From the IMG/VR virus record IMGVR_UViG_3300021354_000019, positions 1-34,738 of that record: 34,738 nt of DNA; one strand, written 5' to 3'. Below the pieces are notes generated by a model. It ran no database searches. It was given only the letters and a program-made list of their open reading frames with translations, and had not been told where the DNA came from. This document shows, one piece after another, positions 1 to 34,738 of this stretch; within the stretch, counting starts at the first letter, position 1, and each line of letters opens with the position of its first letter. The translations under genes and the position numbers were made by a program. The DNA comes from a virus.

Positions 1-13
1 TAATACAACTGGT
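1..13. repeat. Terminal 13-bp identity with window end
   Basis: The first 13 bases (TAATACAACTGGT) are identical to bases 34726-34738. Merging the two copies puts the fibre frame that starts at 33296 into the frame that is open from base 2 to the stop at 601. This is what a circular or circularly permuted genome cut inside a repeat would show. The join lies in repetitive DNA, so repeat units could have been lost there. Confidence 0.7.
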
Positions 14-601
14 GGAATAACAGCATTTGGATGGAAAGCTGGTTATAGCAACACTACAGCCGATTACAATACTGCGATTGGTGTTTATGCTGGGTATAGC
101 AATACAACAGGTCAGCAAAATACTTCGTTGGGTTATAGTGCTGGATATTCAAATACTACTGCAATAGGCACTACAGCAATAGGTTATCAAGCCCTTTATA
201 ACGCCAATAGAACTTCTGATACAACTGCTTATAACACCGCTTTAGGTTTTCAAGCTGGATTTAACACTACAACAGGTCAATTAAATACTTTTATTGGTGA
301 ACAAGCTGGTTATTTAATGACCACAGGTTCTAAAAACGCAATATTTGGTAGCTATTCAGGCAATCAAGGCGGTCTAGACATCCGTACAGCAAGTAACTAC
401 ATTGTGTTATCTGATGGTGATGGTAATCCACGACAGTATTTCAATGGCTCTATTGCTATATTTAATGGCACTATTTCCCCTGTTCAAGCTACAACTGCTG
501 CTGCTCCAGCGTATGTTAAAGGCGCAATTTACTTTGATACTACTTTAAACAAACTTCGTGTTGGTGGTGCTACAGCATGGGAAACAATTACTTCTGTATA
601 A
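2..601 (+). CDS. Tail fibre, C-terminal part (continues from 33296)
   Basis: This frame is open from the window edge to a stop at 599-601 and gives 199 residues. Its first 110 or so residues are YadA-head-like repeats built on N-T-T-G, N-T-A-I-G and A-G-Y/F motifs, about 14-15 residues per unit. They end in a GNQGGLDIRTASN segment and the LSDGDGNPRQYF block, which is common at the end of such repeats. The tip has the AIYFDTTLNKLRVGG and WETITS motifs seen at the end of many phage fibres. No S74 chaperone domain follows. Joined to the part beginning at 33296, the protein would be about 676 residues. It likely forms a trimeric beta-helical receptor-binding fibre. An internal ATG at 128 is not the start, because repeat sequence continues upstream of it. 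Confidence 0.85.
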   Translation, partial: NTTGGITAFGWKAGYSNTTADYNTAIGVYAGYSNTTGQQNTSLGYSAGYSNTTAIGTTAIGYQALYNANRTSDTTAYNTALGFQAGFNTTTGQLNTFIGEQAGYLMTTGSKNAIFGSYSGNQGGLDIRTASNYIVLSDGDGNPRQYFNGSIAIFNGTISPVQATTAAAPAYVKGAIYFDTTLNKLRVGGATAWETITSV

Positions 602-611
602 GGCAAATAAA

Positions 612-926
612 ATGACAACTTACACCACAACTATTAACAATATGTACACAGTTAGTACACCTGACCCTGACTATGTAGTCAATGTATTATTTACAGTAAC
701 AGGCGTAGACGGAGAAAACACCGCTTCTATTGATGGCAACTGCCAATTTACTTCTGACCAAGAAAGCGTATTTATTCCTTACGCTGAACTTACAGAAGAA
801 ATTGTATTAGGCTGGATTAACGAATCTACCGACAATCAGGCTAACTACTATGCCAACATTGACGGACAAATTGCTTCAATAGTCAATCCACCAGTAAGCC
901 CACAAAATACACCGCTTCCATTTTAA
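612..926 (+). CDS. Fibre-associated phage protein (DUF7936-like)
   Basis: This 104-residue protein starts at ATG 612, 11 bases after the fibre stop; a longer frame from 558 would overlap the fibre gene and is not preferred. It is rich in Thr, Asn and Asp, with a VNVLFTVTGVDG strand and a PYAELTEEIVLGW segment. It ends in Pro-rich NPPVSPQNTPLPF. That layout matches a phage family often found directly after tail-fibre genes, which I recall as DUF7936. The role is unknown; a fibre accessory or assembly role is inferred from position only. Confidence 0.7.
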   Translation: MTTYTTTINNMYTVSTPDPDYVVNVLFTVTGVDGENTASIDGNCQFTSDQESVFIPYAELTEEIVLGWINESTDNQANYYANIDGQIASIVNPPVSPQNTPLPF

Positions 927-931
927 GGCAA

Positions 932-953
932 GCCACCAGCCCTTTTTGGTGGC
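932..953 (+). terminator. Possible weak terminator hairpin
   Basis: GCCACCA (932-938) pairs perfectly with TGGTGGC (947-953) around an 8-base loop, just after the stop at 926. The tail is only ATATTTA, so termination would be weak or partial. It may instead stabilise or process the mRNA. Confidence 0.35.
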
Positions 954-971
954 ATATTTAGGAGAAAACTA

Positions 972-1181
972 ATGGAAAACAAAAAAACACCCATTACTAT
1001 CGATGAAGTAGAGTACCAATACGAAGATTTGACTACAGAACAACAAGCACTATTTAATCATTGCGTAGACTTAGACCGCAAGATTAGTTCTGCACAGTTT
1101 AATCTTGACCAATTGCAAGTGGGAAAACAAGCCTTCATTGAAAGACTTAAAAAATCCCTTACAATGGAGATTGTAGAATAA
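972..1181 (+). CDS. Small phage protein, possible fibre/tail assembly
   Basis: This 69-residue protein begins at ATG 972 behind a good ribosome site (AGGAG at 960-964). It has an N-terminal ITIDEVEYQYEDLT segment and a C-terminal helical part with LDRKISSAQFNLDQLQ, which would form a short coiled coil. It resembles small proteins found behind tail-fibre genes in many tailed phages (DUF6447-like, from memory). Its stop overlaps the next start by one base (TAATG), so the two are probably coupled. Function unknown. Confidence 0.7.
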   Translation: MENKKTPITIDEVEYQYEDLTTEQQALFNHCVDLDRKISSAQFNLDQLQVGKQAFIERLKKSLTMEIVE

Positions 1182-1654
1182 TGTTTGGTTTCTCTAGCTT
1201 TTCAAGCCTACCGTTTTCGACATTAGTCTTAACAATTACCCCTATACCCCCTGCTCATAAGGGTGGTGATGACGCTGGCTGGACAAAAGAAGAATTACGC
1301 AGAATCCAAAAGATTCAACAAAAAATAGCCGAAAGACAACGGTTATTAGAAAAATCAACAAAGGATGCAAACGCATCGCGCAAACAAGCATTCAAGGATT
1401 TAATTGATCCTGTTGCAAAAGTTAAGCAATCTAAAGTACAATTAAAACAAGAGGTTAAGGCTGATATACCGTTGGCTGAAACAGAAGATTTACAACGGTC
1501 TATAAGCTACCTTGAAAGACAAAGGGACAACATCCTTCAAGCGGTGGCTTACAGACAAGAAATTGCTAATATTCAAGCAAATTTAAGGATACTGGAAGCC
1601 AAACGCCTAGAGGAACTAGACGATGAGGCTGCACTATTACTACTACTTCACTAA
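1181..1654 (+). CDS. Hypothetical coiled-coil protein with hydrophobic N-terminus
   Basis: This 157-residue protein has a short apolar N-terminus (FSSLPFSTLVLTITP), a Gly/Asp turn and then a long charged helical region. Residues about 35-70 and 105-150 are rich in Lys, Glu and Gln, typical of coiled coil. It ends in a run of leucines before the stop at 1652-1654. Proteins of this shape recur near fibre genes in podoviruses; I do not know a function. Its last 19 bases overlap the inferred start of the next gene in another frame. Confidence 0.6.
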   Translation: MFGFSSFSSLPFSTLVLTITPIPPAHKGGDDAGWTKEELRRIQKIQQKIAERQRLLEKSTKDANASRKQAFKDLIDPVAKVKQSKVQLKQEVKADIPLAETEDLQRSISYLERQRDNILQAVAYRQEIANIQANLRILEAKRLEELDDEAALLLLLH

Positions 1655-2544
1655 ACGCTGACAGCCAATACAAACTAGCCTACGAACATTTACACGCTGG
1701 TCGTTATGAAGCTGGATTTAGACTATTTGAATATCGTTGGCATCCTGAAATAGTTGCCAAACAAGCTGTAGGTTATGCGCCATCCTTAAAAATGCCTGTA
1801 TGGAGAGGTGAATCCTTATTAGGTAAGTCTATTACTGTACAAATGGAGCAAGGATTTGGTGATATTTTGATGTTTGCCCGATTTTTGCCCGCATTAAAGG
1901 CTTTTGGCGCGAAAAAGGTTACTGTCTTACAGGAAAGCACTTTACACCACTTATTAGGGCAAATTGACGCTGTAGATGTCTTTAGCAATGATTTGACACA
2001 GGGCGCGACAGTAGAATCTGACTATTGGATTGGCTCTATGTCTTTGCCTTACTACATTTCTTTAGCCCATCCTATTGTTAAATCAATGTTCCCAGTAACA
2101 AAACAAAAAATAGTCGGTTCTGAAGGTTATTTACACGCTACCCCTAGTAATATTCAACCCAAAATCGGGGTAAATTGGGAAGCATCCAAGCAAACCTTGT
2201 ACTACATCAAGTCTATTGCCCACGAACACATGGCAGAACTGGTAGGAGATGACGCTTATAGCCTAAATCCGAACTCTGACGGCTTATTTCATCCCCTTCC
2301 TGATGACGGGTGGAAAACAAACTGGGTAAAGACTGCGGCTCATATGAAGGCTATGAAGGGCATTGTGACAGTAGATACTGGTACGGCTCATCTTGCTGGT
2401 GCTTTGGGCGTTAAAACCATTGTCTTACTGCCTAAAGAAGAATTTGTCTGCTGGCGGTGGAAAAACGCTAAATGGTACGACAGCGTAATATGCCTGCGAC
2501 CTAGTGAATACGACCAAATACCTGATTTAATAAGGAGAATGTGA
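1636..2544 (+). CDS. TPR-linked glycosyltransferase (GT9/heptosyltransferase-like)
   Basis: The first ATG in frame is at 1792, but conserved family sequence continues upstream of it: YKLAYEHLHAGRYEAGFRLF followed by EYRW, the end of a TPR-type segment. The frame is open back to a stop at 1624-1626 and contains no ATG, GTG, TTG or CTG before the conserved part. The best candidate is ATT at 1636, with GAGG (1625-1628) 7 bases upstream, giving 302 residues. The core has EQGFGDILMFARFLP (Rossmann-like) and, near the C-terminus, the donor-site motif DTGTAHLAGALGVKT. The family moves sugars from nucleotide donors onto glycans. The substrate may be a virion protein or the host surface. A sequencing error or frameshift from the upstream gene is the alternative explanation for the missing start. 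Confidence 0.7.
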   Translation: MTTTSLNADSQYKLAYEHLHAGRYEAGFRLFEYRWHPEIVAKQAVGYAPSLKMPVWRGESLLGKSITVQMEQGFGDILMFARFLPALKAFGAKKVTVLQESTLHHLLGQIDAVDVFSNDLTQGATVESDYWIGSMSLPYYISLAHPIVKSMFPVTKQKIVGSEGYLHATPSNIQPKIGVNWEASKQTLYYIKSIAHEHMAELVGDDAYSLNPNSDGLFHPLPDDGWKTNWVKTAAHMKAMKGIVTVDTGTAHLAGALGVKTIVLLPKEEFVCWRWKNAKWYDSVICLRPSEYDQIPDLIRRM

Positions 2545-2921
2545 TGCAATGCCCTAATTGTGGATGGATAGAAAATAACCATGTAAAAGCGGTACAAAGC
2601 GATGAAGATTTCTTTATTGAGTGGTGGACACCTACTATTGGTCTAGAAGCAGCAAAAGCTTCATGGCTAGATAAGGTCGCTATGAAGTCTAGGGCAGCCC
2701 CTACAGTTATATCTGACATTGAAGGTCATATCTCTATGGCTGATGGTCAATGGGTATCTTCTCGGTCTAAACACCGCGAAAACCTAAAGCGGAATAACTG
2801 CATTGAAATTGGCAATGATGTGCCTACACAACAAAAAGTGCATGAAATTTCAAAAAAAGACCAAGAAGCCCGAAAGCGTCAAATAGCTGAAATTGCGTAC
2901 GAAAAACTTAACTACAGATAG
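2544..2921 (+). CDS. Conserved structural-module protein of unknown function
   Basis: This 125-residue protein starts at ATG 2544, which overlaps the previous TGA by one base; AAGGAG lies at 2532-2537. A GTG three bases upstream is less likely. It opens with CPNCGW, one half of a zinc ribbon with no second Cys pair. It carries the pattern SDIEGHISMADGQW, SSRSKHRENLKRNNC and EIGND. That pattern recurs in proteins encoded near portal and scaffold genes of T7-like and P22-like phages. It ends in a basic helix. Role unknown; head assembly is a guess from position. Confidence 0.65.
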   Translation: MQCPNCGWIENNHVKAVQSDEDFFIEWWTPTIGLEAAKASWLDKVAMKSRAAPTVISDIEGHISMADGQWVSSRSKHRENLKRNNCIEIGNDVPTQQKVHEISKKDQEARKRQIAEIAYEKLNYR

Positions 2922-2930
2922 GAGTATTAA

Positions 2931-3989
2931 ATGAGCGAAGAATTAGACCGTAGAGAGATGTTAGAGGCCGCAATTGACCAAGCTGAAGAAGCCCCTGTAG
3001 AGAAGGAGATTGAGGTAAATGACAATTCAACTGAAAAAGAAGCCGACAGTACGGAAAACCGTGACGAAAAAGGTCGATTCAAGTCCGAAGAAGCCCAAGA
3101 CGATACGCCTGAAGAACCTGAATTGGTGGCAGAAACTAATGATGATCCTGAAGTAAATGTTCAAAAACCTACTACTTGGAAAAAAGAATACAGGGATGTT
3201 TGGGACAAGATGCAAGATGGAAAGCCTTTAGACAAGGAAGAATTTGCCAAATTTGCCGATTATGCAAACCAACGGGAAGCTGAATACAAGCGTGGCGTAT
3301 CTGCTTATAAGGCAGAAGCCGACAATGCAAGACAATTAACACAGGCTATTGGGCCATTTATTCCTGAACTTCAGGCGCAAAATATCCATCCAGTAGCTTG
3401 GATTAACAATCTTGGTCGCGCCCACATGATTCTGTCTAAAGCACCGTATCAGGAAAAAGTGCAGATGTTTCATAGACTTGCACAAGATTATGGAATACAA
3501 TTAAATCAAGATTCAATACAGACACCTGAACAGGCGTATGTAGACCCGTATCAACAACAGTTAATGCAACAACTTCAAGCTACTCAGCAACAAGTTCAGC
3601 AACTGTCAGCGATACGAGATCAAGAAGAAAATGCTCGATTGACCTCAGAAATCAGTCGGGTTAGTAGTGACAAGGGGCGGTTTCCGCACTTTGAAATGGT
3701 TAGGGAAGATATGGCTCAACTACTTGAGCGAGGTTTAGCCCAAGACCTTGAAACGGCTTATGCAAAAGCTGTGCGTATGAACGATGAAGCTTACAAGTTG
3801 GAACAGGACAAACTCCTGAAGTCATCAAGTAATCAAGCATCTAAGGCACAACAAGTAGCAAAGGCTAAAGCAACTGCTGTTAGTCCGAAGTCCGTTACTC
3901 CTAGCGGTCAGGTGTCTAAGACAGATGCAAAGGATAGACGCTCTGTGTTGATGGCTCAATTGTCAGAAGCAGAGAGTGGTCGGGTTTAA
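2931..3989 (+). CDS. Scaffolding protein
   Basis: This 352-residue protein lies directly upstream of the major capsid gene, as scaffolds do. The first 80 residues are very acidic (Glu/Asp-rich, with DEKGRFKSEE), followed by TTWKKEYRDVWDKM. The middle (about 200-235) is a Gln-rich coiled coil, and the C-terminus is Lys/Ser-rich and helical. This fits an internal scaffold that guides coat assembly and then leaves. No prohead protease gene is present, so exit without proteolysis (P22 style) is likely. The start is supported by GGAG at 2922-2925. Confidence 0.8.
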   Translation: MSEELDRREMLEAAIDQAEEAPVEKEIEVNDNSTEKEADSTENRDEKGRFKSEEAQDDTPEEPELVAETNDDPEVNVQKPTTWKKEYRDVWDKMQDGKPLDKEEFAKFADYANQREAEYKRGVSAYKAEADNARQLTQAIGPFIPELQAQNIHPVAWINNLGRAHMILSKAPYQEKVQMFHRLAQDYGIQLNQDSIQTPEQAYVDPYQQQLMQQLQATQQQVQQLSAIRDQEENARLTSEISRVSSDKGRFPHFEMVREDMAQLLERGLAQDLETAYAKAVRMNDEAYKLEQDKLLKSSSNQASKAQQVAKAKATAVSPKSVTPSGQVSKTDAKDRRSVLMAQLSEAESGRV

Positions 3990-4012
3990 CTTAATTTAAT
4001 AAAGGAAATATC

Positions 4013-4993
4013 ATGGCATTCGCAAATAGCGCAATTACCGATATTATCGCTACAACCATTCAAAGCCGTAGCGGTGTATTGGCAGATAACTTAACACAAA
4101 ATAACGCAATCCTACAAAGATTGAACTCTAAGGGTAATGTACGCCCATTCTCAGGCGGTAATGTGATTTTGGAAGAAATCATGTACAACGACCCAAATAC
4201 TAACAACGCTACTTCATATAGTGGCTACGAAGTATTAAACATCACTCCTGACAGCCCTATTTCTGCTGCTCAATTCTCTATTACTCAGTACGCAGATAGC
4301 GTAACAATGAGTGGTTTGGAAATGTTGCAAAATAGCTCTAAAGAAGCAATCATCGACCTGTTAGATGGTCGTATGCAAGTTTCTGAAGCCCGTTTGTTAA
4401 ACCGTATTTCTACTGACATCTATGGTGACGGTACAGGTAATGGCGGTAAGAACATTACTGGTTTGGCTGCTGCTGTATCAACATCACCTACTTCAGGTAC
4501 TTACGGTGGTATTAACCGTGCTAACTGGACATTTTGGCAGAACCAAGCAACTACTGGTGCTACTTCCGCTACTACAATCCAAGCTGCTATGACTACTGCC
4601 GCAATCAAATCTGTTCGTGGCACAGACAAAGTAGACTTAATTGTTGCTGGTAACACTCTGTATCAATACTATGTTGGCTCTTTACAAGCTATTCAGCGTA
4701 TTGCTGGTGTTGAAGAAGGTGCTGCTGGTTTTGCTTCCCTCAAGTTCTACGGTGGCGGTATGTCTGCTGATGTGGTATTGGGTGGTGGTTATGGCGCACA
4801 AGAAACCGCAACAAGTATGTATTTGTTGAACACAAACTACATTTTCTTGCGTCCACACAAAGAGCGTAATTTCGTTCCTATCGGTGGCGAACGTCAGTCC
4901 ATCAATCAGGACGCGATTGTAAAATTGTATGGCTGGAGTGGCAATCTCACTTGTTCCAACAGCTTCTTACAAGGTGTATTGACAGGTTCTTAA
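4013..4993 (+). CDS. Major capsid protein
   Basis: This 326-residue protein begins MAFANSAITDII after an AAAGGAAAT ribosome site. It has the look of an HK97-fold coat protein of the BPP-1/P22-like type: a helical arm, a SGLEMLQNSSKEAIIDLLDGR spine-like helix (residues about 100-120), a Gly/Thr-rich loop and a beta-rich C-terminal domain ending HKERNFVPIGGERQS and IVKLYGWSGNLTCSNS. Codons look optimised (GCT, GGT, GTA), as in highly expressed genes. It follows the scaffold and precedes a likely decoration protein. Confidence 0.88.
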   Translation: MAFANSAITDIIATTIQSRSGVLADNLTQNNAILQRLNSKGNVRPFSGGNVILEEIMYNDPNTNNATSYSGYEVLNITPDSPISAAQFSITQYADSVTMSGLEMLQNSSKEAIIDLLDGRMQVSEARLLNRISTDIYGDGTGNGGKNITGLAAAVSTSPTSGTYGGINRANWTFWQNQATTGATSATTIQAAMTTAAIKSVRGTDKVDLIVAGNTLYQYYVGSLQAIQRIAGVEEGAAGFASLKFYGGGMSADVVLGGGYGAQETATSMYLLNTNYIFLRPHKERNFVPIGGERQSINQDAIVKLYGWSGNLTCSNSFLQGVLTGS

Positions 4994-5033
4994 TCTGACA
5001 ACCACTTAACATAGAATAGAAAAGGAAATAATC

Positions 5034-5327
5034 ATGGCATTTACCATTACCCCCCTAGCTGGCGTAGATTTGGCTAATTTGGCTCAAACCAATCCAAACT
5101 CTGCTGGCACATCAGTAGCAACATTTGGCCCTTTAGGTGCTGAAACTTTCGGTAGCGATGGCTTCCGTTATGTTTTTGCACAAGCGGGTGCAGCAATCGG
5201 TGTATCGACAGCAACTTGCACAATTAACGCATCAACTTTCCAAGCAACTCCTTCTGCTGGTACATACTTGTCAGGTGCTTCTATGGCATCAGGCGATTAT
5301 GGCTGGTTTAGCAAGGCTAGTGTTTAA
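5034..5327 (+). CDS. Possible head decoration/cement protein
   Basis: This 97-residue protein starts 40 bases after the capsid stop behind AAAAGGAAA, and ends just before a strong terminator. It is rich in small residues (Ala, Ser, Thr, Gly) with alternating beta-like stretches and almost no charge. BPP-1-type phages carry a cement protein beside the coat gene, so position and composition suggest that role here. The sequence shows no definitive motif. Confidence 0.55.
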   Translation: MAFTITPLAGVDLANLAQTNPNSAGTSVATFGPLGAETFGSDGFRYVFAQAGAAIGVSTATCTINASTFQATPSAGTYLSGASMASGDYGWFSKASV

Positions 5328-5348
5328 TAGTTTTTTGTAGTAAAAACG

Positions 5349-5380
5349 AAGGGTTACCTCAAAAGGGTAGCCCTTTTTTT
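5349..5380 (+). terminator. Rho-independent terminator after capsid genes
   Basis: AAGGGTTACC (5349-5358) pairs with GGTAGCCCTT (5366-5375), with one G-T pair, around a 7-base loop. A run of seven T ends at 5380. It sits 22 bases after the decoration gene and would let scaffold/capsid mRNA end before the tail genes. Confidence 0.88.
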
Positions 5381-5419
5381 GTTTAACTTTTTACCTTAAT
5401 ACCTTGAGGAGAATTAAAA

Positions 5420-6067
5420 ATGGCTTTACCATCAGATGAGCAAAATGCAGATAACCGATTACAGGTTCGTTTCTACAAACGCCCTATACATCAAGAGCAA
5501 GAATCAATAGATGCAGGCAGACCAATATACAAAGAATTCGATTTTGTCCATATTTGTGTAGCTGGCGATACCTTGACTGAAATTGATACTTATGTGCTAA
5601 ATAGCCATAAACAGCGTTTTCCGCAACAATGGGCTAATTATCAGAACCGTTTGGGCGCAAATGATGAACAAGTTATTGGCACACCTGTAGCAGAATGGCC
5701 ATTGGTGTCCAAATCGCAGGCTGAAGAACTACGCGCAATGAAGTTTCACACGGTAGAATCTATTGCAGGAGCGTCAGATCAGCAATTACAGCGTATGGGA
5801 ATGGCAGCAGGAATGTCCCCTTATGCGTTCCGCGATAAAGCAAAGGCATTTTTAAATCTAGCTATGAGCGCAGCCGAAACAGACAAGCGTGAAAGCGAAA
5901 TTAACGCATTAAAACAAGAACTTGCCAAAAAGGAGCAAGAAACTGCTAAAATAAAGCTTGAAACAGATGCAAAGCTGGCACAAATGCAAGAGCAAATGGC
6001 CGCTATACTTGCCGCTGTTGGTGAAAAAAAACCCCGTAAAAAGACGGTAGCCACAGAGGAAGTCTAA
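5420..6067 (+). CDS. Virion-module protein with HhH-like segment and coiled coil
   Basis: This 215-residue protein starts at ATG 5420 behind GAGGAG. The first 95 residues are mixed alpha/beta (VRFYKRPIHQE, FDFVHICVAGDT). Residues about 97-145 (SKSQAEELRAMKFHTVESIA, then DQQLQRMGM) resemble a helix-hairpin-helix repeat. Residues about 155-205 form a heptad-rich Glu/Lys coiled coil that ends in a basic KKPRKKT patch. Similar proteins sit between capsid and adaptor genes in BPP-1-like phages. The role is unknown. Confidence 0.6.
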   Translation: MALPSDEQNADNRLQVRFYKRPIHQEQESIDAGRPIYKEFDFVHICVAGDTLTEIDTYVLNSHKQRFPQQWANYQNRLGANDEQVIGTPVAEWPLVSKSQAEELRAMKFHTVESIAGASDQQLQRMGMAAGMSPYAFRDKAKAFLNLAMSAAETDKRESEINALKQELAKKEQETAKIKLETDAKLAQMQEQMAAILAAVGEKKPRKKTVATEEV

Positions 6068-6068
6068 T

Positions 6069-6974
6069 ATGTCATACAATCTACTCCAATTAGTCCAGCA
6101 GGTCACTTCTGAACTAAACTTAGCCATTCCTACCTATGTAGCTGGAAATCCTAGTCAGGATGTGCAACAAATCTTGGCTTTGATGAACCGCGCAGGGTAT
6201 AACTTGGTTAAGGAGTACGATTGGCAGGCATTAGAACTGGAATATCGTTTCTATACTACAGCCGTTACCACTACTTGCAACACGACAAATGGTTCTTATG
6301 TATTAAGTAACATTCCTAGTACAGCAGGTCTTGATAACACCTATTCCATTGTTGGCACAAGCATCCCCCAAGATACTTACATTGACACCGTTACAAACTC
6401 TACATCGCTTGTAACTACCCAACTAGCTTCAGCTACCTCTGTCGGTGGAACTGTCACATTTAGCAAGACTATTTACGATTTGCCACCTGATTACGAAACC
6501 ATTACAGATAACACGCATTGGGATAAGACAAAACATTGGCAAATGCTTGGCCCAGTAGATGCCCAGCAATGGCAATGGCTTAAGTCGGGCTATATTTCAA
6601 CAGGACCTAGAGTTCGTTGGCGTATTCTTGGCAATGAGTTTCAAATTTGGCCACCTTACAATACCCAAGAATATCTTGGTTTTGAGTATCGTTCTAAGGG
6701 ATTTGTACGGGATGCGTCAGGTAATGTAAAAAATAGCTTTACTGCTGATACCGATACAACCGTACTAGATGACAATATTATTGTATTGGCAACTAAGCTT
6801 AAATACTTCCAAATTAAGTCTTTTGACACTACCGCACTACAACAAGATTATCAGCGTTATTTAAGCGTTGCTAAGGCTAACGATAAGGGTTCTGCTACAT
6901 TGTCATTTGCACCGCAACCTAGTGCTGTATTGATTGGATGGGCTAACATCCCTGATACTGGTTACGGCAGTTAA
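6069..6974 (+). CDS. Head-tail adaptor protein (P22 gp4-like)
   Basis: This 301-residue protein starts two bases after the previous stop. It opens with a helical segment (LLQLVQQVTSELNL, IMALMNRAGYNLVKEYDW-type) typical of phage adaptor/tail-tubular-A proteins that ring the portal. A later signature is WRILGNEFQIWPP, followed by LGFEYRSKGFV. The beta-rich insert around residues 60-140 is Thr/Ser-rich. In such phages the adaptor connects portal to tail nozzle, and the next gene is indeed nozzle-like. Confidence 0.75.
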   Translation: MSYNLLQLVQQVTSELNLAIPTYVAGNPSQDVQQILALMNRAGYNLVKEYDWQALELEYRFYTTAVTTTCNTTNGSYVLSNIPSTAGLDNTYSIVGTSIPQDTYIDTVTNSTSLVTTQLASATSVGGTVTFSKTIYDLPPDYETITDNTHWDKTKHWQMLGPVDAQQWQWLKSGYISTGPRVRWRILGNEFQIWPPYNTQEYLGFEYRSKGFVRDASGNVKNSFTADTDTTVLDDNIIVLATKLKYFQIKSFDTTALQQDYQRYLSVAKANDKGSATLSFAPQPSAVLIGWANIPDTGYGS

Positions 6975-6976
6975 TC

Positions 6977-8749
6977 ATGGCCGCTCAAGGTAGAACTGCA
7001 AATACTACATCCTTATCCGCGCCCATAGGTGGCTGGAATGCTAGGGATTCGTTGGCTGAAATGCCACCCCTAGACGCTGTACAAATGGTTAATTTTTGGC
7101 CTACACCTACAGATGTACAACTAAGAAAAGGCTATGTAAAGCTTTCTACTGGAATCACGGGTAAGGTCTACACAATCGTAAATTACCCAACCAGTAGCGC
7201 AAGAGGATACAAACTTTTTGCATTTGCTGAAGGTAAAATTTACGATGCAACCAATGACCCTGCAACGGTAGTTTTTAGCGGTTTATCAAACGCAAAATGG
7301 CAAACTGTCAATATTTCAACTACGGGTGGTGACTTTGTTATCGCGGTAAATGGCGTTGATCCTGCCTTAATTTATGACGGTACAAGTTGGGCGTACATGG
7401 CTACAACTCAGACTGCCCAAACAATTAGCACTATTACTAGGGGTGGAACAGGAAACTTAACGGCTACCGTTACTACTGCTGCACCGCACAACTTAATTAC
7501 TGGCAACAGAGTTACTATTTCAGGGGCTACAGCCTCTAACTATAATGGCACTTATGTTATTACAGTAACGGGTGCAAGCACATTTACCTATGTAATGGCT
7601 TCTGCCCCCGCTGCCAATGCTACCGTTGTCGGTTCTTACACCATTACGGGCATTACAGGCGTAAATAGCAACACCTTTACCAATGTAAACTTGTTTAAAA
7701 ATAGGCTATATTTTTGCCAAAAGAACAGTCTAAGCTTTTGGTATCTTGATGTTGCATCCATATCAGGAGCGGCTACAAGCTTTGCATTAGGCGCATTTTT
7801 TCGTAATGGCGGGTACTTGCAGGCAATGGGTACATGGACACTAGACGCTGGTTATGGTGTAGATGACTTTGCTGTATATGTAACTAGCATGGGCGAAATT
7901 CTTGTGTATCAAGGATTTAATCCTTCAGACCCTAATAATTGGGCTATGAAGGGCCTATGGCAGATGGGTCAAACCTATAGCCGTAGATGCTTCTTTAAGT
8001 GGGGCGGTGACTTACTTTTGCTAACCCAAGACGGATTAGTGCCATTAACTGCTGCGCTTCAATCTGACCGACTTGACCCCCGAATTAACCTGACAGACAA
8101 GATTTTCTATGCTGTTTCTCTTGCTGCTTCTTCTTTTTCACAAAATTTTGGCTGGCAAATCAATTACTTAGCTGCCGAAAATATGCTTATATTGTCTATT
8201 CCTGTCGATGGCGGGATGGAACAGTATGTCATGAACACCATTAACAAGTCTTGGGCTAGATTTACTGGAATTGAAGCTTACTGCTTTACCGTATCGGGTG
8301 ACCAAGATATGCACTTTGGCGGTGATGGCTATGTTGGTAGGTTTTTTGACACCAACACAGACGATGTATCAAACATTGTTGGAACTTGCCAGCAAGCTTA
8401 TAGCTACTTTGAAAGTCGTGGCCAATTAAAACGATTTACTTTAATTCGCCCAATTATCCAAACAGATAATGGTGTACCGACTGTTTTATGTGGAATTTCA
8501 ACCGACTTTGAAACTGTACCATTAACCAACCAAATTACTTTCAATCCAGCATTATTAAATGTGGCTAAATGGGATGTTGCCAAGTGGGATCAGGCTAGTT
8601 GGGGCGGTTATTTGGTTACCACTAAAAATTGGCAGGGTGTTACGGGAACAGGATTTGCGGCATCTATTAATATGAATGTTGCATCGCAAGGTATCGATTT
8701 TCATTGGGCATCTACCGATTATGTTCTTGAACGCGGGGGTGTGCTGTAA
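6977..8749 (+). CDS. Tail nozzle/stabilisation protein (tail tubular B/gp10-like)
   Basis: This 590-residue protein begins with the typical PIGGWNARDSLAEMPPLDAV, VNFWP and RKGY motifs of podoviral tubular proteins. Residues about 145-225 are an inserted Ig/E-set-like module (TATVTTAAPHNLITGNRV, then ATASNYNGTYVITV). The remainder has repeated beta blades (NLFKNRLYF, LLLLTQDGLVPL, KSWARFTG), suggesting a propeller. It would form the distal tube of the short tail. It starts 3 bases after the adaptor stop, so the two are probably translated together. Confidence 0.78.
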   Translation: MAAQGRTANTTSLSAPIGGWNARDSLAEMPPLDAVQMVNFWPTPTDVQLRKGYVKLSTGITGKVYTIVNYPTSSARGYKLFAFAEGKIYDATNDPATVVFSGLSNAKWQTVNISTTGGDFVIAVNGVDPALIYDGTSWAYMATTQTAQTISTITRGGTGNLTATVTTAAPHNLITGNRVTISGATASNYNGTYVITVTGASTFTYVMASAPAANATVVGSYTITGITGVNSNTFTNVNLFKNRLYFCQKNSLSFWYLDVASISGAATSFALGAFFRNGGYLQAMGTWTLDAGYGVDDFAVYVTSMGEILVYQGFNPSDPNNWAMKGLWQMGQTYSRRCFFKWGGDLLLLTQDGLVPLTAALQSDRLDPRINLTDKIFYAVSLAASSFSQNFGWQINYLAAENMLILSIPVDGGMEQYVMNTINKSWARFTGIEAYCFTVSGDQDMHFGGDGYVGRFFDTNTDDVSNIVGTCQQAYSYFESRGQLKRFTLIRPIIQTDNGVPTVLCGISTDFETVPLTNQITFNPALLNVAKWDVAKWDQASWGGYLVTTKNWQGVTGTGFAASINMNVASQGIDFHWASTDYVLERGGVL

Positions 8750-9193
8750 TTGCGTACAGTAACTACCGAAAATCAGCAATACATGGGCGATTGGCTAGTT
8801 CGGATGATGAATTACCCGTTACCCCAAGAAACGGTTTGTATTGGACAAGAAATAGATGGAGTTTTAGCAGCAGTCGTAGGGTTTTGTAGTTTTATGCCAA
8901 ATGCGTGTCAAATGCACATTGCTGCGGTAGACGAAGTAAATTGGATAAGTAGGGATTTATTGTGGGCGGCTTTCGATTACCCCTTTAATAAACTAGGAGT
9001 TAGCGTTATACTAGGGCAAATCTGTGCTAATAACACAGACGCACTAAGGTTAAACCGACACTTAGGCTTTAAAGTTGTAGCTGAAATACCTGATGCCCAT
9101 ATGGATGGGGATTTGGTAATTATGGCTATGAGGAAAGAGGATTGTCGGTGGCTTGACATCCAATGTCCTTTAAGGAAATCAAAAGGAGAATGA
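8750..9193 (+). CDS. GNAT-like N-acetyltransferase
   Basis: This 147-residue frame starts at TTG 8750, directly after the nozzle stop, with a G-rich site (GGGGGTG) upstream. It has the GNAT order of motifs: IDGVLAAVVGFCSF, CQMHIAAVD, a central FDYPFNKLGVSVI helix, and the final NTDALRLNRHLGFKVVAEIP strand-helix. Such enzymes pass an acetyl group from acetyl-CoA to an amine. Proteins like this occur between tail genes of several podoviruses; the target is not known. Confidence 0.72.
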   Translation: MRTVTTENQQYMGDWLVRMMNYPLPQETVCIGQEIDGVLAAVVGFCSFMPNACQMHIAAVDEVNWISRDLLWAAFDYPFNKLGVSVILGQICANNTDALRLNRHLGFKVVAEIPDAHMDGDLVIMAMRKEDCRWLDIQCPLRKSKGE

Positions 9194-9194
9194 C

Positions 9195-10256
9195 ATGGGT
9201 GGTGGTGGATTTTTAGGATTAGGGCCTGCGCCAAGTGCGCCAGCCGCGCCCGACTATACAGGTGCAGCACAGGCTACGGCAGCAGGTAATTTAGCGGCAG
9301 CACAAACCGCAACGGCAGCCAATCGTGTAAACCAAGTTACTCCTTACGGAAACTTAAATTACACTCAACAAACGGATTCTCAAGGAAATCCTACTTGGAC
9401 AGCTACCACTACATTATCTGATGTTGGACAACAACTTTTAAACAATCAAAACAACGCTTCTTTAGGTTTAGGTTCTGCAATTACATCCCAATTGGGCAAT
9501 GTACAGAATACGATGGGACAACCGTTTAATCCGAATTTGCCACAAGTTGGTATTAATGCAGGTCAGAATTATCAAGATGCAGCAATGCAACGACTTGCTC
9601 CACAATTACAACAAAGTCGTGAATTATTGACAAATCAACTTGCTAATTCAGGTATTCCTGTAGGTTCTGAAGCTTATAACAGAGCGCAAATGAATCAGGC
9701 ACAAAAAGAGAATGATTTGTTGGCTGCTAATACTACTCAAGGCTTTAATACTGGTTTAGCTGCAAATCAACAAGCTTACAACCAAGCTTTGACTAACTAC
9801 AATATGCCCCTTAATACTTTAAGTGCATTGCGTACAGGCTCACAAGTTCAAAACCCTACATTTCAAAATGTACCTCAACAAGCTACTACTGGTGGTGCTG
9901 ACATTTTAGGTGCTACTACGGCTGCTGGTAACTACAATTTAGCCAACTCTAATGCGCAAAACGCTGCACAAAGCGGATTTAATCAAGGTTTAATGGGTCT
10001 AGGCGGTACTTTAGGTGCAGCAGCAATTATGTCCGATATTCGTACTAAAGAAAACATTGAACCAATTGGTATTGCTCCTAATGGTTTGACAATTTATAGT
10101 TTTGAATACAAAGATGAATTTAAAGACCATGAATTGGCTGGACATGGTGTTCATATTGGTTATATGGCTCAAGAAGTAGAACAAGTATTCCCTTATGCAG
10201 TTCATACATTAAATGACGGATATAAAGTTATTAATTATGGAGTTCTAAATGGATAA
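9195..10256 (+). CDS. Virion (ejection-like) protein with C-terminal S74 chaperone domain
   Basis: This 353-residue protein has a Gly/Ala/Pro N-terminus and a long Gln/Asn-rich helical body (about 75-260) like P22 gp7-type ejection proteins. It then has a Gly-rich hydrophobic patch. Residues 279-352 are a peptidase-S74 intramolecular chaperone: MSDIRTKENIEPIG with the Ser280/Lys285 dyad, then GLTIYSFEYKDE and HIGYMAQEVEQVFPYAV. It stops at VINYGVLNG, so the C-terminal helical part of classical S74 domains is missing. S74 normally folds trimeric fibres and then cleaves itself off just before the Ser. Whether cleavage happens here is not known. The stop overlaps the next gene by 8 bases. Confidence 0.75.
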   Translation: MGGGGFLGLGPAPSAPAAPDYTGAAQATAAGNLAAAQTATAANRVNQVTPYGNLNYTQQTDSQGNPTWTATTTLSDVGQQLLNNQNNASLGLGSAITSQLGNVQNTMGQPFNPNLPQVGINAGQNYQDAAMQRLAPQLQQSRELLTNQLANSGIPVGSEAYNRAQMNQAQKENDLLAANTTQGFNTGLAANQQAYNQALTNYNMPLNTLSALRTGSQVQNPTFQNVPQQATTGGADILGATTAAGNYNLANSNAQNAAQSGFNQGLMGLGGTLGAAAIMSDIRTKENIEPIGIAPNGLTIYSFEYKDEFKDHELAGHGVHIGYMAQEVEQVFPYAVHTLNDGYKVINYGVLNG

Positions 10257-10626
10257 TTCCTACACTAGCACTTATATGCCTAATGGTATGCCACAAGATC
10301 AACAAGGTCTTAGCCCTGTTTTTCAAAATGTTGGCGCACAACAACAGTATATGAATCAACAACTTGCACAATCTAATCAATTGGCGCAACCGCAAACTCA
10401 AAAAAGCGGATATTCAGGAATGAATCCGATGGATTTGGCAAAAATGTTGCGTAAAGACCCAAATGCTCCACAAGTAAATTCTTTTATGGATAGGGCTTCT
10501 GCTTATCTTGGAACTCAAAATACTCCTGAAATGCAAGCACAAGTCAATCAATTAGGAAGCAATACTTGGAATCCAATGAGCAATTACAACATGGGTACTA
10601 ATGGCTGGGGCAGTTTCGGAGAATAA
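10249..10626 (+). CDS. Gln/Asn-rich virion-module protein
   Basis: This 125-residue protein is rich in Gln, Asn, Met, Pro and Ser, with no charged core, and starts inside the last codons of the S74 gene. It includes a GMNPMDLAKMLRK segment and ends in WNPMSNYNMGTNGWGSFGE. It lies between two ejection-type proteins, so an internal-virion role is likely. I do not recognise a family. Confidence 0.6.
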   Translation: MDNSYTSTYMPNGMPQDQQGLSPVFQNVGAQQQYMNQQLAQSNQLAQPQTQKSGYSGMNPMDLAKMLRKDPNAPQVNSFMDRASAYLGTQNTPEMQAQVNQLGSNTWNPMSNYNMGTNGWGSFGE

Positions 10627-10627
10627 T

Positions 10628-11836
10628 ATGGCAGATCAATTTAATGCAGTCCAAGCAGGGACTATGTCCCCTGAAGATTATGCTCAACAACAACTGATTA
10701 ATCGTCAGCAACGCTTTGCCGATATGTTGATGCAACAAAATCAACAACCACAAGGTCAAATGATTAGTGGTCGTTATGTTGCGCCTAGCTTTTTTCAAAT
10801 GCTTAATCCTGTAGCTAATGTGCTTGCTGGTGCATATATTGGTAAACAAAGTGATACAGAAGCTGCTAAGTTAGCTGAGAAAATTCGTCAAGCTAAAGGT
10901 GCTAAAGAAGAAGCTATTACCAATCTAATTACTGGAACTCCTGAAAAGACTACAGAATTGGCAGGGCCTTATGCTGGTAATGTACCAATGCCTACAGCAG
11001 TAGCACCAGCTACTAAGCCTGATCTCTCTGCTGCTTTGCGTGAAATGAATACCAATAATCCTTACGGTGCTGGCAAAGAATACAAAGCCGCGCTTGTAGG
11101 CAATATGATTCCTAAGAAAACGGATGAAATGCTTAATTTTGAAGCTGCTAAAGCCGATGGATTCAAAGGATCATTTACTGATTACAAAAATAAGATGACT
11201 GATTACCAAAAAGCTGAATTAGCTTTGCGTGGTGCAGAAGCAAATAAAGGTCAAATTGTTGAAACTCCTAATGGCGTAATGTTAATTAATCCACGCACAG
11301 GTGCTTCTACTCCTATTATGGCAAATGGTCAGCCTGTTATGGGTAAAAATCCTTTAACTGAATCACAAGGTAAAGCGGCTGTTTTCCATAGCCAAATGGT
11401 TAGTGCTTCAAATGAATTAAACAATGTTTATAACAAAGGATTTAATCCTAATAGTCCTACTGCACAAGCACAAACTAGTTTGGCTGGCGGTATATTTAAT
11501 GCGCTTGCTCCATCTACCTCACAAGAAGCTAAACAAGCGCAAAATCAATGGACTGAAGCTTATTTACGCTTTAAAACTGGTGCTGGAACTAATGCTAATG
11601 AAGTTGAAGCTAACCGTAAAACTTATTTTCCACAAATTGGTGATAAACCTGATGCGATTGCTCAAAAAGCTCGTATGAGAGCGCAAGCTGAAAATGATAT
11701 TTCAATGGCTGCTGGGCCACAAGCTGCAAGAATGGGCGCACAACCCAATACTGTTGTTCCTACTGCTCCTGTTGCTCCTGCTCCTGCACAACAAGCAATC
11801 CCAAGTTTATGGGGAAAAGCTGAAGTGGTGAAATAA
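10628..11836 (+). CDS. Internal virion/DNA-ejection protein
   Basis: I chose ATG 10628, two bases after the previous stop with GGAG at 10619-10622, over an upstream in-frame ATG at 10601 that lies inside the preceding gene. This gives 402 residues. The start is Gln-rich and helical, followed by a hydrophobic stretch (FFQMLNPVANVLAGAYIG, about 56-73). Near the C-terminus is RFKTGAGTNANEVEANRKTY with FPQIGD, a pattern found in phage ejection proteins. The tail is Pro/Ala-rich. It probably travels into the cell with the DNA. The stop and next start share one base. Confidence 0.72.
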   Translation: MADQFNAVQAGTMSPEDYAQQQLINRQQRFADMLMQQNQQPQGQMISGRYVAPSFFQMLNPVANVLAGAYIGKQSDTEAAKLAEKIRQAKGAKEEAITNLITGTPEKTTELAGPYAGNVPMPTAVAPATKPDLSAALREMNTNNPYGAGKEYKAALVGNMIPKKTDEMLNFEAAKADGFKGSFTDYKNKMTDYQKAELALRGAEANKGQIVETPNGVMLINPRTGASTPIMANGQPVMGKNPLTESQGKAAVFHSQMVSASNELNNVYNKGFNPNSPTAQAQTSLAGGIFNALAPSTSQEAKQAQNQWTEAYLRFKTGAGTNANEVEANRKTYFPQIGDKPDAIAQKARMRAQAENDISMAAGPQAARMGAQPNTVVPTAPVAPAPAQQAIPSLWGKAEVVK

Positions 11837-13755
11837 TGCCTACATATTCCATAGCTGCTCCTGATGGCAATACATACAAGATTGAAGGCCCTGCTGGTGC
11901 TTCTCAAGATCAAGTTGTATCTGAAGTATTAAAACAACATCCTACAGCTGGAAATTCGCCTGAAAAAGGCAATATGTATACGCAATCTGCGGAAGATATA
12001 CAGTATTCGCCTGAAGGAATCCCGCTAAATACATCTTCGTATGGTTCTGCTCCTACAGGTGCTACTAAATCCGCACAACAAGCTTTAACTAGCACTGTTA
12101 GTTTGCCTGTAAATGTGGCAACTGGTATTGCTAAAGCCCCAGCAGCATTAGCCCAAATGTACGATAAATACATTGGTGGTGGCAAGAATGGCGATAACAT
12201 GGTTAATGCTATCAATCAGATTGAAAAAGGCACACAATCCCAAATGGGTGGCGTAGGAAGTGCCGTTAGCCAAGTTGGTAGCGCAGTAGGTCAAGCTGCT
12301 CCTTATATGGGTATTGGTACAACAGGAATGATCCCTAGTTTTGCACAAAAAGTAGCACAGGGCGCAGGCATGGGTGCTTTATCAGGCGTTTTAACTCCTG
12401 AACAAACAGGTCTTACACCTGAACAATTTAAAGAAGCAAAAGCGCAAAATATTGGTATTCAAAGCACTTTAGGTGCTGCTATTCCTGTTGTTGGTGGAGT
12501 TCTTAAAACTGGTTATAACGCTGGAAAAGCTTTAATTGAACCTTTATATACTGGTGGTCGTGAAAAAATTATTGGTCGCGCATTAAGAGAATATGCGGGT
12601 AATGAAGCAGAAAAAGCTGTTGCTAACCTAAAAGCTGCTAAAGAATTAGTAAAAGGATCTATGCCTACCGTTGGCGAAGCTGCTGGAGTTCCTAGCCTTG
12701 CTGCTGCACAAAGAGCCGCTACCGCAGTTTCTCAAGAAGCTACTAATACAATGGCTGCAAGACAAGCAACTCAAAATGAAGCCCGTGTTGCTTCTTTGCG
12801 CCAATTGGCAGGAACAGAAGGTGAAAGAGCCGCATTAAATTTAGCTAGAGAAAATGCTGCGGAAGATTTGTATAAAACTGCTTTTGGCAAGCCTATGAAT
12901 TTAACCCCTGAATTGACAAAAGAAGTCAATCAACTGGTTCAAACGCCTGCGATTAAAGATGCAATGAAACAAGCCCAAATTAATGCTAAAAATTTAGGTA
13001 TTGATGTAAAAAACCCAAAAGGCAGTATTCAAGGGTTACATCAAACTAAACTGGCTATTGACGATGCAATTGATCGCCTTAAAAAGCCTGATATGTCTAC
13101 TGCCGAAAAGAATAAAATGGCTGGATTATTAGCGGCTAAAAACAGATTAGTTGGATTCTTAGAAAATGAAAACATTAGCCCTGCATACAAAACAGCTAGA
13201 GAAACCTATGCTGCAATGTCTAAACCTATCAATGAAATGGATGTTATTCAAAATATTGCCAATAAGGTAGTAAATCCATTAAATGAAAAAATGTATGCTG
13301 GTAAATTTGCTCAAAATCTTGAAGCTTTAAATCCTAATGTTGTTTCTGCTGAAAAAACTTCCGCATTAGAAGCTATTAAACAAGATTTGGCTCGTAGTCA
13401 ATTTGCTGAAAATGCTGGTCGCGGAGTAGGATCAGACACTATTCAAAAATTGGCTTATGGCAATATGCTTAATCAAATCAATTTGCCTAATTTATTGCGT
13501 AGGCGCGGTTTAGCTGAAACTGCTGGAAACTTGATGGCAAGAGCAAGCGATGTAGTTTATGGCAAAGCTAATAAAGAGTTGGCTAACCAATTTGCACAAA
13601 CTTTACTCAGTCCACATGAAGCAGCTTCTTACATGGAAATAGCCAAAACTATTCCTAAAGGTTCTAAAATGACTGAAAAAGCTGCCAAAGAAATAGAACG
13701 AGCAAATTTGGCTAAATTGTTATTAATGCAACAAACTGCTACAGCAGCACAATAA
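11836..13755 (+). CDS. Internal virion/DNA-ejection protein (large)
   Basis: This 639-residue protein opens with a small domain common to such proteins (PTYSIAAPDGNTYKIEGPAG, then QDQVVSEVLKQHP). It continues with Gly/Ala-rich hydrophobic stretches around residues 95-215 that could span or insert in membranes (IPSFAQKVAQGAGMGALSGV, LGAAIPVVGGVLKTG). The C-terminal two thirds is a long helical Ala/Lys/Glu/Gln-rich region. This layout is typical of P22 gp16/gp20-like or T7 gp16-like ejection proteins without the lysozyme domain. Partners are probably the proteins of the two genes before it. Confidence 0.75.
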   Translation: MPTYSIAAPDGNTYKIEGPAGASQDQVVSEVLKQHPTAGNSPEKGNMYTQSAEDIQYSPEGIPLNTSSYGSAPTGATKSAQQALTSTVSLPVNVATGIAKAPAALAQMYDKYIGGGKNGDNMVNAINQIEKGTQSQMGGVGSAVSQVGSAVGQAAPYMGIGTTGMIPSFAQKVAQGAGMGALSGVLTPEQTGLTPEQFKEAKAQNIGIQSTLGAAIPVVGGVLKTGYNAGKALIEPLYTGGREKIIGRALREYAGNEAEKAVANLKAAKELVKGSMPTVGEAAGVPSLAAAQRAATAVSQEATNTMAARQATQNEARVASLRQLAGTEGERAALNLARENAAEDLYKTAFGKPMNLTPELTKEVNQLVQTPAIKDAMKQAQINAKNLGIDVKNPKGSIQGLHQTKLAIDDAIDRLKKPDMSTAEKNKMAGLLAAKNRLVGFLENENISPAYKTARETYAAMSKPINEMDVIQNIANKVVNPLNEKMYAGKFAQNLEALNPNVVSAEKTSALEAIKQDLARSQFAENAGRGVGSDTIQKLAYGNMLNQINLPNLLRRRGLAETAGNLMARASDVVYGKANKELANQFAQTLLSPHEAASYMEIAKTIPKGSKMTEKAAKEIERANLAKLLLMQQTATAAQ

Positions 13756-13766
13756 AGGAATAAATC

Positions 13767-14531
13767 ATGTCCCGTAACGGATCAGGAACTTATACATTAC
13801 CTGCTGGCAATCCAGTAGTAACAAACACAACTATTAGTTCTACATGGGCTAATACAACATTAACTGACATAGCTAGTGCATTGACAGGAAGCGTTGCTTC
13901 TGATGGTCAAACATCTATGGCAGGAAACCTTAATATGGCTTCTAATAAAATTGTTTCTGTTACTGACCCCACAAACCCTCAAGATGCAACAACTAAGGCT
14001 TATGTAGACGCTGCTGATGCTGTACTTACGGCTGCAATTGCCGCTATTCCATCGTTACCTACAGGCACTATTAATATGTGGCCTACAGCTTCTGCTCCTA
14101 CTGGTTACTTATTGTGTGCTGGTTCTGCGGTTTCTCGTACTACTTACGCTGCTTTGTTTGCCATAGTCGGTACTACTTTTGGTGTTGGTGACGGCTCTAC
14201 CACTTTTAACCTTCCTAACTACACAAACCGTATGCCTTACGGTACTACTGTAGGTGCTACAGGTGGCTCTGCTGACGCTGTAGTAGTAAGCCATACACAT
14301 ACAGCAACTGTTACAGACCCTACTCATTCACATACAATATTAAAATATACAGGAATAAATGCCGCTTCAGGTGGAACTGGTTATGTTGGAGATGCAGGAA
14401 CTTCTGCTGGTTCAAAATCAACAAGTGCAGAAGCCACAGGAATTAGTGTAGCCAATAGCACAACTGGTGTAAGTGGTACAAACGCTAATTTACCCCCTTA
14501 TCTTGGTATTAACTTTATTATTAAGGTTTAA
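13767..14531 (+). CDS. Tail-collar-domain fibre protein
   Basis: This 254-residue protein starts behind AAAGGAATAA. After a short beta-rich N-terminus and a NPQDATTKAYVDAA helix comes a phage tail-collar domain (about 100-155): GTINMWPTASAPTGYLLCAG, YAALFAIVGTTFGVG and TFNLPNYTNRMPYG. Next is a His-rich knitted region (VSHTHTATVTDPTHSHTI), whose HxH motifs bind iron in T4-type short fibres. It ends in PPYLGINFIIKV. It is likely a second, shorter receptor-binding fibre or tip, separate from the fibre that begins at 33296. Confidence 0.85.
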   Translation: MSRNGSGTYTLPAGNPVVTNTTISSTWANTTLTDIASALTGSVASDGQTSMAGNLNMASNKIVSVTDPTNPQDATTKAYVDAADAVLTAAIAAIPSLPTGTINMWPTASAPTGYLLCAGSAVSRTTYAALFAIVGTTFGVGDGSTTFNLPNYTNRMPYGTTVGATGGSADAVVVSHTHTATVTDPTHSHTILKYTGINAASGGTGYVGDAGTSAGSKSTSAEATGISVANSTTGVSGTNANLPPYLGINFIIKV

Positions 14532-14532
14532 T

Positions 14533-14673
14533 ATGAATTTTACATTTACATGGATATTAGACAAATTTGGGTTTCAAGCTAAACCAGCTTTTGACTTTAA
14601 ACCAGCCGTCAAAAAAGTAGCCAAAAAAGCCACTAAAGTTGTCGCTAAGAAAACAAAAACAACTAAAAAGTGA
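14533..14673 (+). CDS. Small lysine-rich protein
   Basis: This 46-residue protein starts at ATG 14533 behind AAGG (14523-14526). A longer frame from 14473 would lie inside the collar gene. The first 22 residues are aromatic (FTFTWILDKFGF), and the rest is a run of AVKKVAKKATKVVAKK type. The C-terminus is highly basic and could bind nucleic acid or membrane. It overlaps the next gene by 4 bases (GTGA). Function unknown. Confidence 0.55.
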   Translation: MNFTFTWILDKFGFQAKPAFDFKPAVKKVAKKATKVVAKKTKTTKK

Positions 14674-14885
14674 GCATAGTCGTGGAAATTGACCCTGTAA
14701 AATTTGGCGTAACTTGGCAAAAAGTAGAAAACATGGAGTACGAGGTAGCTGAATTGCGTAAAGATGTTAAACAACTACTTGAGTTAGCGAATAAGGGTCG
14801 TGGTGGTCTGTGGGCTGGCATGATGGTGGTGTCTGCCGTGTCAGCTTTTATTGGGTTTATAAGCCATTACGCTACAGGCAAATGA
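14670..14885 (+). CDS. XhlA-like single-span membrane protein (holin-like)
   Basis: This 71-residue protein starts at GTG 14670, coupled to the previous stop. Residues about 18-45 form an amphipathic coiled coil (KVENMEYEVAELRKDVKQL), and residues about 47-66 form one membrane span (GLWAGMMVVSAVSAFIGFI). That order is typical of haemolysin XhlA-type lysis accessory proteins. Its place at the head of the lysis cassette supports a holin-like or holin-accessory role. It overlaps the next ATG by 4 bases. Confidence 0.6.
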   Translation: MSIVVEIDPVKFGVTWQKVENMEYEVAELRKDVKQLLELANKGRGGLWAGMMVVSAVSAFIGFISHYATGK

Positions 14886-15067
14886 AACAAATTTTCCGTA
14901 GTAGGACAATGGTATTTTCATTTTTGCTTGTTGTGTTTGGTGCATTGCTAGACAACTTTTCCTATTTACAGTCTGTTATTGACCAAAGGTACTATGGCAT
15001 TATTCTGGTTATTATTGGTGTCATTGTGGCTGTATTGCGTTTTCTCACTACTGGGCCTATGAAGTGA
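14882..15067 (+). CDS. Two-span membrane protein, candidate holin
   Basis: This 61-residue protein starts at ATG 14882 (ATGA overlap). It begins MKQIFRSRTMVFSF and has two hydrophobic segments, about 10-25 and 39-56, ending VAVLRFLTTGPMK. Short phage proteins with this N-SRT...LRFxTTxP-C outline are common next to endolysins. Two spans and small size fit a holin, which would open the inner membrane for the endolysin. No activity can be proven from sequence. Confidence 0.6.
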   Translation: MKQIFRSRTMVFSFLLVVFGALLDNFSYLQSVIDQRYYGIILVIIGVIVAVLRFLTTGPMK

Positions 15068-15609
15068 TATATATTCTATATATACTGCTTGTCCCTATTA
15101 GCTTGTTAATAACGCTATTAGCAGTCATTCTAGCCCCCATATTGCCTTTGTTTGCAATACAAAAGCTGTGGTGGTGCGACAACCATGCTTACCAAGCTGT
15201 AGGCCCTGTCCTGCCGTTTAATGTCTTTATGACCCCCGACAACACGATTAACGGAGACGCTACTTTTCAAAACTTGAATGGCATAAGTTATTGGAGTAAA
15301 GTTAAATGGCTTTGGAGAAACCCTGCGTATTCTTTTGCGTTGCGGTATTTAAACAATCCTTATTACACTAAGGTTTGGGGCGATAAAACGATTAAGGATA
15401 ACGATAATGCGAAAGAAGGCTGGTGCTTGGTTTACGCTAATAGACTCTTTCAGTTCGTTTGCGTTAAGCGGATTTTTTCTAGCAGTAGGTGTATTTACAT
15501 TAATTTGGGCTGGAATATTAGGGGTTTGGTGGATGATGGGGTTCAGCCTAAACCTAATACATGGCAAACTACCTTTGTTTTCTCGCCAAGAATAAGCGGG
15601 TTTAGATAA
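15064..15609 (+). CDS. Membrane-anchored phage protein (DUF7338-like)
   Basis: This 181-residue protein starts at GTG 15064, coupled to the previous TGA. Residues 1-35 are strongly hydrophobic (LLVPISLLITLLAVILAPIL). The soluble part has FMTPDNTINGD and VKWLWRNPAYSFALRYL, a pattern I recall from a phage lysis-region family (DUF7338). Function unknown; its position between holin-like and spanin genes suggests a lysis-related role or a mere passenger. Confidence 0.55.
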   Translation: MIYILYILLVPISLLITLLAVILAPILPLFAIQKLWWCDNHAYQAVGPVLPFNVFMTPDNTINGDATFQNLNGISYWSKVKWLWRNPAYSFALRYLNNPYYTKVWGDKTIKDNDNAKEGWCLVYANRLFQFVCVKRIFSSSRCIYINLGWNIRGLVDDGVQPKPNTWQTTFVFSPRISGFR

Positions 15610-16013
15610 TGTTTCCACTACCGATAAGCACTTGGGTAATGATTGGGCTAACCGTATTTGCGTTGGCTGGCTTTAGCTATGGTCGCTATGAGCATAACAA
15701 ATATGTTACTTTTAAATCTGAAGTAGAAGCTGTTGCCAAGACGCAAGAAGCTAAAGTTGAATCAATCCAAAAACAACATCAACTTGTAACTAAAGGAATT
15801 TCTGATGAATATGACGCTAAATTGGCTCTTATTAGGCAGTATTATGCTAACGGGGTGCGCTCACCAAGTTCCAGCAGCCTGTCCAGCATTCCCGACCCCA
15901 CCAAGCCAACTTCTTTTATCCCCACCAACAATTTACTTGCTGATTGCGCCCAAACTACCTTAATGCTGACAGAATTACAAAAATGGTATTTAGAAGTAGC
16001 AGGCATTAAATGA
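15609..16013 (+). CDS. Rz-like i-spanin
   Basis: This 134-residue protein has one N-terminal membrane span (about 8-23, TWVMIGLTVFALAGFS), then a periplasmic coiled coil (about 30-75) and a C-terminal DCAQTTLMLTELQKWY segment typical of Rz. I-spanins sit in the inner membrane and pair with an outer-membrane lipoprotein to fuse the two membranes at the end of lysis. The partner is encoded inside this gene in another frame (15811-15963). The stop overlaps the endolysin start by 4 bases. Confidence 0.85.
   Translation: MFPLPISTWVMIGLTVFALAGFSYGRYEHNKYVTFKSEVEAVAKTQEAKVESIQKQHQLVTKGISDEYDAKLALIRQYYANGVRSPSSSSLSSIPDPTKPTSFIPTNNLLADCAQTTLMLTELQKWYLEVAGIK
15811..15963 (+). CDS. Embedded Rz1-like o-spanin lipoprotein
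   Basis: This frame, nested in Rz, encodes 50 residues. ATG 15811 gives a short signal peptide, MTLNWLLLGSIMLTGC, with a clear lipobox (L-T-G-C, Cys at position 16). After the Cys comes AHQVPAACPAFPTPPSQ, a Pro-rich mature part typical of Rz1 proteins. The stop is at 15961-15963. Processed by signal peptidase II, it would anchor in the outer membrane and join Rz across the periplasm. The ribosome site is weak (AAGGA about 14 bases upstream), so translation may depend on that of Rz. Confidence 0.85.
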   Translation: MTLNWLLLGSIMLTGCAHQVPAACPAFPTPPSQLLLSPPTIYLLIAPKLP

Positions 16014-16528
16014 ATAATTTTAAAGAGTGTCTAGATTTAGTCTTAAAATCAGAGGGTGGATGGACGGGATCACATGGTCTTGCTGGCGATTCGGGCGGTG
16101 AAACAAATTTAGGCGTTACTAAAGCTGTTTGGGAAGAATGGGTAGGACATCCCGTAACAACCCTTAAAAACTTAACCAAAGAAGATGTATCCCCATTGTA
16201 TGAACAACGATACTGGAAACCTTGTTATGCAGAAGTATTACCTAGAGGAATCAACTATCTTGTGTTTTCAATGGGAGTTAATGCAGGGGCAGGTAGAAGC
16301 GTTAAATTGCTTCAACAATCTATTGGCTGCTTATCTGACGGAATTATCGGAAGTAGGACTAGAAGCCTTATTTCCGCAAGTAATAGTGCAACTCTTATTT
16401 CAAAATTCTCTGAAACTAGGCGGGAATACTACCGTTCACTAAAGTCTTTCCCTATCTTTGGTCGTGGATGGCTTGCGCGGGTAGACAAGGAAGAACAAGA
16501 AGCATTACAGATGATTAAAAACGGCTGA
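16010..16528 (+). CDS. Endolysin, glycoside hydrolase family 108
   Basis: This 172-residue protein opens with the GH108 signature: LDLVLKSEGGW with the catalytic Glu at position 15, then GDSGGETNLGVTKAVW. The central part has YEQRYWKPCYAEVLPRG and FSMGVNAGAGRSVKLLQQ. The C-terminus resembles the small peptidoglycan-binding part of this family (SDGIIGSRTRS). It cuts the glycan strand of peptidoglycan. There is no signal peptide, so it needs the holin. Its last 14 bases overlap the convergent gene at 16515-16709. Confidence 0.9.
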   Translation: MNNFKECLDLVLKSEGGWTGSHGLAGDSGGETNLGVTKAVWEEWVGHPVTTLKNLTKEDVSPLYEQRYWKPCYAEVLPRGINYLVFSMGVNAGAGRSVKLLQQSIGCLSDGIIGSRTRSLISASNSATLISKFSETRREYYRSLKSFPIFGRGWLARVDKEEQEALQMIKNG

Positions 16529-16709
16529 TTGTTAAATAAAAACAGTACCCAAACACAGTTACAGCAACTAAAGCCCCCACAAAGCCCCAAAACCAGCTAT
16601 ATCCGCCCTCTGCTGGTCTTTCTATGGCAGTTGCATAGTCAGCATCTTTAAAGGCTTCTGAAGCCGTTTTATAGGCTTTGCCAACCATTCCAAAGTTTCT
16701 TGTGCTCAT
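16515..16709 (-). CDS. Small membrane protein
   Basis: This 64-residue protein is the last gene of the leftward operon. It has a charged N-terminal half with KTASEAFKDADYATA and one C-terminal membrane span (WFWGFVGALVAVTVFGYCFYL, about 39-59). The start overlaps the stop of the upstream gene (ATGA). Its end overlaps the endolysin by 14 bases. Function unknown. Confidence 0.6.
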   Translation of the reverse strand: MSTRNFGMVGKAYKTASEAFKDADYATAIERPAEGGYSWFWGFVGALVAVTVFGYCFYLTISRF

Positions 16710-16858
16710 TTTTCTTGTAACTCCATCGCTTTGTTAAACTTTTCTTTCCAATACTCTATTTCAACTTTTTGTTGGCGAACTTCCAATTCATATTTACCAA
16801 TTAAATCCATTGCTTCATCAAATTGTTTACTCAAAATTTCTAGTTCATTTGCTTTCAT
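16706..16858 (-). CDS. Small coiled-coil protein
   Basis: This 50-residue protein (MKANELEILSKQFDEAM start) is almost entirely one charged helix with Glu, Lys and Gln in heptad-like order, ending KAMELQEK. It is joined to both neighbours by ATGA overlaps, which supports it as real although short. It may dimerise or bind a partner protein; no family recognised. Confidence 0.6.
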   Translation of the reverse strand: MKANELEILSKQFDEAMDLIGKYELEVRQQKVEIEYWKEKFNKAMELQEK

Positions 16859-17016
16859 TTAGTTTGTGCCTTTCTTAGTATTGCTCTAGCAAATTCCCTA
16901 ATTCCGCCATTGTCAGCTTCAGTTTCTTTATACAGATTTACTATTTCCTCATCTGTTAGTTCTTTTAATATTTTACCGCAACGGGAACAAGCAACATATA
17001 AACATTGATTATTCAT
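16855..17016 (-). CDS. Mini zinc-binding-like protein
   Basis: This 53-residue protein begins MNNQCLYVACSRCGKIL; Cys5, Cys10 and Cys13 could form part of a metal site, but a fourth ligand is not obvious. The rest is a charged helix with LTDEEIVNLYKETEADNGG and REFARAIL. It is coupled by overlaps to the genes on both sides. The function may be regulatory, inferred only from size and Cys pattern. Confidence 0.55.
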   Translation of the reverse strand: MNNQCLYVACSRCGKILKELTDEEIVNLYKETEADNGGIREFARAILRKAQTK

Positions 17017-17333
17017 AATAGATACCATTCCCTTTCTTGGCGATTTGTGTCGCTTTTAACAGTTTTTCCAGTTAAGCCAATAACTCCATTGCGCTCAAGT
17101 TCGGTCAATCGTCTAGCTACTTGGTTATGATCTAACCCCGATCTTTTGGCAATCAAAGTTTTTCCTGCTTCTGAAACCTTTAAAGCATCAATGATTAAAG
17201 CGTAATGGGCTGACGGGTTCATTGCTTTTGCTGCTAGGTGCGATGTATAGGGATCACTATTCCTAGCTTGTGGGTGATAGCTAATAATGTAGTCACCGTT
17301 TTTTGCCATTTCGTAATCGGTCATCTGTTTCAT
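17013..17333 (-). CDS. Winged-helix-like putative DNA-binding protein
   Basis: This 106-residue protein has an N-terminal PQARNSDPYTSHLAAKAMN motif, which I know from a phage family. It is followed by a helix-turn-helix-like part (GKTLIAKRSGLDHNQVARRL, about 57-76), a TELERNGVIGLTGK wing and a C-terminal REWYL strand. It may act as a transcription regulator or a replication accessory protein. It overlaps the upstream gene by 4 bases and lies within the small leftward operon. Confidence 0.6.
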   Translation of the reverse strand: MKQMTDYEMAKNGDYIISYHPQARNSDPYTSHLAAKAMNPSAHYALIIDALKVSEAGKTLIAKRSGLDHNQVARRLTELERNGVIGLTGKTVKSDTNRQEREWYLL

Positions 17334-17641
17334 TGCATCACCCGTGGGGACATAGGTGTTGGGGGGCTAGGTGGCGTTGTGTAACCTGTATTGCCAATGA
17401 CGCTTTGGGTATATCCGCTAGGGGTCGTAATAATGACCTGATTAGGATAGATCGTTGCCGTTTGCGTTGTGTAGCCCATTGGGTTTACAAACTGTGCCGT
17501 ATTCCCTTGTATCTGAACTGTACCCACATTGTAGCCTTGAGCATTGGTGATTGGATAAGTTTGCGCTTTAGCAGGTATGCCGTAGACAAACATAGCTGCA
17601 AATAAAACGCCTAATAAACACGCTCCGATAATGTCTTTCAT
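17330..17641 (-). CDS. Secreted Tyr/Pro/Gly-rich protein
   Basis: This 103-residue protein has a signal peptide (IIGACLLGVLFAAMFVYGI with cleavage likely after PAKA). The mature part is built of short strands with NAQGYNVGTVQIQG, NPMGYTTQTATI and TPSGYTQSVIG, three approximate repeats of an N/P-x-G-Y-x-x unit. It ends in a Pro-rich tail. It would be exported to the periplasm or beyond. A role in host-surface change or superinfection exclusion is possible but unproven. Confidence 0.6.
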   Translation of the reverse strand: MKDIIGACLLGVLFAAMFVYGIPAKAQTYPITNAQGYNVGTVQIQGNTAQFVNPMGYTTQTATIYPNQVIITTPSGYTQSVIGNTGYTTPPSPPTPMSPRVMQ

Positions 17642-17892
17642 GATTTTCTGTATCCATTCTTAAGTTTGGTGTTTTTCCAAGATTCAATTATTGCTTGTGC
17701 TTCTTCCGTTGTTTTGGCTGATGTGCAAAGCTGACCATGCGGGGTACGCTCGTACACATAAAAACCATTTGTTTTAGGCTCAATGCTGTATGTTGCTAGA
17801 CCATTAAAAAAGTCTTGTGCGTGGGCGTATGCTGAATGTGCGCCTGCATCTTCTGATGCTATACGGCTGGTGCGTTGTGCTGTTGATTCCAT
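17638..17892 (-). CDS. Hypothetical protein, first gene of leftward small-gene operon
   Basis: This 84-residue protein has an Ala-rich helical N-terminus (IASEDAGAHSAYAHAQDFFN) and a C-terminal half with GFYVYERTPHGQL and TTEEAQAIIESWKNTKL. The ribosome site is AGGAG in the leader. It is driven by the promoter at 17929-17957. Function unknown. Confidence 0.6.
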   Translation of the reverse strand: MESTAQRTSRIASEDAGAHSAYAHAQDFFNGLATYSIEPKTNGFYVYERTPHGQLCTSAKTTEEAQAIIESWKNTKLKNGYRKS

Positions 17893-17928
17893 TTGTTTCT
17901 CCTATCTCACTCGTTATTGAGTACACCC

Positions 17929-17957
17929 AGTTTATTAAGTTAGCTTAACCCTGTCAA
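17929..17957 (-). promoter_or_regulatory. Leftward sigma70-type promoter of small-gene operon
   Basis: On the minus strand there is a perfect -35 TTGACA (17952-17957), a 17-base spacer and -10 TAAACT (17929-17934). The start of transcription would be near 17922, giving a leader of about 30 bases to the ATG at 17892. The spacer holds a palindromic operator candidate. Confidence 0.7.
17935..17948. promoter_or_regulatory. Operator candidate TTAAG-N4-CTTAA, copy 1
   Basis: TTAAGTTAGCTTAA is a palindrome with 5-bp arms. It fills the spacer between the -35 and -10 boxes of the leftward promoter, where a bound protein would block RNA polymerase. Two further copies with the same arms lie at 19668-19681 and 20919-20932, also in promoters. 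The bases between operator and the gene at 18052 show no further gene. Confidence 0.65.
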
Positions 17958-18051
17958 TACATTTTATCTAAGGAAAACCCTAAGTGCAAAAATACAACAA
18001 AGAAGTTGGGGTACTCGCTCCTTTACGCTTTCCCCCGTTCCCGTGAAGGAA

Positions 18052-18813
18052 TTAAAGATTGTTTTTGATCTGATAGACCCGTAACAAATGCTGGAAGCAC
18101 TCCCAACTCTTTTGAAGCTGGGGTTCTTCTATTTCTACTAATTTTACTTGGTTAGTCGTGCCATTGACAAATAGGATGGCGCACCTTGCGTTGGGCAAGT
18201 TTAGGCCTTCTCTGTAGCTAGATAACTGTAATTCATGCTCAAAATAAACATCAACCTTGTCTAAGTCCGTGTCCTTAGTTTTAAAGTCTACTACAAACCC
18301 TGTACCCTGACCATTAATCGGTTTAGACATAAGGTCTACGCGCCCACCATAGCCCAGCGGGTGAGCAAACGACCTTTCACACAACCATGCCTGTTCGCCA
18401 AACGCAGTTTTAAGCGCGTTATCAATTGCATCAAGGTAGGGTGGCTTTTCGGGCATATAGACTTGTTCAAACCAGCTTTCAATAATGCCGTGAATTTCAG
18501 TACCGCGATTGGCGGCTTTGTAGCCTGTTTCTCGACTGTCCTTCATTACCCTAACCAACCACTCTTGTTCGCCTTCCTGTGGCTCTCTAGGTAGCGTTAA
18601 AGCAGATAGTAAAACTTGTTGCTGTTTCCAAGTGTCTAACCCTGCTTTAGACATAATATTAATAATAGTGGTCGTACTAGGTAAAAGCCCTTCTTTGCGC
18701 GCATCTCTGAGCGTGGTAGGCCTTTCCCCCGTCTTTCCAATCGTGGTGTAGGCAGGCGTTCCCTGACGGGTATACCAATGACCCGTGTCCTGTTGTTTGT
18801 CTTTGACTATCAA
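18052..18813 (-). CDS. PD-(D/E)XK exonuclease, RecB/Cas4-like
   Basis: This 253-residue protein shows the order of RecB-type nuclease motifs: RGTEIHGIIE (His108), ERSFAHPLGYGGRVDLM (Glu146, Asp160), VVDFKTK (Asp176, Lys178) and HELQLSSYREGL (Gln196, Tyr200). The N-terminal 100 residues are less typical (LPSTTTIINIMSKAGLDTW). It likely resects DNA ends for recombination, together with the SSB-like protein whose gene overlaps its start by 4 bases. A Cas4-type iron-sulphur cluster is unlikely, as the needed Cys set is absent. Confidence 0.82.
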   Translation of the reverse strand: MIVKDKQQDTGHWYTRQGTPAYTTIGKTGERPTTLRDARKEGLLPSTTTIINIMSKAGLDTWKQQQVLLSALTLPREPQEGEQEWLVRVMKDSRETGYKAANRGTEIHGIIESWFEQVYMPEKPPYLDAIDNALKTAFGEQAWLCERSFAHPLGYGGRVDLMSKPINGQGTGFVVDFKTKDTDLDKVDVYFEHELQLSSYREGLNLPNARCAILFVNGTTNQVKLVEIEEPQLQKSWECFQHLLRVYQIKNNL

Positions 18814-19424
18814 AATGGAATGTCCCCGATTTCGTCATCTTCAATCTTGGGTGCATTCTTTTCACGCTCCTGCTGACCGCGCCATTCACTACTCTCTGTA
18901 ATCTTTTCTTTGTAGTATTTTGACAACGCATCGTATTTGGATTGGTCAAATTCTGCTAACCAAAAATGGTTAATAGGATTGATGCCTGCTGGGATGGCAG
19001 CGCGAAGGGCAGAAGGAACGGGAGAAATACCGCTAATGTTGGCGTACTTGCCATCTTCCGAGTGAGTAATATTGACCATGCAAAACTTGTCTAGCAAAGA
19101 CTTTAAATCAAAATTCTTTCTATCTTCTGTGGTCATCTTTTTGTTGCCCCAGCTTTCAAGGTCTTGACGCAACCGCGCCTGATCCCCAAGACTGACTGTA
19201 TAACGCTTAGACACAATTAACGGCTTGCCGTCATCCGTCTTTAAAGGTGCGCCTGTATCGTCATCGCCATGCAACTCCCAAGTCAGTACGACTTTGTGCA
19301 TAATCTTGGTTTCGCCAGCCCATTCGGTAGCTTGGTGACCTAAGTCAATGATTGAGTAAAGTCGTGCCATGTGAAGCCCTGCTGGGGATATTTTAAATTC
19401 TTTTGATGTATCTGAAATAATCAT
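18810..19424 (-). CDS. SSB-like ssDNA-binding/recombination protein
   Basis: This 204-residue protein has an OB-like beta-rich body: GLHMARLYSIIDLGHQATEW, VVLTWEL, SKRYTVSLGDQARLRQDLES, then FDLKSLLDKFCMVNI. It ends in a charged linker and an acidic tip, DDEIGDIPF, very like the C-terminal tail of bacterial SSB that recruits partner proteins. Phage proteins of this type often sit beside a RecB-like nuclease, as here. Role: protect single strands and assist recombination or replication. The ssDNA-binding activity is inferred. Confidence 0.72.
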   Translation of the reverse strand: MIISDTSKEFKISPAGLHMARLYSIIDLGHQATEWAGETKIMHKVVLTWELHGDDDTGAPLKTDDGKPLIVSKRYTVSLGDQARLRQDLESWGNKKMTTEDRKNFDLKSLLDKFCMVNITHSEDGKYANISGISPVPSALRAAIPAGINPINHFWLAEFDQSKYDALSKYYKEKITESSEWRGQQEREKNAPKIEDDEIGDIPF

Positions 19425-19624
19425 TTTGCGCTCCTAAAAATAGTTGAAAAGTCATCAAAGACTGCTTTTAATACGGGGTTTGGTTTAACGGGTGATGGCA
19501 GGCCACACGCATAGCGTAGGTCACCAATTTCGTCTGCTGTTAAAAAGACACCGTCATCGAGGTCTTTAAAGATGCGTTCCAAGTGTTGTTGGAAGCTTTG
19601 AAAGTCTTGCTCTTGCTCACTCAT
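19421..19624 (-). CDS. Small acidic protein, first gene of recombination operon
   Basis: This 67-residue protein is helical and acidic (EQEQDFQSFQQHLERIFKDL, then DGVFLTADEIGDLRYACG). The ribosome site AGGAG lies in the leader. The next gene starts in its stop codon. No family recognised; its link to the SSB-like protein and nuclease suggests an early accessory role. Confidence 0.55.
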   Translation of the reverse strand: MSEQEQDFQSFQQHLERIFKDLDDGVFLTADEIGDLRYACGLPSPVKPNPVLKAVFDDFSTIFRSAK

Positions 19625-19644
19625 CTGAGTTTCTCCTAGTTATC

Positions 19645-19658
19645 ACGGCATATACCGT
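19645..19658. promoter_or_regulatory. Imperfect palindrome downstream of leftward promoter
   Basis: ACGGCATATACCGT has perfect 4-base arms (ACGG/CCGT) and a near-symmetric centre. It lies a few bases downstream of the leftward -10 box, so it would overlap the transcription start region. It could be a second operator, or form a small hairpin in the leader. No second copy seen. Confidence 0.4.
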
Positions 19659-19664
19659 ACTTAG

Positions 19665-19693
19665 ATATTAAGCCAACTTAAATAGGATTGCAA
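19665..19693 (-). promoter_or_regulatory. Leftward sigma70-type promoter of recombination operon
   Basis: On the minus strand there is -35 TTGCAA (19688-19693), a 17-base spacer and -10 TAATAT (19665-19670). It drives the genes at 19624, 19424 and 18813. The operator candidate 19668-19681 overlaps the -10 and the spacer. It is divergent from the promoter at 19702-19729, a genetic-switch type arrangement. Confidence 0.7.
19668..19681. promoter_or_regulatory. Operator candidate TTAAG-N4-CTTAA, copy 2
   Basis: TTAAGCCAACTTAA has the same arms as the copies at 17935 and 20919. It overlaps three bases of the -10 box of the leftward promoter and most of its spacer. The YdaS/Cro-like gene at 19735 starts 53 bases away and is the nearest candidate for the binding protein. 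Confidence 0.65.
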
Positions 19694-19701
19694 TAGTTTA
19701 T

Positions 19702-19729
19702 TTGCAAATTGTTGTAAAAATGTTAAGAT
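19702..19729 (+). promoter_or_regulatory. Rightward promoter giving an apparently leaderless regulator mRNA
   Basis: TTGCAA (19702-19707), a 16-base spacer and TAAGAT (19724-19729). Transcription would start at or within a base or two of the ATG at 19735, and no Shine-Dalgarno sequence precedes that ATG. The -35 hexamer TTGCAA is repeated at 19688-19693 as the -35 of the opposite promoter, 14 bases away. Confidence 0.6.
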
Positions 19730-19734
19730 AGCTT

Positions 19735-19959
19735 ATGGAAAATACAAGAGCAATGATTAAATTATTGGGTGGATGTACAAAAGTTGCTGATTTAGTAGGA
19801 GTTTCGGTGGCTGCTGTATCTATGTGGCAAAACGGCAACATTCCTTATGACAAGCTGGTAATCCTAGCCGCCTCGCTAGAAAAGGAAAGTCACGGTTTAT
19901 GGTCTAGAAAAAACCTATTTCCGCTATCTTACAAATTAATATGGCCCGAGTTAGATTAA
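19735..19959 (+). CDS. YdaS/Cro-like transcription regulator
   Basis: This 74-residue protein has a helix-turn-helix of YdaS/Cro type: IKLLGGCTKVADLVGVSVAA followed by VSMWQNGNIPYDKLVILA. The recognition helix is about 25-35 and the IP-turn is typical of YdaS. It ends in LFPLSYKLIWPEL, matching the short C-terminal strand of the family. It lies at the divergent switch region, starts without a ribosome site, and may bind the repeated TTAAG-N4-CTTAA operators. Its last 19 bases overlap the glycosyltransferase gene. Confidence 0.78.
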   Translation: MENTRAMIKLLGGCTKVADLVGVSVAAVSMWQNGNIPYDKLVILAASLEKESHGLWSRKNLFPLSYKLIWPELD

Positions 19960-20510
19960 ACAACATTACGCTATGTTGTATTGATTCGGTACAGCCTGAC
20001 CGCGCTAGACAAGCTTTTGACAGGTGTAAGGAATATTTTGATTTTGGCGGGGAAGTTTTTATAAATGACCCCCAAATCAATAGCCGTCAGGCATATAGCA
20101 AATTTATCCTTCAAGAACTGCATAAACACATCCACACGGACTTTGTTTTAATTGTGCAATGGGATGGGTACATTATTAACCCCGAAGCTTGGAAGCCCCT
20201 ATTTTTAGACTATGACTACATAGGCGCGGTATGGCATTGGCATCCTGAAAACAGACGGGTAGGCAATGGTGGCTTTAGCCTACGCTCAAAAAGACTGTGT
20301 GAACTGACCGCCCAGCCTGAGTTTGTGTACATAGACCAAAACGAAGATGACCTAATTTGCCATGTAAACAGGGACTATTTAGAAGGTAAGGGCATGAAAT
20401 TTGCCCCCGAAGAACTGGCTAGGTATTTTAGTTTTGAGCGCGAATTGTCAAATATTAAGACTTTTGGCTTTCACGGGGATTTTAATTTTGAAAGACTTGG
20501 TATACAATAG
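19941..20510 (+). CDS. DUF5672-like glycosyltransferase
   Basis: This 189-residue protein has the DUF5672 outline: NNITLCCIDSVQPDRARQAF, then FVLIVQWDGYIINPEAW (DxD-like metal site region), DYIGAVWHW, RVGNGGFSLRSKRLCEL, QNEDDLICHVNRDYLE and finally TFGFHGDFN. These match GT-A fold sugar transferases seen in bacteria and phages. It may modify a phage or host glycan. It overlaps the regulator by 19 bases, so both probably come from the same mRNA and it could be expressed with the regulator rather than with late genes. Confidence 0.75.
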   Translation: MARVRLNNITLCCIDSVQPDRARQAFDRCKEYFDFGGEVFINDPQINSRQAYSKFILQELHKHIHTDFVLIVQWDGYIINPEAWKPLFLDYDYIGAVWHWHPENRRVGNGGFSLRSKRLCELTAQPEFVYIDQNEDDLICHVNRDYLEGKGMKFAPEELARYFSFERELSNIKTFGFHGDFNFERLGIQ

Positions 20511-20516
20511 GAATAT
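20488..20516 (+). promoter_or_regulatory. Promoter candidate for the structured RNA
   Basis: TTGAAA (20488-20493), 17-base spacer, GAATAT (20511-20516). It lies at the end of the glycosyltransferase gene. The predicted start, near 20523, falls exactly on the first base of the CTGAAAC element of the RNA fold described next, which is mutual support for both. Confidence 0.5.
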
Positions 20517-20522
20517 TGAGGA

Positions 20523-20634
20523 CTGAAACACTCGATAGATAAGGTTTTAGAGGTAACTTTGTGGGTTTCGGAAATGAGATAAGAGGCATTTCCAAAGCCG
20601 TTTCAGCATAAAGCTACCCCTAAAGCCTTTTTTT
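20523..20634 (+). ncRNA. Candidate structured RNA with pseudoknot and terminator
   Basis: There is no ORF here, yet base pairing is extensive. P1: 20541-20560 pairs with 20610-20629, 20 positions with two A-C mismatches and one G-U, followed by seven T (20628-20634). P2: GGTTTCGGAAATG (20564-20576) pairs with CATTTCCAAAGCC (20587-20599), 13 positions with one mismatch and one G-U, around a purine-rich 10-base loop. P3: CTGAAAC (20523-20529) pairs perfectly with GTTTCAG (20600-20606) and crosses P1, so it forms a pseudoknot or an alternative fold. A promoter candidate lies just upstream. This looks like a free small RNA of about 112 nt; family unknown. Confidence 0.6.
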
Positions 20635-20640
20635 ATTGTC

Positions 20641-20918
20641 AGTCCCATTCGTACTCCAAACGATATTAAGCACCTAACTGGGTGGCGTGGAAGGATACAT
20701 CGGCTTATCTACACCTGATAGCAAGCCGCGCTGACTTAAATGGGTACAGCACAAGACGGATAGGACAATGGTGATAGACAAACCTTCCATCGATTGAACA
20801 TTAACTTTGGTAGCATTAGTTCAAGTACAGGATTTAACTTCTTGGATGGATGTGGTGCTTATCACCTTTGGGGAACTATTGACAAAAAAACAACACATAG
20901 GGAAAACACCTACTAATA
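20641..20918 (+). other. Gene-free, hairpin-rich stretch
   Basis: No convincing ORF; the longest open stretch lacks a start and is cut by stops upstream. Hairpin candidates: CACC/GGTG (20671-20674, 20681-20684), CGGCTT/AAGCCG (20701-20706, 20723-20728) with an inner ATC/GAT, the long-range TGGAAGG/CCTTCCA (20688-20694, 20783-20789), and GGTG/CACC (20854-20857, 20863-20866). It could be a second structured RNA, a long leader, an origin element or a decayed gene. Confidence 0.4.
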
Positions 20919-20940
20919 TTAAGTAGACTTAACATATACT
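20912..20940 (+). promoter_or_regulatory. Rightward early promoter
   Basis: -10 TATACT (20935-20940) is good; the -35 position, ACTAAT (20912-20917, 17-base spacer), is poor. Transcription would begin near 20947 with a 21-base leader to ATG 20968, which has GGAG at 20958-20961. The weak -35 suggests that an activator may be needed or that the operator protein sets its strength. Confidence 0.5.
20919..20932. promoter_or_regulatory. Operator candidate TTAAG-N4-CTTAA, copy 3
   Basis: TTAAGTAGACTTAA, same arms as copies 1 and 2, ends two bases before the -10 box TATACT of the rightward early promoter. The placement (spacer, next to the -10) is the same as in the two leftward promoters, although the strand is opposite. 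Confidence 0.65.
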
Positions 20941-20967
20941 TCAATTAGATTAACTTTGGAGTACAAC

Positions 20968-21207
20968 ATGACTTGGAATCTACGATTAGTAAATATGAGC
21001 AATCCTTATGAGGATTATTTTGAAATTCGCGAAGTTTATTACGACACAATGGGTAAACCTATTGGCCACAGCAACGCTGCTATTGGTGGGGAAGATAGAC
21101 TAGAAGTTGATAGATACATTGAACTTGCTAAACTGGCTTTAGATAAACCTATTATAAAGTTTGCAAACCATGAAGATACTTGTAAAGATAATCAAAGAGA
21201 ACCCTGA
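20968..21207 (+). CDS. Hypothetical protein, first gene of rightward early operon
   Basis: I chose ATG 20968 (GGAG 6 bases upstream) over an in-frame TTG at 20956. The 79-residue product begins MTWNLRLVNMSNPYEDYFEI and has REVYYDTMGKPIGHSNA and RLEVDRYIELAKLALDKPI. It is a small mixed alpha/beta protein with a polar tail. Phages carry many proteins of this look; function unknown. Its 3' end overlaps the next gene by 38 bases. Confidence 0.6.
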   Translation: MTWNLRLVNMSNPYEDYFEIREVYYDTMGKPIGHSNAAIGGEDRLEVDRYIELAKLALDKPIIKFANHEDTCKDNQREP

Positions 21208-21397
21208 TGGGTCAGCCAACGCTCAAGTAGATTTTGACAAAGAAGGACTTGAAACGCTTGTGCAATGGGGATTAGTAGCATTACTTACCAAAGCAGTAGA
21301 TGAATATAAACCCGTGAAAAAAGGAAATGAAAATGAATTTACAAGAAATCTTGCACGAAATACGCCAACGATTGGCAGAGCTGGAAGCAAAAAATAA
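21170..21397 (+). CDS. Small early phage protein
   Basis: This 75-residue protein starts at ATG 21170; a TTG nine bases earlier is possible. It has a MKILVKIIKENPDGSANAQV strand pair, then FDKEGLETLVQWGLVALLTKA, a pattern I know from small early proteins of many phages. The C-terminal 22 residues overlap, in another frame, the start of the coiled-coil ORF at 21333. Function unknown. Confidence 0.55.
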   Translation: MKILVKIIKENPDGSANAQVDFDKEGLETLVQWGLVALLTKAVDEYKPVKKGNENEFTRNLARNTPTIGRAGSKK

Positions 21398-21452
21398 GAT
21401 GCTTGAAGAAGAATGTGCAGCACTTAGGGAGCAACTAAGTGTCGTTCATTGA
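21333..21452 (+). CDS. Tiny coiled-coil protein
   Basis: ATG 21333 has AAAGGAA just upstream and gives 39 residues (MNLQEILHEIRQRLAELEAK start), a perfect heptad-type helix that ends LREQLSVVH. It overlaps the preceding gene by 65 bases and the next by 14, in different frames. The clean amphipathic pattern and ribosome site favour a real protein, though its size leaves doubt. Confidence 0.5.
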   Translation: MNLQEILHEIRQRLAELEAKNKMLEEECAALREQLSVVH

Positions 21453-21810
21453 GTTTTATAACCTGTACCCCCGTAAGATGGCCCGAAAAGATGCTGAGAA
21501 AGCTTGGCGGTCTATGACTACTGATGAACAAGAAAAAGCCATAGAAGCCCTGCCAAGTCATCTTAAATACTGGAAGATTAAGGAAACGGCTAAAGACTTT
21601 ATTCCTTACCCTGCCTCTTGGTTACGGGCTGGTCGTTACGATGATGAACTTGACATTGAACCTTTAAAGAAACCTGAATTGCCGTTTTACGCTACAGAAG
21701 AACTAACCATCAAAAAAGCACAAGAAGTAGGTATAACTCCCTATGCTGGTGAAGGCTGGCAAGCGTTAAGATCAAGGATTAGTCAAAAGATAAAACAGAT
21801 TGAAGCCTGA
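21439..21810 (+). CDS. Replication-accessory-like protein
   Basis: This 123-residue protein starts at GTG 21439 with GGGAG 8 bases upstream. Motifs: FIEFYNLYPRKMARKDAEKA, WRSMTTDEQEKAIEAL, then FIPYPASWLRAGRYDDE. The YPRK...A...AW...IPxPxxWL..xxxDDE order is that of C-terminal domains in phage replication initiators or replisome organisers; here it is a stand-alone protein without the N-terminal winged helix. It may help load host helicase or bind the origin. Confidence 0.65.
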   Translation: MSFIEFYNLYPRKMARKDAEKAWRSMTTDEQEKAIEALPSHLKYWKIKETAKDFIPYPASWLRAGRYDDELDIEPLKKPELPFYATEELTIKKAQEVGITPYAGEGWQALRSRISQKIKQIEA

Positions 21811-21997
21811 CCCATTTGCAGGAATGATTCACGGGATTATTCATAGACCCAAAGCAGTAAAACAGATGTACCTTGTAGACTGGTATATCGGTGTAGCAAA
21901 GAAGCGTGGCTGGGATGCGGTGGTTAAGTTAATAGAAGAAAACCCCGACACCCAAGCGGAAATAAAAATGTTAATTAAAAAGAGATTAGGAAAATGA
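21800..21997 (+). CDS. Small early protein
   Basis: The frame opens at TTG 21800 inside the previous gene (overlap 11 bases); ATG 21824 is an alternative start. Up to 65 residues: MIHGIIHRPKAVKQMYLVDW, GVAKKRGWDAVVKLIEENP, ending in a basic MLIKKRLGK. It is helical and basic. Function unknown. It overlaps the next ATG by 4 bases. Confidence 0.5.
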   Translation: MKPDPFAGMIHGIIHRPKAVKQMYLVDWYIGVAKKRGWDAVVKLIEENPDTQAEIKMLIKKRLGK

Positions 21998-22323
21998 GAG
22001 AAATAGACCCCAATAAATGTATAGACTTTATTCTTGAAAACGCTGGCAAATACGCAGCAGCTAAGGGTGAGTTAGCTCAACTAGAGTGCTTTAAGAGTAG
22101 TTTAAAAAGCATTATGATGCAAAAGTCAGGCGAACAAGCCATAGGCGCACAAGAACGAGAAGCTTATGCAAGCCAAAAATACCAAGACCTTTGCAAGGCA
22201 ATTGGCGTAGCAACGGAGAACGCAGAGAAATTAAAGTGGGAACTTGAAGCCGCTAGATTAAGACACGCCACATGGCAGACTTTAGAAGTATCAAACCGAA
22301 CACAGGATAGAATACTCAAATGA
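21994..22323 (+). CDS. Conserved phage early protein, helical
   Basis: This 109-residue protein is nearly all helix: KCIDFILENAGKYAAAKGEL, KSSLKSIMMQKS, GAQEREAYASQKYQDLCKAI, EKLKWELEAARLRHATWQTL. The A-Q-E-REAYA...Y..L stretch followed by a WxLEAARxR helix is a pattern I have seen in early genes of many phages, often near recombination genes. It could bind a recombination or replication enzyme. Coupled at both ends by overlaps. Confidence 0.6.
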   Translation: MREIDPNKCIDFILENAGKYAAAKGELAQLECFKSSLKSIMMQKSGEQAIGAQEREAYASQKYQDLCKAIGVATENAEKLKWELEAARLRHATWQTLEVSNRTQDRILK

Positions 22324-22490
22324 CCCTAAAAATAACCGAAGAATTTTTAATTCTTAAACTGTTATGCAAGATGTATGACGAATCACTTAAAGGCGCAAAC
22401 CCTACACAGATGCTTGAATTGAGTGTTGATATAGCGGAATCTGCGGAAAAGTTAGAACAATTGACAGTCGATTATATTAATGGCAAATAA
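22320..22490 (+). CDS. Small helical protein
   Basis: ATG 22320 overlaps the previous stop (ATGA). The 56-residue product begins MTLKITEEFLILKLLCKMYD and continues with LELSVDIAESAEKLEQLTVD. It is an acidic two-helix protein. The last 11 bases overlap the HNH gene. Coupling on both sides supports it as a gene. Function unknown. Confidence 0.55.
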   Translation: MTLKITEEFLILKLLCKMYDESLKGANPTQMLELSVDIAESAEKLEQLTVDYINGK

Positions 22491-22755
22491 AGCCCAAAAG
22501 GATCATTATGCAAAGTTGGCACGACAGGGCTGCGTTTTATGCAGGCATTTGGGATACATCGACAATGACACCCCAGTCGAAATCCATCACATTAGACGTT
22601 ACGGGGGAAAGCGAGATAACGCACCAGCAGTCCCTTTATGCGCCTTTCACCACAGACATGACCCACATACCAGTATTCACGGACTTGGAACTAAAGCATT
22701 TAGAGCGTACTGGGGTTTTGACCTCGAGGACAAACTCTTGGAGATGGAAACTTGA
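22480..22755 (+). CDS. Ref-like HNH nuclease
   Basis: This 91-residue protein has Cys18/Cys21 (CVLCR), then EIHHIRRYGGKRDNA (His36, His37), PLCAFHHRH (Cys54, His57, His58) and SIHGLGTKAFRAYWGFDL (His67). The order and the SIHG motif match the P1 Ref family, nucleases that cut at D-loops held by RecA. It sits in the early operon with the replication-accessory protein, so a role in recombination is likely. A generic HNH nuclease is the alternative. Confidence 0.78.
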   Translation: MANKAQKDHYAKLARQGCVLCRHLGYIDNDTPVEIHHIRRYGGKRDNAPAVPLCAFHHRHDPHTSIHGLGTKAFRAYWGFDLEDKLLEMET

Positions 22756-22898
22756 GTAGTTGGCTAATTATTGTTACTGGAGTAATTTATGCGTATATTG
22801 CCGTTGAGCAAGGAATCAAAGGTAACTTGCCTATGTGTATTTGCTACGCTTGCTATGCTGGCGCTAATGTGGGCTTGTATTTAATGGCTACAAAATAA
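22752..22898 (+). CDS. Small membrane protein with TTG start
   Basis: TTG 22752 lies in the stop of the HNH gene (TTGA overlap). The 48-residue product has SSWLIIVTGVIYAYIAVEQG, then a Cys-rich second hydrophobic part (MCICYACYAGANVGLYLM). Two short spans with a small loop are likely. It is the last gene of this operon and might alter the inner membrane or exclude other phages; this is inference. Confidence 0.5.
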   Translation: MSSWLIIVTGVIYAYIAVEQGIKGNLPMCICYACYAGANVGLYLMATK

Positions 22899-22918
22899 AA
22901 AAGTTTCCCGAACGGGAA
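22899..22918 (-). terminator. Leftward terminator-like hairpin
   Basis: TTCCCGAACGGGAA (22905-22918) is a perfect inverted repeat. Read on the minus strand, the hairpin is followed by ACTTTTTT. It would stop leftward transcripts from the SprT side before they reach the early operon. Read rightward there is no T-run. Confidence 0.45.
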
Positions 22919-22953
22919 GAATGTAAGAAAAAGTAGCGTAAATTACACAAATA

Positions 22954-22966
22954 TTCCCGAACGGGG
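22954..22966. repeat. Second copy of TTCCCGAACGGG hairpin
   Basis: The 12-base core TTCCCGAACGGG recurs 49 bases after the first copy (22905). It again forms a small hairpin but lacks a clear T-run on either strand. The repeat could be a protein-binding site as well as a structural element. Confidence 0.45.
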
Positions 22967-23049
22967 CATTTCGTAGGAAAAAGTTAGTAGCTTAAAAATG
23001 ACCTATTAATGAGTCCTTAATAGGGTTAAAGGCTTATTTATAAGCCATA

Positions 23050-23122
23050 AACTTTACAATTCCATGTCTACAACTTTACAATTATTCGCCAAAACTTTAC
23101 AAAAATGTCTACAACTTTGTTG
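23050..23122. repeat. Iteron-like repeats, candidate origin
   Basis: AACTTTACAA occurs at 23050, 23072 and 23093, with a degenerate copy AACTTTGTTG at 23113; the steps are 22, 21 and 20 bases, close to two helical turns. The longer unit ATGTCTACAACTTT is perfect at 23064 and 23105. Spacing in whole turns on one face of DNA is typical of replication-initiator sites. The site lies between convergent operons. Confidence 0.55.
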
Positions 23123-23210
23123 ATATGTATACTTTTTGTCAATAACTATACACATAGGCATCAATATGTATAAAAATTGATACTCATGGGTAACATATAA
23201 GTTACTATAC
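23123..23210. other. AT-rich stretch beside the iterons
   Basis: No ORF. Very A/T-rich with TATGTATA at 23124 and 23164 and the inverted pair GTAAC/GTTAC around 23190-23205. Low-melting DNA beside iterons is the usual layout of a replication origin. This reading is inference. Confidence 0.4.
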
Positions 23211-23235
23211 AAAAAAATTACTGTCTAGTAACTTT
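23211..23235 (-). terminator. Leftward terminator after SprT-like gene
   Basis: On the minus strand AAAGTTACT pairs with AGTAATTTT (one G-U) around a 4-base loop, followed by a run of T (plus-strand A at 23211-23217). It overlaps the stop codon of the SprT-like gene. Confidence 0.65.
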
Positions 23236-23587
23236 ATAGTTCTAGGCCATCAAAACCTAGTTCTTCTGCTATTAACTTGCAACGGGTTCTAAAGGCTTTG
23301 CCATGATGTGACCATTTATCACCCTTTTGGCGGTGAAAACTCATGTGAACCATCTCATGCGAAAGCGTTGTGAGCATAGTGTAATAATGCCCACAGCGAG
23401 CAGAACTAATCGTAATAGTATGTTCATAATCCTCTCCGCAGTCGTACATATAAGTACCCATTGTTTCAGGGTCATGGATTACTATAAATTCAATTTCTTC
23501 AGGTACAGGAAGATTCCACTTGGTAAATGGGTATACACAGCAAAGACTGGCATACGCATTGCGGATAACTTCAGGATTTAACCTCAT
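23234..23587 (-). CDS. SprT-like zinc metalloprotease
   Basis: I chose ATG at 23585-23587, which overlaps the previous stop (ATGA), over an in-frame TTG at 23593. The product has 117 residues. The zinc motif is HEMVH (77-81) in TLSHEMVHMSFH, with a further ligand expected in KWSHHGKAF (His94/His95). SprT/Spartan-type proteases cut DNA-crosslinked proteins in cells; in phages the role is less clear, perhaps clearing proteins from DNA. The N-terminal half (EIEFIVIHDPETMGTYMY) fits the family's sheet. Confidence 0.8.
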   Translation of the reverse strand: MRLNPEVIRNAYASLCCVYPFTKWNLPVPEEIEFIVIHDPETMGTYMYDCGEDYEHTITISSARCGHYYTMLTTLSHEMVHMSFHRQKGDKWSHHGKAFRTRCKLIAEELGFDGLEL

Positions 23588-24804
23588 TTCCAACTAATCC
23601 ATTCAGAATTAAGTTTCTTTTTCTTTCTATCGACATACACAGGCATACTAAAGGTCAAGCCGTGATCGGGATGCGTAAGCCATAAAGCCTGACGGGGTGG
23701 CTCAAACCCAAAGTTGTTGCTGTAAGCGTACTCATCGTAGCCTTTAAGACTACCGTTCACTATAAGACGCTCTAACTGGATTAACTGATGCCAATGACCT
23801 AATAGCATTGTGTCGTATTCCATGTCAATCTGAGCGTTCCTAGATCGTTTACGATGGTCACCACGAATGATTGGCCCTAAAGCCCCAATGACACCGTCAC
23901 CCCCACGAAATTGATCCCCATGTGTAAGTAAATATTTATGTCCGTATATTGAATAATAGGCATCAGGGCCATCGGGTATATGAAATTGAACACGCTTATC
24001 TCCTTCAAATCGTTTACTCAAGAACTGATAGAGTAACCAATCGAACGAAGTAAAGTTACGGCCTTTAGCCCTAATCTTGTGCGTGTTGCGCCCATGATTG
24101 CCACTTACGCACGGAATAAAGACATTTCCGAACTCATTTGCCAATGTTTCAATACACCAAATCAAAACGCCAAACAAATCAATGACCGTTGGCATGATTT
24201 CCATAGCATTGGTAGCCATTAATTCTTCATGGATGTCACCCGATACCATGTCACCACCCAGCACAAAGACAATTCCCTCATAGTCAGAGTGCGCTACATG
24301 GTTTTTAAGTAGGTCTATGGTCTTTTCAATCATTACCTTAGCCCTATCCTGACCGATAGCGACATTGTATTCATTGACATTATTGATTTGATTGGGGTCT
24401 ACGACCTCGCCCCAATGCCAATCTGAAGCAAATAGGGTCGGGATTCCAGCGACTGTCTTACCTTTAGGGGGCTTTATTAACCAGTTAGGGGTAGAAACTT
24501 TGTTAGTAGACATCTTTAAGATTACTTTTTTAATGTAATCGGATGTCAATTTTTCTTCACGCTGTCCATGAAGCATTGATTCAAGCTGGCGAATCTTGTC
24601 TTTTGCTTCTAAAAGGTCGGTAAGTTCTTTGTTGGCTACTTTAATTGTGGGCTGGATGCCGTTAGCCCTACAGATAGCCATTCTTGAGTGAAAAGTATTG
24701 GGGTTTATACCTAGTAACTTAGCTGCTTCAGTTTTACTACCCGTCTTTGCATAAGTATTCATTACTTCTTGCATTTCAGCTTGTGACAATGGTTTCTGTG
24801 CCAT
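23584..24804 (-). CDS. HTH-metallophosphoesterase (Mre11/SbcD-like)
   Basis: This 406-residue protein has an N-terminal helix-turn-helix (SKTEAAKLLGINPNTFHSRM, about 23-42) and a short coiled coil (62-85). From 120 onward is a calcineurin-type phosphoesterase: LFASDWHWGE (Asp128, His130), VLGGDMVSGDIH (183-192), VSGNHGR (234-239), LTHGDQFRG and LLGHWHQ. These carry the two-metal ligands in order. Such phage enzymes are probably nucleases or phosphatases acting on DNA; the HTH suggests DNA targeting. It is the first gene of a two-gene leftward operon with the SprT-like protease. Confidence 0.82.
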   Translation of the reverse strand: MAQKPLSQAEMQEVMNTYAKTGSKTEAAKLLGINPNTFHSRMAICRANGIQPTIKVANKELTDLLEAKDKIRQLESMLHGQREEKLTSDYIKKVILKMSTNKVSTPNWLIKPPKGKTVAGIPTLFASDWHWGEVVDPNQINNVNEYNVAIGQDRAKVMIEKTIDLLKNHVAHSDYEGIVFVLGGDMVSGDIHEELMATNAMEIMPTVIDLFGVLIWCIETLANEFGNVFIPCVSGNHGRNTHKIRAKGRNFTSFDWLLYQFLSKRFEGDKRVQFHIPDGPDAYYSIYGHKYLLTHGDQFRGGDGVIGALGPIIRGDHRKRSRNAQIDMEYDTMLLGHWHQLIQLERLIVNGSLKGYDEYAYSNNFGFEPPRQALWLTHPDHGLTFSMPVYVDRKKKKLNSEWISWK

Positions 24805-24859
24805 GACCTGCCTTTTGGTGTAAAGTTAGCTAATACTAATCTATTTTAATTGAAAATCA
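24805..24859. promoter_or_regulatory. Short divergent promoter region
   Basis: Fifty-five bases separate the leftward phosphoesterase from the rightward nuclease stub, so both promoters must lie here. A box CTAATCTATTTTAA (24836-24849) is 12 of 14 identical to TTAATCTATCTTAA upstream of terS (29370-29383). Exact -35/-10 boxes are uncertain. Confidence 0.35.
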
Positions 24860-24973
24860 ATGACATACGCACGAATTGATACTAATCACAAGGAAATAGT
24901 TAAAGCTTTACGAGATGCTGGCGCAACTGTTGTTTCTTTGGCATCAATGAAGCACGGCTGCCCTGATGTATAA
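24860..24973 (+). pseudogene. Truncated VRR-NUC-like nuclease stub
   Basis: ATG 24860 to TAA 24973 gives 37 residues: ARIDTNHKEIVKALRD, ATVVSLASMKHGCPDV. This is the N-terminal third of a VRR-NUC/PD-(D/E)XK nuclease, and it stops one residue after the catalytic Pro-Asp. The normal continuation (a strand and an E-x-K motif) is missing in all frames. The stub aligns without gaps over 34 residues (14 identical by eye) with residues 97-130 of the next ORF. It probably is the remnant of a displaced nuclease gene. No ribosome site is seen. Confidence 0.6.
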
Positions 24974-24980
24974 TGACTAG

Positions 24981-25580
24981 ATGATCGGGAAAGCCTTTGA
25001 AAAGTATGGAACATGGAAATGCCGTGTATGTGACACGATTGCACCAGCTACCGTTCATCAAAAAAGAAAAACATATTGCAGTAAAACTTGCATGGCAAGT
25101 GATTACAAAGTTATATTTAAAGGCAGTCTAAACCCAAATTATTCAAATGCTGGCTATCATACTTGCTTGATTTGCAATATAAAATTTAAAAGTTATCAAA
25201 GAAATAGAAAATTTTGCTCACTTGAATGTCGTGATATTTATGGAATGTCCCCTGTTATGAGAAACAATGCCCGAAAGGATAACAACCACAATATGATTGT
25301 AGATATTCTTAAAAAAGGCGGTGTTGTTGTTAAAGACCTATCAAAAGCTATGAATGGAATACCTGACATTTTGGTTTGGCATTTTGAAAAATGGCATTTA
25401 ATTGAAATAAAAAACCCCAAAACTGATTACGGCAAAAAAGGGTTAAACCCAAAACAACAAAAATGGGCAGAAGAATGGCGTGGTGGCCCTGTTTTTATTA
25501 TGAGAACAGAAGATGATGCCAATAAATTTTTAATAGGTGAATTTGCTGAGTTAGATCAAGTTAAGGGTTTGGATTTGTAG
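24981..25580 (+). CDS. Zinc-ribbon + VRR-type nuclease, homing-endonuclease-like
   Basis: This 199-residue protein has two Cys4 zinc ribbons: CRVC...YCSKTC (Cys14, 17, 33, 37) and CLIC...FCSLEC (Cys62, 65, 79, 83). They are joined by a GSLNPNYSNAG linker of the kind seen in homing nucleases. Residues 96-190 are a complete VRR/PD-(D/E)XK domain: GIPDILV (Asp129), LIEIKNPK (Glu142, Lys144), LNPKQQKWAEEW. It is more A/T-rich in codon choice than its neighbours. It starts 7 bases after the truncated stub of the same domain. It may be a mobile nuclease that replaced most of a resident gene. Confidence 0.72.
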   Translation: MIGKAFEKYGTWKCRVCDTIAPATVHQKRKTYCSKTCMASDYKVIFKGSLNPNYSNAGYHTCLICNIKFKSYQRNRKFCSLECRDIYGMSPVMRNNARKDNNHNMIVDILKKGGVVVKDLSKAMNGIPDILVWHFEKWHLIEIKNPKTDYGKKGLNPKQQKWAEEWRGGPVFIMRTEDDANKFLIGEFAELDQVKGLDL

Positions 25581-25596
25581 AAAAGTGTTATAAAAT
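25569..25596 (+). promoter_or_regulatory. Promoter candidate before DUF5856-like gene
   Basis: TTGGAT (25569-25574), 16-base spacer, TAAAAT (25591-25596) inside a TATAAAAT tract. It lies just ahead of a strong ribosome site (AAAAGGAGCG) and ATG 25615. It may give the following genes expression independent of the upstream nuclease. Confidence 0.5.
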
Positions 25597-25614
25597 ACAC
25601 AAAAGGAGCGTTTT

Positions 25615-25974
25615 ATGGAAAAATCGATGGCTTTATTCCTCGCAACATTGCTACACGCAGGGACAAACACCCACTTTTTTCATTGGGCTACCAAATCTTA
25701 CGCAAAACACAAGACTTTAGGTCATTTTTACGAGAGCATTATCGAGGCTGTAGACCAGTTAGCGGAATGTTACTTTGGCATCTACGGGCAGATTACCGAA
25801 TTTCCTAGCACCTATCACCAGCCAAAAGAACCTTTAGCATACCTACAATCGCTTCAAGCTTTCGTTAAAGACGCTAGAGCCGACCTACCTACAGATTCAG
25901 AGATTGTGCAACTAATCGACAATATCGCGCAAGAAATCGATACCACCATCTATCTACTTAAATTTAAGGGTTAA
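25615..25974 (+). CDS. DUF5856-like (ferritin/Dps-shaped) protein
   Basis: This 119-residue all-helical protein has LFLATLLHAGTNTHFFHWAT, KSYAKHKTLGHFYESIIEAV, DQLAECYFGIYGQIT and a C-terminal IVQLIDNIAQEIDTTIYLL. The H..HW.T.....H......Y......D...E pattern resembles the Dps/ferritin four-helix layout and the phage DUF5856 family. Metal binding is suggested by the His/Asp/Glu positions but not shown. The role may be DNA protection. Confidence 0.6.
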   Translation: MEKSMALFLATLLHAGTNTHFFHWATKSYAKHKTLGHFYESIIEAVDQLAECYFGIYGQITEFPSTYHQPKEPLAYLQSLQAFVKDARADLPTDSEIVQLIDNIAQEIDTTIYLLKFKG

Positions 25975-25975
25975 T

Positions 25976-26161
25976 ATGCCACTCGATAAATCAGGAAGTG
26001 CCGAATCTGTGGGTAAAAACATTACCAAAGAGAAAAAAGCAGGCAAAAGTGTAGCCCAAGCTACCGCAATTGCGTTGAATACTGAGCGCGAATACTCTAA
26101 AGGCAGTCGTAAAGCCAAGTTAGAAGCCCAGTACGACAAGTACATTAAGGAAAAAGACTGA
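25976..26161 (+). CDS. Small basic conserved phage protein
   Basis: This 61-residue protein, MPLDKSGSAESVGKNITKEK, then AGKSVAQATAIALNTEREYS and a Lys/Glu-rich tail. The MPL-x-K-G/S-x-S-x-x-x-V-x-x-N-I-x-x-E motif with a QA-x-AIAL helix is very common in phage genomes. Function unknown. It starts one base after the previous stop and overlaps the CTG start of the next gene by 4 bases. Confidence 0.65.
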   Translation: MPLDKSGSAESVGKNITKEKKAGKSVAQATAIALNTEREYSKGSRKAKLEAQYDKYIKEKD

Positions 26162-26940
26162 AATTTACAGTCGTAACTCCTTCTTATAGAAGAAATAGCG
26201 GTGGTGTATGGATGCTTCATTTCTTATGTAGCCAATTAAAGGCTTTAGGGCATGAAGCTACTGTATACATATACACTACTGAACAAGTTACTAACTTTGG
26301 TAATGCCATAGGTAATGACCCTGACGCTATTGTTATTTACCCTGAAGTTATAACAAATAACCCATTAAACGCCAAAAAAGTAGTGCGTTACCTGCTTAAT
26401 AAAGAGGCAGCAATAGACGGAAAGCCTATAGAATGGGGCGCAAAAGATTTTCCGTTGTCCTATTCCAAGCTATATAGAGATGACTGCGACACCTTGTTTT
26501 ACCCCATTATTGACACAGACACGGTCAATAGAAACGAGCCAAGAGAATATAACTCTTACTATGTAGGCAAGGGCAGTAAGTACGCTGTATGCCCACCGTT
26601 GCCAAATTGCCAAGAAATTACTATAAGCACTCCAAGAGAAGAATACATAGACATTCTTAATAAAAGCAAAATACTGTTTACTTACGACACCCTTACAAGC
26701 ACTAACTTAGACGCAGTATTGTGCGGTGCAATACCTTATTTTCTGTTAAAACCACCTATAGACTTAAAAGACTCAGAATTAGGAAAGTATTGGATTGAGT
26801 CATTAAACCCCCAAGAAGTAGCAGAAACTAAAGAAAACATTAAAACCCTTAGACTTCGTATATTACAGATGCGCCAAGAATTTCCGCAGAAACTTACAGA
26901 AATGTGTAATAAAATAGAAACACATTTTAAGGATATGTAA
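26158..26940 (+). CDS. GT-B glycosyltransferase with CTG start
   Basis: The first ATG (26212) would cut off the conserved N-terminus. Upstream in frame, CTG 26158 overlaps the previous stop (CTGA) and has AAGGA 6 bases before it. From there the product has 260 residues and begins KFTVVTPSYRRNSGGVWMLH, then LKALGHEATVYIY, the standard N-domain of GT-B enzymes with an SGG loop. The C-domain has SKILFTYDTLTSTNLDAVLC with GAIPYFLL, as in WsaF/GT4-like donor sites. It transfers sugar from a nucleotide or lipid donor; acceptor unknown. Confidence 0.72.
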   Translation: MKFTVVTPSYRRNSGGVWMLHFLCSQLKALGHEATVYIYTTEQVTNFGNAIGNDPDAIVIYPEVITNNPLNAKKVVRYLLNKEAAIDGKPIEWGAKDFPLSYSKLYRDDCDTLFYPIIDTDTVNRNEPREYNSYYVGKGSKYAVCPPLPNCQEITISTPREEYIDILNKSKILFTYDTLTSTNLDAVLCGAIPYFLLKPPIDLKDSELGKYWIESLNPQEVAETKENIKTLRLRILQMRQEFPQKLTEMCNKIETHFKDM

Positions 26941-27089
26941 TGGAACACATGAACCGCAAATACAAAAAAGAAGATGCTATGTTGCGTGAGCATAAACAGT
27001 CTACCTTTGAAAAAAACCAAGCTGACCGCATCGCCCGTAGAAAGATGATTGCTAACAAGCTTAAAGACTTGGATAAAGAGGTAAAGTAA
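26940..27089 (+). CDS. Small basic charged protein
   Basis: ATG 26940 shares one base with the previous stop. The 49-residue product begins MEHMNRKYKKEDAMLREHKQ and ends ANKLKDLDKEVK. It is a highly charged, single-helix-like protein. AAGG lies at 26929-26932. The next gene starts directly after its stop (TAA then ATG). Function unknown. Confidence 0.55.
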   Translation: MEHMNRKYKKEDAMLREHKQSTFEKNQADRIARRKMIANKLKDLDKEVK

Positions 27090-28082
27090 ATGCCTACGCT
27101 TGCTGAATTATTGCGTTTAAATGATGGGCAACAAGCCTATACAGGTTATCCACAAATGCAGGTTGGTCTTACTAAACCACGCCAAGCAGGATACGCCACA
27201 GGCTTTCTTGAGGGTGCTACGGGTGCTAATTCTATGCAACCTAAAAATCCTATTACAGACCCAAATTATGACGCTTATTCACAAGGCAAAAACATAGGTG
27301 AATTAGCTGGTATTGGAGCTATGGCCTTACCTGCTGGTGTTGCATTAGCAAGAAATCCACAAGTGTTGGCAAGAGCGGTCAGTCCGTTATCTAGGCCACA
27401 AGTATTTACAGAATCAACTGTTACAACTGAAGGATTACCTAGAACTTTGGCAAATATATCAGGAAACCCAACAGCAGAAGCATTGGCACTAGAAAGATAT
27501 AAAACTGCCGCATCACCTAATTTGCAAAATATTACGCCAAGACAAGGGTATTGGGCTGGTGAAAGCAATCCAGTATTTGTATCAGAAGGCAACAGAAGTT
27601 TAACCGTAGGCGGTAATAAATCTTTATTAAAAGATGTTGCTCAAACTGCTGAAAATTTAGAACAAGCTGGAGCAACTGCCACTAGAGCAACAGCGTTGCC
27701 ATTTGGTGATTTATCAAAAGGAAATGCCGCTTTTTTAACTCGTAACGGAAAACCTTTATCAAATGCTGATGTAACTAAACTTAATAAAGTTTTATCAGAA
27801 TCAACTGATGCTGTATTGCAACATAGAAAAGGCGGTGAAGGATTGCTTTTTAAAGGTGATTGGATTGAAGGGGTTACTTTGCAAGATATGGTAAATATTG
27901 CAAAAAAAGAAATTCCTGATTTAAAAGTTAAACCTGCACTATCCACTCCCCAAATTGACAGAAGATATTTTGAACGCCCTGAATATGAGAGCTTGGGTGC
28001 ATTACCTAGAGAAGAAAGCGTTAAAGGTAAATTGACCCAAGCATTTGATAAACTTCTTAAGAAAGAGGGTTATCGGGAGTAA
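27090..28082 (+). CDS. Unknown protein, ejection-protein-like composition
   Basis: This 330-residue protein has an N-terminal region with LRLNDGQQAYTGYPQMQVGL and a small apolar stretch (LAGIGAMALPAGVALARNP, about 71-89). The C-terminal half has TPRQGYWAGESNPVF, LTRNGKPLSNADVTKLNKVL and GEGLLFKGDWIEGVTLQDM. The N-terminal layout recalls internal virion proteins, and the C-terminal part looks like a folded enzyme-type domain that I cannot assign. It is far from the structural module. Its end overlaps the convergent XRE gene by 26 bases. Confidence 0.5.
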   Translation: MPTLAELLRLNDGQQAYTGYPQMQVGLTKPRQAGYATGFLEGATGANSMQPKNPITDPNYDAYSQGKNIGELAGIGAMALPAGVALARNPQVLARAVSPLSRPQVFTESTVTTEGLPRTLANISGNPTAEALALERYKTAASPNLQNITPRQGYWAGESNPVFVSEGNRSLTVGGNKSLLKDVAQTAENLEQAGATATRATALPFGDLSKGNAAFLTRNGKPLSNADVTKLNKVLSESTDAVLQHRKGGEGLLFKGDWIEGVTLQDMVNIAKKEIPDLKVKPALSTPQIDRRYFERPEYESLGALPREESVKGKLTQAFDKLLKKEGYRE

Positions 28083-28392
28083 AGTCTATTTGTTTATATT
28101 TGATGTCTAACCATTGAGCTGATACTAAATGCTTGCCTTGCGGATCATGCCCAAAATAAACTTTATAGGCCTTTTTAAAATCATCAATATTGTTAATAAG
28201 TGTTTTGTGATAACCGCCTGAACCTGAATAACGAGTATTTAAGTTGGCACAAGCACCAATAACAGTTTTAGAAATAGGATTTACCCCGTTTTCCCAGTTT
28301 GTGTAGGTAACACGGTGAACACCCAAGAGTTCGGCCGCTTTTTCTTGGGTGATACCAATGTTTTTACGCCATTGTTTTAAATCAAAAGTCAT
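28057..28392 (-). CDS. XRE-type regulator with C-terminal extension
   Basis: This 111-residue protein starts with a clear helix-turn-helix: MTFDLKQWRKNIGITQEKAA, ELLGVHRVTYTNWENGVNPI. The second half (KKAYKVYFGHDPQGKHLVSA, QWLDIKYKQI) is a compact unknown domain. It is the last gene of a leftward operon and converges on the gene at 27090. It may control this operon or the divergent terS promoter at 29344-29383. Confidence 0.72.
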   Translation of the reverse strand: MTFDLKQWRKNIGITQEKAAELLGVHRVTYTNWENGVNPISKTVIGACANLNTRYSGSGGYHKTLINNIDDFKKAYKVYFGHDPQGKHLVSAQWLDIKYKQIDFTPDNPLS

Positions 28393-28394
28393 TG

Positions 28395-28598
28395 TTACTC
28401 CCTTTGTATAAAGTCACGGTTTAATTTAGCGGAATGTCCAGCAGGGAGCAAATCAGGAGCATCTAGCGTAGGCAATTTATCGGCATAAGCCAACAACGGC
28501 TCATAAACCCCTAATGCGTCACGCCATATATCCTGCTCTGAAAACCCCCTGCGTACACAGGTATAGATGCAATCAGTACGGTATAAAAATGGTTTCAT
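28395..28598 (-). CDS. Small hypothetical protein
   Basis: I chose ATG at 28596-28598, with AAGGAG 6 bases upstream, instead of a start 90 bases earlier inside the neighbouring gene. The 67-residue product has MKPFLYRTDCIYTCVRRGFS, QDIWRDALGVYEPLLAYADK, and a polar tail. Two Cys lie near the N-terminus. No family recognised. Confidence 0.6.
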   Translation of the reverse strand: MKPFLYRTDCIYTCVRRGFSEQDIWRDALGVYEPLLAYADKLPTLDAPDLLPAGHSAKLNRDFIQRE

Positions 28599-28608
28599 AT
28601 AATTCTCC

Positions 28609-29214
28609 TTAAGCGTAAGCTGTCCAATGGGATTTAGGAAATATTGCTTTATTGCCAATTTTTGCAACTGGTGTAACTTTCCAAGCATTAGAAAAACTAT
28701 TGATTCTGATACGAGCTTCTGATGTTTCGCTATCTTTTTGAATCAGCTTTTTAAATGGTTTGCCAATAAATGAACCTTGAACTGGTACGCATTCACCACT
28801 TAAATATGCTGTTTCTTCAATCAATTGGCTGATAGCACAAAATGTAGCTGTTTTTCCTGAAATAGAAATAACCTCGTAATAATCAATATTAGTTTGGTCA
28901 TAACCCCAAGATGAACGGAATACATCGCCAACTTCTACACCATGATTAGCACCAGCTTTAGCTTTATTGGCTTTACGCTCTGCCTTGCGGTTTGCATGAG
29001 CGTGTACCCATTCAAAAGTCTTGGTAACTTCTGCTTGGCGTTGCTCTGCATTTTTAAAACGATAGTGCCAAGTAGGTTTGATAGCACGGCCTACAAAACA
29101 CAGGCCACCTATTGTTGGCGATTCTTTGTAGTAGATTTGGATACCTAAATCTTGGTCATCCCAAGATAATTCGTAACCTTCTGGGATATAGCGTTGGTCT
29201 TGAATGTTTTTCAT
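28609..29214 (-). CDS. Conserved plasmid/phage protein of unknown function
   Basis: This 201-residue protein has an N-terminal PEGYELSWDDQDLGIQIYYK segment, a basic helix (EWVHAHANRKAERKANKAKA) and the motif VGDVFRSSWGYDQTNIDYYE, then SGKTATFCAISQ. The last motif is one I have seen in proteins on plasmids, integrative elements and phages, without known role. It begins the leftward operon that ends with the XRE regulator, under the TTGACA promoter at 29290-29317. A host-takeover or anti-defence role is possible but not shown. Confidence 0.62.
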   Translation of the reverse strand: MKNIQDQRYIPEGYELSWDDQDLGIQIYYKESPTIGGLCFVGRAIKPTWHYRFKNAEQRQAEVTKTFEWVHAHANRKAERKANKAKAGANHGVEVGDVFRSSWGYDQTNIDYYEVISISGKTATFCAISQLIEETAYLSGECVPVQGSFIGKPFKKLIQKDSETSEARIRINSFSNAWKVTPVAKIGNKAIFPKSHWTAYA

Positions 29215-29289
29215 TTGTAATACTCCTTAACTGTTTAGCCCCATTTATTGATCGCTAGGCAATTAGTAAATAAATCAGCGATTAAGTAC

Positions 29290-29317
29290 ATTGTAGCGTT
29301 TTACTACACTATGTCAA
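29290..29317 (-). promoter_or_regulatory. Strong leftward sigma70-type promoter
   Basis: On the minus strand there is TTGACA (29312-29317), a 16-base spacer and TACAAT (29290-29295), close to consensus in both boxes. The leader to ATG 29214 would be about 70 bases. It drives the genes at 29214, 28598 and 28392 and is divergent from the terminase promoter. Confidence 0.7.
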
Positions 29318-29343
29318 TTACTTTATTAAAATATTTTGATGTG

Positions 29344-29383
29344 TTGTAATTACGCAAATTGGTGTAGAATTAATCTATCTTAA
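29344..29383 (+). promoter_or_regulatory. Rightward promoter/operator candidate before terS
   Basis: TTGTAA (29344-29349), 15-base spacer, TAGAAT (29365-29370). Directly after it is TTAATCTATCTTAA (29370-29383), which matches 9 of the 10 arm bases of the early operators but lies downstream of the -10. The spacer is short, so the promoter may be weak or activator-dependent. It would start the late module. Confidence 0.4.
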
Positions 29384-29402
29384 TCAACCACTTGGGTAAG
29401 GT

Positions 29403-29696
29403 ATGGAATCTAAAGTAGATAAAACTAGAAGTAAGACAGGGGGTCGCTCTGTAGGTACGCCTAATAAGTCCACAGCCCTCGCTAGAGAGGCTATCGCTAA
29501 GTTCGTGGATGGTAACGCTGACAAACTTCAAGAATGGCTTGATGACATCGCTAGCAATGAGAAGCTTGGCCCTAAAGTAGCTTTCGATTGCTTTATGCAA
29601 GTAGCTGAGTACCATGTACCAAAGCTTGCTAGAGTAGAACAAACTGGCGATACCACCGCTACAGTCACCCATATCTATAAATGGCAAGATGACTGA
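29403..29696 (+). CDS. terS: Terminase small subunit
   Basis: This 97-residue protein precedes and overlaps the large terminase by 8 bases. The N-terminus is basic with TGGRSVGTPNKSTALAREAI, then a helix (IAKFVDGNADKLQEWLDDIA), and near the end AEYHVPKLARVEQTG. The GGR-x-x-GTPNK start and the EY-x-x-PKLAR motif are typical of small terminases in BPP-1-like phages. It recognises viral DNA and hands it to TerL. Confidence 0.8.
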   Translation: MESKVDKTRSKTGGRSVGTPNKSTALAREAIAKFVDGNADKLQEWLDDIASNEKLGPKVAFDCFMQVAEYHVPKLARVEQTGDTTATVTHIYKWQDD

Positions 29697-31032
29697 GATA
29701 GTCCATGAGTTTGAATATAGGGTAAGAACGGCATTTAAAGACTTTCACAAGCGTAAACAACGCTGGGCAGTCCTAGTATGTCACCGTAGGGCAGGAAAGA
29801 CCGTAGCATCCATTAATGACCTGATTAAACGGGCTATCAAAGAAAATAAGCCTGATGGTCGTTACTTTTACTTGTGCCCTTTTTACAGTCAGGCTAAGAG
29901 CGTGGCTTGGGACTACCTATGTCGCTTTGCTAAACCAGCTATGGTCAAGGCTAATCAGTCAGAATTGTGGGTAGAACTGCATAACGGCTCACGGATTCGC
30001 TTGTTTGGAGCAGATGCGCCTGACAGTTTAAGAGGGAATTATTGTGACGGAATTGTTCTTGACGAATACGCTGATATGAAGCCTAGAGTATGGGGAGAAA
30101 TTATCAGGCCACTTTTAGCGGACAGATTGGGCTGGGCCGTTTTCATCGGGACACCGAAAGGCCATAACGGGTTCTATGAGATATACAAAAGCGCACAGAA
30201 CAATGATGGCTGGTACTCTAAGACACTTAGGGCTGATGAATCGGGACTACTACCTGATTCTGAGTTAGAGGATGCCCAGCGCATGATGTCTGCCAATCAG
30301 TATGAGGCTGAGTTCTTATGTTCATTTGAGGCAGCCATTCTAGGAGCGTACTATGGTCAAGAGATGCGTAGGATTACTGATTTGGATAGGATTACTACTG
30401 TGGACTATGACCCTATGTTCCCCTGTCATACTGCTTGGGATTTGGGTTTTAATGACAGTACCTCGATTTGGTGGTTTCAGGTGGTATACGGTGAGATACG
30501 GGTTCTAGACCATCATTCATCTAACGGTCAGGCTGTGCCATTTTATACAGGACTGCTTGCACAAAAAGAAGATGAGTTTGGTTACAAATATGGCTATCAT
30601 TACCTGCCCCATGACGCTAGAGCAAAAACTATGGCATCGGGTGGTAAGAGCATAATCGAACAAATTGCGACAAAAATCGACATAAAACATCTAAAAATCG
30701 TTCCAAACCTGTCAATTCAGGACGGAATACAGGCAACAAGGCTTGCATTAACTCGCGCTTGGTTTGATAATAGATGTGAAGAAGGTATCGAATGTTTACG
30801 CCAATATCAACGGGAATGGAATGATGATAAAAAGTGTTTTAATGACCGCCCAAAGCATGATTGGACAAGCCACTCTGCCGATGCCTTCCGTTATCTCTCA
30901 ATTGTATGGAAAAACGAGGACAGCCCTATCCTTAAAGACAATCGAATCAAAGGACTTCATGTTGGCGAAACGGATGTAACGCTAAACGAGATGTGGAAAG
31001 AAACTCCTAAAATAACTCACCGCAGGATATAA
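29689..31032 (+). CDS. terL: Terminase large subunit
   Basis: This 447-residue protein has Walker A CHRRAGKT (31-38), Walker B IVLDEYADM (122-130, Asp125/Glu126), motif III FIGTPKG (152-158) and, in the nuclease half, HTAWDLGFNDST (Asp251) with a later HSADAFRYL. It powers DNA packaging into the prohead and cuts the concatemer. Order terS-terL-portal is standard. Its class (headful or cos) cannot be decided by eye, though circular joining of the window fits headful packaging. Confidence 0.95.
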   Translation: MTEIVHEFEYRVRTAFKDFHKRKQRWAVLVCHRRAGKTVASINDLIKRAIKENKPDGRYFYLCPFYSQAKSVAWDYLCRFAKPAMVKANQSELWVELHNGSRIRLFGADAPDSLRGNYCDGIVLDEYADMKPRVWGEIIRPLLADRLGWAVFIGTPKGHNGFYEIYKSAQNNDGWYSKTLRADESGLLPDSELEDAQRMMSANQYEAEFLCSFEAAILGAYYGQEMRRITDLDRITTVDYDPMFPCHTAWDLGFNDSTSIWWFQVVYGEIRVLDHHSSNGQAVPFYTGLLAQKEDEFGYKYGYHYLPHDARAKTMASGGKSIIEQIATKIDIKHLKIVPNLSIQDGIQATRLALTRAWFDNRCEEGIECLRQYQREWNDDKKCFNDRPKHDWTSHSADAFRYLSIVWKNEDSPILKDNRIKGLHVGETDVTLNEMWKETPKITHRRI

Positions 31033-31034
31033 AT

Positions 31035-33296
31035 ATGGAACACGATTACCAAGATTGGTACAACACTATCGGGCAGTACGAGAGAACCTTCAAGGAATGG
31101 GAAGGCAGAGCCGACAAGATTGTTAAACGGTATCGTGATGACAACCGCACTAGAAACAACCCTAATGCTAAGTTTAATATTCTGTGGAGCAATGTACAGA
31201 CTATTCAGCCAGCTATCTTTGCCCGTTTACCTAGACCCGATGTATCAAGGCGGTTTCGTGATAACGATCCGATAGGCAGGGTCGCATCTATGATGCTAGA
31301 ACGCGCATTGGAGTACGAAATCACCCATTATGGTGACTACAAATCCGCTATGAATCAAACAGTTAATGACCGTTTGCTTGGTGGGCGCGGTACTGCTTGG
31401 GTTCGTTATGAGCCACATATTGTTGGCAGCGAAGCCGATAACATAGATATGCCCGAAGATGGCCTAGAAATTACTGAGGACATTGACGAGGCAGAAACCG
31501 AAGGCGGTATATACAGAGAAGATCAGGAACGCATTGAGTACGAATGTGCGCCCGTTGATTATGTGCATTGGCGTGACTTTGGTATTACTGTAGCCCGTAC
31601 ATGGGAAGAAGTAACCGCAGTATGGCGTAAGGTTTATATGACACGCCCTGCATTGGTAGAGCGTTTTGGTGAAGATTTGGGTGGTCGTATCCCATTAGAC
31701 ACAAAACCTGAAACTTCTAAGTCTTTCAATGAGAAGATGGGTGAGGGGGCTAGAGAAGCCTGCGTCTATGAGATATGGGATAAGACTTCAGGTGAAGTTA
31801 TTTGGCTATCTAAGTCAATGGGCGAAATCCTTGACACAAAAGCCGACCCGCTAAAGCTTGAAAACTTTTGGCCATGCCCTAAACCTTTGTTTTCTACATT
31901 GACTACGGATTCTTTAGTACCAGTTCCTGACTTTGTACTGTACCAAGACCAAGCAAGGCAGTTAGACACATTGGCTGACCGCATTGATGGATTTATTCAA
32001 GCACTTAAAGTTCGGGGAGTTTATGACGCTTCCGAACCAAGTCTTGCCCGTCTGTTCTCTGAAGGTGAAAACAATGCCCTGCTTCCTGTTAAGAACTGGG
32101 GCGCGTTTGCTGAGAAACAGGGTATGGCTGGTGCTATTAACCTTGTAGACATTGCCCCAATTGCCCAAGCTTTGACTATGGCTTATCAGGCTATGGAGCA
32201 AGTCAAGGGTCAAATCTACGAGATTATGGGTATTGCTGACATTCAGCGCGGACAGACCGACCCCAATGAAACACTTGGCGCACAGATTATCAAGTCTAAC
32301 AATGCTGCTGGTCGATTAAAGACAATGCAACACGCGGTAGTAGACTTTGCTACCGAACTGCTGTGTATCAAGGCACAGGTTATTTGTAATCACTTTACTG
32401 ACGATACAATCGTCAAAATTAGTGGTGCAATGCAACTAAGCGATTCAGATAAGCCATTGATTCCACAAGCTTTATTGTTATTGCGTGACGAAGCAGCCAA
32501 GAACTTCCGTATCGAAGTAACTAGCGATTCGATGATCTTTCAAGATGAGCAACAAGAAAAGCAGGACAGAATTGAGTTCTTGAGCGCAGTCAGTAGCTTT
32601 ATGCAAACCGCGCTACCTGTAGCACAAGGCGTTCCTGAACTTACCCCGCTATTGATGGAAATGCTCAAGTTTGGCGTTACCGCATTTAAGGCTGGTAAGG
32701 GCATGGAAGGATTGATTGACGAAACAGCCGATAAGTTCCGCCAACAAGCCAAGCAAGCAGAAGGACAACCTAAACCGCCTAGCCCTGAACAACAGAAACT
32801 TCAGATGACTATGCAATTAGAACAAGCGAAGATGCAAGCGGCTCAACAAGAAGCTCAACAAACTGCCCAGCTTGAACAGGCTAAACTTCAAGCCCAAATG
32901 CAGTTAGAGAAGGCTAAACAAGAGTACCAAGCACAAGAAAACCAGCTTAAATTCCAGCTTGAAGAACAACGTAATACTAAAACCGCTGAAATGCAAAATA
33001 ATAGGGAAGTTTTGTTAGCTTATCTTGATAATTCAACTAAAATAGAAACTGCACGAATTTCTGCTGGATTAGATGATGGTAACGAAGCCTATCAAAATAA
33101 TATAGATATGGCAACAATGTTAGAAGAAACAATAGGAGCATTTGATATGAAAAACCACCCATTAGCACCAGTAGTTCAAAACCTACAAAAGAACAATGAC
33201 GATATGATGGCTATTCTTGCAGCTTTATACGAAAAACTAAATACACCAAAAGAAATTATACGTGATGCTCAAGGCAAAATTGTAGGGGTTAAATAA
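31035..33296 (+). CDS. Portal protein (P22-like)
   Basis: This 753-residue protein starts two bases after the TerL stop. The N-terminal part (FKEWEGRADKIVKRYRDDNR, FNILWSNVQTIQPAIFAR, PRPDVSRRF) is typical of P22-like portals. The middle has GGRGTAWVRYEP and DYVHWRDFGITVARTWEEV; the clip/stem region follows around 395-425 (MGIADIQRGQTDPNETLGAQ). The C-terminus (about 590-675) is a long Gln/Glu/Lys coiled coil like the P22 barrel. It forms the dodecameric ring for DNA passage. Its stop overlaps the fibre start by one base. Confidence 0.9.
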   Translation: MEHDYQDWYNTIGQYERTFKEWEGRADKIVKRYRDDNRTRNNPNAKFNILWSNVQTIQPAIFARLPRPDVSRRFRDNDPIGRVASMMLERALEYEITHYGDYKSAMNQTVNDRLLGGRGTAWVRYEPHIVGSEADNIDMPEDGLEITEDIDEAETEGGIYREDQERIEYECAPVDYVHWRDFGITVARTWEEVTAVWRKVYMTRPALVERFGEDLGGRIPLDTKPETSKSFNEKMGEGAREACVYEIWDKTSGEVIWLSKSMGEILDTKADPLKLENFWPCPKPLFSTLTTDSLVPVPDFVLYQDQARQLDTLADRIDGFIQALKVRGVYDASEPSLARLFSEGENNALLPVKNWGAFAEKQGMAGAINLVDIAPIAQALTMAYQAMEQVKGQIYEIMGIADIQRGQTDPNETLGAQIIKSNNAAGRLKTMQHAVVDFATELLCIKAQVICNHFTDDTIVKISGAMQLSDSDKPLIPQALLLLRDEAAKNFRIEVTSDSMIFQDEQQEKQDRIEFLSAVSSFMQTALPVAQGVPELTPLLMEMLKFGVTAFKAGKGMEGLIDETADKFRQQAKQAEGQPKPPSPEQQKLQMTMQLEQAKMQAAQQEAQQTAQLEQAKLQAQMQLEKAKQEYQAQENQLKFQLEEQRNTKTAEMQNNREVLLAYLDNSTKIETARISAGLDDGNEAYQNNIDMATMLEETIGAFDMKNHPLAPVVQNLQKNNDDMMAILAALYEKLNTPKEIIRDAQGKIVGVK

Positions 33297-34738
33297 TGGC
33301 TCTTATTCTTAAAGACAGAGTATTAGAAACTACACATACTGGTGGTACTGGAACAGTTACGCTATTAGGCGCACAACCTAATTTTCTGACATTTTCTAGT
33401 GCTATTGGTAACGGCAATACAACCTATTACACGATTGTTGATGATGGTGACAACCAATGGGAAGTAGGTATTGGTACTGTAGGCGCAGGAACTTTAAGCC
33501 GTGATACTGTGCTTTCTTCCAGTAATGGTGGCTCTAAAGTTAATTTTGGCGTAGCAGACAAACAAGTATTTTGTGATTACCCTGCTAGTAAGTCGGTATA
33601 CCAAGACGCTAATGGCCTTGTAACCGTACCTAATTTAGCAACTAATTCTGCTAGTAGTCTTACCCCTGTTTTAACTTACAACGCTTCAAATTCTGCCCAA
33701 ACAAATGGCGCAACAATCGCTGGAAGTTATTTACAGAATGTAATGCAAAACAAAAGCGGTACTGCTGGAGCTTCTACTAACTTTGCAGTCAGTAACGATT
33801 TAGGCACAGACTCTACCTATTACGGTGAGTTTGGTATGAATTCTTCAGTTTTTAGTAGCGGAACTCCTGCCGATTTCTTTAGTCTTAATAACGGTGTCTA
33901 TTATTCAGGGCATGACGGAGATATTAGTATTGGGTCAGGTAATGGCTATAAGACTTACTTTGCTTGGGGAACTACAGGCGACAAAGCCCATGTGATTAAC
34001 GCTTCAGGTGCTATTGGCTTAAATACTAACATTACAGGCACTACTAACTTTGGTACTGCTGGTTATATTTTAACTTCTGGTGGCTCTAGTGCCACGCCAA
34101 CATGGACAAACCCTACAAGTATTGTAGGTGGCGCTGGTGGTTCTAATACGCAAGTGCAATACAACAGTTCAGGTGCATTGGCTGGTTCTGCCAACCTAAC
34201 ATTTAACGGCACAACACTTACTACAGCTAATGATGCTTCTATATCAGGTCTTACTGTTGGTAAGGGTGGTGGTGCTGTTGCTAGTAATACTGCTGTAGGC
34301 GTTAGTGCTTTGACTGCTAATACAACAGGAGCATTGGCTATAGCAATAGGTAATGGAGCATTACAAGCTAATACAACAGGGGACAGAAATACTGCTATTG
34401 GTTATCAGTCAATTTATACAAATATTTCTGGCAATTATAATGTTGGTGTTGGATTTGGAACTTTAAACAAATCAACAAGTTCTAATAATACTGCAGTCGG
34501 ATATTATACTGGCGGTGTTGGTTCTTTATCTGGCGATGATAATACTTTATTTGGATTTAAAGCTGGTTACAATAATTCTAGCGGAGCAAGCAATACAGCT
34601 ATTGGTTCAAATGCTGGAAATGCTACTACTACTGGTTCTAATAATACAAGTGTTGGTTTTCAATCATTATTAAATAATACTACCGCATCTAACAACACCG
34701 CAATAGGCTACCAAGCTGGCTTTAATAATACAACTGGT
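33296..34738 (+). CDS. Tail fibre, N-terminal part (continues at base 2)
   Basis: ATG 33296 overlaps the portal stop. 481 codons run to the window end without a stop. Residues 1-95 are a virion-attachment domain common in phage fibres: LKDRVLETTHTGGTGTVTLL, NQWEVGIGTVGAGTLSRDTV, LSSSNGG. Next comes a beta-rich shaft (FSLNNGVYYSGHDGDISIGS, GGSNTQVQYNSSGALAGSA). From about residue 335 YadA-head-like NTAIGYQ/NTTG repeats begin and continue past the edge to base 360 or so. The product is the main receptor-binding fibre, unusually placed directly after the portal. Confidence 0.87.
   Translation, partial: MALILKDRVLETTHTGGTGTVTLLGAQPNFLTFSSAIGNGNTTYYTIVDDGDNQWEVGIGTVGAGTLSRDTVLSSSNGGSKVNFGVADKQVFCDYPASKSVYQDANGLVTVPNLATNSASSLTPVLTYNASNSAQTNGATIAGSYLQNVMQNKSGTAGASTNFAVSNDLGTDSTYYGEFGMNSSVFSSGTPADFFSLNNGVYYSGHDGDISIGSGNGYKTYFAWGTTGDKAHVINASGAIGLNTNITGTTNFGTAGYILTSGGSSATPTWTNPTSIVGGAGGSNTQVQYNSSGALAGSANLTFNGTTLTTANDASISGLTVGKGGGAVASNTAVGVSALTANTTGALAIAIGNGALQANTTGDRNTAIGYQSIYTNISGNYNVGVGFGTLNKSTSSNNTAVGYYTGGVGSLSGDDNTLFGFKAGYNNSSGASNTAIGSNAGNATTTGSNNTSVGFQSLLNNTTASNNTAIGYQAGFNNTTG
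34300..34738 (+). repeat. YadA-head-like coding repeats in tail fibre
   Basis: Tandem degenerate units of about 42-45 bases encode N-T-A-I-G/N-T-T-G/A-G-Y motifs; they continue at 2-360. DNA words such as AATACAACAGG and AATACAACTGG recur. Such repeats can expand, contract or recombine, and they are a natural break point for short-read assembly, which may explain where the window was cut. Confidence 0.75.

Follow-up and report, generated by a model that had tools for sequence, protein, structure and literature searches.

The window analysed here is the whole 34,738-nt stretch of the IMG/VR virus record IMGVR_UViG_3300021354_000019, and our analysis centres on positions 20511-20955, which hold no credible open reading frame and sit between a DUF5672 gene and the early genes (Table 1). 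This stretch contains a compact predicted RNA, RNA-1, followed by a second structured element, RNA-2. The only ORFs over the RNA-1 structure are short and either stop inside the fold or run across it, in agreement with the initial annotation, which had described 20523-20634 as free of ORFs. The DUF5672 gene upstream is missing from most loci among the matches listed. Operator-like palindromes of the TTAAGNNNACTTAA type precede both cro and the early operon, with a third copy at 17935-17948, and none is found at the RNA-1 promoter.

Table 1. Features between cro and the early operon of the window (positions are those of the window)
Feature	Position	Strand	Remarks
Cro-like HTH gene	19735-19959	+	usual upstream neighbour; P22_Cro E 6e-7, slightly below the curated cut-off; PHROG repressor
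DUF5672 gene	19941-20510	+	in this phage an insertion that separates cro from RNA-1; Pfam DUF5672 E 7e-21
Promoter TTG-N3-TACAAT	20497-20508	+	-10 at 20503-20508; no conserved -35
RNA-1	20514-20634	+	predicted start about 20513-20515, end in U-run; layout kept in at least about 220 distinct sequences
P1 hairpin	20514-20537	+	TATTGAG 20514-20520 / CTCGATA 20531-20537; CTGAAAC in loop
P0 5' arm GGACTGA	20520-20526	+	overlaps P1 and PK1
PK1 5' arm CTGAAAC	20523-20529	+	in P1 loop; pairs with 20600-20606
P2 5' arm (outer, terminator helix)	20541-20563	+	pairs with 20607-20629
P3 inner hairpin	20564-20599	+	5 bp + C.A mismatch (20569/20594) + 7 bp; arms 20564-20576 / 20587-20599; loop 20577-20586
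PK1 3' arm GTTTCAG	20600-20606	+	no linker to P3 or to P2, which flank it
P2 3' arm and U-run	20607-20634	+	intrinsic-terminator form; T7 at 20628-20634
P0 3' arm TCAGTCC	20639-20645	+	past U-run; complementary to 20520-20526
RNA-2 type a	20650-20900 (approximate ends)	+	second structured noncoding element
Operator-like palindrome TTAAGTAGACTTAA	20919-20932	.	upstream of TATACT (early promoter, promoter-like); same palindrome before cro, 19668-19681

The elements of RNA-1 are arranged in the order P1, P2 5' arm, P3 hairpin, PK1 3' arm, P2 3' arm and U-run, with P3, the PK1 3' arm and the P2 3' arm abutting without spacers. The fold has a minimum free energy of -40 kcal/mol (z -4.9), whereas dinucleotide shuffles gave -23.2 ± 3.4 kcal/mol. 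PK1 is a predicted 7-bp H-type pseudoknot in which the P1 loop pairs with the strand between P3 and P2. The CTGAAAC/GTTTCAG pairing, the inner 13-position helix and the T7 tract that the initial annotation had pointed out are all found in the window, as is its outer helix, although this helix covers 23 positions with two mismatches rather than the 20 positions given there; the P1 hairpin was absent from that account. The further proposal that the pseudoknot and the terminator helix are competing states of a switch does not fit the fold. PK1, P2 and P3 are disjoint, abut one another and are conserved together, and because all of these helices are compatible the two-state idea is unsupported. 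If there is a switch, it would set P1 against P0, the downstream complement of the 5' end.

Searching with the DUF5672 protein retrieved 45 IMG/VR loci in which the sequence after its stop codon was divergent and followed one layout. Relatives were gathered by DNA pattern scans of IMG/VR with patterns taken from the sequence types, some contigs being fetched twice, and the RNA-1 locus entries number at least 295, comprising at least 170 of type B, at least 71 of type A (the window's type) and at least 54 of types C/D. These represent at least 129 distinct RNA-1 sequences of type B, at least 50 of type A and, by a stricter filter, at least 44 of types C/D. Further types occur at two IMG/VR loci (L040/L042) and in GenBank entry MW202674, and MW202753 is a type-A variant; the GenBank relatives are metagenomic. 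Variants of RNA-1 are present in two distant relatives from Manatee Spring, and INPHARED held no near-identical phages. Hypothetical proteins are annotated over the RNA-1/RNA-2 stretch in MW202753 (L376, 2953-3384) and MW202674 (L375, 2192-2688), and these are likely spurious ORFs. A scan of a genome collection returned one contig only with RNA-1, a stray. A 3.5-kb contig with cro and RNA-1 in a Bacteroidota MAG (L103) is probably a stray phage contig and so provides no host evidence.

Comparative analysis of the fold relied on two alignments, A4 (38 type-A sequences, the window first) and A1 (23 type-B sequences). In A4, 97.8% of cells were paired and 18 pairs carried double changes, with 0 of 500 shuffles as high, and sliding one arm by a single column lowered pairing to about 50%; in A1 the values were 96.5% and 18 pairs, again with 0 of 500 shuffles as high. 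PK1 was 100% paired across the 38 sequences of A4 and 98.8% paired in A1, with double changes at 6 of its 7 pairs in each. Pairing within A4 reached 99.2% of cells for P2, which had 7 pairs with double changes, and 95.7% for P3, where the position of the mismatch is an A-U pair in 17 relatives and where type B repeats the same 5+1+7 shape. P1 showed both-sided changes at 3 of 7 pairs in A4, with variants such as CGCG/CGCG (L376) and TATTAAG/CTTAATA (L246). Arm permutation gave 16.0 versus 8.7 ± 0.58 for PK1 in type B, 16.3 versus 9.4 ± 0.83 for PK1 in type A and 14.9 versus 13.3 ± 0.24 for P1 in type A, and control combinations gave no signal in either type. The 112 G-U cells in A1, against 6 A-C cells, indicate that the plus-strand RNA is the selected strand. 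In type B the P3 loop also pairs with the linker between P1 and P2, forming a second pseudoknot, PK2 (permutation 21.5 versus 14.0 ± 0.33). PK2 is seen by eye in many C/D sequences (for example TTAGTATGGT/ACCATACTAA in L268), and it appears to be present in most types other than A. In type A, to which the window belongs, permutation gave no PK2 signal (9.98 versus 9.59 ± 0.18), and we therefore make no PK2 claim for the window. The locus entries are phylogenetically non-independent; the structural conclusion is nevertheless safe because of the arm permutations and the many compensatory types. The idea of a pseudoknotted RNA has thus held up, as the crossing pairs are kept with covariation in both alignments and compensatory changes in P1, P2 and P3 among related phages were found by a wide margin. 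Judged from these sequence comparisons, 20514-20634 is almost certainly a real structured RNA gene.

RNA-1 is closely, if not strictly, associated with cro. A Cro-like gene lies on the locus in 242 of 295 entries among the matches listed, its end usually about 40-60 nt before the scan anchor and 500-900 nt before it where a cargo gene is inserted. When loci were collected by Cro alone, P1, PK1, P2 and the U-run were found together in 70 of 78, against 1 of 78 shuffled controls that kept mononucleotide content only; among the 8 loci failing this descriptor, 6 held further sequence types by eye and 1 a recombined remnant. Loci lacking that Cro carry another small Cro/YdaS-like gene or, in about seven cases, a rusA-like gene, and the occurrence of RNA-1 after the latter excludes a strict tie to cro. 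A related cro is also present in MW202520, where RNA-1 is absent by its annotation, so that RNA-1 is not universal. The interval separating cro from RNA-1 serves as a cargo spot, occupied by DUF5672, PAPS-reductase-like, NDP-sugar epimerase-like or restriction-endonuclease-like genes (for example in L109, L131, L160 and L077, and at 19941-20510 in the window).

The initial annotation had assigned RNA-1 its own promoter and terminator, and both are borne out by a conserved -10 element and a helix with a U-run, but the promoter was misplaced: the proposed GAATAT, with a start at 20523, overlaps the P1 5' arm, and the -10 element is TACAAT at 20503-20508, from which a start near 20513-20515 is predicted. 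Across 191 distinct upstream sequences a TATAAT-like hexamer stands 5-7 nt before P1, nearly always with at most two mismatches, compared with mostly 2-4 mismatches at control positions; a TTTG motif lies just upstream of it in the relatives, and no -35 element is conserved in this set. The gene preceding the -10 box differs among loci (cro, DUF5672, epimerase, restriction-like or rusA-like), so the box belongs to RNA-1. The U-run is found in nearly all relatives and is absent from a few type C/D loci (those of type D being L339, L342, L360, L317, L362 and L372). RNA-1 accordingly has the marks of a small RNA gene, namely a promoter at fixed distance, a conserved fold, a U-run and no ORF.

The same region could be read as a cis-only element, an elaborate terminator or attenuator that would end the cro transcript and whose pseudoknot would tune termination or 3' stability. 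In phage lambda the terminator tR1 is located after cro, and the placement of RNA-1 resembles it; the U-run and P2, moreover, are conserved in nearly all relatives. However, a terminator has no need of P1, PK1 or PK2, the private -10 box at its fixed distance from P1 moves with RNA-1 when cargo separates it from cro, and some C/D loci keep the fold without a U-run, and we consider a purely cis-acting role unlikely. The earlier suggestion of an attenuator for the operon starting at 20968 looks less likely, with an operator-like palindrome lying just upstream of the TATACT element there.

An ORF-free stretch of at least 150 nt follows RNA-1 in 99% of 229 loci among the matches listed (median 348 nt). 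For RNA-2 type a, the form present in the window, RNAalifold on 30 relatives gave 43 pairs, 17 of them with double changes, with 99% of cells paired and 180 GU against 2 AC on the plus strand. RNA-1 is nearly always followed by an RNA-2, of which at least six interchangeable sequence types exist; in addition to the window, representative positions are 5718-5839 in L006, 3120-3241 in L199 and 2591-2714 in L166. RNA-2 type d is the Betaproteobacteria-1 RNA (RF02932) in 11 of 25 scanned loci, of RNA-1 types A, B and D. Types c and e (L303, L122, L074) have the common motif GAGCGAGGGTCGACACCTGC and are absent from Rfam. At two loci (L239, L427) RNA-1 is recombined between P3 and P2 and joined to a type-a RNA-2.

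The boundary between RNA-1 and RNA-2 is bridged by P0, a complementarity between the 5' end of RNA-1 and a site past its terminator. The pairing recurs with different sequence in relatives, as GGAATAG/CTATTCC in L002, GGAATTGAAC/GTTTAATTCC in L255, AAGCGGA/TCCGCTT in L006 and GGCAGA/TCTGCC in most type-B sequences; its register shifts between types, and it is absent from a few B loci (L105, L117, L166). Double changes occur at 2 of 6 P0 pairs in A1, and permutation gave a modest signal (type B 15.2 versus 14.3 ± 0.17, type A 16.2 versus 14.7 ± 0.37; z about 4-5) to which co-inheritance could add. P0 and P1 are mutually exclusive, and P0 is retained in the type D loci without a U-run. We infer that P0 is a feature of the read-through transcript.

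This complementarity also bears on the possibility that RNA-1 is an immunity RNA acting by antisense, like P4 CI, P1/P7 C4 or P22 sar: its 5' part would pair in trans with the P0 site at the start of the read-through leader, halt transcription or processing of the leader and so determine immunity specificity. Such a role would suit the covariation that P0 shows with the RNA-1 5' part in several of the types, the location between cro and the replication genes and the great differences in loop sequence among phages. Set against it, the P0 site lies past RNA-1's own terminator and would rarely be transcribed, P0 is only 5-7 bp in most sequences, the flanks hold no other complementary sites, and the loop is already occupied by PK1, so that we regard immunity by antisense pairing as improbable. 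Regulation of phage mRNA was among the roles named in the initial annotation; antisense pairing of the loop with such mRNA found no backing in the flanking 4-15 kb, which contained no complement beyond permutation. Action through shape, upon a protein or RNA-2, is favoured over antisense because the fold is kept while the sequence drifts, the helices are tight and the flanks lack complements.

Taken as a whole, the best explanation, to which we assign a probability of about one half, is that RNA-1 is an autonomous noncoding RNA gene acting in trans, with a short and a read-through form. RNA-1 would be driven by its own promoter, which bears no copy of the cro/early operator, and for this reason may be made whether or not the early genes are repressed; its terminator would also end the cro transcript. 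The mature RNA would act in trans by its compact shape, for which we put the chances at about even, and its likeliest partner would be a protein or RNA-2 rather than a target of a free antisense loop. Read-through into RNA-2 would occur in a minority of transcripts, and in these the P0 3' arm would capture the 5' end and open P1 to give a long form with a different fold. Since P0 can open P1 only in RNA that extends past the terminator, the most economical reading of all the parts is two forms, one short and one long, that fold differently; that both isoforms are functional and exchange P1 for P0 is a tentative proposal, somewhat short of even odds. As an extension that we hold to be doubtful, RNA-1 and the interchangeable RNA-2 might together make up a regulatory system of two RNAs in temperate phages, with RNA-1 setting the amount and folding of RNA-2 through the P1-to-P0 exchange and the RNA-2 types, the Betaproteobacteria-1 RNA among them, serving as exchangeable specificity or effector modules. 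If real, such a system would represent an undescribed kind of RNA-based module for immunity or host takeover.

Trans action by shape could alternatively mean that RNA-1 is a decoy that titrates a regulatory or defence protein by mimicking a host RNA, such as an antitoxin pseudoknot, a CRISPR RNA or an abortive-infection RNA. The compact fold and fast sequence change would be in character, and the exchange of RNA-2 partners and cargo genes at a single site gives the locus the look of an accessory region; yet RNA-1 has no Rfam similarity, no defence gene was found among the neighbours tested, and its near-constant presence is rather that of a core function, which makes a counter-defence decoy very unlikely. 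The arms of PK1, PK2 and P0 are ready-made compensatory mutants with which structure and function can be tested, given a culturable phage. More broadly, the family to which RNA-1 belongs is large and strongly supported, and it places structured RNAs with one or two pseudoknots at the core of regulation in a common phage group. RF02932, an orphan family, gains a genomic context, as some of its copies are phage genes following RNA-1.

Comparison with known RNAs supports the initial annotation in recognising no family for RNA-1. Rfam 15 matched nothing in the window at the gathering threshold, and likewise nothing over RNA-1 in a further 25 loci that span several types; at loose thresholds the best E-values for RNA-1, 2-3, were those of chance miRNA models. 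RNA-1 is, as judged by these searches, a new and large RNA family in phages that lies outside Rfam. An HDV-like ribozyme was rejected, the order P1-P2-P3-PK1'-P2' lacking a P4 and Rfam giving no match, as was a type III (ToxI-like) antitoxin, RNA-1 being a single unit rather than tandem pseudoknot repeats and ten neighbouring proteins giving no PADLOC match. In at least 11 loci the RF02932 RNA, an orphan structured RNA, follows RNA-1 immediately and in the same orientation, and its model matches neither RNA-1 nor the window's own RNA-2. This family is the one hint at a host, pointing to Betaproteobacteria. Lambda 6S RNA is a short terminator-ended phage RNA with a longer read-through form. IsrK of Gifsy-1 similarly has two isoforms, a terminator-ended short RNA and a longer read-through form (PMC4825925). 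These two RNAs have no shown sequence or structure relation to RNA-1, whose read-through form is deduced from P0. P4 CI RNA and P1/P7 C4 are small RNAs encoded in the immunity or early region that work by antisense pairing. Phage small RNAs with regulatory roles also include P22 sar and lambda OOP (PMC12197685). RNA-1 resembles CI, C4, sar and OOP as a small RNA of the immunity or early region and differs from these antisense-pairing RNAs in that a pseudoknot ties up its loop, that the flanks hold no target of the loop beyond permutation, and that it shares the strand of cro. GOLLD and ROOL are large pseudoknotted RNAs encoded by phages and prophages, with strong covariation and no assigned function (PMC12286853), and the window scores below the Rfam threshold for their models. 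They exceed 500-800 nt, form cages and often lie near tRNA islands (PMC12286853), whereas RNA-1 measures about 120 nt and lies at cro; like GOLLD and ROOL, however, RNA-1 is phage-encoded, pseudoknotted and strongly covarying.
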